Source: Oscillospiraceae bacterium
GTDB taxonomy: Bacteria > Bacillota > Clostridia > Oscillospirales > Oscillospiraceae
DNA: 64,000 nucleotides
NCBI GenBank assembly: GCA_902791215.1
Contig: CADAUZ010000026.1
Coordinates: forward strand, 62,001 to 126,000
Direction of reading: 5' to 3'
Shown: positions 1 to 64,000 of the stretch, in pieces
Position numbering within the stretch: position 1 is the stretch's first letter
Layout of the letters: each line of letters opens with the position of its first letter
Notes under the pieces: model-generated
Databases searched by the model: none
Seen by the model: the letters and a program-made list of their open reading frames with translations, nothing else
Told to the model about the DNA's origin: nothing
Translations under genes and position numbers: made by a program

Positions 1-455
1 TCATCGCCCGCATCGCCGCATTGAAGCCCGAGGACGGGGAAGTCGACGAGGCGGCCTACAATGAGCTTGACCAGAAGTTCCGCGCCGCGATGGACAACGA
101 CCTCAACTCCTCCCTTGCGGTCACGGCGCTGTACGATGTGCTCAAGGCCAAGACCAACGACGTAACCAAGCTCAAGGCCATCGGCGCGTTTGACACCGTG
201 CTGGGTCTGAGCCTGCTGGAGAAAGCAGCTGTGAAGCGCGAGGAGCTCAAGCGCCAGCAGGTCGCAGCGGGACAGTTCACCGTTGTGTCCGAGTCTGGAG
301 AGAGCGACGCCGAGGTTGAGGCAAAGATCATGGCCCGCCAGGACGCGAAGAAGGCCAAGAACTTCGCCGAGGCCGACCGCATCCGCGACGAGCTCAAGGC
401 CGCCGGCATCGAGGTCACCGACATCCCCCACGGCGCCAAGTGGAAGAGAATTTAA
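1..455 (+). CDS. cysS: Cysteinyl-tRNA synthetase, C-terminal part (cut by window edge)
   Basis: The reading frame is open from the first complete codon (base 3), so the gene enters from outside the window and only about the last 150 residues are seen. CysS charges tRNA-Cys in the cytoplasm. The visible part is the helical anticodon-binding region (DALR-like). It ends in the typical CysS tail: an NFAEADRIRDEL segment, then GIEVTDIPHGAKWKR. The catalytic HIGH and KMSKS motifs lie outside. A strong hairpin terminator follows 15 bases after the stop. Identification rests on this tail, which is very characteristic of the family. Confidence 0.93.
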   Translation, partial: IARIAALKPEDGEVDEAAYNELDQKFRAAMDNDLNSSLAVTALYDVLKAKTNDVTKLKAIGAFDTVLGLSLLEKAAVKREELKRQQVAAGQFTVVSESGESDAEVEAKIMARQDAKKAKNFAEADRIRDELKAAGIEVTDIPHGAKWKRI

Positions 456-470
456 GACGATAAGACGCAG

Positions 471-506
471 ACAGCGCCGCACAATTCGTGCGGCGCTGTT
501 GTTGTT
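471..506 (+). terminator. Rho-independent terminator after cysS
   Basis: A perfect 12-bp stem (471-482 with 488-499, loop AATTC) is followed by a T-rich run. It lies between the end of cysS and the convergent DUF2442 gene. Confidence 0.85.
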
Positions 507-512
507 TATCTG

Positions 513-806
513 TTAAATTGCCATGCTGTCATAGGCGTAGCTGTCCCGGTAAACGGTCTCCGGGGCAATGTCGATTTCTCCGTCGTTCCATGTGATTATG
601 CCATGGAACAGTACCGGATTTTGGAATATTTTTTCGTCTCTGAGCGGCGCGAAGGCCGGGCCTTCAAGCAATGTTGTATCAAACAGACGTTTTTCCCCGG
701 TGGAGAACGTCACCAGCATCATACCGCCGCGCAGGGGCTTTGCCTCCGTGACCCGAATGCCGTCCTGCATCCCACCTGCATAACAAATACCATTGAGAAT
801 GTACAT
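513..806 (-). CDS. DUF2442-family protein
   Basis: A 97-residue protein with the DUF2442 pattern: a GGMMLVTFSTGEKRLFD strand-turn segment, LLEGPAFAPLRDE, then WNDGEIDIAPETVY near the C-terminus. The biochemical role of the family is not established. These proteins are often encoded beside DUF4160 proteins, as here (gene at 816-1082, 9-base gap, same strand), and such pairs have been suggested to act as toxin-antitoxin-like modules. GAGGGA sits just before the ATG. The pair lies alone between cysS and an unrelated membrane protein, as expected for a small mobile module. Confidence 0.8.
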   Translation of the reverse strand: MYILNGICYAGGMQDGIRVTEAKPLRGGMMLVTFSTGEKRLFDTTLLEGPAFAPLRDEKIFQNPVLFHGIITWNDGEIDIAPETVYRDSYAYDSMAI

Positions 807-815
807 AAACTTCCC

Positions 816-1082
816 TCAATTCATCGGCGGAATCTTATCGAAATGTTCGCCTCTGACCGCCAGGTTCCACGCTTTATAGGCTTCTTCCTCATGGAACGCA
901 AGCCAGCCCGCTACGATTTTCAACTGTTTGTGCGGGAGAGACCCGGCCAAGAGCTCGCCGTCGATCGCAATTGCCGCCTCATAATCACCATAGTAAACAT
1001 GGACATGGGGCTTGTTGTGCTGTCCGATGTCCCGGAACAGCATATAGATTACCATTCCCCCGAATCGGCTCAGTTCAGGCAT
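816..1082 (-). CDS. DUF4160-family protein
   Basis: An 88-residue protein with the DUF4160 signature: MPELSRFGGMVIYM at the N-terminus, then NKPHVHVYYGDYEAAI, and a C-terminal helix containing KIVAGWLAFHEEEAYKAW. It is the first gene of a two-gene unit with the DUF2442 gene. A plausible promoter lies upstream on the minus strand (TTGTAC, 18-base spacer, TATTCT, about 1112-1141). Function is not established for the family; a toxin-antitoxin-like role for the pair is inference from gene neighbourhood. Confidence 0.8.
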   Translation of the reverse strand: MPELSRFGGMVIYMLFRDIGQHNKPHVHVYYGDYEAAIAIDGELLAGSLPHKQLKIVAGWLAFHEEEAYKAWNLAVRGEHFDKIPPMN

Positions 1083-1171
1083 AACGCTTCACGCTCCCTT
1101 CCTCCGGAATAATAGTCAAATCTCACTTTTAGAATACCACAAAAGCATGGGAAAGTACAACGAAAATCCCT

Positions 1172-3004
1172 TTATTTTTCTTCTCCCTGTATAGACGTGA
1201 GCGGGATCTGTTTGAGATCCCAGGCCCCGTCCGGGTGGATGGTGATGAGCTCCGCGCCGCGCTGGGCGGTGTCGTTCTCGATGCCCGGCATGGCGAGATA
1301 GTCGATGCTCATGCCGTAGGTCAGGCGAATGCCTTTGTACTCCAGCGACATGTTGTTGTAGTGGTCATGCCCGCAGAAAACGCCCTTGGTGCTGCCGAGC
1401 TTGAGGATGCGGTCGAAGAGCTTGCTCGGGTAGTCGGAGCAGCAGACCTTGTCGATCATCTGCTCTCCGTTTTCGCCGAAGTAATATTTGACCTCGTCGC
1501 TGCCCGCCTCGTAGAGCTCGTAGGCGGTGCGGTACTGCTGGAGGGGGATGTGGAAGAAGATCATGGAGGGGACCGTGTGCCCCGCCTCTTTATTCAGACG
1601 CTCCACCTGGGCGGCGTACCAGTCCACCTGGTCGTCGTGGATGTAGTCATAGACGTTGATGCCCTCGCCGGTGTAGGCGTTGGAGTCGAGCAGGAAGAGG
1701 CCGGTGTTGAGCGTGCCGTCGGCGTTTCTCAGCTCGATGAGCTGGTTGTTGCGCCCGGTGATCTCCGGCTGGGTGTAGGGGTAGAGCAGCACGCCGGAGG
1801 TCTTGAAGGACAGGGACATGTACACATCGTTGAGAGATTCCCGGTCCATGGAGGCGATGCTCTCGGTATCGTGGTTGCCGTAGGTGAAGGCCCAGGGCAC
1901 GCCGACATTGCGCATAAAGGCCGCAAACTGGTTGACCGGGGCGGAGTTATTGAGCGACATGGACATGATGCCGAGCGGGAAGCACAGGTCCCCCGTCACG
2001 ATCACGAGGTCCGGCTTTGTGTAATTGATCTCGTCGTAGCAGGCCTGCAGGGCCTTGATGTCCTTATGATAGGAGTAGAGGGAGTTGCCGAGGTGGATGT
2101 CCGTCAGGTGGAGGATCTTGAAATCCCCGTCCCGGGCGGTGATGGTATAGACGCCGCTTTCGTCGTCGTATTCGATGGGGCAGGGATTGCGCGTGACAAC
2201 GGGGATGGAATTGATGTAGGGCTGGGTGTACCAGGTCTCCCGGCGCAGGACGACAAAGAGCAGGACAAGGATCGCCGTGGCGGTCCATAGAGCGACGGAG
2301 AGGCGGTTGAAGACATGGTTTCGCCGCGCGATGTTCTTTCTGAGCGTGACATCGTAGGCGAACACCAGCAGCAGGAAGGCGATGCCCGCGGCGATCATGG
2401 CGTTGGCCGGGTATTGGAGCTTATCCCGGAAGATGACCGTGAAAGCGAGGACAAGAGCCCAGTACAGCAGGGAGATCAGCGCCATGCCCCACAGGTGGCG
2501 CTTCGTGAGGTTTTCGTCACGGCTGCCGACCCAGCGGTTCAGAAGGCGCAGGCCGAGGCTGTTTTTGAACAGCAGATACATCGGCAGCTGGACCAGCATG
2601 ATGTTGGACGCCATGTTCTCCCCCAGCTCCGCCGCCTTGGAGTTGCCGAAGAAATAGAAGCTCAGCTCCGCCCCGATGAAGACCGCAAAGGCTGAGACAA
2701 AGAGCGCGATGGCGTGGAGCAGGCGCTTGAGGTACTGGTCGTGCAGGGCGCAGAGATATTCCTTGTCCTCCTCGCTCACGTCCGACTTTTCGGGCATGTC
2801 CTTTTTGAGCCGGCGGTAAAGCAGCATTGCGCCGGCAAAGAGCGCCAGTGCATAGAGTATGTTGAAGGGCAGCTCCCTGTTGCGATGTACGGCATTGAAC
2901 ACGGCCCAGACAAGCTCGCTCACCGCGCCGGTCATAAGCAAGGCGATGGCGTAGATCTTGAGCTGGGCTGAACGGACGATTTTTTTGACGGTTTTTTGTT
3001 CCAT
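1172..3004 (-). CDS. Membrane-anchored calcineurin-like metallophosphoesterase
   Basis: A 610-residue protein. The first ~265 residues hold about seven hydrophobic segments. After them comes an extracytoplasmic-looking linker and, from about residue 300, a metallophosphoesterase domain. All metal-binding blocks are visible: LTDIHLG (DxH), VTGDLCF (GD), YGNHDTE (GNHD), FFHIPL and CGHDHYN (GHDH). It should hydrolyse a phosphoester near or outside the membrane; the substrate cannot be read from sequence. I start it at the ATG at 3004, which has a purine-rich site upstream, rather than the in-frame TTG six codons earlier. It sits 31 bases downstream of the anchored hydrolase gene and is probably cotranscribed with it. 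Confidence 0.85.
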   Translation of the reverse strand: MEQKTVKKIVRSAQLKIYAIALLMTGAVSELVWAVFNAVHRNRELPFNILYALALFAGAMLLYRRLKKDMPEKSDVSEEDKEYLCALHDQYLKRLLHAIALFVSAFAVFIGAELSFYFFGNSKAAELGENMASNIMLVQLPMYLLFKNSLGLRLLNRWVGSRDENLTKRHLWGMALISLLYWALVLAFTVIFRDKLQYPANAMIAAGIAFLLLVFAYDVTLRKNIARRNHVFNRLSVALWTATAILVLLFVVLRRETWYTQPYINSIPVVTRNPCPIEYDDESGVYTITARDGDFKILHLTDIHLGNSLYSYHKDIKALQACYDEINYTKPDLVIVTGDLCFPLGIMSMSLNNSAPVNQFAAFMRNVGVPWAFTYGNHDTESIASMDRESLNDVYMSLSFKTSGVLLYPYTQPEITGRNNQLIELRNADGTLNTGLFLLDSNAYTGEGINVYDYIHDDQVDWYAAQVERLNKEAGHTVPSMIFFHIPLQQYRTAYELYEAGSDEVKYYFGENGEQMIDKVCCSDYPSKLFDRILKLGSTKGVFCGHDHYNNMSLEYKGIRLTYGMSIDYLAMPGIENDTAQRGAELITIHPDGAWDLKQIPLTSIQGEEK

Positions 3005-3035
3005 GGCTGTTTCTCTCTTCAATGGTTTTGATATG

Positions 3036-4391
3036 TTATCCCACCCCGTAGGGGTAGGTGGAGCTGCGGTCGAGCGGGTAGTATTTATAGTTGCTGTTGA
3101 CCGGGCGCTCGCCGCGGCCCAGGGCCCAGTCGATCATGCCGTATTCGATGGCATCGGTGATGATGCCGTAGTGCCCGCCGCCCGCGCACTCGACGATGGT
3201 CACATCGTTGCCGTGGGCGACCATGAGCTCGATGGCCCGCTTGTTCATGCCCACGCCGCCGAACTCGAACAGGTAAAAGCGCGTACCCGCCTTCGCCGTG
3301 CTGTCGCACTGCTCGGGGCTCATGACGTGGCTCTCCACCTCCCAGTGCATGCCGGCATCAAAGGTCATGACCGTTTTTGCGGCAAGGCCGTGGTTTTCCC
3401 AGAGGATCGCCGCGCCCTGGCAAGCGGTGTAGGCCCCCATGCTGGCCCCGCAGAGCACCAGATCGTGCAGGAAGACGTTGTTCTCGATCGCCGCCTGCTC
3501 CAGCGCCCGGTAGGAGTCCTCCACCTTGTCCGCCACATGGCCGTAGCCGTTTGCGTAGCAGAGGAGCATGATGGCGTTCGGCGGGTCGGGGGCGTAGACG
3601 TACTCGGTGAGGTAGTTGTTTGCAAGCGCCTCGTCGTAGCCGCCTGGGTAGAAGATCAGGCATTTTGTCTCCGGCCCCGCGTCCTTGGGCACGTAGATGA
3701 GGCCGAGGCGGTGGTAGTACAGGATGCCCTTGCCGAGATCATAGCCCGCGTACTCCGAGTAGTTCACAGGCTCGTCGGTCCCCTCCGCCATGGCGACGAT
3801 GCGGTCCAGGCAGCGCTGCTTGAGCTTCATGCTGTCGCGGTAGTCCCCCAGCTCGTTCCAGCGCTGCACGGCCTCGTCCAGGCGGCAGGCGTAGGTCGCC
3901 TCGAGAGCCTGGTCATAGAGCCTGTCGCGGCAGGTTTTCAGGAGCGTCTCCGCCCCGGGGTAATCCGTCAGCGTGCCGAGCAGGGAGATGGCCTCAGAGA
4001 GCCGGTCAGCGTCCGCGTAGGCTTCCGCCCGGCGATAGTCGCACTCAAGCGCGCGCGTTTTCGCGTCCTCATAGTCCCCGAGGGCAAGGAAGGCGTCCTT
4101 CGCGTCCAGATACTCCCCCGCCTTGAGCTGTGCCTCGGCGGCGGCATAGGCGTTTTCCTTCTCCTGCTGTACGCGCAAAGCCTCGCATTCGGCGGCCTCC
4201 GCCTCCATGTCAAGAGAGCGATAGAGATCCCGCGCCTCCACGTAATTGCCCGCGGCCTGATACGCTGCCGCACGGCTTATGGCCTCATCATGCTGCTTTT
4301 CCTTCCACACGCGCCATCCCACCATGCCGAGCAGCGCCATAAGCAGCAGCACCAGCACGACGGCCAGAACGCGTTTTGTCCTTCTCCTCAC
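3036..4391 (-). CDS. Membrane-anchored protein with TPR-like helices and an alpha/beta-hydrolase domain
   Basis: A 451-residue protein. A basic start is followed by one transmembrane helix (about residues 7-25), then helical repeats rich in Ala, Tyr and acidic residues (about 35-205; units such as AGNYVEARDLY, AGEYLDAKDAF and YEDAKTRALECDY). The C-terminal half resembles an alpha/beta hydrolase: a GASMG nucleophile elbow near residue 315, then FDAGMHW and a late GGGHYG that could supply the acid and the His. The GTG start at 4391 is chosen because GGAGG lies 7 bases before it; the in-frame TTG two codons upstream is too close. Substrate unknown. The helices may bind a partner outside the cell; this is inference. 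Confidence 0.7.
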   Translation of the reverse strand: MRRRTKRVLAVVLVLLLMALLGMVGWRVWKEKQHDEAISRAAAYQAAGNYVEARDLYRSLDMEAEAAECEALRVQQEKENAYAAAEAQLKAGEYLDAKDAFLALGDYEDAKTRALECDYRRAEAYADADRLSEAISLLGTLTDYPGAETLLKTCRDRLYDQALEATYACRLDEAVQRWNELGDYRDSMKLKQRCLDRIVAMAEGTDEPVNYSEYAGYDLGKGILYYHRLGLIYVPKDAGPETKCLIFYPGGYDEALANNYLTEYVYAPDPPNAIMLLCYANGYGHVADKVEDSYRALEQAAIENNVFLHDLVLCGASMGAYTACQGAAILWENHGLAAKTVMTFDAGMHWEVESHVMSPEQCDSTAKAGTRFYLFEFGGVGMNKRAIELMVAHGNDVTIVECAGGGHYGIITDAIEYGMIDWALGRGERPVNSNYKYYPLDRSSTYPYGVG

Positions 4392-4408
4392 CCGCAAGCC
4401 CTCCGAAT

Positions 4409-4500
4409 GATTTACATAATATGTTATACATATTACTGTTAACGAAATTTAATTTACATATTTCTGTTTACGTATATTAGTTTACATAATTAATAACCGT
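4409..4500 (-). promoter_or_regulatory. AT-rich upstream region with repeated TATGTAAA motifs
   Basis: Read on the minus strand, upstream of the hydrolase gene, the motif WTATGTAAA or close variants (TACGTAAA, TATGTATA) occurs five times in about 90 bases, in a block far richer in A+T than its surroundings. It may be a cluster of regulator sites or overlapping promoter elements. ATTATGTAAA also occurs at the promoters of both peptide cassettes (near 15747 and 55130) and near 53790. Confidence 0.45.
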
Positions 4501-4566
4501 ATGCTCATTCAACCTTATTATTTTATCAAAGCGACAGGCTTTGCGCAAGTATTTTTCGCCGGATGC

Positions 4567-4606
4567 GCAAACCCCGCTCCCGACGATTGTCGGAAACGGG
4601 GTTTGC
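4567..4606. terminator. Strong hairpin downstream of the GG-leader peptide gene
   Basis: CAAACCCCG pairs with CGGGGTTTG around an inner CCGACGATTGTCGG hairpin. The T-run lies on the plus-strand side, so it works better as a plus-strand terminator, but its position is just downstream of the minus-strand gene at 4651. Confidence 0.55.
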
Positions 4607-4650
4607 TTTTCTGTCCATGATGCGCCTCACACTGACAGGGAGGGCGGCCG

Positions 4651-4887
4651 TTACCAGACCAGCTCTCTGCCGAAATGGCGGGCATATTCCTCTTTGGTCA
4701 TGATCTGGGTGCTGATGCCGTAGGCTGCGGCAAACTCAACGGCCTTCTCCCTGCTCGGGACCGGGGAAATGACCGTGCCGTTCTGGCGCACGAGCCAGAA
4801 TTTCTTTCCGTCGCCGTCGTCGACGATCACGCCGCCGGATACCTCTTCCATGGTCAAATCTTCAAGGGCTTTCATTTCTTTGGACAT
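4651..4887 (-). CDS. Small peptide with a double-glycine leader
   Basis: A 78-residue protein started at the ATG at 4887, which has GGAGA at good spacing; an in-frame ATG ten codons earlier lacks this. The N-terminus, MSKEMKALEDLTMEEVSGG, has the form of a double-glycine leader (acidic helix, L..L..EEVSGG) as used by bacteriocin-like and other peptides exported by C39-peptidase ABC transporters. Cleavage after GG would release a ~59-residue product with a KKFWLVRQNGTVISPV strand region and a C-terminal helix. No C39 ABC transporter is in the window, but a C39-like protein is encoded at 7608-8090. The role of the mature peptide is unknown. Confidence 0.65.
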   Translation of the reverse strand: MSKEMKALEDLTMEEVSGGVIVDDGDGKKFWLVRQNGTVISPVPSREKAVEFAAAYGISTQIMTKEEYARHFGRELVW

Positions 4888-4987
4888 TTTTACCGATCTC
4901 CTTTCTTTATTGCACATACCTGGTTTCTTTAGCTTACGGGTCTATCCTATCACAGGCTTTGTCACAATACAGTCACACACGCCCGGC

Positions 4988-6226
4988 TCAGTCTCTGCGG
5001 AAGAGGTCGCGGGTGTAGACCTTGTCCTCGCAGTCGCTGAGCTGCTCGTCGAAGCGGTTGGCGAGGATCACGTCGGACCCGGCCTTGAACTTGTCAATAT
5101 CGTTGACCACCAGAGAGCCGAAGAAGGTCTGGCCGTCCTCCAGCGTGGGCTCGTAGATGATGACGGTCGCGCCCTTGGCCTTGATTCGCTTCATGACGCC
5201 CTGGATGGAGGACTGGCGGAAGTTGTCGCTGTTGGACTTCATGGTGAGGCGGTAGACGCCGACGGTGATGGGCCGCTCCTTCTCAGCGTTCCAGATGCTG
5301 TTTGCGGTGTAGTAGCCCGCCTTTTCCAGCACGCGGTCGGCGATGAAGTCCTTGCGGGTGCTGTTGGAGTCCACGATGGCACGGATGAGGTTTTGCGGCA
5401 CATCCTCATAGTTTGCCAGAAGCTGCCTGGTATCCTTGGGCAGGCAGTAGCCGCCGTAGCCGAAGGAGGGGTTGTTGTAGTGGCTGCCGATGCGGGGATC
5501 GAGGCACACGCCGTCGATGATCTCACGGGTATTGAGGCCCTTCATTTCGGCGTAGGTGTCGAGCTCGTTGAAGTAGCTGACACGCAGGGCGAGGTAGGTA
5601 TTGGCGAAGAGCTTGACGGCCTCGGCCTCGGTAAAGCCCATGAAGCGCACGTCGATGTTCTCCTTTTCCGCGCCCTCGATCAGCAGCTCCGCAAAGCGCT
5701 CGGCCACGGGGCGGGAAGCCTCGTCGCAGCCGACGATGATGCGGCTCGGGTAAAGGTTATCGTAGAGGGCCCTGGATTCGCGCAGGAATTCGGGGCTGAA
5801 AAGGATGCGGTCGGTGCGGTACTTTTCGCGCACGGAGGCGGTGTAGCCGACGGGGATGGTGCTCTTGATGACCATGGGGGCGTGGGGATTGTGGGCCATG
5901 GTCTGCTCGATAGCGTCCTCCACGCTGGAGGTGTCGAAGTAGTTTTTCTGGCTGTCGTAGTTTGTGGGGGTGGCGATCACGACCAGCTCCGCCGAGGCGT
6001 AGGCCGCGGCCTTGTCGGTGGTGGTGTGCAGGTTCAGTATCCGCTTGCCCGCCTTCGCCTCCGCCAGGAAGCGCTCGATCTCGTCGTCCTGGATGGGGCT
6101 TTGCCAGTTGTTGAGCTTCTCGGCCTTGGCCTCGGTGGTGGTGATGGCGGTGACCTCATGGTGCTGCGAGAGCAATACGGCAAGGCTCAGGCCCACATAG
6201 CCCACGCCCGCAACGGTGATTTTCAT
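4988..6226 (-). CDS. ugd: UDP-glucose 6-dehydrogenase family protein
   Basis: A 412-residue cytoplasmic enzyme expected to oxidise UDP-glucose to UDP-glucuronate with two NAD+. It has the N-terminal Rossmann motif GVGYVG (residues 7-12), a central [19 protein letters not shown] helix, and the catalytic-cysteine block [12 protein letters not shown] (Cys near 260). The C-terminal UDP-binding domain has [13 protein letters not shown] and IYEPTL. It is about the length of the short bacterial Ugd/WbpA class. It lies 30 bases after an epimerase gene whose product would use UDP-glucuronate, so the two probably form a UDP-GlcA to UDP-GalA route feeding surface glycans. Related UDP-sugar dehydrogenases with other substrates cannot be excluded. 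Confidence 0.85.
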
Positions 6227-6256
6227 AGTGTTATCCTTTCTCCGGCGCTTGGCCGG

Positions 6257-7324
6257 TCAGCACTTGTAATAGTCCTTGTACCACTCTGCGAAGGCGCGCA
6301 GGCCCTCGCGGACGGTGATGCGCGGGGTGAAGCCGTAGTCCCGCTCGAGGGCTGCGGAATCGGCGTAGGTCACGGGCACGTCGCCCGGCTGCATGCCCAC
6401 AAGCTCGCGGTGGGCCTCAAAGTCGTAATCCGCGGGCAGGACCCCGGCGCGCACAAGCTCCTCCTGCAGGGTGGCGACAAAGTCCAGCAGGTTTTCCGGC
6501 TGACCGCCGCCGATGTTGTACACCGCGTAGGGCGGCAGGGGCAGGCCGTCCTCGCCGGTCTGCTTTTCGGGCGCGCCCTTCATGACGCGCACGATGCCCT
6601 CCACAATGTCGTCGATGTAGGTGAAGTCGCGCATCATGCTGCCGAAGTTGAAGATGCGGATGGTCTGCCCGGCGGCGAGGCGTTTGGTGGCGCTGTAGTA
6701 GAACATGTCCGGGCGCCCCGCGGGGCCGTAGACCGTGAAGAAGCGCAGGCCCGTGGAGGGGATATTGTAGAGTTTGGAGTAGGCGTGGGCCAGCAGCTCA
6801 TCGGATTTCTTGGTGGCGGCGTAGAGGGAGACGGGGTTGTCCACCTTATCGTCGGTGGAAAACGGCACCTTCTTGTTCCCGCCGTAGACCGAGGAGCTGG
6901 AGGCGTAGACCAGGTGCTCCACCGGGTAACGGCGGCAGGCTTCGAGAAGGTTATAAAAGCCCACGATGTTCGAGTCTATGTACACATCCGGGTGGTCGAT
7001 GGAATAGCGTACCCCCGCCTGGGCGGCGAGGTTCACCACCACATCAAAGCGGTATTTTTCAAACAGGCCGTTTACCAGCGCCTTGTCGGCGATGGAGCCG
7101 CAGACAAATTCATAGCGCGCTTTCGACGCGGCGGCGGCCTGCTCGATCTGCTTTAAGCGCCACTCCTTGAGGCTGACCTCGTAGTAGTCGTTCATGTTGT
7201 CGAGGGACACCACCGTGCCGCTTTTGAGCTCCTTGAGCAGGCGGATGACCAGATAGGTCCCGATAAATCCGGGCGCGCCGGTGACGAGGATGGTTTTGCC
7301 GTTGAGCTCAACGGGTGTTTTCAT
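6257..7324 (-). CDS. NAD-dependent epimerase, UDP-glucuronate 4-epimerase type
   Basis: A 355-residue extended short-chain dehydrogenase. It has the NAD-binding motif TGAPGFIG (about 15-22), the SSSSVYGG serine region and the catalytic YAATKK (Tyr near 168). The sugar-binding part contains GLRFFTVYGPAGRPDMF and the MRDFTYIDDIVEG block typical of UDP-glucuronate 4-epimerases (CapI/LpsL type). AAGGAG precedes the ATG. It is the first gene of a pair with the UDP-glucose dehydrogenase gene. The exact sugar specificity is inferred from that neighbour and from the family motifs. Confidence 0.82.
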   Translation of the reverse strand: MKTPVELNGKTILVTGAPGFIGTYLVIRLLKELKSGTVVSLDNMNDYYEVSLKEWRLKQIEQAAAASKARYEFVCGSIADKALVNGLFEKYRFDVVVNLAAQAGVRYSIDHPDVYIDSNIVGFYNLLEACRRYPVEHLVYASSSSVYGGNKKVPFSTDDKVDNPVSLYAATKKSDELLAHAYSKLYNIPSTGLRFFTVYGPAGRPDMFYYSATKRLAAGQTIRIFNFGSMMRDFTYIDDIVEGIVRVMKGAPEKQTGEDGLPLPPYAVYNIGGGQPENLLDFVATLQEELVRAGVLPADYDFEAHRELVGMQPGDVPVTYADSAALERDYGFTPRITVREGLRAFAEWYKDYYKC

Positions 7325-7455
7325 GGGGGTTGCTCCTTATATGGGAAGGTATTCAAAGTATTTTAACAGGTAAATTGTTTGTGGTCAATGGGGTTTGCGG
7401 CTGCGGGGTGAAGTTTGTGTATTTGCCAAAAGAGCGGCATGTAACGCGCGTCCCC

Positions 7456-7598
7456 CTTGGCTCCCCCTCTGGGGGAGCTGGCACGGCGCGTCTCACGCAA
7501 GCGCCGTGACTGAGAGGGTCATCGGTCGACGCTCAGGCCCTCTCCGTCACTTCGTGACACCTCCCCCATTTCGCCGCTTCGCGGCTGGGGGAGGCAAG
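7456..7598. repeat. Palindromic intergenic repeat, family 1 (CTTGGC...GGCAAG)
   Basis: A two-hairpin unit: a CTTGGCTCCCCC/GGGGGAGCTGG hairpin with an inner GCGCCGTGACTGAGAGGG part, then a CCCTCTCCGTCAC...GGGGGAGGCAAG part. Other copies are at 13697-13807 (rearranged), 24373-24510, 35689-35835 (reverse) and 45015-45151. It encodes nothing and resembles a MITE-like palindromic repeat. Confidence 0.85.
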
Positions 7599-7607
7599 AA
7601 AACGTCT

Positions 7608-8090
7608 TCAGATCGTGAAGATCGAGACGTAGTGCGGCGGGAGGACGTGGGTTTTGAAGAACATGTCCATGCTGGAAACGTAATCCTCCAGGCCGTCGTT
7701 TACGTTGAAGAAACGGTAGGCCTCGCCCTTGCGGATGTAGGAGATGAAGTGCGGCACATCCTCCTCCGTGTAGCGGAGGATGCCCGCCTCGCTCCCCCTC
7801 GCCGCTTCAAAGGCCGCCTCCCTGCCGATGTGCTCGGTCATGGCGGGGATGTACTTTTTCAGGTAGCCCCGCATGACGGGCATGGTAGTCGGGCCCGGGA
7901 TGCGAAGGGAGTGCATGTAGTCCATCTCGTTCATCACCGCCTGGAAGCTCACACTGTGGCCCAGGAAGTGCCGGATGTTGTAGGCCGCGATCCAGCCGCA
8001 GCCGTTGATGCTGGCCTGCATGGTGCGGTATTCGTATTCGTCGAAGTAGTCCTGATCGATGATGTAGCCGTCGTCGGAAAAGCCGTTCAT
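7608..8090 (-). CDS. C39-like (papain-fold) putative cysteine peptidase or transferase
   Basis: A 160-residue protein without signal peptide or membrane segment. MQASINGCGWIAAYNI (Cys31) matches the Q...CG..A helix of C39-like papain folds. GPTTMPVMRGYLKKY (about 66-80) is like the second conserved block, and PHFISYIRKGEAYRFFNVNDG supplies a candidate His114 and Asn131/Asp132. Such folds act as peptidases or amide-bond transferases. It may be linked to the GG-leader peptide at 4651 or to the flanking surface-glycan genes; neither link is shown. AAGGAG precedes the ATG. Confidence 0.5.
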   Translation of the reverse strand: MNGFSDDGYIIDQDYFDEYEYRTMQASINGCGWIAAYNIRHFLGHSVSFQAVMNEMDYMHSLRIPGPTTMPVMRGYLKKYIPAMTEHIGREAAFEAARGSEAGILRYTEEDVPHFISYIRKGEAYRFFNVNDGLEDYVSSMDMFFKTHVLPPHYVSIFTI

Positions 8091-8158
8091 TTCTGCTCCT
8101 TGTCATGGAATACGCCGCCGGGGTCTCCCGACGGCGCATGTCTGTTATGCAGTAAAAA

Positions 8159-9385
8159 TCAGCCGAGGCTTGCGTAATAGTCGGAGTAGTCCGCGCCCTG
8201 GGAGGCGGGCTGATACTCGCCGTAGAGCTTGGACATGACGCGCATGTACTCCTGCGAGTCCGTCTCATAGGGGGTCGGGCAGTAGTCGTTGTAGTTCTGG
8301 GCCTTGGTGTTGGCGCCCTCGATGTTGCTGCTGACACAGCACGGGATCACGTCAAAGCCCACGGGGGTGAGGCTGCCGTCGTCGGCGCGGACAAGGCGGA
8401 TCTGGAAGATGGCGGTGTCCGGGTCGGAGGGCATGGTGTTGCCGCCGAAGACCCAGTTGCCGCAGCTGTAGAGGATGACGCCCTCGCGGTACTTTTCAAT
8501 GGGCTGGAGGCAGTGGGAATGGCTGCCGTAGATCATGTCCGCCCCCGCGTCGATGCAGGCGTGGGCAAGCTCGATCTGGGCCTGGTTGGGCGAATAGTAG
8601 AGCTCCTGGCCCCAGTGGAAGGCACATATTACATAGTCGGCGCCCTCGCCTTTCATCTGCCGCACGGCGCTGACCGCCTTGTCGCGGTTGGGCGCAAGAT
8701 CCGTGCCCGAGCAGTAGATGCCCACATGCAGGCCGTGGGGCGTGGTGATGATCTGGGCCTCGCCCTCCTTGCCGTAGGGGACGCCGTGGGCCTCAAGGGC
8801 GGCGTAGGTGCTGTCCGCGCCAGCCTGGTAGCAGTCCATCATGTGGTTGTTGGCGGTGGTGACAAAGTCCACGCCGCCCTCGTTGAAGATCTCCGCGTAC
8901 TCGGTCGGCGCCCTAAACGGGAAGACCACCTGGGTGTAGTCGTAGGTCAAGTTGGGGTTATCCGTCAGCGTGCACTCGCAGTTTGCAAGGGTGAGCTCGT
9001 CGTCCTTGAAAAACTGGACGGTGTTCGAGAAGGGATAGGCATAGTTCCCGTTCAGCACCCCGGCAAAGCCCGCGGGGTGAGCCTGGTAGTTCTGGTTTGA
9101 CCAGAGGGTGCAGTCGCCCACGAAGGAGATGACGTACTCCTGCGGCGGTTCGGGCGTTGGCTCCGGCGTCGGCGCAGCGGTATTGACCGGCGCGGGCGTG
9201 TAGGGGCTCGGCGTGTAGGTGATGAGATTGGGGTTTTGCTGGGCCGGGGTGTAGGTCTGCACCGTCTCCCCCGCGGTTTTTACCCGCGACACGGTGGTCA
9301 TGGGTGTCTCGATGCGCAGCTTCTCCAACAGCAGCAGCTCCGCGATCAAAAGCACCAGGCAGGCGATCTTCAGGAAATTTTTCAT
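8159..9385 (-). CDS. CapA-family (poly-gamma-glutamate capsule-type) metallophosphoesterase-like protein
   Basis: A 408-residue protein with one N-terminal membrane helix (about 5-22), a Pro/Thr-rich linker (about 45-80), and a CapA domain. The domain has ISFVGDCTLW, VTTANNHMMDC (NNH), AFHWGQE (HWG), YGSHSHCLQP (GSHSH) and YSCGNWVFGG. CapA proteins belong to the metallophosphoesterase superfamily and act outside the membrane in capsule or poly-gamma-glutamate attachment or transport. No PgsB/PgsC partners are nearby, so poly-gamma-glutamate synthesis is not implied. It sits with other cell-surface genes on the same strand. Confidence 0.85.
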   Translation of the reverse strand: MKNFLKIACLVLLIAELLLLEKLRIETPMTTVSRVKTAGETVQTYTPAQQNPNLITYTPSPYTPAPVNTAAPTPEPTPEPPQEYVISFVGDCTLWSNQNYQAHPAGFAGVLNGNYAYPFSNTVQFFKDDELTLANCECTLTDNPNLTYDYTQVVFPFRAPTEYAEIFNEGGVDFVTTANNHMMDCYQAGADSTYAALEAHGVPYGKEGEAQIITTPHGLHVGIYCSGTDLAPNRDKAVSAVRQMKGEGADYVICAFHWGQELYYSPNQAQIELAHACIDAGADMIYGSHSHCLQPIEKYREGVILYSCGNWVFGGNTMPSDPDTAIFQIRLVRADDGSLTPVGFDVIPCCVSSNIEGANTKAQNYNDYCPTPYETDSQEYMRVMSKLYGEYQPASQGADYSDYYASLG

Positions 9386-9426
9386 GTCTCTATCCTTATC
9401 TATGTAAAACTCTGTATCTCAATATC

Positions 9427-10440
9427 TCAAAACAGGCGCTTCACAAGCGGGATTTTGCGCAGCGCAAATGTAAGCGCAAAGCACAAAGCCGCGAGGGCCA
9501 GGTAAAACACCAGCAGGGACGATACCGGCGCTGCGGGCGTCGGGGCAAGGCCAAAGCGCTCAAGCACGTTGATCATCAGCGGGTGCAGAAGGTACACGCC
9601 GAGCGTGCAGGCGGAGAGCTCCGTTAATAGCTTCACGCGGCGAAATGTCCTCCCCTTCAGGGCGAGGAAGAAGCAGTAAGCCGCCGTGGACTGCAAAAAG
9701 GTCGGCAGAGAGAAGAAGTGGAAGAGCCACCCGTCCGCCGTGTTTTTATACAGCGAATACCAGCGGTTCAGAATACTTGCCGCCAGAGTCACCGCGAGAA
9801 AGACAAGGGGGGCCACGAGCAGCGTTCGACGGGAATACGCCCGTTTCGACAAATACCAGCCCCAGACAGCATACCCCAGATACGGCAGGTAGTCAAGGCT
9901 GAAATTCTGTGTAAAGCGATAAAGAACGGGCGCGGGGTCGGGAGTGAGGTTGCAGTTGACGAGGAAAACGCCGAGAAAGAGGAAGAGGCCGACGACATAC
10001 CGCCCGTCCAGCTTCCCCCCGTGGATCGCCGCGTGCACCACCGGCAGGAAGAGACACACCATCACCATCGCGGGCAGAAACCACAGATGATAGTGCCCGG
10101 CGACGACGGCGTACAGGAAGTCATACGGCCCCTCGAACGCGCCCGAGAGTGCGCGGGCCAGGGCATAGAAGAGCGACCAGAGATAGTACATGCCCGTAAA
10201 GCGCAGCACCCGGTGAATAAAATTCTGTTTAATATCCAGCTTCTCCCGCGATAAAAGCAGGGTCCCCGTGAGCATGAAAAACAGCGGCAGAGCGGCCCGG
10301 CTCAGAGTGCTTAATAAGGTCACGGCGAAGAAGGCCGCGCCGCCAAGCGGCAGCTCGTGGTAGATATCCGCCGCCGCGTGGATCATCAGGATCAGCAGGC
10401 AGGCAAAAATGCGGCAGAGGTCAAGCTCCGTTCTTCGCAT
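9427..10440 (-). CDS. Acyltransferase family 3 membrane protein
   Basis: A 337-residue integral membrane protein of the acyltransferase-3 (OafA/WecH) type, expected to move acyl groups onto cell-surface sugars. It has RRTELDLCRIFACLLILMIHAA at the start, with the usual early R, D and H (written here in part only as LDLCRIF...MIH), then an FMLTG loop and about ten hydrophobic segments. The ATG at 10440 is chosen because GGAGG lies 6 bases before it; it overlaps the end of the GIY-YIG gene by 20 bases, so the two are probably coupled. Two further paralogues are at 17268 and 34024. Confidence 0.82.
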   Translation of the reverse strand: MRRTELDLCRIFACLLILMIHAAADIYHELPLGGAAFFAVTLLSTLSRAALPLFFMLTGTLLLSREKLDIKQNFIHRVLRFTGMYYLWSLFYALARALSGAFEGPYDFLYAVVAGHYHLWFLPAMVMVCLFLPVVHAAIHGGKLDGRYVVGLFLFLGVFLVNCNLTPDPAPVLYRFTQNFSLDYLPYLGYAVWGWYLSKRAYSRRTLLVAPLVFLAVTLAASILNRWYSLYKNTADGWLFHFFSLPTFLQSTAAYCFFLALKGRTFRRVKLLTELSACTLGVYLLHPLMINVLERFGLAPTPAAPVSSLLVFYLALAALCFALTFALRKIPLVKRLF

Positions 10441-10684
10441 GTTCCGCCTCCTTAATAAGTGCAAGCTTCTGCGCGCGCGTAAGCCTCTTGATGTGCCACT
10501 CGCGGCTTCTGGCCTCGTGTTCGGTCTCAAAGCGCTCGGTATAGGCGAGCGCTATCGGCAGGCGGGCGCGGGTGTACTTGCCGCCCTTTCCCGCCGCGTG
10601 GGTTTTGAGACGTTTGTCGAGGTCGTTTGTCCAGCCGGTATAGAGCGAGCCGTCCGAGCAGCGGAGCATGTAGACCACGTTCAT
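10421..10684 (-). CDS. GIY-YIG nuclease domain protein (YhbQ/UPF0213 type)
   Basis: An 87-residue single-domain protein. The GIY and YIG strands appear as VVYMLRC and LYTGWT, followed by the conserved Arg/His helix DLDKRLKTHAAGKGGKYT and the acidic ETEHEARSREWHIK block. Members are small structure-specific nucleases or DNA-repair accessories with little known biology. Its start overlaps the DUF951 stop as ATGA, so translation is probably coupled to the upstream DUF951 and rarA genes. Confidence 0.88.
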   Translation of the reverse strand: MNVVYMLRCSDGSLYTGWTNDLDKRLKTHAAGKGGKYTRARLPIALAYTERFETEHEARSREWHIKRLTRAQKLALIKEAEHAKNGA

Positions 10685-10857
10685 CGCTGCACCTGCTTGA
10701 TATTCTTTTCAAACTTGCTGCGCGCGCCCATGACCTCATGCCCGCAGCCGAGGCATTTGAGCTTGAAGTCCGCGCCCGTGCGCAGCACCTGCCACTGCTT
10801 GGAGCCGCAGGGGTGTTCCTTTTTCATGGTGAGGATGTCGCCGACCTGTATATCCAT
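10681..10857 (-). CDS. DUF951-family zinc-ribbon-like protein
   Basis: A 58-residue protein with the DUF951 pattern: MDIQVGDILTMKKEHPCGS, WQVLRTGADFKLKCLGCGHEV, and a basic C-terminal segment FEKNIKQV. Cys residues in HPCGS and CLGCG could bind a metal. The ATG overlaps the rarA stop as TAATG, and the stop overlaps the next start as ATGA, so it lies in a tightly coupled string. The family is widespread in Firmicutes and its function is not established. Confidence 0.88.
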   Translation of the reverse strand: MDIQVGDILTMKKEHPCGSKQWQVLRTGADFKLKCLGCGHEVMGARSKFEKNIKQVQR

Positions 10858-12104
10858 TATTTCTTGATTTCCTCCCAGTACCTCTTCGCAGCCTGTTCGG
10901 TCTTGTTGTCGCCGTATTCGTAGTATTTCACGTCCCGGAGGGCGTCGGGCAGGTACTGCTGTTTTACCCAGTGATTCGGGAAGTCGTGGGGGTAGAGATA
11001 GCCCTGCTCCCGCTCAAAGCCCGTGCCGTCGGCGTGGACGTTCTGGAGCTCCCGCGGGATATTCCCGGTCCTTCCGGCGCGCACATCCGCCCAGGCCTTT
11101 TCGATGGCCATGACGCCCGTGTTGGACTTGGGCGCGGTGGCAAGCAGGATGCACGCTTCCGCCAGCGGAAGCTTTGCCTCGGGAAGACCGAGCTGCAAAG
11201 CCGAGTCCACGCAGGCCTTCACGATCGGCACCGCCATGGGCCAGGCAAGGCCAACGTCCTCACTGGCAGAACAGAGGATGCGGCGGCTCGCGCCGATGAG
11301 GTCCCCCACCTCCAGAAGCCGCGCGAGGTAATGCAGGGCCGCGTCCGGGTCCGAGCCGCGCAGAGACTTCATCAGCGCCGAGAGGATGTCGAAGTGCTCG
11401 TCCCCCTCCCGGTCATAGCGCATGGCGCTGCGCTGGGTGATGGCTTTGGCGTCCGCGAGGGTGATGACGCCGTTTTCGGAGGCGGAGAAGAGAAGCTCCA
11501 CGGCGTTGATAGCTTTTCGCACATCGCCCCCGCAGGCGGCGGCAATGTGGTCGAGCACGCCTTCCTCGAGTGTGAGGGGCTCATCGCGCCGCGCGTTCAT
11601 GATGTTCACGGCCCGCCCGGCGGCGAGCTTCACATCCTCCGGCCCGATGGCCTTGAACTCGAAGACGGTCGAGCGGCTGAGGATGGCGTTGAAAACGGTG
11701 AAATAGGGGTTTTCGGTGGTGGAGGCAATAAGCGTGATGCGCCCGTCCTCGATAAACTCCAGCAAAGACTGCTGCTGCTTTTTGTTGAAGTACTGGATCT
11801 CGTCGAGGTATAAAAGCACGCCGCCGGGGGTGAGGAAGGTGTCCAGCTCGTCGATGATTTTCTTGATGTCGGCGATGCCCGCGGTGGTGGCGTTGAGTTT
11901 TCTCAAGGAGCGGTTGGTGCGCTGCGCGATGATGCGGGCTACTGTTGTTTTGCCCGTGCCCGAGGGGCCGTAGAAGATCATGTTCGGGATCTGCCCGCTC
12001 TCCACGATGCGGCGCAGAAGCCCGCCCTTGCCGAGGATGTGCCGCTGGCCCACCACATCGTCAAGAGAGTCCGGGCGGATCTCGTCCGCAAGCGGCTGAT
12101 ACAT
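10857..12104 (-). CDS. rarA: Replication-associated recombination protein A
   Basis: A 415-residue AAA+ ATPase of the RarA/MgsA/WRNIP1 family, which acts at stalled replication forks and single-strand DNA ends. Walker A is GPSGTGKTT (residues 46-53), Walker B LYLDEIQYF (near 100), and sensor 1 LIASTTENPYFTVF. The C-terminal tetramerisation region has SEDVGLAWPMA and LLATAPKSN. It is full length for the family. It is the first gene of the rarA-DUF951-GIY-YIG-acyltransferase string. Confidence 0.95.
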   Translation of the reverse strand: MYQPLADEIRPDSLDDVVGQRHILGKGGLLRRIVESGQIPNMIFYGPSGTGKTTVARIIAQRTNRSLRKLNATTAGIADIKKIIDELDTFLTPGGVLLYLDEIQYFNKKQQQSLLEFIEDGRITLIASTTENPYFTVFNAILSRSTVFEFKAIGPEDVKLAAGRAVNIMNARRDEPLTLEEGVLDHIAAACGGDVRKAINAVELLFSASENGVITLADAKAITQRSAMRYDREGDEHFDILSALMKSLRGSDPDAALHYLARLLEVGDLIGASRRILCSASEDVGLAWPMAVPIVKACVDSALQLGLPEAKLPLAEACILLATAPKSNTGVMAIEKAWADVRAGRTGNIPRELQNVHADGTGFEREQGYLYPHDFPNHWVKQQYLPDALRDVKYYEYGDNKTEQAAKRYWEEIKK

Positions 12105-12181
12105 GGCGCGCCCCCCCTTCGTAAACCATAATATAAGAATTATATCACCCTGCGGCGCGTTTGTAAAAGAAATTCTTTGAT

Positions 12182-12235
12182 AAAGTGAAAAGTGGAAAGT
12201 GAAGTTATGGTGTCTGCTTCGCAGACAATCATAAA
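12182..12235. repeat. GAAAAGTGGAAAGTG-type repeat, left half only
   Basis: AAAGTGAAAAGTGGAAAGTG is followed by a GTCTGCTTCGCAGAC hairpin. It matches the left part of the complete copy at 27029-27140; the complementary CACTTTCCAC end is missing here. Confidence 0.75.
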
Positions 12236-12303
12236 ATCAGCGAACTTTTTTCTTTTGTTCGTCTTATGCTTTGGCAAAACATGGAAGATGTTCAAGCTTC
12301 GTG

Positions 12304-12332
12304 TGGACATTTTCGGCTCTGTGCTGTATAAT
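12304..12332 (+). promoter_or_regulatory. Promoter of the 12361 gene
   Basis: TGGACA, a 17-base spacer, then perfect TATAAT (12327-12332), 28 bases before the start codon; AAAGGAG precedes the ATG. Confidence 0.8.
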
Positions 12333-12360
12333 GCCAATACTTGCGTAAAGGAGTACAACG

Positions 12361-13044
12361 ATGCGTAAAGGGAAAATCAAAGCAATTTTATTTATTGTCG
12401 TTTTTCTGCTGGTGATGGCGACCGCCATTACCCTGCTGCTGGATATGGAACGGGAAAAGAAAGAGGTGGAGAGCCTGGGCTATGACCCCTACCGCGCAAC
12501 GCCCGCGCCGACGGTTGCGCCCACGGTGACGCCCATGCCCGTCTCCACCATCATGCCGACCCCCGTGCCGCCGACGCCCGCGCCCACCCCCACGCCGACG
12601 CCGGTGCCCACCCCCACGCCGACGCCCACGCCCACCCCGGTCCCGGTGGGGAAGGTCATCGGCACCGGCTCCTTCGTCTCCAACACCGGCGTTCCCATGA
12701 ACATCCGGGCCGACTGGGAGGCGCTGCTGCTGGATGAGCAGCACGTAGGCGTGCGCGTCAAGGTCTATCTGGAGTCCTATTCGATCCAGATCCAGGAGTC
12801 CCGCGGCGCTGTGAACGTCTCTGTCGGCGACAATTACCAGACCGCCGACACCCCCTCTCTTGACATCGACGACAACGCCAGCATCCATTCAAGCCTCATC
12901 GCCACGACCGAGCATGTGCTGAACCTCGCCCCCGGGCAGCAGAAGAGCTTCCCGGTGCAGGTGCAGTATCTCTTCCGCGGCACTTACTTCCGCCAGGAGA
13001 TCGACACCGTGGAATGCGGCGGCGCGATCGACCTGATGCGGTAA
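12361..13044 (+). CDS. Membrane-anchored protein with Pro/Thr-rich stalk
   Basis: A 227-residue protein of unknown function. A transmembrane segment (about residues 6-27) is followed by a long Pro/Thr-Ala stalk (about 45-100, mostly PTP repeats) and a ~125-residue C-terminal domain. That domain has beta character (GTGSFVSNTGVPMNI, VGVRVKVYLESYSI, RGTYFRQEIDTVECG). The layout is that of a domain held away from the membrane by an extended linker. It lies 16 bases before nth but shares no evident function with it. Confidence 0.7.
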   Translation: MRKGKIKAILFIVVFLLVMATAITLLLDMEREKKEVESLGYDPYRATPAPTVAPTVTPMPVSTIMPTPVPPTPAPTPTPTPVPTPTPTPTPTPVPVGKVIGTGSFVSNTGVPMNIRADWEALLLDEQHVGVRVKVYLESYSIQIQESRGAVNVSVGDNYQTADTPSLDIDDNASIHSSLIATTEHVLNLAPGQQKSFPVQVQYLFRGTYFRQEIDTVECGGAIDLMR

Positions 13045-13060
13045 AGCGAGGTAGACAGAT

Positions 13061-13696
13061 ATGCGGACACCCGAACAGGTACGGGAGATCGTGCGGCTGC
13101 TGCTGGAGGAATACCCCGAGGCAAGCTGTACGCTTGACTGGGGCAAGGACTATGAGCTTTTGTTCTCCGTGCGCCTTGCCGCCCAGTGTACCGACGAGCG
13201 CGTAAACCAGATCACTCCGGCGCTCTTTGCGCGCTTCCCCAGCCTTGAGGCCTTCGCGGAGGCCGATGTGGAGGAAGTGGAGAAATACGTGCACTCCTGC
13301 GGCTTTTTCCGCGCCAAGGCGAGGGACATCGTCAAATGCGCCCAGGTGCTGCTGGAAAAGTACGGCGGAGAGCTCCCGCGCACGATGGAGGAGCTGACGG
13401 CCCTTCCCGGCGTGGGGCGCAAGACGGCAAACCTCATCCTCGGCGACGTGTTCCGCGTGCCGGGCTCCACGGTGGTGGACACCCACTGCATCCGCCTCTC
13501 CAACCGCATGGGCCTGGTGGATGATCTCAAGGACCCGGTGAAGATTGAAATGGAGCTCAGAAAGATCCTGCCGCCGGAGCGCTCCTCCGAATTCTGCCAC
13601 TGTCTGGTCCTGCACGGCAGGGCAGTGTGTGATGCGAGAAAGCCGGAATGCGAAAAATGCTGCGTAAGACATTTGTGCCAGCACTTTTCGGGCTGA
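13061..13696 (+). CDS. nth: Endonuclease III
   Basis: A 211-residue DNA glycosylase/AP lyase that removes oxidised pyrimidines. The helix-hairpin-helix block LPGVGRKTANLILGDVF contains the catalytic Lys, and VVDTHCIRLSNRMG the catalytic Asp. The C-terminal iron-sulfur loop is C-X6-C-X2-C-X5-C (Cys190, 197, 200, 206). The stop codon directly abuts a family-1 palindromic repeat, so the last few residues may have been altered by that insertion. Confidence 0.96.
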   Translation: MRTPEQVREIVRLLLEEYPEASCTLDWGKDYELLFSVRLAAQCTDERVNQITPALFARFPSLEAFAEADVEEVEKYVHSCGFFRAKARDIVKCAQVLLEKYGGELPRTMEELTALPGVGRKTANLILGDVFRVPGSTVVDTHCIRLSNRMGLVDDLKDPVKIEMELRKILPPERSSEFCHCLVLHGRAVCDARKPECEKCCVRHLCQHFSG

Positions 13697-13807
13697 CCCT
13701 CTCAGTCACCAGTGTGCGCACTGGTGACAGCTCCCCCATAGGGGGAGCCAAGCCTTGCCTCTCCCTTTGGGAGAGGTGCCCCAGTGCGCACACTGGGGCG
13801 GAGAGGG
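13697..13807. repeat. Palindromic repeat family 1, rearranged copy
   Basis: Both halves of the family-1 repeat are present but each is reversed relative to the usual order. CCCTCTCAGTCACC...GGGGGAGCCAAG is followed directly by CCTTGCCTCTCCC...GGGGCGGAGAGGG, so the outer ends are CCCTCTC/GAGAGGG and the CTTGGC/GGCAAG ends meet in the middle. Confidence 0.8.
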
Positions 13808-13833
13808 TATCCATATTGAAAGGAAGAGTCGAA

Positions 13834-14103
13834 ATGAAAGCTATCGTCAGTGTATTTGCCCGCGACAGCAAGGGCATCATCGCCTATGTGACCGCGCTGC
13901 TTGCGGAAAAGGATATCAACGTCCTGGACATCAGCCAGACGCTTTTGCAGGAATATTTCGCCATGATCATGCTGGTCGATCTCACCGACTGCGGCATGAG
14001 CTTTGTGGAGCTGAGCCGCTACCTTGCCGACAAGGGGCAGGAGCGCGGCCTCGATATCCATATCCAGCGTCAGGACATCTTCGATGCCATGCACAAGGTC
14101 TGA
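13834..14103 (+). CDS. ACT-domain protein (UPF0237 type)
   Basis: An 89-residue single ACT domain: KAIVSVFARDSKGIIAYVTALLAEKDINVLDI... (shown only to its pattern) with the ligand-loop DSKGI and a second strand EYFAMIMLVDL. ACT domains bind amino acids or other small ligands. It precedes the UPF0210 gene by 9 bases; this two-gene order is conserved in many Firmicutes and the pair probably works together, but its role is not known. I start it at the ATG at 13834, just past the repeat, where AGGAAGAG lies upstream. Confidence 0.85.
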   Translation: MKAIVSVFARDSKGIIAYVTALLAEKDINVLDISQTLLQEYFAMIMLVDLTDCGMSFVELSRYLADKGQERGLDIHIQRQDIFDAMHKV

Positions 14104-14112
14104 GGTGAGGCT

Positions 14113-15468
14113 ATGAGCTATCTTCTCAACAGCAGCGAAATTTTGCAGACCATCCAGATGATCAACCAGCAGCATCTGGACGTGCGCACCATCACCATGG
14201 GCATCAGCCTTTTAGACTGCGCGGACACGGACACGGATGCCTGCTGCCGCAAGATCTATGACAAAATCTGCCGCTGCGCCGGGAACCTCGTCAAAACCGG
14301 CTGCGACATTGAAGACGAGTTCGGCATCCCCATTGTGAACAAGCGCATCTCCGTGACGCCCATCTCGCTGGTAGCGGCGGCCTGCGCGGGGAGCGACTAC
14401 GCCCCCATCGCCCACACCCTCGATAAGGCAGCGAAGGAGACCGGCGTCAACTTTATCGGCGGCTTCTCGGCTCTCTGCCACAAGGGCTTTACCGAGAGCG
14501 ACCTGCGGCTCATCCGCTCCCTGCCCGAGGCTCTGAGCGAAACCGAGCTTGTGTGCGCAAGCGTCAACGTCGGCTCCACCCGGGCCGGCATCAACATGGA
14601 CGCCGTGGCCCTCATGGGGCGCATCATCAAGGAGACCTCCGAGCGCGGCTTCATGGGCTGCGCCAAGCTCGTGGTGTTTGCAAACGCCGTGGAGGACAAC
14701 CCCTTCATGGCGGGCGCCTTCCACGGCGTGGGCGAGCCGGAGACGGTCATCAACGTGGGCGTTTCCGGCCCCGGTGTCGTTGCCCACGCTCTGAAAGAAT
14801 GCAGGGGCGAGAGCTTTGATGTGGTGGCCGAGACCATCAAGCGCACCGCCTTCAAGATCACCCGCATGGGCGAGCTTGTTGCGCAGGAGGCCTCCCGCCG
14901 CCTGGGTGTGCCCTTCGGCGTGGTGGACCTGTCCCTCGCCCCCACCCCCGCTATCGGCGACAGCGTGGCGGAGATTCTCGAGATCATGGGCCTGGAGCGC
15001 TGCGGCGGGCACGGCACGACGGCGGCGCTGGCGCTTCTCAACGACGCGGTCAAAAAAGGCGGCGTGATGGCGTCCTCCCACGTGGGCGGGCTCTCCGGCG
15101 CGTTTATCCCGGTATCCGAGGACGCGGGCATGATCGCCTCCGCCAAGGAAGGGACACTGTGCATCGACAAGCTTGAGGCCATGACCTGTGTCTGCTCTGT
15201 GGGCCTTGACATGATCGCCGTGCCCGGCGACACGGACGCCGACACCATCTCCGCCGTCATCGCCGACGAGGCCGCCATCGGCATGGTCAACAACAAGACC
15301 ACCGCCGTGCGCATCATCCCCGTCAAGGGCAAGACCGTGGGCGACAGCGTGGACTTCGGCGGGCTTTTGGGCTCGGCGCCCATCATGCCGCTGCACCGCG
15401 GCAGCGCGAGTGAGTTCATCGCCCGCGGCGGGCGCATCCCGGCCCCGCTGCACAGTCTGAGAAATTAA
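14113..15468 (+). CDS. UPF0210 (PFL-like/DUF711) family protein
   Basis: A 451-residue cytoplasmic protein with the UPF0210 pattern: [58 protein letters not shown] and a C-terminal [13 protein letters not shown]. The family shows distant similarity to glycyl-radical pyruvate formate-lyase folds, but I see no glycyl-radical motif, and function is not established. It is coupled to the upstream ACT-domain gene (9-base gap). GAGGTGAGG precedes the start. Confidence 0.88.
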
Positions 15469-15496
15469 CTGCCTCCCCTGCATTCCTATGTTTTTC

Positions 15497-15525
15497 TTGA
15501 CAAGGATGCTTGCACTCGTTATAAT
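15497..15525 (+). promoter_or_regulatory. Promoter for the candidate antisense RNA, copy 1
   Basis: Perfect TTGACA (15497-15502), 17-base spacer and perfect TATAAT (15520-15525). It is among the best consensus promoters in the window, yet no protein gene starts close behind it. Confidence 0.85.
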
Positions 15526-15531
15526 GAAAAT

Positions 15532-15625
15532 ATAAAAGGCGTTGCCTAAATGCGGCTCCGCCCGTCAGGTTTTCTACAAAATATTAGAAACCGTCACTGG
15601 CCAGAGTGGCGGTTTCTGCTTTTTA
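15532..15625 (+). ncRNA. Candidate antisense antitoxin RNA, copy 1
   Basis: An RNA of about 94 nt is predicted from the start site 7 bases after TATAAT to the terminator at 15586-15625. The terminator is a 13-bp stem with one G-U pair, loop GGCCAG and tail GCTTTTTA. It is complementary to the 3' untranslated part and the last ten codons of the minus-strand peptide gene. Transcription is inferred. Confidence 0.6.
15586..15625 (+). terminator. Hairpin terminator inside the peptide gene, copy 1
   Basis: AGAAACCGTCACT pairs with AGTGGCGGTTTCT, followed by GCTTTTTA on the plus strand. The same DNA encodes the C-terminal codons and stop of the minus-strand peptide gene. Confidence 0.8.
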
Positions 15626-15677
15626 CCGTGACCGTAACCGTATATCCAAGGATATGGAAGGTCAATGTAATCGGCAT
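15594..15677 (-). CDS. 27-residue peptide, candidate type I toxin, copy 1
   Basis: A small ORF with ATG at 15677 and a strong AAAGGAGGTG at 7-8 bases. The peptide starts MPITLTFHILGYTVT, continues with a Val/Thr alternation and ends in a basic SRNRHS tail then GQ. The first 18 residues are hydrophobic and beta-branched, unlike the usual helical type I toxins. Compared with copy 2, 23 of 27 residues match. Among the matching residues five codons (5, 6, 10, 13, 14) differ only at the third base, as expected for a translated gene. I do not recognise it as a named family. The toxin role is inferred from RNA architecture. Confidence 0.75.
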   Translation of the reverse strand: MPITLTFHILGYTVTVTVKSRNRHSGQ

Positions 15678-15682
15678 TTGCA

Positions 15683-15702
15683 ACACCTCCTTTCGGAGAT
15701 GT
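15683..15702 (-). promoter_or_regulatory. Hairpin hiding the Shine-Dalgarno sequence, copy 1
   Basis: In the minus-strand RNA, ACAUCUCC pairs with GGAGGUGU across a GAAA tetraloop (8 bp, one G-U). The whole ribosome-binding site of the 27-residue peptide is in the stem. Confidence 0.8.
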
Positions 15703-15741
15703 GACGGAACCGCCTTTATCGCGTGGCAACGCCCCATGTTT

Positions 15742-15770
15742 AGTTTACATAATGATTTGAGGTTTGTCAA
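15742..15770 (-). promoter_or_regulatory. Promoter of the peptide mRNA, copy 1
   Basis: On the minus strand: TTGACA (15765-15770), 17-base spacer ending in ATTATG, then TAAACT (15742-15747). The predicted start coincides with the first base of the terminal stem. Confidence 0.8.
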
Positions 15771-15786
15771 CCATTTTTCGACTCAT

Positions 15787-17271
15787 ATGAACATAAAACG
15801 ACTTTACAACGAAAACCGCCTGCCCTTCTTTGCGTCGCTGGGCTTTGGGCTGCTGGCCTACGGCTTCTGCATGACGAACAAGATCCCCGTGGGGGATGAT
15901 CTGAACCCCCTGGGCCTCTTCGGCAAGGGGATCACCACGCCCTCCGGGCGCTACGGGCTGGAGCTTCTGCGCTTTGTGATGCCTGATGTGTCCATGCCCT
16001 GGATCTACGGGCTGATGAGCATTGTGCTGCTCGCGGCGGCGGTGTGCGTCACGGTGCGGCTGTTTGAGATCAAAAGCCCGGTTCTGCAAATTCTGCTTGC
16101 CGGGGCCTTCGCCACCTTCCCCGCCCAGGCGGGCACCATGCTCTATACCTTCACCGCCGCGCCCTACGCCGTCTCTCTGCTGCTGACCGTGACGGGCGTG
16201 TGGTATTTTATCACGGGCAGACGGGGACGCTGGATCGTTTCTCCCCTGCTGATCGGCTTTTCGTGCAGCATCTATCAGGGCTACTTCTCCATCGCCGCGA
16301 GCTTTTGCGTGATCTATATGATCGTGCAGCTCTGCCGCACAAAGAAAACTGCGCTCGCGGTTTTCCGCGAGGGCGTGATGATGCTCGCGATGCTGCTGCT
16401 TTCGCTTGCGCTCTACGGTCTTGCGCTGCTGGCGGCCTTGAAGCTGCTGAATCTTCCGCTTTTGCAGGAGGCCGTCAACGATTCCCTGAGCTTCCCGCGG
16501 CGCTTTCTGGTGGTGTACAAATCCTGGCTCATGACCTTCTTCGACGGGCGCTTCGGCTATGTGCCGAACAAGGTCTCGCGCGTGATGCACCTGGCATTAT
16601 TGCTGGTCGTCGGCGTCACGATGCTCGCGCAGCTTCGGAAGAAGGGCGACCTGCCCTCCCTGGGGCTTGCGGGGCTGTGCCTGTTTCTCTGGCCGTTGAG
16701 CTGCTACTGCCTGTATCTGCTGGCGGACAGCGGCTTTATCCACTCTCTGTCGCTGTACAGCTTTGCGTCGCTGTATGTCCTGTGCGCGGCGCTGCTGGAC
16801 GGGTGGAAGCCTGCTCCGGCCCCGGCGCTCAGGCGCCTTGCGGCGCTGGCGCTCACGGTGATCCTCTGCGGGAACATTTATTACGCAAACGCCCTGTATC
16901 TGCGCTATTATCTGCGCTTTGAGGAACTCAAGAGCTTTTACACGACGCTCCTTACGCGCGTCATGGAGACCCCCGGCTTTGCTGAGGGCGACCGCCTTGC
17001 CCTCGTGGGCGACGCCCCCACGCTCCGCTATGACATTGACCGGCACTTCACCGACGCGCCCTTGCAGCTTCCGAGTCTGGAGCTGGGGAGCGTGGCCTAC
17101 GCCGAGGACATCATCAGTCAGTATCTGGGCTGTGACATCCCCTTCGCCTCGGAGGAAGAGGCGGCGGCGCTGGAGACGGACGGCATGCCCGTCTACCCCT
17201 ATGACGGCTCGGTGCAGCGCATGGGAGACGTGATCGCGGTCAAATTTTCCGACAAGGAGGCCGACGCATGA
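15787..17271 (+). CDS. GtrII-like (glucosyltransferase-domain) membrane protein
   Basis: A ~494-residue integral membrane protein with about ten hydrophobic segments. It resembles the GtrII/glucosyltransferase-domain family: GFCMTNKIPVGDDLNP near the start, RYGLELLRF and CSIYQGYFSIAA, then an extracytoplasmic C-terminal domain (about 395-494). Such proteins transfer glucosyl or related groups from lipid carriers to surface glycans. The start is uncertain: the ATG at 15787 has no visible ribosome-binding site, nor does the in-frame ATG at 15736. The peptide cassette ends right before the gene and may have displaced its native leader. The stop overlaps the next start as ATGA. Confidence 0.65.
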   Translation: MNIKRLYNENRLPFFASLGFGLLAYGFCMTNKIPVGDDLNPLGLFGKGITTPSGRYGLELLRFVMPDVSMPWIYGLMSIVLLAAAVCVTVRLFEIKSPVLQILLAGAFATFPAQAGTMLYTFTAAPYAVSLLLTVTGVWYFITGRRGRWIVSPLLIGFSCSIYQGYFSIAASFCVIYMIVQLCRTKKTALAVFREGVMMLAMLLLSLALYGLALLAALKLLNLPLLQEAVNDSLSFPRRFLVVYKSWLMTFFDGRFGYVPNKVSRVMHLALLLVVGVTMLAQLRKKGDLPSLGLAGLCLFLWPLSCYCLYLLADSGFIHSLSLYSFASLYVLCAALLDGWKPAPAPALRRLAALALTVILCGNIYYANALYLRYYLRFEELKSFYTTLLTRVMETPGFAEGDRLALVGDAPTLRYDIDRHFTDAPLQLPSLELGSVAYAEDIISQYLGCDIPFASEEEAAALETDGMPVYPYDGSVQRMGDVIAVKFSDKEADA

Positions 17272-18281
17272 GAAAAGCGAGTCTTGACGTGTGCCGGGTG
17301 CTGGCCTGCATGATGGTGGTGCTGGGGCACACGGGAATGCTGTTCTGGGACTTTGATCCCGCTGCCCCCGCCTGGGCCGCCTACAATCTGCTGTGCGTGT
17401 TCCTGCGCTCGTCGGTGCTGCTGTTTTTCATGGTCAGCGGCACGCTGTTCCTCGGGCGCGAGAAGCTGGATTTCAAGAAGCATCTCAAGCGCGCCGGGCA
17501 CATGCTGGTCCTGTATTATGTCTGGTCGCTGATCTTGAACGGCATTGACGCCCTGTTCCTCCACTACCATACACCGGGCGAGGCGTTTCTGCCGCTGGTG
17601 CTGCGGGGCTACTTTCACCTTTGGTTCCTGCCCACGATGGCCATGTGCTACTGCGCACTGCCGCTGCTGCACGGGATGCTCCACGGCAATCACGACAACG
17701 TGCGAAAAGGCGCAATTTTGCTTGCCGCCATCGTCTGCGTGCAGGCGACCTTGAACGCTCTGCCCGATAAGCCCGAATGGCTTGCGGCCCTCATTGCACC
17801 CTACGATTTTCGCTACTACCGCTACTTTGTGATGATGCCGCTGGGCTATGTGCTGTACAAGGAGACGCTCTCCAAAAAGCAGCTCACGGCCCTGGGCTGC
17901 GCCTCTCTTGCGGCAGCGCTGCTGATCGCGTTTTTGAACCGGCGCTATGCCATCTCCATCGGCGCGGCCTCGGACGCGCTGTATGAGGATCTGTCGATCT
18001 CGTCCGCGCTCACGGCGGCCTTTCTCTTCTGCCTGTGCAAGCGCATCGAGACCCTGCCGCCGAAGCTCTGGGGCTTTGTCAAGACCTTCTCGGCCTGCTC
18101 CTTCGGGATGTATCTCATGCACCCCATCTTCCTCGACGCCGTGCGCAGCCGGCACTTTGACCTCACGCGGTACAGCGCCGTGTGGCTCTACCCGCTCTGC
18201 TATGTCTGCTTCCTGCTCATCCCGCTCGGGATAAGCTGGGTCATGCTGAAAGTGCCGGGACTGAGAAAACTGGTCACATGA
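17268..18281 (+). CDS. Acyltransferase family 3 membrane protein
   Basis: A 337-residue membrane protein of the acyltransferase-3 family. ASLDVCRVLACMMVVLGHTG carries the early D, R and H; it has FFMVSGTLFL, a HLWFLPTMAM segment, and a late SFGMYLMHPIFLD block. It is translationally coupled (ATGA) to the GtrII-like gene, so it probably acylates the same surface glycan. It is closely similar in layout to the acyltransferase at 9427-10440 and may be its paralogue. Confidence 0.85.
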   Translation: MRKASLDVCRVLACMMVVLGHTGMLFWDFDPAAPAWAAYNLLCVFLRSSVLLFFMVSGTLFLGREKLDFKKHLKRAGHMLVLYYVWSLILNGIDALFLHYHTPGEAFLPLVLRGYFHLWFLPTMAMCYCALPLLHGMLHGNHDNVRKGAILLAAIVCVQATLNALPDKPEWLAALIAPYDFRYYRYFVMMPLGYVLYKETLSKKQLTALGCASLAAALLIAFLNRRYAISIGAASDALYEDLSISSALTAAFLFCLCKRIETLPPKLWGFVKTFSACSFGMYLMHPIFLDAVRSRHFDLTRYSAVWLYPLCYVCFLLIPLGISWVMLKVPGLRKLVT

Positions 18282-18317
18282 AACGTAATAGAGCTGTGAA
18301 GGAAAAACGGTTGCCAT

Positions 18318-18521
18318 TGTAGGGGCCGACGCCCTCGGCGGCCCGTGCGGAACAACTCGAAAACGCGCAGAAATCCCCGGCGAAAAACGCACAAATGTGG
18401 CGGATTTTGCCGGCGTGTAATTATTGCGTTTTCTTTGCCGGGCCGCCGAGGGCGTCGGCCCCTACGGTGTTGATATTACTGTGTTCTTGATGAAGGGGAC
18501 TTTTTTCACAGTCCCATTCGT
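18318..18521. repeat. Palindromic repeat family 2, copy 1
   Basis: A TGTAGGGGCCGACGCCC arm (from 18318) returns inverted as GGGCGTCGGCCCCTAC (to 18465), enclosing about 90 unrelated bases. It is followed by a right flank, GTGTTGATATTACTGTG, shared with the copy at 52027. No coding potential. Confidence 0.85.
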
Positions 18522-19370
18522 TTACAGGCATTGCCCCAGCACTTCCCCGAGCTTGACCGGGGTCTCGAGGCCGTTTTCGGTGTTTTCAAATAATTCTCTG
18601 TCCAGCTCCGCGCGGTCCTTCTGCAAAAGCAAAACCACGGTGCTGCCGCCGTAGAGGAAGCGGCCCTTTTCCTCGCCGCGCCGGAACGTGACGCCCGCAC
18701 CCTTGTAGTTCTCCACGCGCCCGACCAGCATGGCGCCGACCTCGATCTGGGCAAGGCGGCCGAAGTTTTTCGTGTCCATGATCGTATACTCCCGGCAGTT
18801 GCGGGTGAAGACCGGCAGAGCCGCGAGGGCAATGGGCCGCACGGTGTGAAGCTCCCCGGGCAGGAAACGTTTGCTCACGATCACACCGTCGTCCAGGTAG
18901 GCGTAGCGGTGGTAGTGCTGCACGCACAGGCGGAAGACCAGGCACACGCCGTCCTGAAAATCCGCGGCGGCGGGATCATCCCCGAGCAGATCCGCGATGG
19001 TGTAGCGGCTCTGCTTGATGGGCAGCACAAGACCGTCCGTGATGGGATAGGCGCTCAGAAGCCCGTCGCACGGGGCCATGAAGCTTTCAGCATCGTCCGG
19101 GACGGGGCGCAGGCTTTTGCGGATCGGGCGGCAGAAAAAGGCGTTGAAGCAGTCGTACCTCACCGGCAGATAGTCCGCCATATTGATGCCGACGGCGCGG
19201 GCAAAGGGCTTAATGAGCGGACGCGACAGCGGCGAGTCCATGAATCTGCCCGCAAGCTTTGATACCGGGCGGGACGCCGCGATTTTCAGCAAGGCCCGTC
19301 CCGCCTTCTTTTCGTATAAAAAACGCAGCGCCGCCCCGGCGGGGAGCGGCGCGATGCCCTGACGCTTCAT
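18522..19370 (-). CDS. psd: Phosphatidylserine decarboxylase proenzyme
   Basis: A 282-residue enzyme that makes phosphatidylethanolamine from phosphatidylserine at the membrane. It has the self-processing site as YGGSTVVLL (LGST-like; the Ser becomes the pyruvoyl group), FMAPCDGLLSAYPI and LCVQHYHRYAYLDDG with the conserved His. The ATG at 19370 overlaps the pssA stop as ATGA, so translation is coupled to the gene that supplies its substrate. A longer upstream reading frame is only the antisense/other-frame part of pssA. Confidence 0.92.
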   Translation of the reverse strand: MKRQGIAPLPAGAALRFLYEKKAGRALLKIAASRPVSKLAGRFMDSPLSRPLIKPFARAVGINMADYLPVRYDCFNAFFCRPIRKSLRPVPDDAESFMAPCDGLLSAYPITDGLVLPIKQSRYTIADLLGDDPAAADFQDGVCLVFRLCVQHYHRYAYLDDGVIVSKRFLPGELHTVRPIALAALPVFTRNCREYTIMDTKNFGRLAQIEVGAMLVGRVENYKGAGVTFRRGEEKGRFLYGGSTVVLLLQKDRAELDRELFENTENGLETPVKLGEVLGQCL

Positions 19371-20062
19371 TTTCCGATCACCTTCCAGAACAGCAGCAGG
19401 AAAAACTCCAGTGCGCCGATGCCGACCATGATGAGTATGCCGCGAAGTCCCGGCTTTGCCACCCGGATCGGCGTGATGAACAGCGCCCCCGTCAGGATGC
19501 TCGCCGCGAGGTAGACGACGGTGATGTCCGCCTTTGTCAGGTACTGCAGCAGCAGCACGAAGGGAAAAATCAGCGCCGCCGAGGTCACGGGAAGGCCCAG
19601 GTACTCCTTGCGGGCGGTCTTCTCTTTGCTCTGCCGCTCCTCCTCGGTCACGTTGTAGTAGGCCAGGCGGATCATCGCCGCCAGCACGTACAGCACCAGG
19701 AAAGCATGCAGCACGAATTTCCAGGAGGCGGTCTCCCAACGCACGGGCAGGCCCTCCAGCATGTTCGTCAGGTACGGGGACACGCGGATGAGCGCCGCGC
19801 CGATGCAGGCGGGCAGTACGCCGAAGGCCACCAGATCGGACAGGGAGTCGATCTGAATGCCGAAGTCCATCTCCATCTTGGTCCTGCCCTTTTTGGTGCG
19901 CGCGACCTTGCCGTCAAAGGCGTCGCACAGCCCGCAGAACAGCAGGAAGAAGCAGCCGTAATACGGATGCCCGCCGCCGGAGAGCGACACAACGATGCCC
20001 GTTGTCGCCGACAGCAGCGAGAAATAGGTCAGGATCACGGTATAGTCATAGAATCCGATCAT
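19367..20062 (-). CDS. pssA: CDP-diacylglycerol-serine O-phosphatidyltransferase
   Basis: A 231-residue membrane enzyme that makes phosphatidylserine from CDP-diacylglycerol and serine. The CDP-alcohol phosphotransferase motif DG..AR........G...D...D is seen in FDGKVARTKKGRTKMEMD and the following IQIDSLSD. About seven hydrophobic segments follow. I choose the ATG at 20062 (AGGAAGG upstream) over the in-frame TTG at 20089. It heads the pssA-psd pair for phosphatidylethanolamine synthesis. Confidence 0.93.
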   Translation of the reverse strand: MIGFYDYTVILTYFSLLSATTGIVVSLSGGGHPYYGCFFLLFCGLCDAFDGKVARTKKGRTKMEMDFGIQIDSLSDLVAFGVLPACIGAALIRVSPYLTNMLEGLPVRWETASWKFVLHAFLVLYVLAAMIRLAYYNVTEEERQSKEKTARKEYLGLPVTSAALIFPFVLLLQYLTKADITVVYLAASILTGALFITPIRVAKPGLRGILIMVGIGALEFFLLLFWKVIGK

Positions 20063-20421
20063 GGGTGTGTTTCCTTCCTGAGATTTCAAAGCACAGCATG
20101 TCTTGTATTGTCAACCTTTCGACAAAATATCTTAGCATAAGACACGCTTTTTTTCAATCCCAAAATATGCCGCAAGCACGGTCGTTTCACACACTCCGGC
20201 CAGGGGGGAGTTCAGAGGGGGAACACCCTCTGATTTTTCGCCTCGCAAGGCGAAAAACAAATAGAATCGTTTTTGATGGGGCTTTGCCTCGGCAAAAACA
20301 CCCTGAGCCGAGTTGTACGAGGCCTCGCGCCGACCAAAGCGGGCCTTCGCCCGCTGCGATAAGCGCGAGTGACCTTCCTCGTTTTGACAAAATGCCATCC
20401 GGGCATTTTGTCAAAACGATC
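20063..20421. other. Intergenic block with several hairpins, no supported gene
   Basis: About 360 bases between pssA and the Lar-like gene. It holds a TTTTTCGCC/GGCGAAAAA palindrome (near 20236-20261), a GCGGGC/GCCCGC hairpin near 20340-20353, and a perfect 17-bp stem with loop ATCCG at 20380-20418. Short reading frames exist in several frames but none has a ribosome-binding site or a recognisable product. It may be a repeat or a structured RNA. Confidence 0.5.
20380..20418. repeat. Perfect 17-bp inverted repeat
   Basis: CGTTTTGACAAAATGCC (20380-20396) and its exact reverse complement (20402-20418) surround a 5-base loop. It lies 3 bases beyond the stop of the Lar-like gene. No T-run follows, so it is not a standard terminator. 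Confidence 0.85.
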
Positions 20422-20646
20422 TTAGTCGCCGATGCCGCTGCGCATGATCTTGCCGAAGTTCCAGAGCCGTGCCGCGCTGCGGGCCGCTTCCGCGCGGTCC
20501 TCGGGCTTTTTATACTCGATCTGCGCCGTCTGCGCGCCGCAGTCCAGGCACATGGCGTACCAGCACCAGCCCTGCTCCTCCTCCAGAAGCCCGGCCCCGC
20601 CGCAGTAGGGGCAGTCGTGCAAAATCAGTTCCTCGTGCAGGTTCAT
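20422..20646 (-). CDS. Lar-like zinc-ribbon protein
   Basis: A 74-residue protein with two CxxC pairs, DCPYCGGAGLL and AMCLDCGAQT, followed by a helix EAARSAARLWNFGKI. This is the pattern of Lar-family restriction-alleviation-like proteins (C..C at the start, W-N at the end), common in phages and mobile elements of Firmicutes. Here it stands alone with no phage genes nearby. AGGAGG precedes the ATG. A true anti-restriction role is not shown. Confidence 0.65.
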   Translation of the reverse strand: MNLHEELILHDCPYCGGAGLLEEEQGWCWYAMCLDCGAQTAQIEYKKPEDRAEAARSAARLWNFGKIMRSGIGD

Positions 20647-20683
20647 GGTTTTATCCTCCTGTTATTTTTCCAATTATGAGTAT

Positions 20684-20732
20684 CGACTTTAATTTTCACT
20701 TTCCACTTTACACTTTACACTTTTCACTTTAC
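20684..20732. repeat. GAAAAGTGGAAAGTG-type repeat, right half only
   Basis: TTTTCACTTTCCACTTTACAC followed by further CACTTT units; this matches the right end of the complete copy at 27029-27140. It lies just downstream of acyP (3 bases cover its stop region). Confidence 0.7.
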
Positions 20733-21019
20733 CATTCATCGTCCCGGGTGACGAAGCCGCGCTCGTCCGGCTCGACCGGGATCAGGCGGCTGTTGATGTC
20801 TTCGATGCGTATCCAAGGGGCGCGCTCAAGCGTCCGGAGCACATGGTCAAGCTGGGCTTCCGTCCCCTGCAGCTCCATGGACACGGTGCCGACATAGTCG
20901 TTTCGCACCCAGCCGGTACAGCCCGTGGCATTGGCCGCCTGCCTTGCCCGCCAGCGAAAGCCCACGCCCTGGACAACGCCGGTGAAAATCAGATGGCGGC
21001 GTATCAGCTTTTCCTGCAT
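20729..21019 (-). CDS. acyP: Acylphosphatase
   Basis: A 96-residue cytoplasmic enzyme that hydrolyses acyl phosphates. It has the signature FTGVVQGVGFRWRARQAA, including the phosphate-binding loop VQGVGFR with the catalytic Arg, then GCTGWVRNDYVGTVSMELQG with the catalytic Asn. GGGAGG lies 8 bases before the ATG. Confidence 0.93.
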   Translation of the reverse strand: MQEKLIRRHLIFTGVVQGVGFRWRARQAANATGCTGWVRNDYVGTVSMELQGTEAQLDHVLRTLERAPWIRIEDINSRLIPVEPDERGFVTRDDEW

Positions 21020-21111
21020 CGTTCGGACCTCCCGGCTTATTTCTTTTTGATTTTACTGAATCCTCTGCCGAAAAGCAAGAGCTTTTCATAAAAAGCCGCC
21101 TCAGTCCTCCC

Positions 21112-21187
21112 TGTCATCCTGAGCGGAGCGAAGGATCTTTGATCGCCGGGCTGCAAGTCAAGATTCTTCGCTGCGCTCAGAATGACA
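21112..21187. repeat. Palindromic repeat family 3 (GTCATCCTGAGCG...CTCAGAATGACA), copy 1
   Basis: TGTCATCCTGAGCGGAGCGA pairs with TTCTTCGCTGCGCTCAGAATGACA in an imperfect long hairpin. Other copies are at 25944-26024 and 43953-44021. It is intergenic and non-coding. Confidence 0.85.
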
Positions 21188-21223
21188 CGGTATACTGAGA
21201 CGGCAGTCTTTCATGTTATGTCG

Positions 21224-21445
21224 TTATTTCCTGATCCCGTCCTGGACGATGCCCGCCACCTCGGGAATCCATTCGTGGATGAACAGTTCCGCGTCCACAT
21301 TGTGCTGCTCGGCGATGTACTCCTCAAGAGTCGAGCCGATGCGGTCAAAGTCCGCGCCCGTCAGCACGCCGACACCGGCGCACACGGCGCCGACGGCAAT
21401 GCAGATGACCACGATGACCAGGATGATATTCCAGCCCTTTTTCAC
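21224..21445 (-). CDS. Small single-pass membrane protein
   Basis: A 73-residue protein beginning with GTG at 21445, overlapping the previous stop as GTGA, with GGAGGTG upstream. One transmembrane helix (about residues 6-29) is followed by a ~43-residue acidic tail containing DFDRIGSTLEEYIAEQ. It is coupled to the HAAS-like gene and may act with it. No function is recognised. Confidence 0.7.
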   Translation of the reverse strand: MKKGWNIILVIVVICIAVGAVCAGVGVLTGADFDRIGSTLEEYIAEQHNVDAELFIHEWIPEVAGIVQDGIRK

Positions 21446-22665
21446 GCCGACACCTCCTTATAGCACAGCTTGCGCCCAAGCGCCACGACCCGGCGGATGA
21501 AGCCGGGGATCGCGCCGATCAGCAGCCAGATGAAGGTCCAGGCCAGCAGCAGGCCGATGGCCGTGGACGCCAGCGACAGACCGAACACCAGCAGGATATC
21601 CGCGAACACCGTGAAGCCGAAGGCCGCGATCAGACCGCTGATGCCGACGCAGCCGAAGACAGCAGCCATGCTCAGCGTGAACAGCGCCGCCGACAGGATC
21701 AGCCCCAGGACCAGAAGCCCCAGCGGGATCGCCACTATAATGAACAGGATCAGCAGCGGCACGTTTGCCTCCCGCTCGGCAGGGCCGGTCAGGTCCGGCA
21801 GGTCGTCCTTCACGGCGGTCGGCTTTTTGCGCTGCGGCTGCGTACGCGGCGTATACTCCTCCTGTACCTGGACACGCGCCGGATGCGTCTCCGGTTCCAG
21901 GGACAGGGTACTGACATCCACATGATGCCGCTTTTCCTGCACATGTGCGCTCGCGGGCTCTTCCTTCTTTGCGGCCCGCTCCGGCAGCGGCCGGGGAGCG
22001 TCCTCATCCGGGATCGACGGGCTCTCCGTCGGGGTGCTTGCCGTCTGCACAGGGGCGGCAAAATCGTCATTGATCGTAAAGTCCTTGAGGAAGGCGTCCA
22101 CATCGGAGAGCTTGTCCGCCTCCGGGGCGGGGGCTTCCTCCACAGCCGGGGTTACCGGTTCGGAGGGCGGCACGGGGACAGCGGGCGGCGGCGTAAGGGG
22201 TGCGCTCTCGCCTTCCCTGTCCTCATCGGGGTAGAAGGCGGACTCATGGGTGTGCGGCCTGTCAGGCTCCGCGCTCTCGGTATGGTCTTCGGGCAGGATG
22301 CCGAGGTTGAGGCTTTCAAACACATTCTCCGTGGCAGCCGGGTCGTTGAAGAGAGGACTCTGCCCCTCCTCCGGCTTTTGCTCTGCGGGAACGAGCGCGA
22401 GTGCGTCGCGGCGCAGGTCCTCGATCACCAGCTGATAAGCGGGCTCCTGCCCGTCGTCGGTCTGGTACTTGCGGTCCCTCGAATCATAGGCGCGGGCGAG
22501 GTTCACCGCCTGGCGCGTCGGGGAGACCAGCAGCTGGAGCACAGCCGTTTCGTTGCCTACCTCATCAAATATTTCATTATACAGCTCGAGCGCACGGGCC
22601 CTGTCGTCCTCCTGCATGAAGGTCAGCAGTTTCCCGAGCTCTGCCAGAAATCTCTGTTTGTTAAT
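21442..22665 (-). CDS. HAAS/DUF1700-like membrane protein, probably starting at AUU
   Basis: A ~407-residue protein. The N-terminal helical region (NKQRFLAELGKLL, then LELYNEIFDE) resembles the HAAS/DUF1700 domain, where homologues begin M-x-K-Q-x-F-L. A long acidic/Pro linker (about 130-290) follows, then about four C-terminal transmembrane helices and a basic tail. The start is unusual. An 8-base Shine-Dalgarno GGAGGTGA (22671-22678) sits 5 bases before ATT at 22665, exactly where homologues have Met. In-frame GTG (22674) overlaps that Shine-Dalgarno and has none of its own. Much longer upstream frames are antisense to proS. Confidence 0.65.
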   Translation of the reverse strand: MNKQRFLAELGKLLTFMQEDDRARALELYNEIFDEVGNETAVLQLLVSPTRQAVNLARAYDSRDRKYQTDDGQEPAYQLVIEDLRRDALALVPAEQKPEEGQSPLFNDPAATENVFESLNLGILPEDHTESAEPDRPHTHESAFYPDEDREGESAPLTPPPAVPVPPSEPVTPAVEEAPAPEADKLSDVDAFLKDFTINDDFAAPVQTASTPTESPSIPDEDAPRPLPERAAKKEEPASAHVQEKRHHVDVSTLSLEPETHPARVQVQEEYTPRTQPQRKKPTAVKDDLPDLTGPAEREANVPLLILFIIVAIPLGLLVLGLILSAALFTLSMAAVFGCVGISGLIAAFGFTVFADILLVFGLSLASTAIGLLLAWTFIWLLIGAIPGFIRRVVALGRKLCYKEVSA

Positions 22666-22670
22666 AGGGG

Positions 22671-22724
22671 TCACCTCCAACCGGTGTTCATCGTGATTAT
22701 ACCTTTTCCTGTTCGTTTGGTCAA
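22671..22724 (-). promoter_or_regulatory. Promoter and ribosome-binding site of the HAAS-like gene
   Basis: TTGACC (22719-22724), 17-base spacer, TATAAT (22696-22701), then GGAGGTGA (22671-22678). The predicted RNA start is within a base or two of ATG at 22691, giving a 6-codon ORF (MNTGWR) whose stop overlaps the Shine-Dalgarno sequence. Confidence 0.75.
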
Positions 22725-22790
22725 GATAAATATTACAAAAAAAAGACAAAAATTTTCGACCGGCTTCGTCAAATGACTTTTTTGTAAGGC

Positions 22791-22819
22791 TTGACAAGCA
22801 CTCCTTACCGCTATAAAAT
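22791..22819 (+). promoter_or_regulatory. Promoter of proS
   Basis: TTGACA (22791-22796), 17-base spacer, TAAAAT (22814-22819), about 70 bases before the proS start. I see no T-box elements in the leader. Confidence 0.85.
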
Positions 22820-22887
22820 ACGAAGACACGGCGCATTGAGCCGACATTACGGCGGGGCAAGGGCCCTGGCGATTGAGAGGTAGTTTT

Positions 22888-24324
22888 ATGGCGAAAGACA
22901 AGAAAGTTGAGCAGATCACCGATATGGAGGTCGATTTTGCCCAGTGGTATACCGATATCTGCCGCAAGGCGGAGCTGGTGGAGTATGCCTCCGTCAAGGG
23001 CTTTACGATCCTGCGCCCCTATGGCTACGCCATCTGGGAGAATATGCAGCAGATCATGGACGCAGAGTTTAAAAAGACCGGGCACGTCAATGTGGCCATG
23101 CCGGTGCTCATCCCGGAGAGCCTTCTGAAAAAAGAGGGCGAGCTCGTCAACGGCTTTGCGCCCGAGGTGGCATGGGTCACCATGGGCGGCAGCGAGCAGC
23201 TCGAGGAACGCCTTGCCTTCCGTCCCACCTCCGAGACCATGTTCTGCGATCACTGGTCCCGCGTGCTGCACTCCTACCGGGAGCTTCCGATGCTGTATAA
23301 CCAGTGGTGCTCCGTCATCCGCTGGGAGAAGACCACCCGTCCCTTCCTGCGCTCGCGCGAGTTCTGGTGGCAGGAGGGCCACACCATCCACGAGACCGCC
23401 GAGGAGGCGAAAGCCGAGACCGAGCAGCAGCTCAACTGCTACGCCGATTTCTTTGAAAAGGTCCTCGCCATCCCCGTGGTGCGCGGCAGAAAGACCGACA
23501 AGGAGAAGTTTGCAGGGGCTGAGGCCACCTATACCGTGGAGTGCATGATGAAGGACCGCAAGGCTCTCCAGGGTGCGACCTCCCATTACTTCGGCGACAA
23601 ATTCTCCCGTGCCTACAACGTGACCTTCACCGGGCGCGACAACAAGCTGCAGTACCCGTTCCAGACCTCCTGGGGCTCCACGACGCGCATGATCGGCGCG
23701 GTCATCATGGCCCACGGCGACAACAACGGTCTGGTCCTGCCCCCGATGGTGGCCCCCATCCAGGTGGTGGTCGTGCCGGTTGCGCAGCACAAGCCCGGTG
23801 TTCTGGAGAAGGCAAACGAGCTGTTTGAGGCCCTCAAGGCTTCCGGCATCCGCGTCAAGCTCGACGACAGCGACAACAGCCTCGGCTGGAAGTGCGCGCA
23901 GTATGAGATGAAGGGGGTCCCCCTCCGTGTGGAGCTCGGCCCCAAGGATATCGAAAACGGCGTGTGCGTGGCGGTGCGCCGCGACAACGGCGAGAAGACC
24001 CAGGTCAAGCTCGAAGAGCTGACCGCAAAGGTGCCGGAGCTGCTGAGTGCCGTGCAGCAGGGGCTTTACGACAAGGCCAAAAAGAACCTGGACGAGCATA
24101 TCTACGCGGCCCACTCCATCGAGGAGGCCAAGGAGCTGCAGGAGAAGAACGGCGGCTTCATCAAGACCATGTGGTGCGGCGATCTGGAATGCGAGCTCAA
24201 GATGAAGGAGCAGGCGGGCATGTCCTCCCGCTGCATCCCCTTCAAGCAGGAGAAGCTCGACGAGGTCTGCGCCTGCTGCGGCAAGCCTGCAAAGCATATG
24301 ATTTTCTGGGGCGTCGCATACTGA
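22888..24324 (+). CDS. proS: Prolyl-tRNA synthetase, short archaeal/eukaryal-type
   Basis: A 478-residue class II synthetase that charges tRNA-Pro. It has motif 2 as RWEKTTRPFLRSREFWWQEGHT and the proline-specific NQWCSVIRWE block; GRDNKLQYPFQTSWGSTTR lies near motif 3. The C-terminal zinc-like domain has CGDLECE and CACCGKPA, and the protein ends in WGVAY with a terminal Tyr as in ProRS type 3. There is no bacterial editing insertion. The ATG at 22888 has AGAGG at 7 bases. Confidence 0.95.
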   Translation: MAKDKKVEQITDMEVDFAQWYTDICRKAELVEYASVKGFTILRPYGYAIWENMQQIMDAEFKKTGHVNVAMPVLIPESLLKKEGELVNGFAPEVAWVTMGGSEQLEERLAFRPTSETMFCDHWSRVLHSYRELPMLYNQWCSVIRWEKTTRPFLRSREFWWQEGHTIHETAEEAKAETEQQLNCYADFFEKVLAIPVVRGRKTDKEKFAGAEATYTVECMMKDRKALQGATSHYFGDKFSRAYNVTFTGRDNKLQYPFQTSWGSTTRMIGAVIMAHGDNNGLVLPPMVAPIQVVVVPVAQHKPGVLEKANELFEALKASGIRVKLDDSDNSLGWKCAQYEMKGVPLRVELGPKDIENGVCVAVRRDNGEKTQVKLEELTAKVPELLSAVQQGLYDKAKKNLDEHIYAAHSIEEAKELQEKNGGFIKTMWCGDLECELKMKEQAGMSSRCIPFKQEKLDEVCACCGKPAKHMIFWGVAY

Positions 24325-24372
24325 GTGAATCTTTTAGGAATGCGCGGCGAAAGCTGCGCATTCTTTGTATTA

Positions 24373-24510
24373 CTTGGCTCCCCCTTTGGGGGAGCTGTCA
24401 GCGCCGTTTACGGCGATGACTGAGAGGGTTTTCGGACACGGGATAAAGCCGGTGGACCCTCTCCGCCCCAGTGTGCGCACTGGGGCACCTCCCCCGGAGG
24501 GGGAGGCAAG
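24373..24510. repeat. Palindromic repeat family 1, canonical copy
   Basis: CTTGGCTCCCCCTTTGGGGG opens the left hairpin, ending GACTGAGAGGG; after a spacer, CCCTCTCCGCCCC...GGGGGAGGCAAG closes. It lies between proS and the rpmB terminator. Confidence 0.85.
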
Positions 24511-24530
24511 AAAGATTCCCGCAAGAACCG

Positions 24531-24561
24531 AAAAGAGCCCGTCCCTTTTGGGGACAGGCTC
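24531..24561 (-). terminator. Terminator after rpmB
   Basis: On the minus strand GAGCCTGTCCC pairs with GGGACGGGCTC, followed by TTTT. Confidence 0.85.
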
Positions 24562-24580
24562 GTTTCGGTAATTATTTGAA

Positions 24581-24769
24581 TTACACAGCGCGGGTGACCT
24601 TACCGCTGCGCAGGCAGCGGGTGCACACGTAGACGTGCTTGGGAGAGCCGTCGACGATGGCCTTGACGCGCTTCACGTTGGGCTTCCAGGTACGGTTGGA
24701 ACGTCTGTGAGAGTGGCTGACCTTGATACCGAAGGTAACGCCCTTGTCGCAGAATTCGCACTTCGCCAT
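24581..24769 (-). CDS. rpmB: 50S ribosomal protein L28 (zinc-cysteine form)
   Basis: A 62-residue ribosomal protein of the large subunit. It has both CxxC pairs of the zinc form (AKCEFCDKG and YVCTRCLRSG), the NVSHSHRR-type block (KVSHSHRRSNRTWKPN) and a basic C-terminus. Presence of the cysteines means it would need zinc. The ATG at 24769 follows GGAGG; a longer frame upstream is the promoter region. Confidence 0.96.
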   Translation of the reverse strand: MAKCEFCDKGVTFGIKVSHSHRRSNRTWKPNVKRVKAIVDGSPKHVYVCTRCLRSGKVTRAV

Positions 24770-24819
24770 GGATGAAGCACCTCCTTGCATGTGTTGGCTG
24801 TCAGGCAGACAGCTCATTT

Positions 24820-24848
24820 ATAATAGCAGATGGGCCGGGTAAATGCAA
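24820..24848 (-). promoter_or_regulatory. Promoter of rpmB
   Basis: TTGCAT (24843-24848), 17-base spacer, TATTAT (24820-24825) on the minus strand. Confidence 0.7.
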
Positions 24849-24916
24849 GGAAAATTTTGCAGTTTGCGTGAAAAAGTTTTTTCATGCGGTCAACGCCCGG
24901 ATGTGTGGAAAAGAGC

Positions 24917-24945
24917 TTGCCAAATCCGCGGAAAATGGGTAATAT
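24917..24945 (+). promoter_or_regulatory. Promoter of the hprK block
   Basis: TTGCCA, 17-base spacer, TAATAT (24940-24945), about 50 bases before hprK and divergent from rpmB. Confidence 0.65.
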
Positions 24946-24997
24946 AGAGAATACGATCATAACAGACAACTCACAGAAAGGGTAAGCGTGAACGACT

Positions 24998-25939
24998 ATG
25001 CGCAGCAAGTATTCCGTCAAGCTCAAGAAGCTCGTGGAGGAGCACGGCGGGCTCGAGCCGCTGAACCTCTCCTCCGATTATGAAGAGGCCCTGATCTCCA
25101 ACTCCGACGTCAACCGCCCCGCCATGCAGCTGACCGGCTTTTACGACTACTTCGACCCCACCCGCATTCAAATCATGGGCCGGGTCGAGAGCACCTACCT
25201 CGACACCCTCTCCCCCGAGGATCGGCTCAAGACTTTCGAGCGCTTCATGGAGCACGAGATCGCGGCGCTGGTGATCTGCCACGGTGTGTCCGCTTTTTCC
25301 GAGTGCATCGAGATGGCGCGCAAATATGACCGCAACGTCTTCATCACCGACGAGGACACCTCGGCCTTCCAGGCGGACCTGATCCACTCGCTGCAGAAAT
25401 ACCTCGCCCCGCGCGTGACCGTGCACGGCGTGCTGGTGGAGATCTACGGCGAAGGCATCCTGCTCATGGGCGACAGCGGCATCGGCAAGAGCGAGACGGC
25501 CCTGGAGCTCATCAAGCGCGGCCACCGCCTGATTGCAGACGACGCAGTGGAGATCAGGCGCGTCAGCCGCCATTCCCTCATCGGCAGCGCACCCGAGCTC
25601 ATAAGATATTATATGGAGCTGAGAGGCATCGGCGTGGTCAACGTCAAGCACCTGTTCGGTATGGGCGCCGTCAAGCCCCAGAGCAATGTGGATCTGGTCA
25701 TCATGATGGAGCCCTGGGACAACACCAAGGCCTATGACCGCCTGGGGCTCAGCAGTGAGACGGCGAGCTTCGTGGGCGTGGAGATCCCGCAGGTCACCAT
25801 CCCCGTACGCCCCGGGCGCAACCTCGCCGTCATCATGGAGCTTGCCGCCATGAACAACCGCCAGAAGAAGATGGGCTACAACGCCGCCGAGGCACTGGCG
25901 ATGGAGCACGACATGGCCATTGATGCGGGGCTACTATAA
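24998..25939 (+). CDS. hprK: HPr kinase/phosphorylase
   Basis: A 313-residue bifunctional enzyme that phosphorylates or dephosphorylates Ser46 of HPr and so drives carbon catabolite control. Walker A is GDSGIGKSE, followed by RLIADDAVEI, with the HPrK signature ELRGIGVVNVKHLFGMGAV and a C-terminal VPVRPGRNL-type segment (IPVRPGRNLAVIME). Length is normal. It heads hprK-murB-rapZ-whiA, a common Firmicute order. Presence implies a CcpA/HPr type of sugar control elsewhere in the genome. Confidence 0.96.
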   Translation: MRSKYSVKLKKLVEEHGGLEPLNLSSDYEEALISNSDVNRPAMQLTGFYDYFDPTRIQIMGRVESTYLDTLSPEDRLKTFERFMEHEIAALVICHGVSAFSECIEMARKYDRNVFITDEDTSAFQADLIHSLQKYLAPRVTVHGVLVEIYGEGILLMGDSGIGKSETALELIKRGHRLIADDAVEIRRVSRHSLIGSAPELIRYYMELRGIGVVNVKHLFGMGAVKPQSNVDLVIMMEPWDNTKAYDRLGLSSETASFVGVEIPQVTIPVRPGRNLAVIMELAAMNNRQKKMGYNAAEALAMEHDMAIDAGLL

Positions 25940-25943
25940 CTAC

Positions 25944-26024
25944 CGTCATCCTGAGCGTAAGCGAAGGATCTTTCCCCGGTCTATGTGAGGGGGTAAAAGA
26001 TTCTTCGCTTCGCTCAGAATGACA
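25944..26024. repeat. Palindromic repeat family 3, copy 2
   Basis: GTCATCCTGAGCGTAAGCGA...TTCTTCGCTTCGCTCAGAATGACA, filling the gap between hprK and murB. Confidence 0.85.
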
Positions 26025-26046
26025 AAAACTATTTCAGGAGAACAAC

Positions 26047-27042
26047 ATGGAACAGCTGGAACTTGCTATTCAGGAGATCAAAAAGGAGATGCCGGGGCTG
26101 GAGCTTAAGGAAAACGAGCCCATGAGCGGCCATTGCTCCTTTCGCATCGGAGGGCCCGTGCGGGCTCTGGCCGCGCCGCAGGACGTGACGGGACTGACAA
26201 GGCTCTGCTATCTGCTCAAAAAACACGAGCTTGCCCCCTACATTCTCGGCAACGGCACCAACATTCTCTTCCCCGATGAGGGCTTGAAGGACCTTTTCAT
26301 CATCTCCACCGAGAAGCTGACAAAGATGTTCCTGCTGCCGGACGGCGCGATCTACGCCGAGGCCGGGGTCTCGCTTTCCAGGCTTGCAAGCTTCGCGCAG
26401 CAAAACGGCCTGACGGGGCTGGAGTTTGCCTCCGGCATCCCCGGCAGTGTGGGCGGCGGCCTCATGATGAACGCGGGGGCCTACGGCGGGGAGCTCAAGG
26501 ACGCGGTGGAGAGCGTGGTGATCCACTTTCTGCCCGAGCAGGCGCTGTATGAACTCACAAACGAACAGTGCGCCTTCGGCTACCGTTCGAGCTTTTTCCA
26601 GAAGATGCCGGGCTGTGTGGTTTTGAGCGGGGTATTTCACCTGCAAAAGGGCGAACCTGAAACGATCGCGGAGAAGATGCGGGAACTCAACGCCAAACGT
26701 CGCGAGAAGCAGCCGCTGGATCTCCCCTCCGCCGGAAGTGCCTTCAAGCGCCCCGAGGGCGGCTTCGCCGCCGCGCTCATCGACGAGGCGGGCTTAAAGG
26801 GCTATACCGTCGGCGGGGCGCAGGTTTCGGAAAAGCACGCGGGCTTTGTGGTGAACACGGGCTCCGCCACGTTCCACGACGTGTACGATCTCATGATGCA
26901 CATACGCCGCACGGTCTGGGAGCACAGCAAGGTCGCGCTCGAGCCGGAGATGATCATCCTCCCGCCGGACTACAAACTCGAGGACCACGGCCCCCAGGTG
27001 CCATTACATCGCGTTTGGGGCGGAACGGAAAGTGAAGAGTGA
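26047..27042 (+). CDS. murB: UDP-N-acetylenolpyruvoylglucosamine reductase
   Basis: A 331-residue FAD enzyme that makes UDP-MurNAc for peptidoglycan. It has the FAD-binding ILGNGTNILF and GLTGLEFASGIPGSVGGGLMMNAGAYGGE blocks (the second quoted in part as SGIPGSVGGGLMMNAG). FGYRSSFF carries the conserved Arg, and the Ser acid/base region is SAGSAFKRPEGGFA. The last six codons and the stop are formed by a GAAAAGTG-type repeat that begins before the gene ends, so the native C-terminus has probably been replaced. Confidence 0.95.
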   Translation: MEQLELAIQEIKKEMPGLELKENEPMSGHCSFRIGGPVRALAAPQDVTGLTRLCYLLKKHELAPYILGNGTNILFPDEGLKDLFIISTEKLTKMFLLPDGAIYAEAGVSLSRLASFAQQNGLTGLEFASGIPGSVGGGLMMNAGAYGGELKDAVESVVIHFLPEQALYELTNEQCAFGYRSSFFQKMPGCVVLSGVFHLQKGEPETIAEKMRELNAKRREKQPLDLPSAGSAFKRPEGGFAAALIDEAGLKGYTVGGAQVSEKHAGFVVNTGSATFHDVYDLMMHIRRTVWEHSKVALEPEMIILPPDYKLEDHGPQVPLHRVWGGTESEE

Positions 27043-27140
27043 AAAGTGGAAAGTGAAGTGAAGGTGTGCCTTCGGCACCTTTATAATTGTCCGCAAAGCG
27101 GACACCATATCTCCACTTTTCACTTTCCACTTTACACTTT
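27029..27140. repeat. GAAAAGTGGAAAGTG-type palindromic repeat, complete copy
   Basis: AGTGAAAAGTGGAAAGTGAAG at the left returns as CTCCACTTTTCACTTTCCAC at the right, with two small hairpins (GGTGCCGAAGGCACACC-like and GTCCGCAAAGCGGAC) between. Half copies are at 12182 and 20684. Confidence 0.85.
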
Positions 27141-27160
27141 CAAAGAGACAGAGGTAACTT

Positions 27161-28018
27161 ATGGATTTCTTGATTATAACCGGGCTTTCCGGCGCGGGGA
27201 AGAGCCGCGCGGCGGACGTCCTGGAGGACTTGGACTACTACTGCGTGGATAACCTGCCGGTGGCGCTGATGCCGAAATTTGCAGAGCTGTGTATCGCGAC
27301 CGGCGGCCGCTATGAAAAGGTCGCGCTGGTGACCGATGTGCGCGCCAAGAACGGCTTTGACGAGCTGCTGAAAACCCTCGACCAGCTCAAGGACATGAAC
27401 TGCGCCTGCCGCATCCTGTACATGGACGCGGACGTGCCTACCATCGTCAAGCGCTACAAGGAGACGCGCCGTCCCCACCCGCTGGCCAAACGCGGCGGCA
27501 GCATCGAGGAGGCCGTCTACCAGGAGATGGACCTGCTGGCCCCCATCCGGGAACGGGCGGACTTTATCGTCAACAGCTCCACCCTCACGCTCGGGCAGCT
27601 GCAGAGCAGGCTCTTTGAGCTCATCGCCCCCGCGGGCGCCAAGCGTCAGCTCGAGGTCACGGTGGAGGCCTTCGGCTTTAAGCACGGCATCCCGCTCGAC
27701 GCCGATCTTGTGTTCGATGTGCGCTTTCTCCCGAACCCCTACTACCTTGAGGAGCTGCGCCCGCTCACCGGACTTGACCGGCCCGTTGCCCAGTATGTCT
27801 TCGACAGCAACGATGCCCGCAGCTTCATGGCAAAGGTGGAAGATCTGCTGGACTTCCTGCTGCCGCTGTATGTGGAGGAGGGCAAGCTGAGCCTGCTGGT
27901 CGCTGTGGGCTGCACCGGGGGACGGCACCGCAGCGTCGCCATCGCCGCGGCCCTGACCGAGTATCTCAAGGCCAAGGGCATCAGCGCCGAGAACGTCAAC
28001 CGTGACATCAAAAAGTAG
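27161..28018 (+). CDS. rapZ: RNase adapter/nucleotide-binding protein RapZ (YvcJ)
   Basis: A 285-residue protein with N-terminal Walker A GLSGAGKSRA and C-terminal GCTGGRHRSVAIAAAL, both typical of RapZ/YvcJ. In Firmicutes it binds nucleotides and affects competence, cell wall and RNA regulation; in E. coli it controls glmS sRNA decay. It lies between murB and whiA. The yvcK gene, which usually sits between rapZ and whiA, is absent here. Confidence 0.93.
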   Translation: MDFLIITGLSGAGKSRAADVLEDLDYYCVDNLPVALMPKFAELCIATGGRYEKVALVTDVRAKNGFDELLKTLDQLKDMNCACRILYMDADVPTIVKRYKETRRPHPLAKRGGSIEEAVYQEMDLLAPIRERADFIVNSSTLTLGQLQSRLFELIAPAGAKRQLEVTVEAFGFKHGIPLDADLVFDVRFLPNPYYLEELRPLTGLDRPVAQYVFDSNDARSFMAKVEDLLDFLLPLYVEEGKLSLLVAVGCTGGRHRSVAIAAALTEYLKAKGISAENVNRDIKK

Positions 28019-28026
28019 GTGCGCCC

Positions 28027-28929
28027 ATGTCATTTTCATCCGACGCCAAGCGCGAGCTCTGCCGGGACCGGCTGGAGCGACGCGACGCCGCCGTGGCCGA
28101 GAGCTACGGCGTGCTGCTGTACTGCCACAGCTTTGACGCACGCGAGGTGCGCATCATCACCGCAAGTCCCGACTTTGCCCAGCGCCTGCCGAAGCTTTTC
28201 AAACGCGCCTTTTCCGTCAGCTTCGACCAGCTCCCGCCCGAGGGGGCAGGCGGCAAGCAGAGCTTTGCCGTCACCGACCCCAAAAAGCTTGCGCTGATCT
28301 TTGACGCCTTCGGCGCGGAAATCGGCGGCACCCTCTCCCACCATGTGAATTTCGGCGTGCTGGAAGACGAGAGCTGCCGCGCCGCCTTCATACGGGGCGC
28401 GTTTTTAGCGGGCGGCAGCGTCACCGATCCCGAGAAGCGCTACCACCTGGAACTTGCCACCCCCCACCAGAGCGTGAGCCGCGAGGTATACACGCTGCTT
28501 TTAGACATGGGCTTCTCGCCGCGTGAGACGAAGCGGGCGGGCAACGCCCTTTTATATTTCAAGCAGGCCGACGCCATCGCGGACTTCTTCACCGCCATCG
28601 GCGCGCCGAGCACCGCCATGGGCGTCATGACCGCCAAGGTGGAAAAGGAGATGCGCAACACCGTCACCCGGCAGATCAACTGCGACAGCGCAAACGCCGA
28701 CAAAACCGTCGCCGCCGCCCAGGAGCAGCTTGCCGCTATCCGCCGCATTGTGAAGGATTACGGCAGTCTCGACGTGCTGCCGGAGACGCTGAAGGACGCG
28801 GCCCTGCTGCGGATTACCAACCCCGAGGCAAGCCTTGCCGATCTCGCGGAGCTGAGCTTCCCCAAGGTCAGCAAGAGCTGTCTGAGCCACCGGCTGAAAA
28901 AACTGATGACATATACGCCGGAGGCATAA
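28027..28929 (+). CDS. whiA: DNA-binding protein WhiA
   Basis: A 300-residue protein with an N-terminal LAGLIDADG-like domain (FIRGAFLAGGSVTDPEKRYHLE region) and a C-terminal helix-turn-helix (ITNPEASLADLAEL, then KSCLSHRLKKL). WhiA regulates sporulation in actinobacteria; in Firmicutes it affects cell division and is nucleoid-associated. It starts 8 bases after rapZ, so the two are cotranscribed. Confidence 0.94.
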   Translation: MSFSSDAKRELCRDRLERRDAAVAESYGVLLYCHSFDAREVRIITASPDFAQRLPKLFKRAFSVSFDQLPPEGAGGKQSFAVTDPKKLALIFDAFGAEIGGTLSHHVNFGVLEDESCRAAFIRGAFLAGGSVTDPEKRYHLELATPHQSVSREVYTLLLDMGFSPRETKRAGNALLYFKQADAIADFFTAIGAPSTAMGVMTAKVEKEMRNTVTRQINCDSANADKTVAAAQEQLAAIRRIVKDYGSLDVLPETLKDAALLRITNPEASLADLAELSFPKVSKSCLSHRLKKLMTYTPEA

Positions 28930-28951
28930 CATTCAATTGGGAGATAAGCGT

Positions 28952-30517
28952 ATGAAAGCTGCAAAAAAGACAAACGGCATACAGTCCCTGTTCTGCCTCA
29001 ACAGTACGGGTGCACCCCTGCAGGTGCGGCGGGGCTTTTCCCTGTGGGAAAGAATCAGCCAGAGCTATGCCCTGGTCATTCTGACGCTCTTCCCGCTTCT
29101 CGTGGGCAGCGACACCTATTTAGACATAACCCGCACAAAGTTTTGGTTTTTTTCTGGTTTTACCTGCGTGTACGCCGTCCTCTGTCTGATGGTCGTTCTT
29201 ATCCGGCAGCCTGACAGGAAGAGCGGGGACATGACGCCGAAACGCATGAAACCGCAGCTGACCGTCCCGCAGATCATCCTGATCGCCTATGTGCTGTGGG
29301 CGGTGCTGTGTACCCTGCTGTCTCCCTATCATCACCTCTGGATCGGGCAGAGCCGGTATGAAGGGCTGTTCTCCATTCTGCTGTACAGCACGGCTTTTCT
29401 GCTGCTCTCCTTCTGGGGGGAGTATACCGACGCGTATACCTACGGCCTCGGCATCATGGGAATCATTACCGGCTTCATCGCGCTGCTCCAGACCTTCGGC
29501 GTCCCGCTGCTTTTTCCCGAAAGCTATAACTACTGGAATTCCAGCTTTCTCACCACCATCGGGCACGAGGACTGTGTTGCCTGCCTCATCTGCGTTCTGA
29601 TCCCGACCTTGCTGTGCGGCTTTGTGATTTTGAAAAGCCACTGGCGGTGGCTGGGTATGCCGGTGCTGTTCCTGATGACCTATCTTGCCGTATATACCGA
29701 TGTGGACACCGCAAAGCTCGGCTTTCTGGCCGCGGCGGTGCTGCTGCCCTGCCTGGCCGAGAGCCGTGAGCGCCTGCAGGAGCTTCTCGTCGGGCTGATC
29801 CCGATCCTGCTGGGCGCCGCCCTCGGCTTCAGCTACCACCGTGACCGCAGCTTTGACCCGGGCACCCGGACGCTGATCCTGCTGCTGCTTGCTGCGGCGC
29901 TGGGCGGTGCGGCGTGGTTCATGCGCAAAAGGAAACGGACCTGGTCTGTCTCCCCGGCTGTGGTCCGGCGCACTGCGTACGCCGTCATGCTGGTGCTGCT
30001 GATCGTGCTGCTGATCGTGCTGTACGGCTACCGCGGGGAAAACCGCCTGCTGCGCGAAGCTTCGGACCTGCTGCACGGGAACATGTCAGACCAGGCCGGC
30101 TCGCTTCGCGGTTATATCTGGAAGCGCACCCTGCTGATCATCCGGGATCATCCCATATTCGGCGGCGGTCCGGGCTCCTTCAACAGCCTGTTCACGCCGT
30201 ACAATCCCGGCTATCATGAGCTTCTGCATGAAAAGATCGACATTGACTTCCCGCATAACGATTTTCTCTCTGTCGCGGCCTGCACGGGGCTGGTCGGTCT
30301 TGCGCTGTACCTGGCGTTTCTGATCACGCTGGCGCTGCGCTGCATCCGCGCGGCCTATCGCAGCCCTGTGATGCTGATTTTTCTCGGCGGCATGGCGGGG
30401 TATCTGATCTACTCCTTCTTCGTATTCTCGATCGCGATCGTGACGCCGCTGTTCTGGGTCCTGGCGGGTCTTGCGGACAAATGTGTCCAGCAGCTTGCGC
30501 TTCCCGAAGCACCTTAA
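28952..30517 (+). CDS. O-antigen ligase/polymerase family membrane protein
   Basis: A ~521-residue membrane protein with about twelve hydrophobic segments. It has a large loop before the C-terminus containing KRTLLIIRDHPIFGGGPGSF and DFPHNDFLSVAACTGLVGL, the Wzy/WaaL (O-antigen ligase) signature with its conserved Arg and His. Such proteins join glycan chains outside the membrane, for example to an acceptor protein, lipid or wall. The ATG at 28952 has GGGAG upstream and is preferred over an in-frame TTG at 28937. It is separated by 22 bases from whiA and by 42 from dnaE and does not obviously belong with either. Confidence 0.8.
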   Translation: MKAAKKTNGIQSLFCLNSTGAPLQVRRGFSLWERISQSYALVILTLFPLLVGSDTYLDITRTKFWFFSGFTCVYAVLCLMVVLIRQPDRKSGDMTPKRMKPQLTVPQIILIAYVLWAVLCTLLSPYHHLWIGQSRYEGLFSILLYSTAFLLLSFWGEYTDAYTYGLGIMGIITGFIALLQTFGVPLLFPESYNYWNSSFLTTIGHEDCVACLICVLIPTLLCGFVILKSHWRWLGMPVLFLMTYLAVYTDVDTAKLGFLAAAVLLPCLAESRERLQELLVGLIPILLGAALGFSYHRDRSFDPGTRTLILLLLAAALGGAAWFMRKRKRTWSVSPAVVRRTAYAVMLVLLIVLLIVLYGYRGENRLLREASDLLHGNMSDQAGSLRGYIWKRTLLIIRDHPIFGGGPGSFNSLFTPYNPGYHELLHEKIDIDFPHNDFLSVAACTGLVGLALYLAFLITLALRCIRAAYRSPVMLIFLGGMAGYLIYSFFVFSIAIVTPLFWVLAGLADKCVQQLALPEAP

Positions 30518-30559
30518 GTACTGTAATTATTCAAAAAGACTGTCACAAGGAGACAAGCC

Positions 30560-33500
30560 ATGGCCTTTGTGCATTTACATGTTCACAGCGAGTATAGCCT
30601 GCTCGACGGCGCGTGCCGGACGGAGAGGCTCCCTTCGCGCGCCAAAGAGCTGGGCCAGACCGCCGTCGCGCTCACCGACCACGGGGTCATGTACGGGGCC
30701 GTCGCGTTTTATAAGGCCTGCGAGGCGGCGGGTGTCAAGCCCATCATCGGCTGTGAGGTCTATGTCGCCCCCCACAGCCGCACCGACCGCGTGCACGGCG
30801 TGGACAACGAGTACTCCCACCTGATCCTCCTGTGCCGCAATGAGGTGGGCTACCGCAACCTCTGCTATATGGTGTCCGCCGCCTTTACCGAGGGCTTCTA
30901 CGTCAAGCCCCGCATCGACTGGGCGCTGCTGCATGAGCACGCGGAGGGCCTTGTGTGCCTGTCCGGCTGTCTCGCCGGGGCCATCCCCCAGATGCTCATT
31001 CACGACGACTACGAGGGCGCGAAGGCCAAGGCGCTGGAGCTGCGGGACCTGTTCAGAAAGGAATACTTTTTCCTCGAGATCCAGAACCACGGCATTCATG
31101 ACGAGGAACGGGCCGCGCAGGGGCTCATCCGTCTGAGCCGCGAGACCGGCATCCCGCTCGCCGTCACCAATGACGCGCACTATATCGACAAGTCCGACGC
31201 CTATTACCAGGATGTGCTCATGTGCATCCAGACCGGCAAGACCGTGGACGAGCCCAACCGCATGCGCTTTGAGACCCAGGAGTTTTACTTAAAGTCCGAA
31301 GACGAGATGCGCGCCCTGTTTCCCGAGCTGCCCGAGGCCGCCGACAACACCCAGAAGATTGCCGACATGTGCGACTTTCATTTTGAGTTCGGCAACTACA
31401 AGCTGCCGCGCTTCAAGCTCCCCCAGGGCGAGACGGACAGCTGGGCGTATCTGCGGAAGCTGTGCGAAAAGGGTTTTCAAGAGCGCTTTGCCAACAGGCC
31501 TGAGATCCACAAACAGCTTGACTATGAGCTGGACATGATCCACCGCATGGGCTTTGTGGATTACTTCCTCATCGTCTCGGACTTTATCGGCTATGCCAAG
31601 CGAAACGGCATCCCCGTCGGACCCGGACGCGGCAGCGCGGCGGGCAGCGTGGTGTCCTACTGCCTGCACATCACCGATGTGGACCCCATCAAATACAGCC
31701 TCTTCTTTGAACGCTTCTTAAACCCCGAGCGCGTCTCCATGCCGGATATCGACGTAGACTTCTGCGTCAACCGCCGGGGCGAGGTTATAGATTATGTAAA
31801 CCGTCTGTATGGCCACGACCATGTGGCCCAGATCGTCACCTTCGGCACGATGGCGGCGCGCGCCGCGATCCGCGACGTGGGCAGGGTACTGAACATGAGC
31901 TACGCCGAGACGGACGCGGTGGCAAAGCAGGTGCCCATGGCCCTCAATATGACGCTCGACGAGGCCCTGAAATTATCCAAGCCCCTGCGGGACATGTATG
32001 AGGGGGACGAGAAAGTCAAGCGCCTCATCGACGTGGCCAAGGCCCTCGAGGGCATGCCGCGCCACGCCTCCACCCACGCCGCCGGGGTCGTCATCACGGA
32101 CAGGCCGGTCTACGAATATGTGCCGCTGGCAATGAACGACGAGTCTGTGGTGTGCCAGTACCAGATGACGACGCTCGAGGAGCTGGGGCTTCTCAAGATG
32201 GACTTTCTGGGGCTTCGGAACCTCACGGTGCTCGACGACGCGGAGCGCCTTGTGCGCGAGAAGGAGCCGGACTTCCGCGTGGCGGACGCGCCGGTGGACG
32301 ACAAGGAGACCTTCGACATGCTGGCGGCGGGCCACACCTCGGGCGTGTTTCAGCTTGAAAGCGTGGGCATGACGAGCGTCTGTACCGGGATCAAGGCCAA
32401 GAGCATCGAGGATATCACCGCCATCATCGCCCTCTACCGCCCGGGCCCCATGGACTCCATCCCGAAGTTCATCGAGTGGTCCCAGCATCCGGAGAAGATC
32501 AAATACAAGCACGAGAGCCTGCGCCCCATCCTCGCCGTCACCTACGGCTGCATCGTGTATCAGGAGCAGGTCATCGAGATTTTCCGCTCCCTCGCGGGCT
32601 TTTCGCTGGGGCAGGCCGACAACATCCGCCGCGCCATGTCCAAGAAAAAGCACAAGGTCATCGACGCCGAGCGCATCGCCTTCGTCCACGGCGACGAAAA
32701 ACGCGGCATCGACGGCGCGGTGAAGCGCGGCATCCCGGAGGATGTGGCAAACTCCATTTATGACGAGATCCTGGACTTCGCAAGCTACGCATTTAATAAG
32801 GCGCACGCGGTTTCCTACGCGATCGTCGTCTACCGCACGGCCTACATGAAGCGGCACTACCCCCAGCAGTACATGGCGGCGCTGCTGACCTCCATCCTCG
32901 GCAACAGCGGCAAGGTCGCCGAGTACATCGCCGAGTGCCGGGAGATGGGCATCAAGCTCCTGCCGCCGGACGTGAACGCCTCGGGGGCAAACTTCACGGT
33001 GGCCGGGCAGAACATCCGCTATGGCCTTGTCGCCATCAAAGGCATCGGCTGGGGCGCCATCGACCAGCTGGTCGCAGAGCGCACGGAGAACGGGTCCTTC
33101 ACGGATTTTGAGGACTTCTGCCGCCGCATGAACGGCAAGGAATTAAACCGTCGGGCGGTCGAAAACCTCATCAAGGCCGGGGCCTTCGACTCCATGGGCT
33201 ATAAGCGCCGGGCGCTGATGCAGGTGTCGGGCGCGGTGCTGGACTCCATTGCCCAGTCGGCGCGGGACAATATCTCCGGACAGCTCGACCTCTTCGGCGA
33301 CTTTAACGACGAGGGGCAGAAGGCCCCGGCGGTCATCCCCATCCCGGATGTGGAGGAGTACTCCCCCATGGAGAAGATGCAGATGGAGAAGGAGACCACG
33401 GGCCTTTATCTGAGCGGCCACCCCATGGACGGCTACCGGGACGCGGTGCGGCGTATCGGCGCGGTGCCCATCGGGGCCGTGATGGGCGACTTTGCCGCCG

Positions 33501-34024
33501 AGGACGGGCCGCGCCGCTTCCAGGACAACCAGATGATCACCGTGGCGGGCGTGGTGGAATCCGCCCGCACGCGCACGACGAAAAACAACACCCTCATGAG
33601 CTACATCATGCTCGAGGACGACACCGGCTCCATGGAGCTCATGGCCTTCCAGCGCGCGCTGGACTCCGGCGGGGCTTACGTCAAGGATAACGCCGCCCTG
33701 CTTGTCAAGGGGCGTATCTCCGTGCGCGACGAGAAGGAGCCGCAGCTCATGGTGGAGACCATCCGTCCGCTCTCCGACGCAAACCTCCCGACGGAGAAGA
33801 GTGCCCCGCCGAAGGAAGCCAAGCTCTGGGTCAAGCTCAAAAGCGCGTCCGATCCCGAGCTTGAGCGGATCAAACTGATTTTGACCATGTTCCCCGGCAC
33901 GCAGCAGATGATCATTTACTGCGCCGAGGAGAAAAAACGCATCGGCGCAAGCTGCCTCATCCACGAGGGGCTGGTGCTGGAGCTGGAGGAACGGCTCGGA
34001 AAAGAGAATGTGGTGGTGAAGTGA
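30560..34024 (+). CDS. dnaE: DNA polymerase III alpha subunit, DnaE type
   Basis: A 1154-residue replicative polymerase. It opens with the PHP domain (FVHLHVHSEYSLLDGA, LTDHGVMYG). The family-C catalytic region is PDIDVDF with GRGSAAGSVVSYCL; then come YQEQVIEIFRSLAGFSLGQAD, a tandem helix-hairpin-helix part (GIKAKSIEDITAI..., GLVAIKGIG) and an OB fold (ITVAGVVESARTRTTKNN). It is full length for bacterial DnaE. AGGAG precedes the ATG. The stop overlaps the next start as TGATG. Confidence 0.96.
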   Translation: MAFVHLHVHSEYSLLDGACRTERLPSRAKELGQTAVALTDHGVMYGAVAFYKACEAAGVKPIIGCEVYVAPHSRTDRVHGVDNEYSHLILLCRNEVGYRNLCYMVSAAFTEGFYVKPRIDWALLHEHAEGLVCLSGCLAGAIPQMLIHDDYEGAKAKALELRDLFRKEYFFLEIQNHGIHDEERAAQGLIRLSRETGIPLAVTNDAHYIDKSDAYYQDVLMCIQTGKTVDEPNRMRFETQEFYLKSEDEMRALFPELPEAADNTQKIADMCDFHFEFGNYKLPRFKLPQGETDSWAYLRKLCEKGFQERFANRPEIHKQLDYELDMIHRMGFVDYFLIVSDFIGYAKRNGIPVGPGRGSAAGSVVSYCLHITDVDPIKYSLFFERFLNPERVSMPDIDVDFCVNRRGEVIDYVNRLYGHDHVAQIVTFGTMAARAAIRDVGRVLNMSYAETDAVAKQVPMALNMTLDEALKLSKPLRDMYEGDEKVKRLIDVAKALEGMPRHASTHAAGVVITDRPVYEYVPLAMNDESVVCQYQMTTLEELGLLKMDFLGLRNLTVLDDAERLVREKEPDFRVADAPVDDKETFDMLAAGHTSGVFQLESVGMTSVCTGIKAKSIEDITAIIALYRPGPMDSIPKFIEWSQHPEKIKYKHESLRPILAVTYGCIVYQEQVIEIFRSLAGFSLGQADNIRRAMSKKKHKVIDAERIAFVHGDEKRGIDGAVKRGIPEDVANSIYDEILDFASYAFNKAHAVSYAIVVYRTAYMKRHYPQQYMAALLTSILGNSGKVAEYIAECREMGIKLLPPDVNASGANFTVAGQNIRYGLVAIKGIGWGAIDQLVAERTENGSFTDFEDFCRRMNGKELNRRAVENLIKAGAFDSMGYKRRALMQVSGAVLDSIAQSARDNISGQLDLFGDFNDEGQKAPAVIPIPDVEEYSPMEKMQMEKETTGLYLSGHPMDGYRDAVRRIGAVPIGAVMGDFAAEDGPRRFQDNQMITVAGVVESARTRTTKNNTLMSYIMLEDDTGSMELMAFQRALDSGGAYVKDNAALLVKGRISVRDEKEPQLMVETIRPLSDANLPTEKSAPPKEAKLWVKLKSASDPELERIKLILTMFPGTQQMIIYCAEEKKRIGASCLIHEGLVLELEERLGKENVVVK

Positions 34025-35082
34025 TGGCAAAAAAGCATGACATCAATCTGGACTTTGTGCGGGCCGTGGCGGCGCTGTTCATCGTGTTCTCCCACTTTTT
34101 CGACAACACGGGGCTTTACGAGTTCGACACCGCCTTTCCCATCAAGCTCGCCTCCATCGGCCTCAGAATGATCGTGGGCACCTGTGTTGCGATGTTTATT
34201 ATGTTAACCGGGTATCTCTGTTCCGAGAAAAAGCTTTCGGCACGGTATTACCTCGGCTTTGTGCGCATTTATATCACCTATCTCGTGTGCAGCGCCTTTG
34301 CCTGGCTTGCCCGCGCTTTCCTCCTGCATGAGCCTTTGGGCCTGCACCGGATGGTCAGTGAGCTCATCAGCTTCGAGAGCATCGAGTACGCCTGGTATCT
34401 GCTGATGTACCTGGGGCTTTTCCTGATGATCCCGTTTCTGAATCTCGCGTTCAACGGTCTGGAGTCGAATAAGCAGCGGCTGGTGCTGATCGGGACCTTT
34501 CTGTATCTCTCCATCCTGCCGAGCATGCTGCACCGCCCGGTGCATCTCATGACCGTGTGGTGGAAAAACCTCTCCCCCATCGCGTATTATTTTACCGGGG
34601 CGTATCTGCACAGGACGCGCCCGCAGGTGTCGGCGAAGAAGGCTCTCGGTCTGCTGCTGGTGCTGGTGGCGGCGTTTGTCGGGATCGATGTGCTGCTGCT
34701 CGGGCCGGGCGGCGAATGGACCATCGAGGTAACAAAGCACGACCACTACCAGGGCTATGTCACGGCGGTGCTGTGCTTTGTGATTTTGCAGAACGCCGGG
34801 GCGGACCGCTTCCCCGAGAAGGTGCAGGCCGCGGTCAAGTACTTTGCGTCGCTTTCGCTGTCCATCTATCTGCTGTCCTGGATCACCGATGCGCTGATCT
34901 ACCCCCGGTTCAAGGCAGCGGTGCCGGATCTGAACACGCAGTTCTGGTATATGCTGCCCGTGGGGCTTCTGAGCTTTCTCGGCGCGGCAGTGCTGGCGCA
35001 GCTTGCGGACCGGATCATCAAGCCGCTTGACAGAGCCGTGCGCGGGCTGCTGGAAAAGTGGATCCCGGCTTTACGCACATAA
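34024..35082 (+). CDS. Acyltransferase family 3 membrane protein
   Basis: A 352-residue integral membrane protein of the acyltransferase-3 type: HDINLDFVRAVAALFIVFSH carries the early D, R and H; a MLTGYLCSEKKL loop follows and there are about ten hydrophobic segments. The ATG overlaps the dnaE stop, so the two are transcribed and probably translated together although they have no evident shared function. It is the third member of this family in the window. A terminator follows. Confidence 0.82.
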   Translation: MAKKHDINLDFVRAVAALFIVFSHFFDNTGLYEFDTAFPIKLASIGLRMIVGTCVAMFIMLTGYLCSEKKLSARYYLGFVRIYITYLVCSAFAWLARAFLLHEPLGLHRMVSELISFESIEYAWYLLMYLGLFLMIPFLNLAFNGLESNKQRLVLIGTFLYLSILPSMLHRPVHLMTVWWKNLSPIAYYFTGAYLHRTRPQVSAKKALGLLLVLVAAFVGIDVLLLGPGGEWTIEVTKHDHYQGYVTAVLCFVILQNAGADRFPEKVQAAVKYFASLSLSIYLLSWITDALIYPRFKAAVPDLNTQFWYMLPVGLLSFLGAAVLAQLADRIIKPLDRAVRGLLEKWIPALRT

Positions 35083-35084
35083 CA

Positions 35085-35112
35085 AAAACCACCTGCCGGA
35101 GCAGGTGGTTTT
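35085..35112. terminator. Bidirectional terminator between convergent genes
   Basis: AAAACCACCTGC pairs perfectly with GCAGGTGGTTTT across loop CGGA. Both strands have a T-run at the stem end, so it can serve the plus-strand acyltransferase and the minus-strand P-loop gene. Confidence 0.9.
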
Positions 35113-35131
35113 CCTGTTATATGAATCTATT

Positions 35132-35545
35132 TCAGATCAAATACTGCTTGAGTTCCTCGGGGCATTTCTCGCGGTCGGAGCTCATGGAGATCACGAACTC
35201 GATCTTCTCGCGCTCGGCGTAGTCAGCCAGCCACAGGATGAAGGCCACGACGTTTGCCTCGTCGCGGTCGTTGACGAGCTTATAGAAGTTATCAATAAAG
35301 AAGTGGGTAATGTCATAGTTGCCGGCGTGGATACCGGAGATGAAGCCCTTGAAAAATTCGTAGGTGCCGATGTCGTAGCTGCCGGCGTCAATGAGGCGGG
35401 CCTGATAGGGAATGTCGTAGGTGAGCTTGCGGTCCTTCTCGATGACGATCACGTCGCCCTCGCCCTCGCTGACAGCCTTGCAGACAAGGCCGACCAGTTC
35501 CTTCGTTTTTCCGGAGCCCTTGAGCCCCATGATAATTTTAAGCAT
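35132..35545 (-). CDS. Small P-loop ATPase-like protein
   Basis: A ~137-residue protein with Walker A GLKGSGKTK near the N-terminus. A GDVIVIEKDRKL strand follows, then THFFIDNFYKLV (Walker B-like hhhhD) and a C-terminal FVISMSSDREKCPEEL. It is the size of a minimal P-loop fold, similar in layout to twitching/thymidine-kinase-like small NTPases. Function unknown. The ATG at 35545 has GGAG at 11 bases; the in-frame GTG four codons earlier overlaps that site. Confidence 0.6.
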   Translation of the reverse strand: MLKIIMGLKGSGKTKELVGLVCKAVSEGEGDVIVIEKDRKLTYDIPYQARLIDAGSYDIGTYEFFKGFISGIHAGNYDITHFFIDNFYKLVNDRDEANVVAFILWLADYAEREKIEFVISMSSDREKCPEELKQYLI

Positions 35546-35688
35546 AATGACATGCACTCCTTTTTCAGTAAAGTATGTAATGGGATACTGTTGGTATTAG
35601 CTTACCATCTTTCCCGCTCGGACGCAAGGGGGGAGTTGTTAAAGTGAGGTAAATTTTGTTTTATGAGATCTAAAGGCGGTGCAGCCAC

Positions 35689-35835
35689 CTTGCCTCCCCC
35701 TTTGGGGGAGGTGGCATTCGCCGTCTCACGCAAGGCGAATGACGGAGAGGGTCCTTCGACTTGCTGCCGCGTCCGGCAGCCCTCTCAGTCACCAGTGTGA
35801 GCACTGGTGCCAGCTCCCCCAGAGGGGGAGCCAAG
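35689..35835. repeat. Palindromic repeat family 1, reverse orientation
   Basis: CTTGCCTCCCCC...GACGGAGAGGG, spacer, then CCCTCTCAGTCACC...GGGGGAGCCAAG: the canonical unit turned round as a whole. Confidence 0.85.
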
Positions 35836-35875
35836 GGGATAGCGCAAATTCCCGTTCTCATTCCCGCTCCGATTC

Positions 35876-35904
35876 TTGACTGTATGGGGCGGATATGATA
35901 AACT
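35876..35904 (+). promoter_or_regulatory. Promoter of the 2-hydroxyacyl-CoA dehydratase operon
   Basis: TTGACT, 17-base spacer, TAAACT (35899-35904), about 58 bases before the TTG start. Confidence 0.7.
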
Positions 35905-35962
35905 TTTCATCAGCACATACGTTTTCAATCGGTTTTAATAAACAGAAAAGAGGTGTACCTGC

Positions 35963-37150
35963 TTGAAGGATCTGAAACATCTGATCTACTTCGAGAACCT
36001 GCTGCAGGACGCGCAGAACGAGCTTGTGACCAAAGCCATCGAGGACGGAAAGCTTGCCCTGGGATATAACTGCTACTACATCCCCGAGACGCTTTTGAAC
36101 CTCCCCGGCTGCTTCTCGTCCAGACTGCGCGCGCCGCGCTGCACATCCACGGACGTGGCGGGCTATTACATGACCAACCGCACATGTCCCTACGCCCGCT
36201 CCATCCTCGAGCGCGCCATCGAGGGCGGCTACAATTACCTGAACGCTCTCTTCGGCGCGGAGTCCTGCGCCACCATGGAGCGCATGGAGGAGCATTTTGA
36301 GCTTCTGCACCCGGTGAAGAACGAGCGCTTCTTCTCCACCATCATGGACCCGCCCATGAAGGGCGACAAGAATAACCTTGAATACTACAAGGTACAGCTG
36401 CGCAAAAACATCCTGCTCCCGCTCCAGGAGCACTACGGCGTGGACATCTCCGACGAGGCCATCCGCAAGGCCATTGACGACCACAACGCCGTCAGCGCCA
36501 TCATCGAGGCCATCGGCGACCACCGCCGGGCCGCCAACCCCAACATCACGGGCTATGAGTTCCACGTCATCCAGCTGGTAAGCCAGGTCTGCCCGCATGA
36601 GCTGATCCTCCCCTACCTGCGGGAAACCCTGTGGGAGCTTGAAAAGCGCGAGCCGGAGCCGAAGTTCCCCTTCCGCGCACGTGTGGCCCTCGTCGGCTCC
36701 GAGGTCGACGATCCCGACTTTACCAAGCTCATCGAGTCCTGCGGCGCCATGGTGGTTGCAGACCGCTACTGCTTCGGCTCCTTCCCGAGCCGCGAGCAGA
36801 TCACCGTCCGCGACGGCGAGACCGCCTTCGACGCCGTGTGCCGCCACTATCTGCACTGGAACCAGTGCGCCCGCTTCATGGACGGCATGAAGATCGACCA
36901 GCGCCACCATGAGGTCGAGCGCCTGGTCAAGGAGTTCAAGGCCGACGGCGTCATCTACGAGAACATGAAGTTCTGCGAGTTCTGGAGCTATGAAAAGGTG
37001 CTGGCAAACCACATCTTCACCAACGAGCTTCACATCCCCTGCTGCACCATCGAGAAGGAATACGCCCTCGGCGCGGTGGGCCAGCTGCGCACCCGCTTCC
37101 AGGCCTTTATCGAGTCGCTGGAAATCAAGCAGATTCACGGAGGGAAATAA
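35963..37150 (+). CDS. 2-hydroxyacyl-CoA dehydratase, first subunit
   Basis: A 395-residue protein of the HgdB/FldBC/BcrBC family, whose two-subunit iron-sulfur enzymes remove water from 2-hydroxyacyl-CoA or reduce aromatic acyl-CoA by ketyl-radical chemistry. It has NRTCPYARSILERA (cluster Cys), HNAVSAIIEAIGDHRRA, VGSEVDDPDF and the C-terminal ENMKFCEFWSYEKV...IPCCTIEKEY, ending in LRTRFQAFIE. The start is TTG with AGAGGTG at 7 bases; no better ATG is near. It is cotranscribed with the second subunit (2-base gap). The substrate is not readable. Confidence 0.85.
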   Translation: MKDLKHLIYFENLLQDAQNELVTKAIEDGKLALGYNCYYIPETLLNLPGCFSSRLRAPRCTSTDVAGYYMTNRTCPYARSILERAIEGGYNYLNALFGAESCATMERMEEHFELLHPVKNERFFSTIMDPPMKGDKNNLEYYKVQLRKNILLPLQEHYGVDISDEAIRKAIDDHNAVSAIIEAIGDHRRAANPNITGYEFHVIQLVSQVCPHELILPYLRETLWELEKREPEPKFPFRARVALVGSEVDDPDFTKLIESCGAMVVADRYCFGSFPSREQITVRDGETAFDAVCRHYLHWNQCARFMDGMKIDQRHHEVERLVKEFKADGVIYENMKFCEFWSYEKVLANHIFTNELHIPCCTIEKEYALGAVGQLRTRFQAFIESLEIKQIHGGK

Positions 37151-37152
37151 CG

Positions 37153-38760
37153 ATGAAGTTTACCGATAAGCTCATAGACGCCGTCGACAAAAAGCTTGAG
37201 CGCTTCGACCCCCTGTGGCAGGCAGAGCACGGCGTCGGCGGCCAGCGCAGCCGCTACTACGACAAGACCGGCGTCGCCAAATGGCGCGAGTGGCGCGGCG
37301 TGAAGGACACCTTCTACGATTACTCCGCGTGGCTCAAGAACCTCGCCGCCATGGCGGGCATGGTCGCCTCCGCTCCCCTCCCCATCCTCAAGGGCTTCTG
37401 GGAATACCGCTGGATGGGCTCCTACCTCGGCACCTTCATGTTCATCGACAGACTCTTTGAGGGCTACCGCGGGACGGAGCTTCGCATCGCGCACATGAAC
37501 ATGTACGGCATCGTCCAGAACCTCACCAAGAAGATCGCCTTCATCCTCGCAAACGACAAGCGTCTCGGCGGCGGGCCGGACAGCGACAAGTGCATCCCCT
37601 TCGACGAGACCATCCCGCCCCTCTTCCTCAAGGGCTTCAAGGGCCTGACCCCCGTGCCGATGCAGACCCTGCCGGAGTTTATCATCTGCGACATCGACCA
37701 GCACATCGAGCCATACTACATCGACGTGGCCGAGTCCTTCGGTCTGGCAGCCGACGTATGCTCGCGGTGCGCGGCCGAGGCGGGCGTTGCGCTTGACGAC
37801 GCCTTCCCCATCCTCGGCAAGGTCATGCTCTCGACCAACATGCCCTGCAACGCGTCCGAGGCGACCTCCATGTTCCAGCGCCGCCGCATCGGCCTGCCCG
37901 ACTTCCCCGTCACCATGGCCATGCAGCACGCCGAGAAGGAGGCCATCCCCTACTCCCGTCAGGAGCTTCTCAACGCCATCGCCTTCGTGGAGGAGCACTA
38001 CGGCGTCAAGTACGACTGGGATACCTTCTATAAATACGCCGAGATCATGAACGAGCAGAACGCCATCGAGCTTGAAAAGTGGGAGATCTTCAAGACCCCC
38101 TACTCCGCCCTCTCCGGCATCGCAGAGACCCTCTACAAGCTCTATGAGTGGCAGTCCGCCAACGGCGCCGACCCCTACTTCAACAAGATCGACCGCAAGG
38201 TCATTGAGATCATGCGTCAGGCTTATGAGGACAAGTACCAGCCCTTCGGCGGCAAGACCCGCCACCGCGCCTTCCTGTGGGGGCCCTCGGCTGTTTACTA
38301 CACCGACTTCCCCACCTGGACGCAGAACTGCTGGGGCATCACCATCGTTTTGAACATGGACTCCACCATGGGCTACAACCAGATCGACACCTCCGACCGC
38401 GAGAAGGCCCTGGACGATCTGACCGCTCTGGAGCAGCGCGCCACCATGCGCCACCACGCCGTCGGCGGCTGGGACAACGTCAACGCCGTCTGGGACTGGG
38501 CCAAGAAGTTCAACTGCGACATGGTGCTCATGAACGACAACATCGCCTGCAAGGGCATGCTGGGCGTACACGCCATGATGGAGGAGCAGGCCCGCGACCT
38601 CGGCTTCCACTTCATCTTCATCGAGCATGACCTGGAGGACAGCCGCACGGTCTCCCGTCAGGACATGCGCAACTGCGTGAACAACTACATGTCCGTCGTG
38701 CTTAATGAAAAGCCCCTCGATCCCACCATCGTCGAATTTGACGACTCCCAGGCATACTGA
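37153..38760 (+). CDS. 2-hydroxyacyl-CoA dehydratase family, second (large) subunit
   Basis: A 535-residue partner of the upstream subunit, longer than usual (about 400-430), with an extra N-terminal ~120 residues. Candidate cluster cysteines are in LSTNMPCNASEA, QNCWGI and DNIACKGMLG. The family tail IEHDLEDSRTVSRQDMRNCVNNY is present. The adjoining gene encodes a small membrane protein rather than the ATP-dependent activator (HgdC type) that such enzymes need, so the activator must be elsewhere. Codon use suggests high expression. Confidence 0.8.
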   Translation: MKFTDKLIDAVDKKLERFDPLWQAEHGVGGQRSRYYDKTGVAKWREWRGVKDTFYDYSAWLKNLAAMAGMVASAPLPILKGFWEYRWMGSYLGTFMFIDRLFEGYRGTELRIAHMNMYGIVQNLTKKIAFILANDKRLGGGPDSDKCIPFDETIPPLFLKGFKGLTPVPMQTLPEFIICDIDQHIEPYYIDVAESFGLAADVCSRCAAEAGVALDDAFPILGKVMLSTNMPCNASEATSMFQRRRIGLPDFPVTMAMQHAEKEAIPYSRQELLNAIAFVEEHYGVKYDWDTFYKYAEIMNEQNAIELEKWEIFKTPYSALSGIAETLYKLYEWQSANGADPYFNKIDRKVIEIMRQAYEDKYQPFGGKTRHRAFLWGPSAVYYTDFPTWTQNCWGITIVLNMDSTMGYNQIDTSDREKALDDLTALEQRATMRHHAVGGWDNVNAVWDWAKKFNCDMVLMNDNIACKGMLGVHAMMEEQARDLGFHFIFIEHDLEDSRTVSRQDMRNCVNNYMSVVLNEKPLDPTIVEFDDSQAY

Positions 38761-38777
38761 GAAAGGAGAACGCAGAT

Positions 38778-38963
38778 ATGAAAAAGACACTTGCGTTCCT
38801 GCTGAAAGCCCTCGGCAAGCTGGTACTGATTGCGCTCATCCTCTTTGCCGCGACTTTTGCCCTCTACATCACCAACGGCGAAAACAAGCTGATCTACTAC
38901 GTCATCCGCCCCTTCCTCAACAAGCACTACGACGCCCAGGTCAGAGACAAGAGAATTGTATGA
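38778..38963 (+). CDS. 61-residue single-pass membrane protein
   Basis: A small protein with one transmembrane helix (about residues 12-30: KLVLIALILFAATFALYI) and a 30-residue polar tail. It follows the dehydratase by 17 bases with its own AAAGGAG and precedes a strong terminator, so it is the last gene of the dehydratase operon. No function is recognised; it could place the enzyme at the membrane, which is inference only. Confidence 0.7.
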   Translation: MKKTLAFLLKALGKLVLIALILFAATFALYITNGENKLIYYVIRPFLNKHYDAQVRDKRIV

Positions 38964-38966
38964 ACG

Positions 38967-39003
38967 CACGGCGGCGGGGAAACCCGCCGCCGTGTCGTTG
39001 CCT
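38967..39003 (+). terminator. Terminator after the dehydratase operon
   Basis: A perfect 12-bp GC-rich stem, CACGGCGGCGGG with CCCGCCGCCGTG, loop GAAA, followed by a moderately T-rich tail. Confidence 0.8.
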
Positions 39004-39023
39004 TTAAATCCCAAAACTTGCCC

Positions 39024-39052
39024 TTGTTTTTCTCCCTTCCCCATGATATAAT
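39024..39052 (+). promoter_or_regulatory. Promoter of the BMP-family binding-protein gene
   Basis: TTGTTT, 17-base spacer, TATAAT (39047-39052), about 64 bases before the start. Confidence 0.6.
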
Positions 39053-39115
39053 TTTTTCGCGGGGTTTTCCGCACATACAGCATTCGTCCAAAATTTATTT
39101 TATGGAGGAAAGAAC

Positions 39116-40120
39116 ATGAAAAAAATCATCGCAATGGCTCTCGTTCTGTGCATGATCTTCGCTCTGACCGTCACCGCTCACGCTGACGACAAGATCAAGA
39201 TCGGTATGGTCACTGACGTCGGCGGCGTCAACGACCAGTCCTTCAACCAGTTCGCATGGGCCGGTCTCCAGGCTCTGGCCGAGGAAGACCCCAGCTTTGA
39301 GGTCAACTACCTCGAGTCCAAGACCGATGCTGACTACCAGACCAACATCAACACCTTCATCGATGAAGAGTACGACCTCATCATCACCGTCGGCTACATG
39401 CTGGCTGACGCCACCCGCGAGGCCGCTCTCGACAACCCCGACCAGAAGTTCGCCATCGTTGACGACGCCACCAACGCCGATCTCGAGAACGTCGCCTGCC
39501 TGACCTTCGCGCAGGAGCAGTGCTCCTACCTCGTCGGCCTGATCGCCGGCTACATGACCCAGAGCAAGACCGTCGGCTACGTCCAGGGCATGGTCTCCGA
39601 CACCATGAACCTCTTCGGCGTGGGCTACATCTCCGGCGTGCTTGAGGCCTGCCCGGATGCCACCGTCCTCCAGTACAACGCCAACTCCTTCATCGACACG
39701 GCCGGCGGCAACACCGCTGCCAAGGACATGATCACCAAGGGCGCCGACGTTATCTACCACGCTGCCGGCGGCACCGGTGTCGGCGTCATGAACGCCTGCG
39801 CCGAGGCGGAGATCTGGGGTATCGGCGTTGACGCCGACCAGGCCGCTGTTCTCAACAACGACTGGATCATTTCCTCCGCTCTGAAGGACACCGGCGCCGG
39901 CTGCGTTGCCATCGCCAAGGACCTCAAGGCCGGCGAGTTCAAGGGCGGCGAGCACCACTACACCCTGGCTGACGGCGCGATCGACTTTGCCACCACCGGC
40001 GACCACATCCCCGCCGACGTGCTGGAGAAGGTCAACGCCGCCAAGGAGGCCATCATCGCGGGCGATCTGGTTGTCCCCACCTCCGTTGAGGATTGCCCCA
40101 CCTTCACGCTCAACAAGTAA
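39116..40120 (+). CDS. BMP-family ABC transporter substrate-binding protein
   Basis: A 334-residue exported binding protein of the BMP/PnrA (Med) family, which bind purine nucleosides. The signal peptide is about residues 1-24 (cleaved near AHADD). The domain has GMVTDVGGVNDQSFNQFAW, the family's opening signature, then GYMLADATREAA, DDATNADLENVACLTF and YHAAGGTGVGVMNA. Unlike most Firmicute members it has no lipobox cysteine, so it would not be lipid-anchored by the usual route. It precedes the matching ATPase and two permeases. Confidence 0.88.
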   Translation: MKKIIAMALVLCMIFALTVTAHADDKIKIGMVTDVGGVNDQSFNQFAWAGLQALAEEDPSFEVNYLESKTDADYQTNINTFIDEEYDLIITVGYMLADATREAALDNPDQKFAIVDDATNADLENVACLTFAQEQCSYLVGLIAGYMTQSKTVGYVQGMVSDTMNLFGVGYISGVLEACPDATVLQYNANSFIDTAGGNTAAKDMITKGADVIYHAAGGTGVGVMNACAEAEIWGIGVDADQAAVLNNDWIISSALKDTGAGCVAIAKDLKAGEFKGGEHHYTLADGAIDFATTGDHIPADVLEKVNAAKEAIIAGDLVVPTSVEDCPTFTLNK

Positions 40121-40140
40121 TTTATCCGTCATTCTCTCAG

Positions 40141-40168
40141 CCCGTCACCCTTCGGTGACGGGTTTTTT
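40141..40168 (+). terminator. Terminator after the binding-protein gene
   Basis: CCCGTCACC pairs with GGTGACGGG across CTTC, followed by six T. It would let the binding protein be made in excess over the ATPase and permeases, which have their own leader. Confidence 0.92.
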
Positions 40169-40220
40169 ATATTATTTATCGGATTCAAATAAGAAATGGT
40201 AGAAAAGAAGCGGTCAATGT

Positions 40221-40351
40221 GTTATAATAAAGTGTCTGATTTTATACACAGTCGGTTGTGTGCCAGGTCCGGTTCCCCTGCCCCGGCTCTTGTGCACGGA
40301 ATCGGCAGAAAGAAAAGAGAGAGATAAATCTATTAATAGGGGGCGGTCACT
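40221..40351 (+). promoter_or_regulatory. Leader of the ABC ATPase operon
   Basis: TATAAT at 40221-40226 (no clear -35) begins a leader of about 120 bases with a GTGC...GCAC hairpin around CCGG/CCGG (about 40259-40301). It matches no riboswitch that I can recognise. Confidence 0.4.
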
Positions 40352-41893
40352 TTGGCAAAACAGTATGTGGACATGAACACGCCCGTCATTGAAATGCGCA
40401 ACATTGTCAAGCGCTTTGGCGATTTTGTCGCCAATGACGGCATCAACCTCACCGTCCACAAAGGCGAGATCCACGCGATCCTGGGCGAGAACGGCGCAGG
40501 CAAATCGACACTGATGAACCAGCTCTACGGCCTGCTCAAGCCCACCTCCGGCGACATTCTGGTCAACGGCAAAAAGATTGAGATGAACAATCCCCGTGAC
40601 GCCATCGACGCAGGCATCGGCATGGTGCACCAGCACTTTATGCTGGTCCAGCCCTTCACGGTGACGGAAAACATCGTCCTCGGCACCGAGCCGACGAAGG
40701 GCGTCAAGCTCGACATGGCCACCGCGCGCAAGAACGTGGTGGAGATTTCCGAGCGCTACGGTCTGTCCATCGACCCCGACGCGAAGATCGAGGATATCTC
40801 CGTCGGCATGCAGCAGCGCGTCGAAATTCTGAAAGCGCTCTACCGCGGCGCGGACATTCTGATCCTGGACGAGCCGACCTCCTCTCTCACCCCGCAGGAG
40901 ATTACAGAGCTCATCGCCATCATGCACAACCTCGTCAAGGACGGCAAGAGCATTATCATCATCACCCACAAGCTCAAGGAGATCAAGGAGTCGGCGGACT
41001 TCTGCACCATCATCCGCATGGGCAAGTACATCGACACCGTGGATGTGGACAAGGTGGACGAGAACGACCTGGCCTCCATGATGGTGGGCCGCAAGGTCAC
41101 CTTCAAGGTCGACAAGCCCGAGCAGAAGCCGGGCGAGGTCGTGCTCGACGTGAAGGATCTGCATTGCCTGGACTACCGCGGCATCGAGATCGTCAAGGGT
41201 CTCAATCTCCAGGTGCGGCGCGGCGAGATCGTAGGCATCGCCGGCATCGACGGCAACGGCCAGACCGAGCTTGTCGAAGTCATCACAGGTCTTCGCAAGG
41301 GAACGAAGGGCCAGGTGCTGGTAAACGGCACGGACGTATTCAACAAGCCCCCCGCCTTCGGTTTTCAGCACGGTGTGTCCTCCATCCCCGCCGACCGGCA
41401 GAAGCACGGTCTGGTGCTGGACTTCTCCATCGAGGATAACCTCATCCTGCAGAACTATGAAAAAGATCCCTTCGCTAAAAAGAGGGTTCTGAAACGCGAT
41501 TCCATCTTTGCCCACGCAAGCGAGTCCATCGAGAAGTATGACATCCGCCCCTCCGGCAGCGAGAAGCGTCCGGCGGGCACCCTCTCCGGCGGCAACCAGC
41601 AGAAGGTCATTATCGCCCGCGAGGTGCAGAACGACAAGGATCTGCTTATCGCCGTCAACCCCACCCGCGGTCTGGATGTGGGCGCGATCGAGTATGTACA
41701 CAAGTACATCGTCGACCAGCGCAACAAGGGCAAGGCCGTGCTCCTGGTGAGCTTTGAGCTGGATGAGATCATGAGTCTTTCGGATATCATCGACGTCATC
41801 TTCGACGGCCAGATCGTCGCCTCCATCCCCGGCAAGGAGGCCAACGAGAACGATCTCGGCCTGATGATGGCAGGAGGAGGGAAAAAGAAATGA
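40352..41893 (+). CDS. BMP-type nucleoside ABC transporter, double ATPase subunit
   Basis: A 513-residue cytoplasmic ATPase with two ABC domains, as in RbsA/NupO-type importers. The first has Walker A GENGAGKST, signature ISVGMQQR and Walker B LILDEPTS. The second has a degenerate Walker A (GIDGNGQTE), signature LSGGNQQK and NPTRGLD, usual for this class. The start appears to be TTG at 40352 behind AGGGGG. It overlaps the permease gene start (ATGA) and powers uptake of the ligand bound by the 39116 product. Confidence 0.93.
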   Translation: MAKQYVDMNTPVIEMRNIVKRFGDFVANDGINLTVHKGEIHAILGENGAGKSTLMNQLYGLLKPTSGDILVNGKKIEMNNPRDAIDAGIGMVHQHFMLVQPFTVTENIVLGTEPTKGVKLDMATARKNVVEISERYGLSIDPDAKIEDISVGMQQRVEILKALYRGADILILDEPTSSLTPQEITELIAIMHNLVKDGKSIIIITHKLKEIKESADFCTIIRMGKYIDTVDVDKVDENDLASMMVGRKVTFKVDKPEQKPGEVVLDVKDLHCLDYRGIEIVKGLNLQVRRGEIVGIAGIDGNGQTELVEVITGLRKGTKGQVLVNGTDVFNKPPAFGFQHGVSSIPADRQKHGLVLDFSIEDNLILQNYEKDPFAKKRVLKRDSIFAHASESIEKYDIRPSGSEKRPAGTLSGGNQQKVIIAREVQNDKDLLIAVNPTRGLDVGAIEYVHKYIVDQRNKGKAVLLVSFELDEIMSLSDIIDVIFDGQIVASIPGKEANENDLGLMMAGGGKKK

Positions 41894-43002
41894 CGAAGAA
41901 AAAAGGCTTTCTCGATGTGATTTCAGAAAACCGTTTTATCCACATCCTGCTTTCCATTCTGCTGGGCTTCCTTGTCGGTGCGGTGTTCCTTGTGATCATG
42001 AATCTTTCCGTGAGCGCCGCATACGGAAGGCTCATCAACAGCGTGACCAGTCTCAAGGGCTTTTCCTATGTGGTGGTCTACGCGGTGCCCTATATCGTGG
42101 CCGGCCTCTCGGTGGCCTTCTCCTTTAAGACAGGTGTATTCAACATCGGCGCCGAGGGTCAGTTTGTGGTCGGCTCCATGGCGGCGGTCGTGACCAGCAT
42201 CTTCGGCGCGTCCCTCCCCAAGCCCCTGCTCATCCCTCTGTGCTTCCTCGCCGCGATGGCGGCGGGCGCGATCTGGGGCATCATCGTGGGCGTTCTCAAG
42301 ACCAAATGGGGCATCAACGAAGTGCTGTCCATGATCATGTTCAACTGGATCGCCTTCTATCTCTCCAACTTCATCGCGGGCATCCCCGCCATCAAGAACG
42401 AGGGGACGGCCGAGGCAACCAAGAACATCGCTGACAACGCAAGCCTCCTCTTCTCTAAGGACTTTATCAAGAGCGCCGGGCTCGCCCCGACGGCGAACTG
42501 GGGCTTTATCGCCGCCATCGTGGCGACCGTGCTGATCTGGTTCATCATCGAGAAAACCACCCTCGGCTATGAGCTCAAGGCGGTCGGCTCCAACAAGTTT
42601 GCGGCCGAGTACGGCGGCATCAGCGTCAACCGCTCCATCCTCACCGCCCTCGCCATCTCCGGCGCGCTGGCCGGACTTGCGGGCGCCCTGCAGGTCATGG
42701 GCATGGGCAAGCGCATCTCCATCTTCACCAGCCAGGAGGGCTTCGGCTTTGCGGGCATCGTGGTGGCCCTGATTGGCTGCTCCAACCCCTTCGGCGTGCT
42801 GGTGGCCGGTCTCTTCTACGGCGCACTGATGTACGGCGGCAGCAAGCTGAACCTGGAGGGCGTGCCCACCCAGCTCATCAACGTCATCGTCGGCACGGTC
42901 GTCTTCTTCATCGCCATCTCCGTGATCTTTGAAAACCTCAAGCGCCTTAAGGGCAGGGCCGCCGTCAAAAAAGCGGTAGCGGAAAAGGAGGGTAAGAAAT
43001 GA
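41890..43002 (+). CDS. BMP-type nucleoside ABC transporter, permease 1
   Basis: A 370-residue permease of the branched-chain amino acid/ribose (BPD_transp_2) type, with about ten hydrophobic segments. It has FNIGAEGQFVVG and GANKFAAEYGGI-like (GSNKFAAEYGGISVNR) blocks, and FGFAGIVVALIG, typical of the NupP/YufP group. It overlaps both neighbours (ATGA), so the ATPase and both permeases are tightly coupled. Confidence 0.92.
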   Translation: MTKKKGFLDVISENRFIHILLSILLGFLVGAVFLVIMNLSVSAAYGRLINSVTSLKGFSYVVVYAVPYIVAGLSVAFSFKTGVFNIGAEGQFVVGSMAAVVTSIFGASLPKPLLIPLCFLAAMAAGAIWGIIVGVLKTKWGINEVLSMIMFNWIAFYLSNFIAGIPAIKNEGTAEATKNIADNASLLFSKDFIKSAGLAPTANWGFIAAIVATVLIWFIIEKTTLGYELKAVGSNKFAAEYGGISVNRSILTALAISGALAGLAGALQVMGMGKRISIFTSQEGFGFAGIVVALIGCSNPFGVLVAGLFYGALMYGGSKLNLEGVPTQLINVIVGTVVFFIAISVIFENLKRLKGRAAVKKAVAEKEGKK

Positions 43003-43943
43003 CAAACTTTGTGAACAGCTTAGGCATCATCCTCTTTGCCACCCTGGTCTACGCGACCCCGCTCCTCTATGGCGCGCTCGGCTCCTGCTTCTCTGAGGTC
43101 TCGGGCGTGGTCAACATCGGCATTGAGGGTATGATGACCGCCGGCGCCTTTACCGGCACCGTCATCGCCTATTTTACCGGCAGCCCCTGGATCGGTTTTC
43201 TCTGCGGCGGTCTCGCGGGCGCGTTCTTCGGGATGCTGCACGCTTTCGCCACGGTCAGCCTCGGCGCTGACCAGACCATCGCCGGCACGGCCATCAACAT
43301 GCTCGGCCCCGGCATCGTCATTATGATTGCGAAGGTGCTCTTCAATTCCACCGACACGATCCCCCTCTCCGCCAGCCAGAAGATGCCCAAGCTCTTCGCC
43401 GGCACCTTCGATACCTCCACAGTGTTCGGGCGCTTCATGGACAACGTCTTCGCCACCTACGTCTCCACCTATCTGGTGTTCGTGGCGGTGATCATCGTCT
43501 GGTTCATCTTCTACAAGACCCGCTTCGGCCTGCGGCTTCGCGCCTGCGGCGAGCATCCCCAGGCCTGTGAGACCCTGGGCATCAACGTCATCGCCATGCG
43601 CTTTGCCTGCGTGTGCATCTCCGGTTTCCTGTCCGGTCTCGGCGGCGCGTGCGTGACCATGGCCCTGTCCACGCAGTTCCGCCCCATCTCCATCGTGGGC
43701 CAGGGCTTCATCGCCATCGCGGCGGTCATCTTCGGCAAGTTCCGCCCCCAGGGCGCGCTGCTGGGCTGCCTGCTGTTCGGCTTCTGCTCCGGCCTCAAGG
43801 TGGTGCTGGGCGGCTCGTCCGGCGTGAACATGCACCTCATTTCCATGATCCCTTATGTGGTCACGGTCATCGTGCTGGTGCTGTTCGTGGGCAAGTCCCG
43901 CGTCCCCGCCGCCAACGGCAAGCCCTATATCAAGGCGAAGTAA
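42999..43943 (+). CDS. BMP-type nucleoside ABC transporter, permease 2
   Basis: A 314-residue second permease of the same class (NupQ/YufQ-like): SGVVNIGIEGMM at the N-terminus, TRFGLRLRACGEHPQACETLGI in the coupling region (written in part), GFIAIAAVIFGKF, and about nine hydrophobic segments. It completes a four-gene nucleoside importer. psuG follows after a repeat, which suggests that pseudouridine or another nucleoside is the cargo. Confidence 0.92.
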   Translation: MTNFVNSLGIILFATLVYATPLLYGALGSCFSEVSGVVNIGIEGMMTAGAFTGTVIAYFTGSPWIGFLCGGLAGAFFGMLHAFATVSLGADQTIAGTAINMLGPGIVIMIAKVLFNSTDTIPLSASQKMPKLFAGTFDTSTVFGRFMDNVFATYVSTYLVFVAVIIVWFIFYKTRFGLRLRACGEHPQACETLGINVIAMRFACVCISGFLSGLGGACVTMALSTQFRPISIVGQGFIAIAAVIFGKFRPQGALLGCLLFGFCSGLKVVLGGSSGVNMHLISMIPYVVTVIVLVLFVGKSRVPAANGKPYIKAK

Positions 43944-43952
43944 TCCTCATCC

Positions 43953-44021
43953 TGTCATCCTGAGCGCCAGCGAAGGATCTTCCATAAAGATTCTTCGTCG
44001 CTTTGCTCCTCAGAATGACAT
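43953..44021. repeat. Palindromic repeat family 3, copy 3
   Basis: TGTCATCCTGAGCGCCAGCG...CTCAGAATGACAT, directly after the second permease gene and before a terminator. Confidence 0.8.
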
Positions 44022-44024
44022 GTG

Positions 44025-44062
44025 AAAGAGGCTGTGAAATAGTTTCTTCACAGCCTCTTTCC
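44025..44062 (+). terminator. Long hairpin after the ABC importer operon
   Basis: GAAAGAGGCTGTGAA pairs perfectly (15 bp) with TTCACAGCCTCTTTC, loop of 8; no strong T-run beyond the stem. Confidence 0.7.
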
Positions 44063-44092
44063 CGTCAAATCATTATTATTCAGGAGTAAACT

Positions 44093-45004
44093 ATGAATCA
44101 GTATCTTGACATTTCCCCCGAAGTAAAGGAAGCGCTCGACGCGGGCAAGCCCGTCGTCGCGCTGGAGAGCACCATCATCTCCCACGGCATGCCTTACCCC
44201 AAGAATGTGGAGACCGCGCTTTTAGTCGAGCAGACCATACGCGATAACGGCGCGACTCCCGCCACCATCGCCGTCATCGGCGGCAGGCTCAAGGCGGGCC
44301 TTACGCATGAGGAGATCGAATACCTCGGCAAGACCGGGCGAAAAGTCGCCAAGGCCAGCCGCCGAGATCTGCCCGCGCTGGTCGCCAGAAAGGCCGACGG
44401 CGCCACCACCGTCACCACCACCATGATCATCGCCCACATGGCGGGCATTAAAATCTTCGCCACCGGCGGCATCGGCGGCGTACACCGCGGCGCGGAAACG
44501 ACCATGGACATCTCCGCCGACCTTGAGGAGCTTGCCCAGACTCCCGTCATGGTGGTCTGCGCGGGCGCCAAGTCCATCCTCGATCTCGGCCTTACGCTCG
44601 AGTACCTCGAGACCAAGGGCGTGCCCGTGATCGGCTACGGCACGGACGAGCTGCCCGCCTTCTACACCCGCAAATCCGGCTTCGGGGTCGACTACCGCGT
44701 GGACTCCCCCGAGGAGCTGGCCGCCATGTTCCGCGCCCAGCGCGGCCTCGGCTACAAGGGCGGCATGCTCGTCACCAATCCCGTCCCCGAGGAATACGCC
44801 ATGGACAAGGCTACCATCGACGCCGCCATCGAGCAGGCGCTTTCTGAAGCCAAGGCCCAGGGCATCCATGGCAAGGAGACCACCCCCTTCCTGCTTGCCA
44901 AGGTCGTGGAGCTCACCGGCGGGGACAGCCTCGAGTCCAACATCAAGCTGGTGCTCAACAACGCCAAGGTAGCAGCGCAGACGGCAAAGCTGCTGGGAGA
45001 ATAA
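44093..45004 (+). CDS. psuG: Pseudouridine-5'-phosphate glycosidase
   Basis: A 303-residue enzyme that splits pseudouridine 5'-phosphate into uracil and ribose 5-phosphate. Family motifs are [43 protein letters not shown] and [20 protein letters not shown], with the catalytic Lys in the [13 protein letters not shown] regions. GGAG precedes the ATG. It lies downstream of a nucleoside importer, consistent with pseudouridine salvage, but the pseudouridine kinase gene (psuK) that usually accompanies it is not next to it. Confidence 0.94.
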
Positions 45005-45014
45005 GCTTATAGAC

Positions 45015-45151
45015 CTTGGCTCCCCCTCTGGGGGAGCTGTCAGCGCCGTGAGCGGCGATGACTGAGAGGGCTTTCGGACATGGTACAATGATGGAGACCC
45101 TCTCCGCCCCAGTGTGCGCACTGGGGCACCTCCCCCAGAGGGGGAGGCAAG
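45015..45151. repeat. Palindromic repeat family 1, canonical copy
   Basis: Starts 11 bases after the psuG stop: CTTGGCTCCCCCTCTGGGGG...GACTGAGAGGG, spacer, CCCTCTCCGCCCC...GGGGGAGGCAAG. It separates psuG from the glycan cluster. Confidence 0.85.
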
Positions 45152-45172
45152 AAAACTATTCTGGAGCTTGCT

Positions 45173-47206
45173 ATGGAAAACAATGTCCTTGTCTCGATCT
45201 GCTGTCTGGCCTACAACCATGAAAAATACCTCCGCGATACGCTGGAGGGCTTTCTCATGCAGAAGGTGGACTTCCCCATCGAGATCCTCATCAACGACGA
45301 CGCCTCCACCGATCACACGGCGGAGATCATGCGCGAATATGAAGCGAAGTACCCCGGGCTGATCCGCGCCTTTTACCAGCCGGTGAACCTCTATTCCCAG
45401 GGCAAGGACCTGTGCCTGGAGGTACTCTATCCCCAGGCGCGAGGCAAGTACATCGCCCTGTGCGAGGGAGACGACTACTGGACGCATCCAAACAAGCTCC
45501 AGCGCCAGGTGGACTTTCTGGAGGCGCACCCGGAGTACTCCGCCTGCGTGCACGACACCATGCTGCACTACTGCGGCGGCGACGGGAAGAAGGACAGGCC
45601 GCTCTTGAACCACGCCGCCGACTGCGACGTGCGCTTTGAGGATTTGTGCAACGGCATGTCCTATTCCTTCCACACAAGCTCCGTCGTGGCGAAAAAGTCC
45701 ATCATCGCAAACCCGCAGGACTTTTTCTATGTGGGCCTGCGCTACGGCTTCGGCGACCACCCGGACGGGCTGTGGCTGTACGTCAACGGCCCCATCCGCT
45801 GCCTCAAGGAGTGCATGTCGGTCTACCGCATCCACTCGGGCAGCGCCTCCTGGAGCGCGGCGGTGGACGGCGAATATGACAAGCTCCGGGAGTTCATCAT
45901 CGGCAAGCTCGAGCTGCTGCGCGCCTTCCGGCCTTACGCCCCGAAGGATAAGCTCGACGTGGTGGACAGGGCGATCCTCGAAAAGGAATTTGAGCTCATG
46001 TACATCGAGGGCCGGGACGCCGACCAGCGCAAGCCGCCCTATGATGAAATCCTGGCGGCAAAGTCCCTCACCTACCGCGCCAAAAACGAGCTCAAGACCC
46101 TCTTCCCCGCCATTCAGCGGCGCTACCGCGAAAAGCGCGGCTACACCACCGCGAGATTCGGCGAGCTGCCCATGCAGCCGCTCTCTCTTGAAAACTTGCA
46201 GAAGCTGACTTATGATGACTATCCCGGCACCACCGTCTCGGACGAGTGCCTGGTGTCGGTCTTCTGCACCGCCTACAATCATGAGGCCTTTCTGCGCGAC
46301 GCGCTGGACGGCTTTGTCAACCAGCGCACCCGCTTTCGCTACGAGGTGCTGGTAAACGACGATGTCTCCACCGACTCCACCCGCGACATCATCCGTGAGT
46401 ACGCCGAAAAGTACCCGGACATTATCCGCCCCTTCTATCAGGAAAAGAACCTCTATTCCCAGAAGATCGACGTCTACCGCACGGTCTTCTTCCCCAACGC
46501 CCGCGGCAAGTACGTCGCCTACTGCGAGGGGGACGACTACTGGACCGACCCCACGAAGCTCCAGCGCCAGGTGGACTGGCTGGAGACGCACCCGGAGTGC
46601 TCCGCGTGCGTGCACAACACGGTCCTGAAATATTGCGGCGACGGTCATATCGAACCGCTGCTGGACCGCTACGAGGGCAGCGTGGACTTCTCCAACATTG
46701 TCCCCGGCATGCCCGGGGCCTATCACACGAGCTCTCTGGTAGCCAGAAAGGACATTCTCGACCAGGCCACGGACTTTTACGAGGTCGCCTGCAAGTACGA
46801 TTTCGGCGACTACCCCGAGGCGCTGTGGCTGCGTCTCAACGGCACGATCCACTTCCTGGACCGCTTCATGTCCGTCTACCGCATCAATTCAAACGCGAGC
46901 GCCTGGAGCACCGGCGTGGACGGGCAGTACGACAAGCTGCGGCTTTTCATCACCGGCAGGATCGAGATGCTGCGCGCCTTCCGGCCCCACGCGCCCCAGG
47001 AGGTGCGGGAGCTTGTCGACCGCACGATCCGCGACTACGAGTTTGAGCTCATGTATATCGAGGGCCGGGACCGCGAACAGCGCAGGGCCCCTTACGACAA
47101 GCTGCTCCGGGCCAAGCCCTTTGACTATCAGTTCAAGAATTTCGTCAAATGCACGCTGCCCGGCATCCAGCGCCTGCACCGCAAAAAGCGCGGGTATGAA
47201 AATTAG
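45173..47206 (+). CDS. Tandem two-domain family 2 glycosyltransferase
   Basis: A 677-residue protein made of two similar GT2 units (about 1-325 and 345-677). Each has the same series of motifs: LVSICCLAYNHE / LVSVFCTAYNHE, NDDASTDHT / NDDVSTDST (the DxD-like donor site), CEGDDYWTHP / CEGDDYWTDP, HPEYSACVH / HPECSACVH, and FELMYIEGRD at the end of both. It lies in the cytoplasm with no membrane segment. The two units probably add two sugars in turn, like two-headed polymerases. It opens the glycan cluster. Confidence 0.88.
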   Translation: MENNVLVSICCLAYNHEKYLRDTLEGFLMQKVDFPIEILINDDASTDHTAEIMREYEAKYPGLIRAFYQPVNLYSQGKDLCLEVLYPQARGKYIALCEGDDYWTHPNKLQRQVDFLEAHPEYSACVHDTMLHYCGGDGKKDRPLLNHAADCDVRFEDLCNGMSYSFHTSSVVAKKSIIANPQDFFYVGLRYGFGDHPDGLWLYVNGPIRCLKECMSVYRIHSGSASWSAAVDGEYDKLREFIIGKLELLRAFRPYAPKDKLDVVDRAILEKEFELMYIEGRDADQRKPPYDEILAAKSLTYRAKNELKTLFPAIQRRYREKRGYTTARFGELPMQPLSLENLQKLTYDDYPGTTVSDECLVSVFCTAYNHEAFLRDALDGFVNQRTRFRYEVLVNDDVSTDSTRDIIREYAEKYPDIIRPFYQEKNLYSQKIDVYRTVFFPNARGKYVAYCEGDDYWTDPTKLQRQVDWLETHPECSACVHNTVLKYCGDGHIEPLLDRYEGSVDFSNIVPGMPGAYHTSSLVARKDILDQATDFYEVACKYDFGDYPEALWLRLNGTIHFLDRFMSVYRINSNASAWSTGVDGQYDKLRLFITGRIEMLRAFRPHAPQEVRELVDRTIRDYEFELMYIEGRDREQRRAPYDKLLRAKPFDYQFKNFVKCTLPGIQRLHRKKRGYEN

Positions 47207-47220
47207 TGTAAAACCGCTCC

Positions 47221-47330
47221 TGTAGGGGCGCTTCATGAAGCGCCCGGCAGCACGCCCAATACCCTGCAAATACGGGCGAACGCGGAAAACCATTTTCCCT
47301 CCGACGGGCCGTTCGTGAACGGCCCCTACA
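47221..47330. repeat. Palindromic repeat family 2-related element
   Basis: TGTAGGGGC and GCCCCTACA ends (47221-47229, 47322-47330) with inner GCGCTTCATGAAGCGC and GGGCCGTTCGTGAACGGCCC hairpins. Only the ends match the copies at 18318 and 52027. Confidence 0.75.
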
Positions 47331-47390
47331 ATGATAACCTGAAGCAGCCCGACCTCTATTATCTTAGCAAATTGGGGAGACCTCTCTCTT

Positions 47391-48845
47391 ATGGATAAAA
47401 AGCAATCCGTCATTACCAATTTCATATGGCGGCTCATGGAGCGCGGCGGCACCTATGTGGTAAACTTCGCGGTGTCCGTGGTGCTGGCGCGGCTGCTGGC
47501 GCCGGAGCTCTACGGCAGCATCGCCCTGGTCACGGCCATCACCTCCATTTTGCAGGTGTTCGTGGACAGCGGCATGGCAAACTCCCTCATCCAGAAAAAG
47601 GACACGGACGATCTGGACTATTCCTCCGTCTTCTATTTTAACCTTGTGTTCTGTCTGGTGCTGTACCTGGGCCTGTTTCTCGCGGCCCCGCTCATCGGGC
47701 GCATTTATAAAGACATGTCGCTGGTGCCCGTGGTGCGGGTGCTGGGGCTTACAATCGTGGTATCCGGCGTCAAGAACGTGCAGCAGGCGTATGTGGCCAA
47801 GACCATGCAGTTTCGCCGCTTCTTCTTCGCCACCCTCGGCGGGACGCTCTTTTCCGCCGTGGTGGGCATTACGCTCGCCTACCTCGGCTACGGCGTGTGG
47901 GCGCTGGTGTTCCAGCAGCTTGTAAACGTCACGGTCAACACCGCCATCCTCTGGCTCACGGTGGGCTGGCGGCCCAAGCCCATCTTCTCCTGGCAGAGAC
48001 TCGGCGGGCTCATCTCCTACGGCTGGAAGCTGCTGATTTCCCAGCTTCTGGACACGGCCTATTTAAAGCTCTACCAGTTCATCATCGGCCTGCGCTACTC
48101 CACCGCCGATCTCGCCTACTACAACCGGGCCGAGCAGTTTCCGAACCTCATCATGGAAAACGTGAACGCGTCCCTTGACAGCGTGCTGCTGCCGGTCCTT
48201 TCGAGCGAACAGGACGACATTGAGCGCGTGCGGGAGATGACGCGCCGGGCCATCCTGGTGAGCACCTATGTGCTGATGCCGCTGATGGCGGGACTCGCCG
48301 TGTGCGCAGAGCCTCTGGTGCGGCTGCTGCTGACGGAAAAGTGGATGCCGTCGGTGCCCTATATGCAGCTGTTTTGCCTGTACTACGCCTTCTGGCCCCT
48401 GCACACGGCAAACCTCAACGCCATCAAGGCCACCGGGCACAGCGGCATCTTCCTGTACCTCGAGATCATCAAGAAGGTGCTGGAGACCGCCGTGCTGCTC
48501 GTCACGATGCGCTACGGCGTCATGGCGATCATGCTGGGGCTTTTGTTCAACGGCTTTGCGTCCGTCATTATCAACGCCTGGCCCAACGGAAAGCTCCTGC
48601 ATTATACGATCCCCCAGCAGCTCCGGGACGCCGCCCCGGCGATGCTTTTGTCGCTCGCGATGGGCGCGCTTATCCTGCCCGTGACCTGGACGGGACTTCC
48701 GGATCTTGTGAAGCTTCTCATCATGGTGCCGGCAGGCGCGGCCCTGTATGTGGGCGGCTCGATCCTCTTCAAGGTGGACAGCTTCCGCTATATCTGGGAG
48801 ATCGTACAGAAAATACTGCGTCGCGGAAAGGAAGAAACCGCATGA
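47391..48845 (+). CDS. Oligosaccharide flippase (Wzx/MOP superfamily)
   Basis: A 484-residue membrane protein with about fourteen hydrophobic segments and the polysaccharide-synthase opening FIWRLMERGGTYVVNFAVSV...LARLLAPELYGSIAL (cited in part). This family flips lipid-linked glycans to the outer face. The stop overlaps the next start (ATGA), tying it to the ATP-grasp gene. Together with the GT2 protein it forms the build-and-export part of the cluster. Confidence 0.9.
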   Translation: MDKKQSVITNFIWRLMERGGTYVVNFAVSVVLARLLAPELYGSIALVTAITSILQVFVDSGMANSLIQKKDTDDLDYSSVFYFNLVFCLVLYLGLFLAAPLIGRIYKDMSLVPVVRVLGLTIVVSGVKNVQQAYVAKTMQFRRFFFATLGGTLFSAVVGITLAYLGYGVWALVFQQLVNVTVNTAILWLTVGWRPKPIFSWQRLGGLISYGWKLLISQLLDTAYLKLYQFIIGLRYSTADLAYYNRAEQFPNLIMENVNASLDSVLLPVLSSEQDDIERVREMTRRAILVSTYVLMPLMAGLAVCAEPLVRLLLTEKWMPSVPYMQLFCLYYAFWPLHTANLNAIKATGHSGIFLYLEIIKKVLETAVLLVTMRYGVMAIMLGLLFNGFASVIINAWPNGKLLHYTIPQQLRDAAPAMLLSLAMGALILPVTWTGLPDLVKLLIMVPAGAALYVGGSILFKVDSFRYIWEIVQKILRRGKEETA

Positions 48846-50044
48846 ATCAGAAAAAACTGCTGCTGCTCGGCGGGGCGCACTATCTGCGCCCGGTGATCCG
48901 GGAGGCCCACGCGCTGGGGCTGCATGTCATCACCTGCGACTACCTGCCGGACAACGCCGCCCACAAGCTGAGCGATCAATACCTCAATATCAGCATCCTC
49001 GACAAGGACGCCGTTTTGGATGCGGCGCGGGAGCTTAAGATCGACGGCGTGATGAGCTTTGCCTGCGATCCCGGCGTCGTGACGGCTGCATACGTTGCGG
49101 AGAAGCTGGGCCTGCCCTCCCCCGGCTCCTATGAGGCCACCTGCATTTTGCAGGACAAGGGGCGCTTTCGCGCCTTCCTGCGGGACAACGGCTTCACCGT
49201 CCCCTGGGCCCACAGCTATACCGACAGGCAGGCGGCGCTCGCTGACGCCAAAAACTTCACCTGGCCCTGTATCGTCAAGCCCGTGGACTGCGCGGGCAGC
49301 AAGGGCGTCAGGCGCGTGGACAGCTCCTTTGAGCTCGAAAGCGCCATCGACTATGCCCTCGACTTTTCCCACAGCGGGGCCTTCATCATCGAGCAGTTCA
49401 TCACCCAGCGGGGCTATTCCTCGGACACGGACTGCTTCGTAAAGGACGGGGTCCTCTGCTACTGCTCCTTTGATGAGCAGCGCTTCGACCGCGAGGCCGA
49501 AAACCCCTATACCCCGGCGGCCTACTCCTGGCCGTCCAGCATGCCGCAGGAGATCCAGGCGGAGCTCAGATCCGAGCTGCAGCGGCTCATGACCCTGCTC
49601 GGCATCACGACCGGCGTCTTCAACATTGAGACCCGCCAGGGCACCGACGGCCGGGCCTACATCATGGAGTGCACCCCCCGCGGCGGCGGCAACCGTCTGA
49701 GCGAGGTGCTGGAAATGGCGACGGGCACAAAGCTTGTGCAGAACGCGGTGCGGGCCGCGGTCGGCCTGCCGGTGGACGACATGTCCGACCCCGTCTACAA
49801 GGGTCACTGGGCGGAAATCATTCTGCACAGCAGGCAGGCTGGGGTGTATCAGTCCGTACAGATCGACCCCGCGGTGATGCCCTTTGTGGTGCAGGAGGAT
49901 TACTGGGTCTTGCCCGGCGAGGAGATCGAGCGCTTTTCCGGCGCCAACAAGGCCATCGGCACGCTGGTGCTGAACTTCCCCGACCGTGAGACCCTGGAGA
50001 AGTATATGTCCGATGATTCCTGGTATCAGGTCATTGTCTCATAA
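48842..50044 (+). CDS. ATP-grasp enzyme, first of two
   Basis: A 400-residue ATP-grasp ligase. The N-terminal pre-ATP-grasp part has KLLLLGGAHYLRPVIREA. The ATP-grasp core has CIVKPVDCAGSKGVRRVDS, AFIIEQFITQRGYSSDTDCF and FNIETRQG...YIMECTPRGGGNRLSEVLE, with the metal-binding Glu and Asn residues. Such enzymes form amide or peptide bonds using ATP. In a glycan cluster it may attach an amino acid to a sugar, which is inference. The ATG at 48842 overlaps the flippase stop; longer upstream frames are shadows of that gene. Confidence 0.85.
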   Translation: MNQKKLLLLGGAHYLRPVIREAHALGLHVITCDYLPDNAAHKLSDQYLNISILDKDAVLDAARELKIDGVMSFACDPGVVTAAYVAEKLGLPSPGSYEATCILQDKGRFRAFLRDNGFTVPWAHSYTDRQAALADAKNFTWPCIVKPVDCAGSKGVRRVDSSFELESAIDYALDFSHSGAFIIEQFITQRGYSSDTDCFVKDGVLCYCSFDEQRFDREAENPYTPAAYSWPSSMPQEIQAELRSELQRLMTLLGITTGVFNIETRQGTDGRAYIMECTPRGGGNRLSEVLEMATGTKLVQNAVRAAVGLPVDDMSDPVYKGHWAEIILHSRQAGVYQSVQIDPAVMPFVVQEDYWVLPGEEIERFSGANKAIGTLVLNFPDRETLEKYMSDDSWYQVIVS

Positions 50045-50074
50045 AATGTACAGAGAACGGAGTAACAATCACAC

Positions 50075-51355
50075 ATGAAGAAACTTTTGATGCTCGGCAC
50101 CAGCTACGCTTCGCTGCTCATGCTGGACTACGCGAGGAAGCAGGGCGTGTACACCATTGTCACCGACTATCTGGAGCCCGAGCACTCCCCCGGCAAGCTC
50201 AAAGCGGATGAATACTGGATGATCAACACCGGCGATCTGGACGCGCTGGAAAAAAAGTGCCGCGAGGAAGGCGTGAACGCCGTGGTGTGCGGCATCAGCG
50301 AATTTAACCTGGAAATGTGCATGGCGCTGTGCGCGCGGCTGGGCCTGCCCTGCTACTGCACGCCGGAAGCCTGGCACTACTCCCGCGACAAGGTGGACTA
50401 CAAGGCCCTGGCGACCAAACTCGGCGCGCCGCTTGCCGACGACTACTTTCTCTCTGATCCCCCCACGCGCGAGGAGCTGGACCGGGTGAAATACCCCGTG
50501 GTGGTCAAGCCCGTTGATTTAAGCTGCAACCGCGGCATCAGCTATTGTCAGAACGAAAAGGAGATGCTGGAGGCCTGCGACTACGCGCGCTCCATGTCGA
50601 AAAGCCGCAAGCTCGTGGTGGAGCGCATGCTGCACGGCGAGGAGTGGTACGGCGCTTACGCCCTGGCGGACGGCAAAGTGAGCCTGCTGGGCCTTTGCGC
50701 CATGTACGCCCAGCCGGGCTTCCCCAAATTCTGCTACTCCATCACCTCCACCCTTTCCAACCATGTCGAGGACTTCTGCCGGGACATCAATCCCGCCATC
50801 GAGAAGGTCCTGCAGGGTGTGGGCTGCAAAGAGGGCTACGCCTGGACCCAGGCCATGCTGGACGAGGACGGACACTTTTACATCATCGAGATGGGCTACC
50901 GCCTTGACGGCGACATGATGTTCGTCCCCTTCAAGGACCTGCTGGGCTTCGACACGATCGCCTGGATCGTGGACTACGCCCTCGGCAAAAAGAACGATCC
51001 CGCCGAGCTTCCCAAATCCCAGGAGAAGGCCTTCAAGCGCGTCGCCACAAGCTATATGCTCTGGACAGACGAAAAGGGCGGCACCATCGGCTCGATCGAG
51101 GGGCTTGACGAGGTCGGGAGCTGGCCCGGCGTGACGGTGGATTCCCTCGCCCGCGTGGGTGACACGATCCGGCCCTACGGCCCGCTCGGCTGCATCCTCT
51201 TCACCACCGACGACGCCGAAGAGATGTTCGCGCTTGTCCGGCGCATCAACGACACCGTGCGCATCAAAAACACCGACGGCGACGATGTTCTTATTTATTA
51301 CGACGATTTTGACTACCTCAGAGGCGTGTATCAGGAAGGCCTCGAGGGGAACTAA
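50075..51355 (+). CDS. ATP-grasp enzyme, second of two
   Basis: A 426-residue ATP-grasp protein related in layout to its neighbour: KLLMLGTSYASLLMLDYARK at the start, PVVVKPVDLSCNRGISYCQ, KLVVERMLHGEEWYGAYALA, and FYIIEMGYRLDGDMMF where the usual E.N.R is altered to E.G.R. The C-terminal ~100 residues form an extra domain. Two adjacent different ATP-grasp enzymes suggest two successive amide-forming steps on the same substrate. GGAG precedes the ATG. Confidence 0.83.
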   Translation: MKKLLMLGTSYASLLMLDYARKQGVYTIVTDYLEPEHSPGKLKADEYWMINTGDLDALEKKCREEGVNAVVCGISEFNLEMCMALCARLGLPCYCTPEAWHYSRDKVDYKALATKLGAPLADDYFLSDPPTREELDRVKYPVVVKPVDLSCNRGISYCQNEKEMLEACDYARSMSKSRKLVVERMLHGEEWYGAYALADGKVSLLGLCAMYAQPGFPKFCYSITSTLSNHVEDFCRDINPAIEKVLQGVGCKEGYAWTQAMLDEDGHFYIIEMGYRLDGDMMFVPFKDLLGFDTIAWIVDYALGKKNDPAELPKSQEKAFKRVATSYMLWTDEKGGTIGSIEGLDEVGSWPGVTVDSLARVGDTIRPYGPLGCILFTTDDAEEMFALVRRINDTVRIKNTDGDDVLIYYDDFDYLRGVYQEGLEGN

Positions 51356-51375
51356 AAATTTAAGGAGTGTCCGCT

Positions 51376-51978
51376 ATGTTGAGAAAATGGAAAGTGATCG
51401 TGCCCCTGGCGCTGACCGCCGCGGGCGCTGTGGTCTCGGGGCTTGCGGTGCTGATGCAGAAGCTGCCGAAGGACGCGGCCCCCGCGCCTGAGGCCGCCCC
51501 GGCGGCGAAGCCCGCAAATCTCCGGACCGGCGTCTACAGCTTCATCTCCGGCTATCAGGATGCCGCCACCGTGGAGCTGAGCATGGACTACGACCCCGAG
51601 AAGTTCAGCTTCGCCATCGTGGAGGATGAGTTTTTGAACTATTCCAGCGCCTCCCATGTCGCCATCGTCTACGGCGAGGAGTTCAATCTGCAGCTTGAGT
51701 ACGCGGCCTACTACAGCGGCGAGGATTTTGCCGCCCACAGCGCCGCCCTGCGGGAAAAGTACGGCGCCTGCAACGCTTACAGCTGCGGCGCGCTGGACGG
51801 GCTTTGGGTGCTCGACGGGGACAACGTCGCCATGCACTTCCCCATCCCGGACGATCAGCACAGCTATCTGCTGGTCACGTTGCAGAAGACCCCGGCGTAC
51901 GACGACGAGGTCACGACCCTGCCGGATTACGCGCCGCTCAGAGAGCTTTTATCCACGGTGAAATTTACGAGAATCTAA
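51376..51978 (+). CDS. Membrane-anchored protein of unknown function
   Basis: A 200-residue protein with one transmembrane helix (about 7-26), an Ala/Pro linker (about 35-50) and a ~150-residue extracytoplasmic domain rich in Tyr and acidic residues (TVELSMDYDPEKFSF, NLQLEYAAYYSGEDFA). It ends the glycan cluster, 20 bases after the second ATP-grasp gene, with AAGGAG at 8 bases from the ATG. No family is recognised. Confidence 0.7.
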   Translation: MLRKWKVIVPLALTAAGAVVSGLAVLMQKLPKDAAPAPEAAPAAKPANLRTGVYSFISGYQDAATVELSMDYDPEKFSFAIVEDEFLNYSSASHVAIVYGEEFNLQLEYAAYYSGEDFAAHSAALREKYGACNAYSCGALDGLWVLDGDNVAMHFPIPDDQHSYLLVTLQKTPAYDDEVTTLPDYAPLRELLSTVKFTRI

Positions 51979-52026
51979 AGGCACACGTTCAAAAGGGCTG
52001 GGGCTGTGAAAAAAGTCAATTGACAG

Positions 52027-52226
52027 TGTAGGGGCCGACGCCCCCGGCGGCCCGAGCGGTACAGTCCAAAAATAAAGCAGAAAGTCCCCGGCGAAAACGT
52101 ACAGTGTTACGGATTCGCCGGGGGTCAATGTGTTATTCGGGATTCTCTCTGCCGGGCCGCCGGGGGCGTCGGCCCCTACGGTGTTGATATTACTGTGTTC
52201 TTGATGAAGGGGGCTTTTTTCACAGC
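52027..52226. repeat. Palindromic repeat family 2, copy 2
   Basis: TGTAGGGGCCGACGCCC arm and its inverted partner ending at 52179, then the same right flank (GTGTTGATATTACTGTG...TTTTTTCACAG) as at 18318. One base pair in the stem differs from copy 1 on both arms (T/A there, C/G here). Confidence 0.85.
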
Positions 52227-52453
52227 TCCTGCTTTTTTCGATATATGTCCCTTGTACGGGTCGTCTTGCGTCGGACCGGGCGTGAATGCGGCCTCTCATT
52301 CACCGGATTGCAAACCGGCAACAGCTCCCCCGGAGATGGGTGAGCCAGATGTATGATTCCGTGTTAAGCCGATTCCGATATTCCTTTTCGAATTTTTTGA
52401 AATTTTTCATTATTATTACAGGAAATTGTATTATAGTTTAATCTATCCTTGCG

Positions 52454-52490
52454 AAAAAAGAACACAGACCCTGCTTTCGCAGGGCCTGTG
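52454..52490 (-). terminator. Terminator of secreted-protein gene A
   Basis: On the minus strand CACAGGCCCTGC pairs with GCAGGGTCTGTG (one G-U) across GAAA, followed by a run of T. Confidence 0.88.
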
Positions 52491-52554
52491 CCTGATTCAC
52501 CGATTGTCAGGATCGGCGATTTGATTCAGTTTGCGTATTAGTCAGATCGTCAGA

Positions 52555-53346
52555 TCAGGACCAAGCGCCAACAGCAGGAGTGACGTAAGCGGTCCAGGGG
52601 AAGTTGTCATCATCGAACTCGCCGCCCTCCGGCAGCTCCTTCAGAGTATCGATGTACTGGCCAACGAGCGTCTTGTATTCGCTGGTGAAATCCTTGTCGA
52701 AGCTGGTGTCGATGCTGTCCTTGAATGCATCGCGCTGCTTCTTGAGCTCGTCGTTGATGCTGTCAGCAACATTCACGAGAGCGTAGTAGGTAGCAACAGC
52801 CTGGTAGCCGGCCTGGAAGTCCTTGTTGTTCAGAGCAGTGTTGACAGCGTCAGCAATAGCCTGGCCGTACTTGACAGGATCGATCTTGCCGTCCTTGTCT
52901 TTGTACTTGTACTCGTTGTCCTTGAGCTCCTTAACAACGATGTCCTCGATAATGGCACGGACGGATTTCTTGTGATCGTCCTTGAAGGTCTTCAGGGTAG
53001 CAGCATCATACTTGGTGCCGTTGATGGTCTTGCCGGAGATCTGATCAGCAATCTGATCGACGAGGCCGACAATAACGTCGTCCATGCTCTTGGCGGAGCT
53101 GTAGACAACCTGGTCCATAGCCAGAACGCCGTAAGCGGTGGCAACGTTCTTCTTGGTGTTCTCGATCATCTTCTCGACCTGCTTCTTGTAAGCGGAGGCA
53201 GCCTCGAGTTCTTTCTTCAGGGTGACATCAGTTTTGGTGGCAACCACGGAAGTGTCATAGGTGGCACCAGACGTAGCGAATGCCATGGTGGGGATGACGC
53301 TGACGAACATCATCACGCAAAGAATCAGTGCAAGCAGTTTCTTCAT
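52555..53346 (-). CDS. Secreted helical protein A (expressed member of a pair)
   Basis: A 263-residue protein with a clear signal peptide (MKKLLALILCVMMFV then SVIPTMAFA, cut about residue 24). The mature part is highly charged and helical (KKQVEKMIENTKKN, DQVVYSSAKSMDDVIVGLVD, DKDGKIDPVKYGQAIADAV, QAGYQAVATYYALV). No named family is recognised. Codon use is of the high-expression kind (GTT, GCT, TAC, AAC). It has a strong promoter and a weak AGGGA site. Its first 46 coding bases are repeated exactly, inverted, at the start of the homologue at 63297. Confidence 0.82.
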   Translation of the reverse strand: MKKLLALILCVMMFVSVIPTMAFATSGATYDTSVVATKTDVTLKKELEAASAYKKQVEKMIENTKKNVATAYGVLAMDQVVYSSAKSMDDVIVGLVDQIADQISGKTINGTKYDAATLKTFKDDHKKSVRAIIEDIVVKELKDNEYKYKDKDGKIDPVKYGQAIADAVNTALNNKDFQAGYQAVATYYALVNVADSINDELKKQRDAFKDSIDTSFDKDFTSEYKTLVGQYIDTLKELPEGGEFDDDNFPWTAYVTPAVGAWS

Positions 53347-53349
53347 TTG
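53301..53349 (-). repeat. 49-bp inverted repeat, copy at gene A
   Basis: Runs from three bases before the gene A start codon through codon 15 and one base more. It is identical, in the opposite orientation, to 63294-63342. Confidence 0.97.
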
Positions 53350-53824
53350 TTTTTTCCCTTCGTGCAGGCACAGTATATCGCTGCATTTCACATTTGTCAA
53401 GCATTTGTTTCGTATTTGTTAAATCGTTTAAAATCTATTCATAAATGTGTCGGATGAGTCACAACTATTTGTATATAGTGCCGGTTTTTCCCACTATATA
53501 TAGGAAACGCGATTTTACAAATTTAAAATTTGCCGTTCATAATTGACGGAAATCGCCGGGCGGCAGAGAGGAAAACCGGTATAATTTTTTAAAATAACAA
53601 AGCAGAGCGCCTGACCGCTCTGCAAAGTTAAGAAGGATTCATTTATAAATGAGGTACTTGCTGCTTGCATGTTTAATATAACAGACAATTGTTACATGAA
53701 TAAGCTTGAAATTGTTTCGTAAATGTAAAATGAATTTACTATGGTATTTGCGGGAAATGTGTGGTACAATAGGGAAAAATTATGTAAAATAAATAAAATA
53801 TGATAGGAAAGAAATGAGAACGCC
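53347..53824. other. AT-rich intergenic region between gene A and the sortase-like lipoprotein gene
   Basis: It holds the gene A promoter, a 9-bp inverted repeat TATATAGTG/CACTATATA (53472-53500), a GCAGAGCG/CGCTCTGC hairpin (53602-53623) and, upstream of the lipoprotein gene, a TACAAT box and an ATTATGTAAAAT motif. No coding sequence is supported. Confidence 0.6.
53372..53400 (-). promoter_or_regulatory. Promoter of secreted-protein gene A
   Basis: TTGACA (53395-53400), 17-base spacer, TATACT (53372-53377). Three ACAAAT repeats at exact 11-base steps (plus-strand ATTTGT at 53392, 53403, 53414) overlap and extend upstream of the -35, as expected for a regulator binding one face of the helix. 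Confidence 0.8.
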
Positions 53825-54835
53825 ATGAAAAGAAGAGCTTTATTCATTCTGACCCTGGTTCTGGCCCTGCTGCTGTGCGGCTGCGCGCAGAACGCGCCCG
53901 CGCCCACTACCGCGCCGACCGCCATCGCGGCGCCCACCGCCACGCAGACGCCCGAGCCGACCCCCACGCCGGAGCCGACGCCGACGGAAAAGCCCGTCTC
54001 CCCCGAGGTGCAGGCAAGGCTCGACGAGAACAAGGCCGTCTGGCGCGAGATGCATAACCGCCCCTACATGGAAGGCCGCCTGCTCATCCCCTCTGTCGGC
54101 ATTGACGTGGCGCTTTTCAACGAGGGCGAGAATCCCCAGAACAAGAGCACCGAGGTCCTGCGCCAGGACGTGGTGGATGCGGAGGACAGCGCCCTGCTGT
54201 ACTATGACGATCCCGTGGGCAACATCATCGCCGACCACTCCAATCAGGACTTTGCCAAGCTCCCCGAGGTCAAGGTCGGGGACGCGGCGTACATCCTCTC
54301 CGGTGACCGCATGGTGACGCTTGAGTGCGTATTCACGACCGACGGCGTCAACACCGGCTACGGCATCACCGATACCGACGGCGGCTGGCACCACAATGAC
54401 GCGGATTATGTGTGCTACACCTGCCTTGAGGACTGGACCCATATCCAGATGGTGGGCTTCGCCATGAAGGACGAGGACTTCTTTGACATGGACTGGATCG
54501 ACGTCGGCGAGACGACGGGCTCGGGCAGCACCGATTCCGGCTCCGGCAGCGGCAGCGGCTCCAACGCCGACAAGGGTGTGGCGACCTCGATGAGCCTGCC
54601 CGCGCCCACCGACGCAAGCGGCAATATCGCCGCTTCGGCGCAGGCAACGCCCGCGCCCAGCGCCACCCCGACTCCCACCGCAACGCCTCAGCCGACCCAG
54701 CAGCCCGCCGCTCCGCGCCCCGCACAGCAGGCGCCCGTCGACTACGACACCATCCCCGGCTACGACATTTACGCGGACGCGGACTCCACCCTCGGCATCT
54801 ACTATTCCAACGGTGTCGACAGCTACCTGGGGTAA
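53825..54835 (+). CDS. Sortase-fold lipoprotein, probably lacking the catalytic Arg
   Basis: A 336-residue exported protein. It has a lipobox-like LLLCGCAQN (lipid attachment at Cys near 20), Pro/Thr linker (about 25-60), a sortase-like domain (about 80-220), then Gly/Ser and Pro-rich regions. The domain shows GRLLIPSVGIDVAL (beta-1), IIADHSNQDFAKLPEVKVGD with a His at the catalytic place, and YVCYTCLEDW with candidate Cys residues. Where sortases have the catalytic Arg (…R-hhh) it reads THIQMVGFA, with no Arg. It may be an inactive sortase relative or a divergent enzyme. An atypical lipid-anchored form is a further oddity. Confidence 0.6.
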   Translation: MKRRALFILTLVLALLLCGCAQNAPAPTTAPTAIAAPTATQTPEPTPTPEPTPTEKPVSPEVQARLDENKAVWREMHNRPYMEGRLLIPSVGIDVALFNEGENPQNKSTEVLRQDVVDAEDSALLYYDDPVGNIIADHSNQDFAKLPEVKVGDAAYILSGDRMVTLECVFTTDGVNTGYGITDTDGGWHHNDADYVCYTCLEDWTHIQMVGFAMKDEDFFDMDWIDVGETTGSGSTDSGSGSGSGSNADKGVATSMSLPAPTDASGNIAASAQATPAPSATPTPTATPQPTQQPAAPRPAQQAPVDYDTIPGYDIYADADSTLGIYYSNGVDSYLG

Positions 54836-54876
54836 AAATCGGGGTATGTGCCAGGGTCGAAAACCCGCATGCCCTC

Positions 54877-54905
54877 TTGACTTTTCGCGCGGACGCCGTT
54901 ATAAT
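54877..54905 (+). promoter_or_regulatory. Promoter for the candidate antisense RNA, copy 2
   Basis: TTGACT (54877-54882), 17-base spacer, perfect TATAAT (54900-54905), 13 bases before the GGCGTTGCC arm. Confidence 0.82.
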
Positions 54906-54911
54906 AAGCAC

Positions 54912-55004
54912 ATAGAAAGGCGTTGCCAAAAGCGGCTCCGCCCAATGATTCTTTCTAAGCTATGTTAGAAACCGTCACTGTGCAGAGTGGCGGTTTCTGC
55001 TTGT
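54912..55004 (+). ncRNA. Candidate antisense antitoxin RNA, copy 2
   Basis: A predicted RNA of about 93 nt from the start site after TATAAT to the hairpin at 54967-54998 (13-bp stem, loop GTGCAG, tail GCTTGTTA). It is antisense to the end of the peptide gene and its 3' region. Its terminator tail is weaker than in copy 1. Confidence 0.55.
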
Positions 55005-55058
55005 TACACGGATCGTTACGGTATATCCGAGGATATGGAACGTTAATGTAATCGGCAT
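54975..55058 (-). CDS. 27-residue peptide, candidate type I toxin, copy 2
   Basis: ATG at 55058 behind AAAGGAGGTG. The peptide begins MPITLTFHILGYTVT as in copy 1, differs at residues 16 (V to I), 17 (T to R), 19 (K to T) and 26 (G to A), and keeps the SRNRHS tail. Synonymous third-base changes at codons 5, 6, 10, 13 and 14 show that the amino-acid sequence rather than the DNA is conserved. The last codons and stop lie in the antisense terminator. Confidence 0.75.
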   Translation of the reverse strand: MPITLTFHILGYTVTIRVTSRNRHSAQ

Positions 55059-55063
55059 TAACA

Positions 55064-55084
55064 ACACCTCCTTTACGGAGATGT
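55064..55084 (-). promoter_or_regulatory. Hairpin hiding the Shine-Dalgarno sequence, copy 2
   Basis: ACAUCUCC pairs with GGAGGUGU across a GUAAA loop; the stem is identical to copy 1 and only the loop differs. Confidence 0.8.
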
Positions 55085-55124
55085 AGCGGAACCGCCTTTT
55101 TTCACTCGACAACGCCTCAAAAAC

Positions 55125-55153
55125 ATTTTACATAATCCGACATGGATTGTCAA
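55125..55153 (-). promoter_or_regulatory. Promoter of the peptide mRNA, copy 2
   Basis: TTGACA (55148-55153), 17-base spacer ending ATTATG, then TAAAAT (55125-55130) on the minus strand. Confidence 0.82.
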
Positions 55154-55170
55154 TCGTTTCATAATGCAGC

Positions 55171-55200
55171 ACACGCCGCCCGGTCGGGCGGCGTGTTTTT
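55171..55200. terminator. Terminator upstream of the cassette 2 promoter
   Basis: ACACGCCGCCC pairs with GGGCGGCGTGT across GGTC, followed by TTTT on the plus strand. It separates the cassette from the convergent DUF1810 gene. Confidence 0.88.
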
Positions 55201-55212
55201 GCGTTTATCGCA

Positions 55213-55644
55213 TTATCTTCCCAGGAGCTCCCGGGTGCGGCGGTCCTGGTGTCCGGCAAAGAATTTTTCCAGTACGCGTGAAAAGACCGGCGCTTCCGGA
55301 GAAGCCAGATCGTAAGCGGCCAGTTCAAAAAGCGTCATGCAGGAGTGGAGCTTGAGATTGTCCGGATAGCCCATGACGGCGCCGGCATCATCGGTGTCCA
55401 GTGTCAAAAGCGCTTCGCTTATCTCCACAAGGCGCGGGCCCAGGACAGGGTGCTGCAGGTAGGCCTTCGCCTCGTCCAGATCGCGGATGCCGTAATACTG
55501 GGAGGTGGAGCTGTAGCCCAGGCCCTTGAGCTGCGGAAAGATGTACCACATCCAGTGGCTGCGCTTGCGCCCGCCGCGGATTTCCCGCAGGGCGGTGTCG
55601 TAGTCGTACTCCTGCGCCTTCACGAAGCGTTCAAGATCATACAC
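55213..55644 (-). CDS. DUF1810-family protein
   Basis: A 143-residue protein with the DUF1810 pattern: LERFVKAQEYDYDTALREIRGGRKRSHWMWYIFPQ (in part: KRSHWMWYIFPQL), YYGIRDLDEAKAYLQHPVLGPRL, and LHSCMTLFEL. The fold is helical and no reaction is established for the family. It starts 3 bases after the phosphodiesterase gene and is likely cotranscribed with it. Confidence 0.88.
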   Translation of the reverse strand: MYDLERFVKAQEYDYDTALREIRGGRKRSHWMWYIFPQLKGLGYSSTSQYYGIRDLDEAKAYLQHPVLGPRLVEISEALLTLDTDDAGAVMGYPDNLKLHSCMTLFELAAYDLASPEAPVFSRVLEKFFAGHQDRRTRELLGR

Positions 55645-55647
55645 GGC

Positions 55648-56199
55648 TCATTCCTCCCAGCGGTATTCTTTGTACGCTTCCCCGCTCTCGAGGTCGATCC
55701 AGCGAAAGACGCCGCCCTCGCAGGTCATGAAGCTGTGGGGGCTGTTCTCTTTTGGGATGGATGTGGAGCCGGGGTTTAAGATCAGGATGCCGCCGCGATC
55801 TTCACACACAGGGACATGGATGTGCCCGAAGAGGAAGGCGTCGCCCGCGCAGAGCGTGGGGTGCTCCTCCGGCGTGTAGAGATGGCCGTGGGTGACGAAG
55901 ATCTTGTGCTTTCCAGCGATAAAGAGACTGTAGTCGGCCATGATGGGAAAGCCCAGCACGGTCTGGTCGATCTCGGCGTCACAGTTGCCGCGCACGCCGA
56001 AGATGGGGATCGAAAGCCCCGTGAGCATAGCCGTGACCTCTTTGGGCGCATAGTCCCGGGGCAGGTCGTTGCGCGGCCCGTGGTAGAGCGTGTCGCCAAG
56101 GAGCAGGAGCGTGTCGGCGTTCTCGGCCTTCACGCGCTCTAAAAGCCTGCGGCAGTAATACGCCGAGCCGTGGATATCGGAGGCGATAACGGTTTTCAT
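55648..56199 (-). CDS. yfcE: YfcE-type phosphodiesterase
   Basis: A 183-residue soluble metallophosphoesterase. Motifs: VIASDIHGS (DxH), LLLGDTLYHGPRND (GD), GVRGNCDAE (GNCD, the MJ0936/YfcE variant), FVTHGHLY (GHxH-like) and LFGHIHVP. Family members hydrolyse phosphodiesters in vitro; the natural substrate is unknown. It is separated by one base from the aminotransferase gene upstream. Confidence 0.85.
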   Translation of the reverse strand: MKTVIASDIHGSAYYCRRLLERVKAENADTLLLLGDTLYHGPRNDLPRDYAPKEVTAMLTGLSIPIFGVRGNCDAEIDQTVLGFPIMADYSLFIAGKHKIFVTHGHLYTPEEHPTLCAGDAFLFGHIHVPVCEDRGGILILNPGSTSIPKENSPHSFMTCEGGVFRWIDLESGEAYKEYRWEE

Positions 56200-56200
56200 G

Positions 56201-57481
56201 TTACTGTGCGATCAGGGTTTCCAAGGCGGCGATGCGCTGGCAGAGGCAGAAGACCTCCATGCTGCCGTGCAGGTCGCTGATGGACGGGAAGGACGGGGCG
56301 ATGCGGATGTTCTTGTCCTCGGGGTCCTTGCCGTAGGGGAAGGTCGCGCCCGCGCCGGTGAACTTGACGCCGGCATCGGCACACAGGGAAACGCAGCGCT
56401 TGGCTGTGCCGGGCAGGCCGTCAAAGCTGATGAAGTAGCCGCCGTTGGGATTGGTCCAGGCGCCGATGCCGTACTCGCCGAGGCCCTTTTCCAGCGCGGT
56501 GAGCACGTAGTCGAACTTGGGGCGCAGGTAGTCGGCCTGCTTCTTCATGTGGGCCTTGACGCCTTCCACGTCCTTGAGATAGTGGACATGGCGGATCTGG
56601 TTGATCTTGTCGTAGCCGATGGTCTGTACGCCCATCTGCTTGAGCAGGAACTTGACGTTGTTGGCGCTGGCCGCGAGGACGGCGACACCCGCGCCGGAGA
56701 AGGTGACCTTGCTGGTGGACATGTACTCGTAGACCATATCCTCGCTGCCGTACTCCTTGCAGGCGTCGAAGATGTTCAGCAGCTCGTCGTCCTCGTCGCG
56801 GAAGCCGTGGACGATGTAGGCGTTGTCCCAGAAGATGCGGAAGTCGTCAGCCGCGGGCTTGAGGGCGGCGAAGGCGCGCACGGTGTCGGCGGAATAGGTG
56901 TAGCCCTGGGGGTTGGAGTACTTCGGGACGCACCAGATGCCCTTGACGGAGGGGTCGGACTCAACAAACTGGCGCACCAGCTCCATGTCCGGGCCCTCGG
57001 GGGTCATGGGGATATTGATCATCTCAATGCCGAACTCCTGGCAGATGCGGAAGTGCCTGTCGTAGCCGGGGGCGGGGCAGAGGAAGCGAATGGTGCCCTG
57101 CTGGCCCCAGGGCTTCTCGCCGCCGTAGACGCCGAGGACGAGGGCCTTGATGACGCAGTCGTACATGAGCGCGAGGCTGGACTGCCCGCCCATGATGACG
57201 TTTTCCATCGGCACGCCGAGCAGGTTTCCGAACAGCTCCTTGGCTTCGTCCACGCCCGCGAGCTCACCGTAGTTGCGCACGTCGGTGCCCTTGCGGCTGT
57301 AGATCAGCTCATAGGGGTTCTGGCTGAGCATATCCATGCTCAGGTTGAGCTGGGTGGGGTCGGGCTTGCCGCGCGACATGTCGAGCTTGAGCCCGCGGCC
57401 CCTGACCGCCTCGTACTGCGCCATGAGAGCGTCGAGCTCGGCGCGCATTTCGTCTTTGTTCATGCTGAGATACTTGTTCAT
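56201..57481 (-). CDS. PLP-dependent aminotransferase (type 1-gamma aspartate aminotransferase-like)
   Basis: A 426-residue fold-type I PLP enzyme. It has KLDMSRGKPDPTQLNLS near the start, GGQSSLALMYDCV in the cofactor region, CVPKYSNPQGYTYS (conserved NPQG), IFWDNAYIVHGF (the Asp that pairs with the PLP ring) and YMSTSKVTFSGAG with the Schiff-base Lys. This matches the type 1-gamma aspartate aminotransferase group (PF12897-like). It probably makes aspartate or a related amino acid. It is full length and heads a minus-strand set with yfcE and DUF1810. Confidence 0.85.
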   Translation of the reverse strand: MNKYLSMNKDEMRAELDALMAQYEAVRGRGLKLDMSRGKPDPTQLNLSMDMLSQNPYELIYSRKGTDVRNYGELAGVDEAKELFGNLLGVPMENVIMGGQSSLALMYDCVIKALVLGVYGGEKPWGQQGTIRFLCPAPGYDRHFRICQEFGIEMINIPMTPEGPDMELVRQFVESDPSVKGIWCVPKYSNPQGYTYSADTVRAFAALKPAADDFRIFWDNAYIVHGFRDEDDELLNIFDACKEYGSEDMVYEYMSTSKVTFSGAGVAVLAASANNVKFLLKQMGVQTIGYDKINQIRHVHYLKDVEGVKAHMKKQADYLRPKFDYVLTALEKGLGEYGIGAWTNPNGGYFISFDGLPGTAKRCVSLCADAGVKFTGAGATFPYGKDPEDKNIRIAPSFPSISDLHGSMEVFCLCQRIAALETLIAQ

Positions 57482-57516
57482 ATGGGTTCCTCATTTCATT
57501 AATGGAATATACAAAA

Positions 57517-58314
57517 TTATATGCTCTGCGCCTCGAAGCCGCCGCCGGTGAACTGCCACAGCTCGGTAAAGCCGCAGGCTTTGGCGAGGGCTTCGGCCTG
57601 ATCGAAGGCGCAGGTGATGGCGTCGGCACTGTGGGCGTCGGAGCTTACGAGGATGCGCCCGCCGATGCTTTTCAGGTGGCGCAGCAGCTCCTCCGAGGGG
57701 TAGGGGGAGCTGCGCCAGCCGCGGCTGATGGCGCCGGTGTTGATCTCGAAGATCTTCCCGGCGGCGCTGAGCTTCTCCATGGCGGCGAAGGCGGCGTCGC
57801 GGTAGGGCACGGCTGCGGTGTCATAGAGCGCCTCGCGCTCGTTGAACTTGGTAATAAGGTCGAAGTGCCCGACGATGGACACCTCCGGCATCGCGGCAAG
57901 GCCCGCCATGCGGTCGTAGTAGGCCTGCGCGGCCTTCACCGCCCCGCCGTGCCAGGCGATGAGGTGGGACGCGGTTTCGGGATCATAGTCGATGGGCATG
58001 CCGTCGAGCATGTGGCAGGCGCCGATGATGTAATCGTAGGGCGGCACCGAGCGGCGCTGCGCGTCCACGTCGTATTCCAGGCCGCACCAGACCTCGATCC
58101 TCCCGGCGTAGATCGCCCGCAGGCTGTGCATTTCCTCGATGAACAGGGCCTCGTCACCGCCGGAGCAGGTCCAGCTTTCCTCCCCCACGAGGGGGCAGTG
58201 CAGGCTGATGCCGATGGAGCTGAGCCCGGCCTTGTACGCGGCGAGCACCATGGTGTGCGGGGCGTCGCGGCCGTCGTCGTATGTCGTGTGGCAATGCAGA
58301 TTCTGGCGTATCAT
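57517..58314 (-). CDS. PHP-domain phosphatase, histidinol-phosphatase-like
   Basis: A 265-residue PHP hydrolase: NLHCHTTYDDG (HxH), GISLHCPLVG, GLEYDVD, VSIVGHFDLITKF, EINTGAISRGW and VSSDAHSAD, giving the metal-binding His and Asp residues. It resembles HisK-type histidinol phosphatases, but with no histidine operon around it the substrate is uncertain. The ATG at 58314 (GGGAGG at 8 bases) is preferred to the longer frame. Confidence 0.82.
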   Translation of the reverse strand: MIRQNLHCHTTYDDGRDAPHTMVLAAYKAGLSSIGISLHCPLVGEESWTCSGGDEALFIEEMHSLRAIYAGRIEVWCGLEYDVDAQRRSVPPYDYIIGACHMLDGMPIDYDPETASHLIAWHGGAVKAAQAYYDRMAGLAAMPEVSIVGHFDLITKFNEREALYDTAAVPYRDAAFAAMEKLSAAGKIFEINTGAISRGWRSSPYPSEELLRHLKSIGGRILVSSDAHSADAITCAFDQAEALAKACGFTELWQFTGGGFEAQSI

Positions 58315-58364
58315 CTTCTGCGCCTCCCTTTGCATATAAATCATTCCTATATTTTAATAACAAG

Positions 58365-58402
58365 CATGGCCGCTGTCAAGTTTTTTCCTGACAGCGGCCA
58401 TG
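58365..58402 (-). terminator. Terminator after the glutaredoxin-like gene
   Basis: CATGGCCGCTGTCA pairs perfectly with TGACAGCGGCCATG; a T-rich stretch follows on the minus strand. Confidence 0.82.
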
Positions 58403-58415
58403 TGTTTATGAAACT

Positions 58416-58697
58416 TTATCCCGCTAAAACCTTGTCGAAGGCCGCGCGGATGTTCTGCTTGATGGTGTCGTAGCTGTGCGTGAAGTGCGCCTCGTAGAGC
58501 TTTTCGCCCTTCCAGAAGATCGTCGGCACACTGTAGTAATCACGCGCCTCGGCGATCTCCGGCTGCTCGCTTTCCTCGATCCAGGTGATGTCGATGCCGC
58601 TATAGGCGGGATTTTCCGCCGTCAGCTCGTCGATGGCCTTTTTCGCGTTGCGGCAGTAGGGGCAGGATTTTAAATAGAAAAGTTCGATCTGATGCAT
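58416..58697 (-). CDS. Glutaredoxin/thioredoxin-like protein
   Basis: A 93-residue thiol-redox protein with the active site CPYC (KSCPYCRNAKKAI), cis-Pro region YSVPTIFWKG and a final helix. It lies 9 bases after the rubrerythrin gene, so the two probably form an oxidative-stress unit in this anaerobe. Confidence 0.88.
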   Translation of the reverse strand: MHQIELFYLKSCPYCRNAKKAIDELTAENPAYSGIDITWIEESEQPEIAEARDYYSVPTIFWKGEKLYEAHFTHSYDTIKQNIRAAFDKVLAG

Positions 58698-58706
58698 GGT
58701 CGGACC

Positions 58707-59249
58707 TCAATAGTTCTCGGCGTTGATCTCAAAATACGCCTGCGGGTGGCTGCACACGGGACAGATCTCGGGTGCGGACTCGCCGACCACGATGTGCCCG
58801 CAGTTGCGGCACTCCCAGACCTTGACGCTGCTCTTTTTGAAGACCTCCTGGGCCTCCACGTTTTTCAGAAGCTGACGGTAGCGCTCCTCGTGGTGCTTCT
58901 CGATGGCGGCGACGCCGCGGAATTTGGCCGCAAGCTCCGGGAAGCCCTCCTTCTCGGCGGTATCCGCGAAGCCCTCATACATGTCGACCCACTCGTAGTA
59001 CTCTCCCTCGGCCGCGGCGGCCAGGTTCTCGGCGGTGGAGCCGATGCCGCCCAGTTCCTTGAACCAGAGCTTGGCGTGCTCCTTCTCGTTCTCGGCGGTC
59101 TTGAGGAAGAGGGCCGCGATCTGCTCAAAGCCCTCCTTCTTGGCCTTGGAGGCAAAGTAGGTATACTTGTTGCGGGCCTGGGACTCCCCGGCAAAGGCGG
59201 CCTCCAGATTCTTCTCGGTCTGCGTTCCGGCGTAAGGATTCTTGGACAT
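58707..59249 (-). CDS. rbr: Rubrerythrin
   Basis: A 180-residue non-haem iron protein that reduces hydrogen peroxide in anaerobes. The N-terminal four-helix di-iron domain has [42 protein letters not shown] and [12 protein letters not shown]. The C-terminal rubredoxin domain has WECRNCGHI and [11 protein letters not shown] (two CxxC). The ATG at 59249 has AAGGAGG upstream. It is followed by a glutaredoxin-like gene and preceded by a small 43-codon gene. Confidence 0.95.
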
Positions 59250-59288
59250 GGTTTGTTCCTCCTTAAAGAAAGGTTTTCTTTTTTCAAA

Positions 59289-59312
59289 ACGGGGCCGGTC
59301 TCCCGGCCCCGT
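59289..59312 (-). terminator. Hairpin terminator between the 43-residue gene and rubrerythrin
   Basis: ACGGGGCCGG pairs perfectly with CCGGCCCCGT across a 4-base loop, then GTTTT on the minus strand. Confidence 0.8.
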
Positions 59313-59317
59313 GCCTG

Positions 59318-59449
59318 TCAGTCTTTTTCTTTTGGCTTGTACTGTTCTTCTCCGGTCTCCACATAGAGGATGAAGTCGTTGATTTCCTTCTCGCCCCATC
59401 CCGCGGCGCGAAGCCCGAGAATGATGCGTGCAGCTTCACTCACGTTCAT
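59318..59449 (-). CDS. 43-residue small protein upstream of rubrerythrin
   Basis: A small ORF with ATG at 59449 and a perfect GGAGG 8 bases before it. The peptide starts [18 protein letters not shown], then [17 protein letters not shown] and a basic YKPKEKD end; it is predicted to form two helices. It has its own possible promoter (TTGCTA, 17 bases, TAGAGT) and a terminator, so it looks like a real monocistronic gene. No function is recognised. Confidence 0.7.
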
Positions 59450-59507
59450 TCTCTCCACCTCCTTGGATTATTTCCACTCTAACACAGAATCATACAGATA
59501 GCAAGAA

Positions 59508-60881
59508 TTAAAACAGAAGCGCGCTCGCGATGCCGAAGTATACCAGCAGGGACAGGGCGTCGACAATCGTGGTGATGAACGGGCTTGCCATCACGGCGGG
59601 GTCGAAGCCGAGCTTCTTGGCCACCATCGGCAGCGTGCAGCCCACGATCTTTGCCACCAGCACCGTCACGGCCATGGTTGCGCACACCACAAAGGCGGTC
59701 AGGGCGGTGATGTCGGTGTTGCCGAGCAGGAGCCGGTCAAAGACCATGATCTTCGCGAAGCACAGCGCAGCCAGCGCCACGCCGCACAGCACGGCGGTCT
59801 GGATCTCCTTCCACACCACCCTCGGCAGATCCCTGAGCTCCAGCTCGCCGAGGGACAGGGCGCGGATCACGGTGACGGAGGCCTGGGAGCCGGAGTTGCC
59901 GCCGGTGTCCATCAGCATGGGGATGAAGGCCGTCAGCACCACCTGGGCGGCAAGCTTGCTCTCAAAGCCAGTGATGATCATGCCGGTGAACGTGGCCGAC
60001 ACCATCAGCAGCATCAGCCAGGGGATGCGGTGCTTGAACAGGTCCCAGGGCGTGGAGCGCAGGTAGGTCTTCTCCGAGGGGAGCATACCGGCCATCTTCT
60101 CGATATCCTCCGTGGTCTCTTCGACAAGAACGTCCATGGCGTCGTCGAAGGTCACGATACCGACCATGCGCCCGTCCGCGTCCACCACGGGCAGGGCGAG
60201 GAAATTATATTTGGAGAGCATCTGCGCGACCTCTTCCTGGTCGGTCATGGTATTGACGGAGATGACATGCTCGTCCATGATCTCGGAGACGGGGATGTTC
60301 TCATTCGGCGCAAGGAGCATGTCCTTGACCGACACGGTGCCCAGCAGCTTTCGCTCCACCGTCACGTAGCAGGTGTAGATCGTCTCCTTGTCCACACCGG
60401 TGCGGCGGATGCGCTGGATGGCCTCGGCAATGGTCATCTGCGGGCGCAGGGACACGTACTCCGTGGTCATGATGGACCCGGCGGAGTTTTCGGGGTAGCG
60501 CAGGATCTGGTTGATCTCGCTGCGCATCTGGGGATCTGCCTGGGCGAGGATGCGCTTGACCACGTTCGCGGGCATCTCTTCGACGAGATCCGCCGCGTCG
60601 TCCACGTACAGCTCGCTCACGAGCTCCCGGAGCTCCTTGTCCGAAAAGCCGGTGATCAGCTGCTCCTGAATCTCGGGGCTGAGCTCGGCAAAGGTCTCGG
60701 CCGCGAGCTCCTTGGGCAGCAGGCGGAAGAGAAGCGGGGTGCGCTCCTCATCCAGATCCTCGAACACGGCGGCGATATCCGCCCCGTTCATCGTGCCCAG
60801 CACGTCCTTGAGCGTCTGATACTTCTTCTCGTCCAGCAGCTTTTTCAGGGATTTCTGGAGAGTGACAAACTGCTCTGCCAT
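59508..60881 (-). CDS. mgtE: Magnesium transporter MgtE
   Basis: A 457-residue Mg2+ channel/transporter. The N-terminal superhelix (about 1-130) has YVDDAADLVEEMP; two CBS domains (about 135-255) have SAGSIMTTEYVSL and FLALPVVDADGRMVGIVTFDDAMDV (in part). Five C-terminal transmembrane helices contain PMLMDTGGNSGSQASVTVIRAL, the ion-path signature, and end ITTIVDALSLLVYFGIA. The ATG at 60881 follows GGAGG. Its 5' leader carries a 25-codon ORF. Confidence 0.95.
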   Translation of the reverse strand: MAEQFVTLQKSLKKLLDEKKYQTLKDVLGTMNGADIAAVFEDLDEERTPLLFRLLPKELAAETFAELSPEIQEQLITGFSDKELRELVSELYVDDAADLVEEMPANVVKRILAQADPQMRSEINQILRYPENSAGSIMTTEYVSLRPQMTIAEAIQRIRRTGVDKETIYTCYVTVERKLLGTVSVKDMLLAPNENIPVSEIMDEHVISVNTMTDQEEVAQMLSKYNFLALPVVDADGRMVGIVTFDDAMDVLVEETTEDIEKMAGMLPSEKTYLRSTPWDLFKHRIPWLMLLMVSATFTGMIITGFESKLAAQVVLTAFIPMLMDTGGNSGSQASVTVIRALSLGELELRDLPRVVWKEIQTAVLCGVALAALCFAKIMVFDRLLLGNTDITALTAFVVCATMAVTVLVAKIVGCTLPMVAKKLGFDPAVMASPFITTIVDALSLLVYFGIASALLF

Positions 60882-61049
60882 CGGGGGTTCCTCCTTTCGG
60901 GTGTCCGTCCAGGAAGGCTTCCGACACGCAGGCCAAAGCACGGCAATTTACTAAGCTGCGGAAACGCGCGTGAACACATCCCGCAGCCGACTTCGGCCTG
61001 CCGCTGTGCCGGTACTGCCAGCGTCCATGACGTTTCCTCCTTTTAAACA
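60882..61049 (-). promoter_or_regulatory. mgtE mRNA leader, about 160 nt
   Basis: The leader contains a 25-codon ORF with a strong ribosome-binding site and, between that ORF and mgtE, a GTGTC...GACAC hairpin with inner GGAAG/CTTCC. I do not find M-box riboswitch elements. It could regulate mgtE by attenuation or by coupling to leader translation. Confidence 0.5.
60951..61028 (-). CDS. 25-residue leader peptide upstream of mgtE
   Basis: ATG at 61028 with AAAGGAGG 7 bases upstream. The peptide begins MDAGSTGTAAGRSRL, then RDVFTRVSAA. It is rich in Gly, Ala, Ser and Arg and has no membrane segment. The ORF ends 70 bases before mgtE. Its position suggests a regulatory uORF rather than a stable protein; no homology is recognised. 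Confidence 0.5.
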   Translation of the reverse strand: MDAGSTGTAAGRSRLRDVFTRVSAA

Positions 61050-61078
61050 ATAGTATGATGGGGCGTTGCCCTGTTCAA
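61050..61078 (-). promoter_or_regulatory. Promoter of mgtE
   Basis: TTGAAC (61073-61078), 17-base spacer, TACTAT (61050-61055) on the minus strand. Confidence 0.65.
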
Positions 61079-61146
61079 ATTTTAACCCGACCCACCGCGT
61101 TTTGTCAACACAAAACACAGGCGCTCCGCGACTGTTTTCCGGGCAC

Positions 61147-61183
61147 AAAAAATGGCCCTCCGACTAAGCGGAAGGCCATTTTT
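61147..61183 (-). terminator. Terminator after the 61197 lipoprotein gene
   Basis: AAAATGGCC(T)TCCG pairs with CGGAGGGCCATTTT around a short loop; T-run on the minus strand. Confidence 0.88.
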
Positions 61184-61196
61184 ATGTATTGGGGAA

Positions 61197-61853
61197 TCAG
61201 CCGTTGGCGTTGGCCTGATTCATGGAGGCGGCGTACTCCTCGAGCTGCTGCTTCACGTCATCGGGCAGCTCTTCAGGCTCGACGATCGGGGCAAGCCCGG
61301 TGGGTTCGGTGCCGACACCGTTGACCACGTCGTAAATGATCCCGCCGTTATCAATAACCGCGGCGACATTGGAGGACAGCTGGTCATACATGACGATCAC
61401 AACCACGTTCAGCTCGGGCGAGGTCTCATGGATCATGCCCTCCAGGGAGTTTTCGATGGGGGGAATGGAATTGAGGATGCGGTTGTAGGCGTCGACAAAC
61501 TCCGCCTCGCCGGTCATGGCAGTCGAAATGACGTACTGGAAGTAATCCATGGCGAGCTTATAGTGAATGGTATTGGGCTCCTTGCCGACCTCAAACACCG
61601 CAATGTAAGGGTCATCCTCGGTGCGCTGCGCAAGTTCCTCGGCGTTGAGGGCGTCTACCAGCTCCTGAATACTCACGGGCTCGGGGGAAGGCGCCGCGGC
61701 GGCCGTGGGCTGCGCGCTCGGAGCGGCGGTCCCGGAAGGCGTAGCCGGGGATGCGTCGGCGCTGGGAGAAACGGAAGAGGCGTTCGACTTGCCGCAGGCG
61801 GCAAGTCCGACGCAGAAGCATAACACCAGAAGCAGACTGACGATTCTTTTCAT
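61197..61853 (-). CDS. Lipoprotein of unknown function
   Basis: A 218-residue lipoprotein: signal peptide with lipobox GLAACG (Cys near 20), Ser/Ala/Pro-rich linker (about 22-60), then a helical domain (SIQELVDALNAEELAQ, KLAMDYFQYVISTAM, AYNRILNSIPPIENSLEGMI, DVKQQLEEYAASMNQA). No named family is recognised. It is monocistronic with a strong terminator. Confidence 0.75.
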   Translation of the reverse strand: MKRIVSLLLVLCFCVGLAACGKSNASSVSPSADASPATPSGTAAPSAQPTAAAAPSPEPVSIQELVDALNAEELAQRTEDDPYIAVFEVGKEPNTIHYKLAMDYFQYVISTAMTGEAEFVDAYNRILNSIPPIENSLEGMIHETSPELNVVVIVMYDQLSSNVAAVIDNGGIIYDVVNGVGTEPTGLAPIVEPEELPDDVKQQLEEYAASMNQANANG

Positions 61854-61954
61854 ATTATTAATGTCTCCTATTCGTTCTACCGTAATGCGACATCACTTTA
61901 CCACAACCCCTTCTCCGCGTCAAGTCCAATATCCGGGGGAATCCTTAACATTTA

Positions 61955-63100
61955 TTAAATTATGGAGAGCGCGGCACGGGGCAGGACCTCCACCGCGTCC
62001 ATCTGTCTGCGCTTGGTGCTTTCCATCACATGCGCGTACAGATTCATGGTGATCCCGATATCGGCATGGCCGAGGATCTCCTGCAGGGTTTTTGCCTGCA
62101 TCCCCGATTCCACAGCCCGCGTGGCGAAGGTGTCGCGAAAGGCGTGGGCGGCAAAGCGTTCGATCCCGGCGGCTTTGCAGAGCTGGTCGATATCCTTTTT
62201 TACACACCTTGCGCCGAGCAGTCCGCCGCGCGGCGCGCGAAAGATCGGCTTGTCCTCCTCCGCGCCGCCGAAGCAGCGCGCGTTTTTCTCCCGCTGCTCA
62301 CGGATCGCGGCCAGGGCCGCCCTGCGGGCCGGTATCGTCCGGGCCGAGTGACCGGTTTTGGTTTCATTGCCGATGATGAGCTTTCCGTCGAGAGACTTTG
62401 TCAGCGTGCGGCGTATGCAGATGCTGTCGGCGCCGATATCCCCGGGCAGCAGCGCACCGGCCTCACCGAAGCGGCAGCCGGTGTTCAGCAGAAAGCGGTA
62501 AAGGGGCAGATACCAGGAGCCGCACTGTTCGGCTGCGCGAAGAAACGCCTGTGTCTCCTCCGGCGTCAGGGCGCGGTGGATGGTCTCGCGCGGGGGCTTC
62601 TTCGTTTCCTTGAGCATGCGCAGCCCCTTTGACGGGTTCCAAAGGATCAGCCTCTCCTCCAGGGCCGATTCCAGGATGGCTTTGATGACCGACATGCAGC
62701 GGTTGATCGTCGATACGCTGTACTCACGGCACAGTCCGTTCTGGAGCTGGACGAGATGCTGGCGGCTGATGTTATTGAGCCTGAGAGCGCCGAAGCGCGG
62801 CGTGGCACTGTCGACGGCGGTGTCCGCCGCGATACGGTAAATATAACGCTCTGTGCGCAGGGTGCTGTCGCGCACAGAGCCGGTCCTTGCGCTCTCCCAG
62901 CGCAGAAAATATTCGTCAAGTGTGAGTGCCTTTCCCTCGCGGTTTATACCCGCCTCGATCTCCCTGCGCCTTTCTTCCGCTTTTTCCGTGCACTCCCGCA
63001 CGCTTTTTCCGTATACGCTGTAGCGTCTGCCCCTAATCGTAAAGCGGCATTCATAGCCGCCGTCCGATCTTTTACGCATACCCGCCGGAATTCTCGGCAT
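61955..63100 (-). CDS. Tyrosine recombinase (phage-integrase family)
   Basis: A 381-residue site-specific recombinase. The N-terminal part has an AP2-like DNA-binding region (GGYECRFTIRGRRYSVYG), then a core-binding SAM-like domain (about 65-165). The catalytic domain has TGCRFGEAGAL (Arg), ETKTGHSARTIP (Lys), AHAFRDTFATR (HxxR), LGHADI (His) and the nucleophile Tyr in MNLYAHV. All catalytic residues are present. GGGAGG lies 8 bases before the ATG. No excisionase, relaxase or phage gene is near; the gene stands alone, about 195 bases from the inverted repeat at 63294. It may act on that repeat. Confidence 0.9.
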   Translation of the reverse strand: MPRIPAGMRKRSDGGYECRFTIRGRRYSVYGKSVRECTEKAEERRREIEAGINREGKALTLDEYFLRWESARTGSVRDSTLRTERYIYRIAADTAVDSATPRFGALRLNNISRQHLVQLQNGLCREYSVSTINRCMSVIKAILESALEERLILWNPSKGLRMLKETKKPPRETIHRALTPEETQAFLRAAEQCGSWYLPLYRFLLNTGCRFGEAGALLPGDIGADSICIRRTLTKSLDGKLIIGNETKTGHSARTIPARRAALAAIREQREKNARCFGGAEEDKPIFRAPRGGLLGARCVKKDIDQLCKAAGIERFAAHAFRDTFATRAVESGMQAKTLQEILGHADIGITMNLYAHVMESTKRRQMDAVEVLPRAALSII

Positions 63101-63296
63101 GTTTTATTCCTCCCGTTTATTTCGCAGAGCACAGCGGGGCAGCCTTGCCCGCTGCGGCGCTGCGGCTCATTCTGCCTTGCGCTGTATCCGACGGATTCGG
63201 CATGTACAGGCGCGGGGAAGCATTTGGGGTATTTTCCGGGGTATTTGAGCAAAGCTGCGCGCCGTATCCCGAACGCCGGGCACGGATCATTTTCAA
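63101..63296. other. Region between recombinase and secreted-protein gene B
   Basis: Upstream of both divergent genes. It contains two direct GGGGTATTT repeats 13 bases apart (about 63227-63249). I see no ribosome-binding site or good promoter for gene B here. Confidence 0.6.
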
Positions 63297-63342
63297 ATGA
63301 AGAAACTGCTTGCACTGATTCTTTGCGTGATGATGTTCGTCA
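63294..63342 (+). repeat. 49-bp inverted repeat, copy at gene B
   Basis: Identical in reverse orientation to 53301-53349, starting three bases before the gene B ATG and ending in codon 16. Confidence 0.97.
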
Positions 63343-64000
63343 AGGTCGACAATCCCCTGTACTCCGCGGCTGAGTACGCTACCCAGATCAAGAACATGAT
63401 CAAGAACACCAAGTCCAGCATTGAGAAATCCTACAAGGTTCTTGCTGGTGACCAGGTTGTTTATGGCTCCGCAAAGGCCATGGACGACATGATCGTCGGT
63501 CTTGTTGACGGTATCGGCGATACCCTCATCGAGAAGGAACTCATGAAGAAGGCCGACGTCGACGGTATCAAGGACAACGTCCGCTCTTACATCGACGGCG
63601 CTGTTGCCAAGAAGATCAGCGAGAACTACTACAAGGCTCTCGACAAGGACGGCAAGCGCGATCCCATCAAGTACGCTCAGCTCGTTGCTGACTCCATCCA
63701 GGGCGCTCTGACCGACGAGGACTTCCAGAAGGGCTACGAAGCTGTTGCTACCTACTGGGCTCTCGCTTCCCTGATCAAGGACACCCGCGACAGCCTGAAG
63801 GACGCCCGCAAGGACTTCTCTGACTCTGTTGACAAGAAGTTCCAGGCCGACTTCGCCAAGAAGTACACCGCTCTGGTTGACGAGTACATCGACACCTTCG
63901 GTACCGCTGCTAACAAGGCTCTGAACAATGAGATGGCTCAGCTCGCTCTCGATTCTCTGATGCTGCCTGTTGAGACCAATAAGGCTACCAGCACCGATCT
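63297..64000 (+). CDS. Secreted-protein homologue B, apparently silent, runs off the window
   Basis: An open frame of 234 codons to the window end. It begins with the same MKKLLALILCVMMFV as protein A, then lacks the next ~24 residues of A (rest of the signal peptide and mature start) and continues as a diverged homologue (IKNMIKNTKSSIEK, DQVVYGSAKAMDDMIVGLVD, DKDGKRDPIKYAQLVADS, QKGYEAVATYWALA). There is no Shine-Dalgarno sequence before the ATG and no clear promoter, although codon use is of the high-expression kind. It may be an off-state or donor copy, or the start may be a recombination scar. Confidence 0.7.
   Translation, partial: MKKLLALILCVMMFVKVDNPLYSAAEYATQIKNMIKNTKSSIEKSYKVLAGDQVVYGSAKAMDDMIVGLVDGIGDTLIEKELMKKADVDGIKDNVRSYIDGAVAKKISENYYKALDKDGKRDPIKYAQLVADSIQGALTDEDFQKGYEAVATYWALASLIKDTRDSLKDARKDFSDSVDKKFQADFAKKYTALVDEYIDTFGTAANKALNNEMAQLALDSLMLPVETNKATSTD

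What the first reader, a model, noticed from the sequence alone, without database searches (positions are those of the whole stretch)
15497..15770. Complete type I toxin-antitoxin-like cassette with mRNA end-to-end pairing
Seen: a minus-strand promoter (TTGACA, 17, TAAACT) whose predicted start falls on GGCGTTGCC; the same RNA ends in the perfect complement GGCAACGCC plus a U-rich tail. A nested 9-bp stem lies inside and the ribosome-binding site is shut in an 8-bp hairpin. The only ORF encodes 27 residues. Known: 5'-3' long-range pairing and hidden ribosome-binding sites keep the full-length mRNAs of type I toxins (Hok, AapA) untranslated until processing. Inference: this is a toxin mRNA of a family I do not recognise.
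Basis: partly seen in the sequence, partly recalled or inferred. Interest (0 to 1): 0.93.

Follow-up and report, generated by a model that had tools for sequence, protein, structure and literature searches.

The report
New modular bacterial toxin-antitoxin RNA cassette
This short stretch is one copy of a previously unnamed, multi-copy gene cassette of gut and rumen Clostridia that looks like a self-poison held silent by its own folded messenger RNA and by an opposing antisense RNA; the same RNA frame carries either of two unrelated small peptides, as if the toxin part could be swapped.

Summary
The minus strand (15770-15526) has a promoter, a 5' arm GGCGUUGCC paired with 3' GGCAACGCC, a nested 9-bp helix, a ribosome-binding site locked in an 8-bp hairpin, and a 27-codon ORF. 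About 100 homologues in Oscillospirales/Lachnospirales-type genomes keep all parts: antisense promoter at least 11/12 in 98 of 106; end-to-end arms complementary in all 68 full cassettes although their sequences differ (22 of 38 pairs change on both sides, 0/500 shuffles). ORF codons 2-18 are under protein selection (pN/pS 0.30). Codons 18-27 are frozen because they also encode the antisense terminator. Cassettes lose the toxin promoter or leader far more often than the antitoxin promoter (30 versus 6). The decisive clue: the same RNA chassis, even in one tandem array, also carries unrelated transmembrane peptides ending in KKK that match the known type I toxin families Hol_Tox/PepG1. Best reading: a new type I toxin-antitoxin family, with a predicted beta-hairpin toxin on a toxin-swappable chassis. 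Transcription and toxicity remain untested.

The parts
15742..15770 (-). toxin promoter TTGACA-17-TAAACT
   Evidence: the toxin promoter is 10-11/12, never 12/12, in 74 of 106 homologues
15725..15733 (-). 5' arm of the end-to-end helix, GGCGUUGCC
   Evidence: helix 1 covaries in 7 of 8 pairs
15705..15713 (-). 5' arm of the nested helix, GCGGUUCCG
15683..15702 (-). hairpin ACAUCUCC-GAAA-GGAGGUGU that sequesters the Shine-Dalgarno sequence
   Evidence: SD paired in nearly all homologues
15594..15677 (-). ORF, MPITLTFHILGYTVTVTVKSRNRHSGQ, 27 aa, putative toxin
   Evidence: pN/pS 0.30 in codons 2-18
15552..15560 (-). 3' arm of the nested helix, CGGAGCCGC
15538..15546 (-). 3' arm of the end-to-end helix, GGCAACGCC, followed by a U-rich tail
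15497..15525 (+). antitoxin promoter TTGACA-17-TATAAT, 12/12
   Evidence: at least 11/12 in 98 of 106 homologues, mostly 62-84 nt past the toxin stop codon
15532..15625 (+). predicted antisense RNA antitoxin, about 90 nt; its 5' GGCGUUGCC...GCGGCUCCG repeats the toxin mRNA's own 5' arms
   Evidence: ends inferred from promoter and terminator
15585..15624 (+). intrinsic terminator of the antisense RNA, built from the toxin's last ten codons (U-tract = codons GTA AAA AGC) plus the bases after the stop
54877..54905 (+). second copy: antitoxin promoter TTGACT-17-TATAAT
54975..55058 (-). second copy: ORF MPITLTFHILGYTVTIRVTSRNRHSAQ
54919..54927 (-). second copy: 3' arm of the end-to-end helix (partner 55108-55116)
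55125..55153 (-). second copy: toxin promoter TTGACA-17-TAAAAT

Best explanation
It is a chromosomal type I toxin-antitoxin cassette of an undescribed family. Shown from sequence: the minus-strand mRNA encodes a conserved cationic 27-aa peptide and can close on itself by a long-range 5'-3' helix, a nested helix and a hairpin over the ribosome-binding site; a stronger opposing promoter and terminator make a ~90-nt antisense RNA covering the 3' third of the ORF and the 3' UTR. Inferred: the full-length mRNA is translationally dead; 3'-end trimming or breathing removes the 3' arm and lets the leader refold and expose the SD; the antisense RNA, whose 5' end is the same sequence as the mRNA's own 5' arm, invades the 3' arm by strand exchange and forms a duplex that is destroyed by RNase III, so toxin is made only when the antisense RNA runs out. 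The peptide (predicted amphipathic beta-hairpin with a basic tail) probably acts at the membrane. The RNA frame is a reusable chassis: in other copies it carries unrelated transmembrane Hol_Tox/PepG1-like toxins.
For: Antisense promoter 12/12 in 77 and at least 11/12 in 98 of 106 loci, at a near-constant place; shuffled controls mostly 7-8. End-to-end pairing in all 68 full cassettes with very different arms; own 5'-3' duplex -47 against -33 swapped and -24 shuffled kcal/mol. 95.5% of cells paired, 22 of 38 pairs changed on both sides, 137 double-change cells against 40 in shuffles, 0/500. ORF: pN/pS 0.30 in codons 2-18; synonymous sites frozen only where codons double as the antisense terminator. 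Promoter loss is one-sided: 30 antitoxin-only against 6 toxin-only, p = 7e-5. The syntenic orthologue L044 has a 119-bp insert ending in a terminator between toxin promoter and SD, with the antitoxin promoter intact; the same insert sits in a different cassette, L050. Same chassis with transmembrane-KKK peptides matching Hol_Tox (9 of 30, best E 4.8e-5) and PepG1 (6 of 30, best E 3.2e-4). One four-cassette tandem array mixes both kinds: leaders 81-93% identical between kinds, ORFs 48-53%.
Against: No transcript, RNA end or toxicity data. The peptide is only moderately hydrophobic (maximum 16-residue KD 1.5 against 2.8 for the transmembrane type), unlike a classic helical type I toxin. A few intact toxin genes lack a good antitoxin promoter (L084, L104). 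Promoter-loss counts are not phylogenetically independent, and part of the 'toxin promoter lost' group has a weak extended -10-like element instead. The best Hol_Tox and PepG1 E-values are picks from 30 members, are per protein, and the PepG1 score that was displayed is far below that family's cut-off.
Confidence: 0.85

Rival explanations
1. A beneficial or regulatory small membrane peptide (stress peptide) that happens to be tightly controlled by a cis antisense RNA; not a toxin.
For: Toxicity is untested; the peptide is not a standard transmembrane helix; weak similarity to YrzI, a small Bacillus protein (PF09501, best E 0.024 in Pfam; TIGR02413, best E 0.014).
Against: A gene kept for benefit should not lose its promoter and leader so often while the repressor stays perfect (30 to 6); the same chassis carries Hol_Tox/PepG1-like toxins, even in one array; tandem multi-copy and mosaic distribution.
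Confidence: 0.08
2. A structured RNA or MITE-like repeat whose ends form an inverted repeat; the ORF is incidental.
For: Multi-copy, intergenic, about 270 bp unit with inverted repeats; homology between non-syntenic copies stops near the cassette ends.
Against: Purifying selection on the peptide; promoters lie outside the inverted repeat and are conserved; the ORF can be exchanged for another ORF with its own conserved start, SD hairpin and terminator overlap.
Confidence: 0.04
3. The antisense RNA is the functional product (a regulatory or decoy antitoxin RNA), and many copies, possibly this one, act in trans to silence other cassettes.
For: Antisense-only remnants without an ORF found with the antisense model (L203-L209) and copies with an interrupted toxin leader (L044, L050).
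Against: The window copy itself has an intact toxin promoter, leader and ORF; this complements rather than replaces the TA reading.
Confidence: 0.03

Closest known systems
Helicobacter pylori AapA/IsoA (type I)
   Same: Toxin mRNA inert through a 5'-3' long-distance interaction with SD sequestered; activated by 3' truncation; cis antisense RNA; small cationic peptide of similar length (PMC6733600, PMC8309996).
   Different: No sequence relation: family profile finds neither AapA1 chain in the PDB, hhalign probability 0.3%; AapA1 is an alpha-helix, this is predicted as a beta-hairpin. Here a separate local hairpin covers the SD, and the antisense terminator lies inside the ORF end.
Hol_Tox / PepG1-type toxins (PF16935, NF041589)
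   Same: The sister cassettes on the same RNA chassis encode transmembrane-KKK peptides that match these families.
   Different: The window peptide itself has no detectable relation to them (hhalign 0.2%).
Bacillus BsrG/SR4, TxpA/RatA, YonT/SR6
   Same: Firmicute chromosomal type I modules with an antisense RNA overlapping the 3' end of the toxin mRNA; one chassis copy gives a sub-threshold Rfam BsrG match (25 bits against 55 required). The TxpA/RatA and BsrG/SR4 layouts are from general knowledge.
   Different: Peptide unrelated; no Rfam family reached; antisense 5' end repeats the mRNA 5' arms.
hok/Sok
   Same: 5'-3' closure of the full-length mRNA as translational lock (general knowledge; PMC6733600).
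   Different: No mok-like reading frame was noted; antisense RNA targets the 3' part, not the leader; no sequence relation apparent.
Clostridioides difficile type I modules (CD2517.1-RCd8 and others)
   Same: Multi-copy type I modules in Clostridia (PMC6563280).
   Different: The review describes small hydrophobic toxins, often in prophage regions; the window copies lie between ordinary chromosomal genes. No sequence comparison was made.

Membership tests
Type I toxin-antitoxin system | small ORF encoding a conserved peptide | tested here: met
   pN/pS 0.30 over 66 unique ORFs, codons 2-18
Type I toxin-antitoxin system | antisense RNA gene overlapping the toxin mRNA, own promoter and terminator | tested here: met
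   (sequence only, no RNA data)
Type I toxin-antitoxin system | translationally inert primary transcript (SD sequestered) | tested here: met
   predicted structure with covariation; the SD hairpin itself shows only one-sided changes
Type I toxin-antitoxin system | expression of the peptide is toxic and the antisense RNA relieves it | not testable with these tools
   needs the bench
Type I toxin-antitoxin system | toxin side lost more easily than antitoxin side | tested here: met
   30 versus 6; L044 natural knockout
AapA/IsoA | peptide homologous to AapA | tested here: not met
AapA/IsoA | 5'-3' long-distance interaction in the full-length mRNA | tested here: met
Hol_Tox / PepG1 | window peptide matches the family profile | tested here: not met
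Hol_Tox / PepG1 | peptide of sister cassettes on the same chassis matches the family profile | tested here: inconclusive
   9 of 30 match Hol_Tox, best E 4.8e-5; 6 of 30 match PepG1, best E 3.2e-4; one Hol_Tox in G031 is over the cut-off but chassis not shown there
YrzI small protein family (PF09501) | match over the curated cut-off | tested here: not met
   best single-protein E 0.024; the family rings in 0 of 60 genomes of the class
Rfam RNA family | match at gathering score | tested here: not met

The most novel reading that the evidence does not exclude
A modular type I toxin-antitoxin superfamily in which one conserved RNA chassis (opposing promoters, covarying end-to-end lock, antisense RNA whose 5' end mimics the mRNA's own 5' end) is loaded with interchangeable toxins of unrelated folds, including the first beta-hairpin type I toxin. 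Tandem arrays mix both toxins, and a terminator-bearing insert found in the toxin leader of two cassettes (L044, L050) leaves the antitoxin in place.
Probability: 0.6. Interest if true: 0.85.

Novelty: new variant of a known kind. Interest (0 to 1): 0.78.

Why it matters
It would add a large, so far unannotated type I toxin-antitoxin family in uncultured gut and rumen Clostridia (68 of 300 genomes of the family for the beta type, up to 11 copies each). It gives independent evolutionary support for the 5'-3' mRNA lock known from Hok and AapA. The swap of unrelated peptides on one RNA frame suggests that the RNA, not the toxin, is the conserved unit; that and the beta-hairpin toxin are directly testable.

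Tried and rejected
Rfam at gathering score and by E-value: nothing, one sub-threshold BsrG match. Pfam, NCBIfam, PHROGs and PADLOC with the window peptide and 52 relatives: no convincing family. Homology to AapA1, suggested by eye (FLGCKVVVLLKR / FGCTVTITVKS), was tested and not supported. Membership in YrzI was considered because of weak hits and dropped. Peptide strings searched in the literature library: no paper. A phage or plasmid home was checked: only one relative each in viral contigs and a Vescimonas megaplasmid and two fragments in phage records, so it is mainly chromosomal. Structure search of the AlphaFold model found nothing significant. A simple transposon or MITE reading was rejected because promoters lie outside the inverted repeat and the ORF is under selection. 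R1 hits in the own genome without the chassis by eye (C10, C33, C11) were treated as chance.

Full report
What is in the sequence. On the minus strand a promoter TTGACA-17-TAAACT (15770-15742) starts an RNA whose first bases, GGCGUUGCC, are the exact complement of GGCAACGCC near its 3' end, just before a U-rich tail. A nested 9-bp helix and an 8-bp hairpin over the Shine-Dalgarno sequence lie inside; the fold is -82.4 kcal/mol, z -5.9. The ORF reads MPITLTFHILGYTVTVTVKSRNRHSGQ. Only two of 47 SD-preceded small ORFs in the window have such an opposing promoter, and both are copies of this cassette.

Family. The own genome has four close copies and about seven of sister subfamilies such as MRLTFHIKKWTVTIIVRETSKK, with the same parts. 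Searches found it in 68 of 300 genomes of the taxonomic family, in several other families of the order, and in 55 named contigs, mostly Ruminococcaceae/Oscillospiraceae/Lachnospiraceae metagenome genomes. L043 (RUG14429) is syntenic with the window copy over its whole 2081 bp (93%), and L052 with the second window copy over most of its length (90-92%).

Conserved architecture. In 106 loci the antisense promoter matches 12/12 in 77 and 11/12 in 21, nearly always 62-84 nt after the stop codon; the toxin promoter is weaker, 10-11/12 in 74, never 12. The end-to-end arms differ between copies (GGCGUUGCC, GGGCGCUGC, GGAGCACUGC, GUGAAGAG, GCAGAAGACGCC) yet were complementary in all 68 full cassettes. 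Own arms pair at -47 kcal/mol on average, swapped -33, shuffled -24; own arms were best or tied-best in 27 of 68 rows, as expected when many copies share arms. RNAalifold and pair counting: 95.5% of cells paired, 22 of 38 pairs with two-sided change, 0/500 shuffles as high, sliding by one column drops pairing to about 50%. The SD hairpin is kept in nearly all sequences but shows only one-sided changes in this alignment.

Two codes in one ORF. Codons 2-18 have pN/pS 0.30: Thr4 uses all four Thr codons, Pro2 all four Pro codons, His8 both. From codon 18 the DNA itself is frozen (GTA AAA AGC; CGC 64/66; CAC 66/66), because on the other strand it is the U-tract and stem of the antisense terminator. 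This explains the conserved VKSRNRHSAK tail without invoking peptide function.

Decay is one-sided. 30 loci keep the antitoxin promoter but lack a good toxin promoter, 6 the reverse (p 7e-5; not corrected for relatedness, and some of the 30 may use a weak extended -10 element). L044 (RUG14036) is the syntenic orthologue of the window copy (95-98% identity): a 119-bp piece ending in a 12-bp stem and U-run has replaced 14 bp of the toxin leader, behind an intact toxin promoter and 5' arm; its antitoxin promoter is still 12/12. The same piece (92%) sits in another cassette, L050. A model of the antisense half, built only from this peptide type, also finds antisense genes without any ORF (L203-L209).

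The decisive link. That model also found the same chassis around unrelated peptides such as MTTSEFYQFCLVIIGLCGLFLTIYYNKKK and MVTYSELFQFCLVIIGVISLVIKVCKKK: a transmembrane stretch with a basic end, present in 36 of 300 genomes. Nine of 30 match Pfam Hol_Tox (best E 4.8e-5) and six NCBIfam PepG1, a type I toxin (best E 3.2e-4). They are not related to the window peptide. In G609 (L122) four cassettes stand in tandem, two of each kind: leaders are 81-93% identical across kinds while ORFs are 48-53% identical. Mixed neighbours also occur in G046, G278 and G031. Shared RNA frame and shared arrays are strong, though indirect, evidence that the window peptide is a toxin too.

The peptide. It alternates hydrophobic and polar residues (strand moment 2.7 against helix moment 1.5). 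AlphaFold on a 37-residue relative gives a beta-hairpin, strands 2-7 and 10-15, with pLDDT near 88 there but pTM only 0.29; no structural neighbour. Type I toxins with solved structures are described as alpha-helical (PMC8309996), so this would differ.

Mechanism. As in AapA (PMC6733600), the closed mRNA should be inert and be activated by loss of the 3' arm. The antisense RNA begins with the same sequence as the mRNA's 5' arms, so it can replace them on the 3' arm and then extend the duplex through the stop codon into the ORF. These steps are inferred. No RNA or toxicity data exist here.

Verdict. [quoted passage not shown] toxicity is open. It is not a member of AapA, Hol_Tox, YrzI or any Rfam family as tested. 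Literature searches in the held library found no description, but that library is incomplete.

Noticed in passing
L122 (G609:C33), reverse strand about 470-1700: Tandem array of four cassettes with near-identical RNA frames: two transmembrane-type peptides, then two beta-type.
   Followed up: yes
L044:849-967 and L050:842-961: A 119-bp element ending in an intrinsic terminator sits in the toxin leader of two different cassettes in two genomes; other hairpin-bearing sequence of different kinds interrupts the leader in L025, L010, L047, L045, L195, L198.
   Followed up: partly
L211/L246 (G031:C55): A third peptide on the chassis, MLMWQNRMRRILWILICIAVSLYICTIKAR, unrelated to the other two kinds; 250-450 nt away lies a Hol_Tox-like cassette.
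   Followed up: partly
L095:1001-1063: Beta-type ORF cut after 18 codons by sequence that looks like an inserted element, on a contig labelled Kiritimatiellae.
   Followed up: no
L145:4001-4081 and MT835905.1:9295-9375: Relatives on a 40-kb viral contig and a faecal phage record: possible phage carriage.
   Followed up: no
window 13697-13814, 24373-24513, 35688-35836, 45014-45154: Dispersed intergenic palindromic repeats (CTTGGCTCCCCCTTTGGGGGAGCTG ... CACCAGTGTGCGCACTGGTG) in both orientations, REP/MITE-like.
   Followed up: no
window 18311-18511 and 52020-52225: Pair of 95%-identical intergenic repeats with the inverted arms GTAGGGGCCGACGCCCTCGGCGGCCCG.
   Followed up: no
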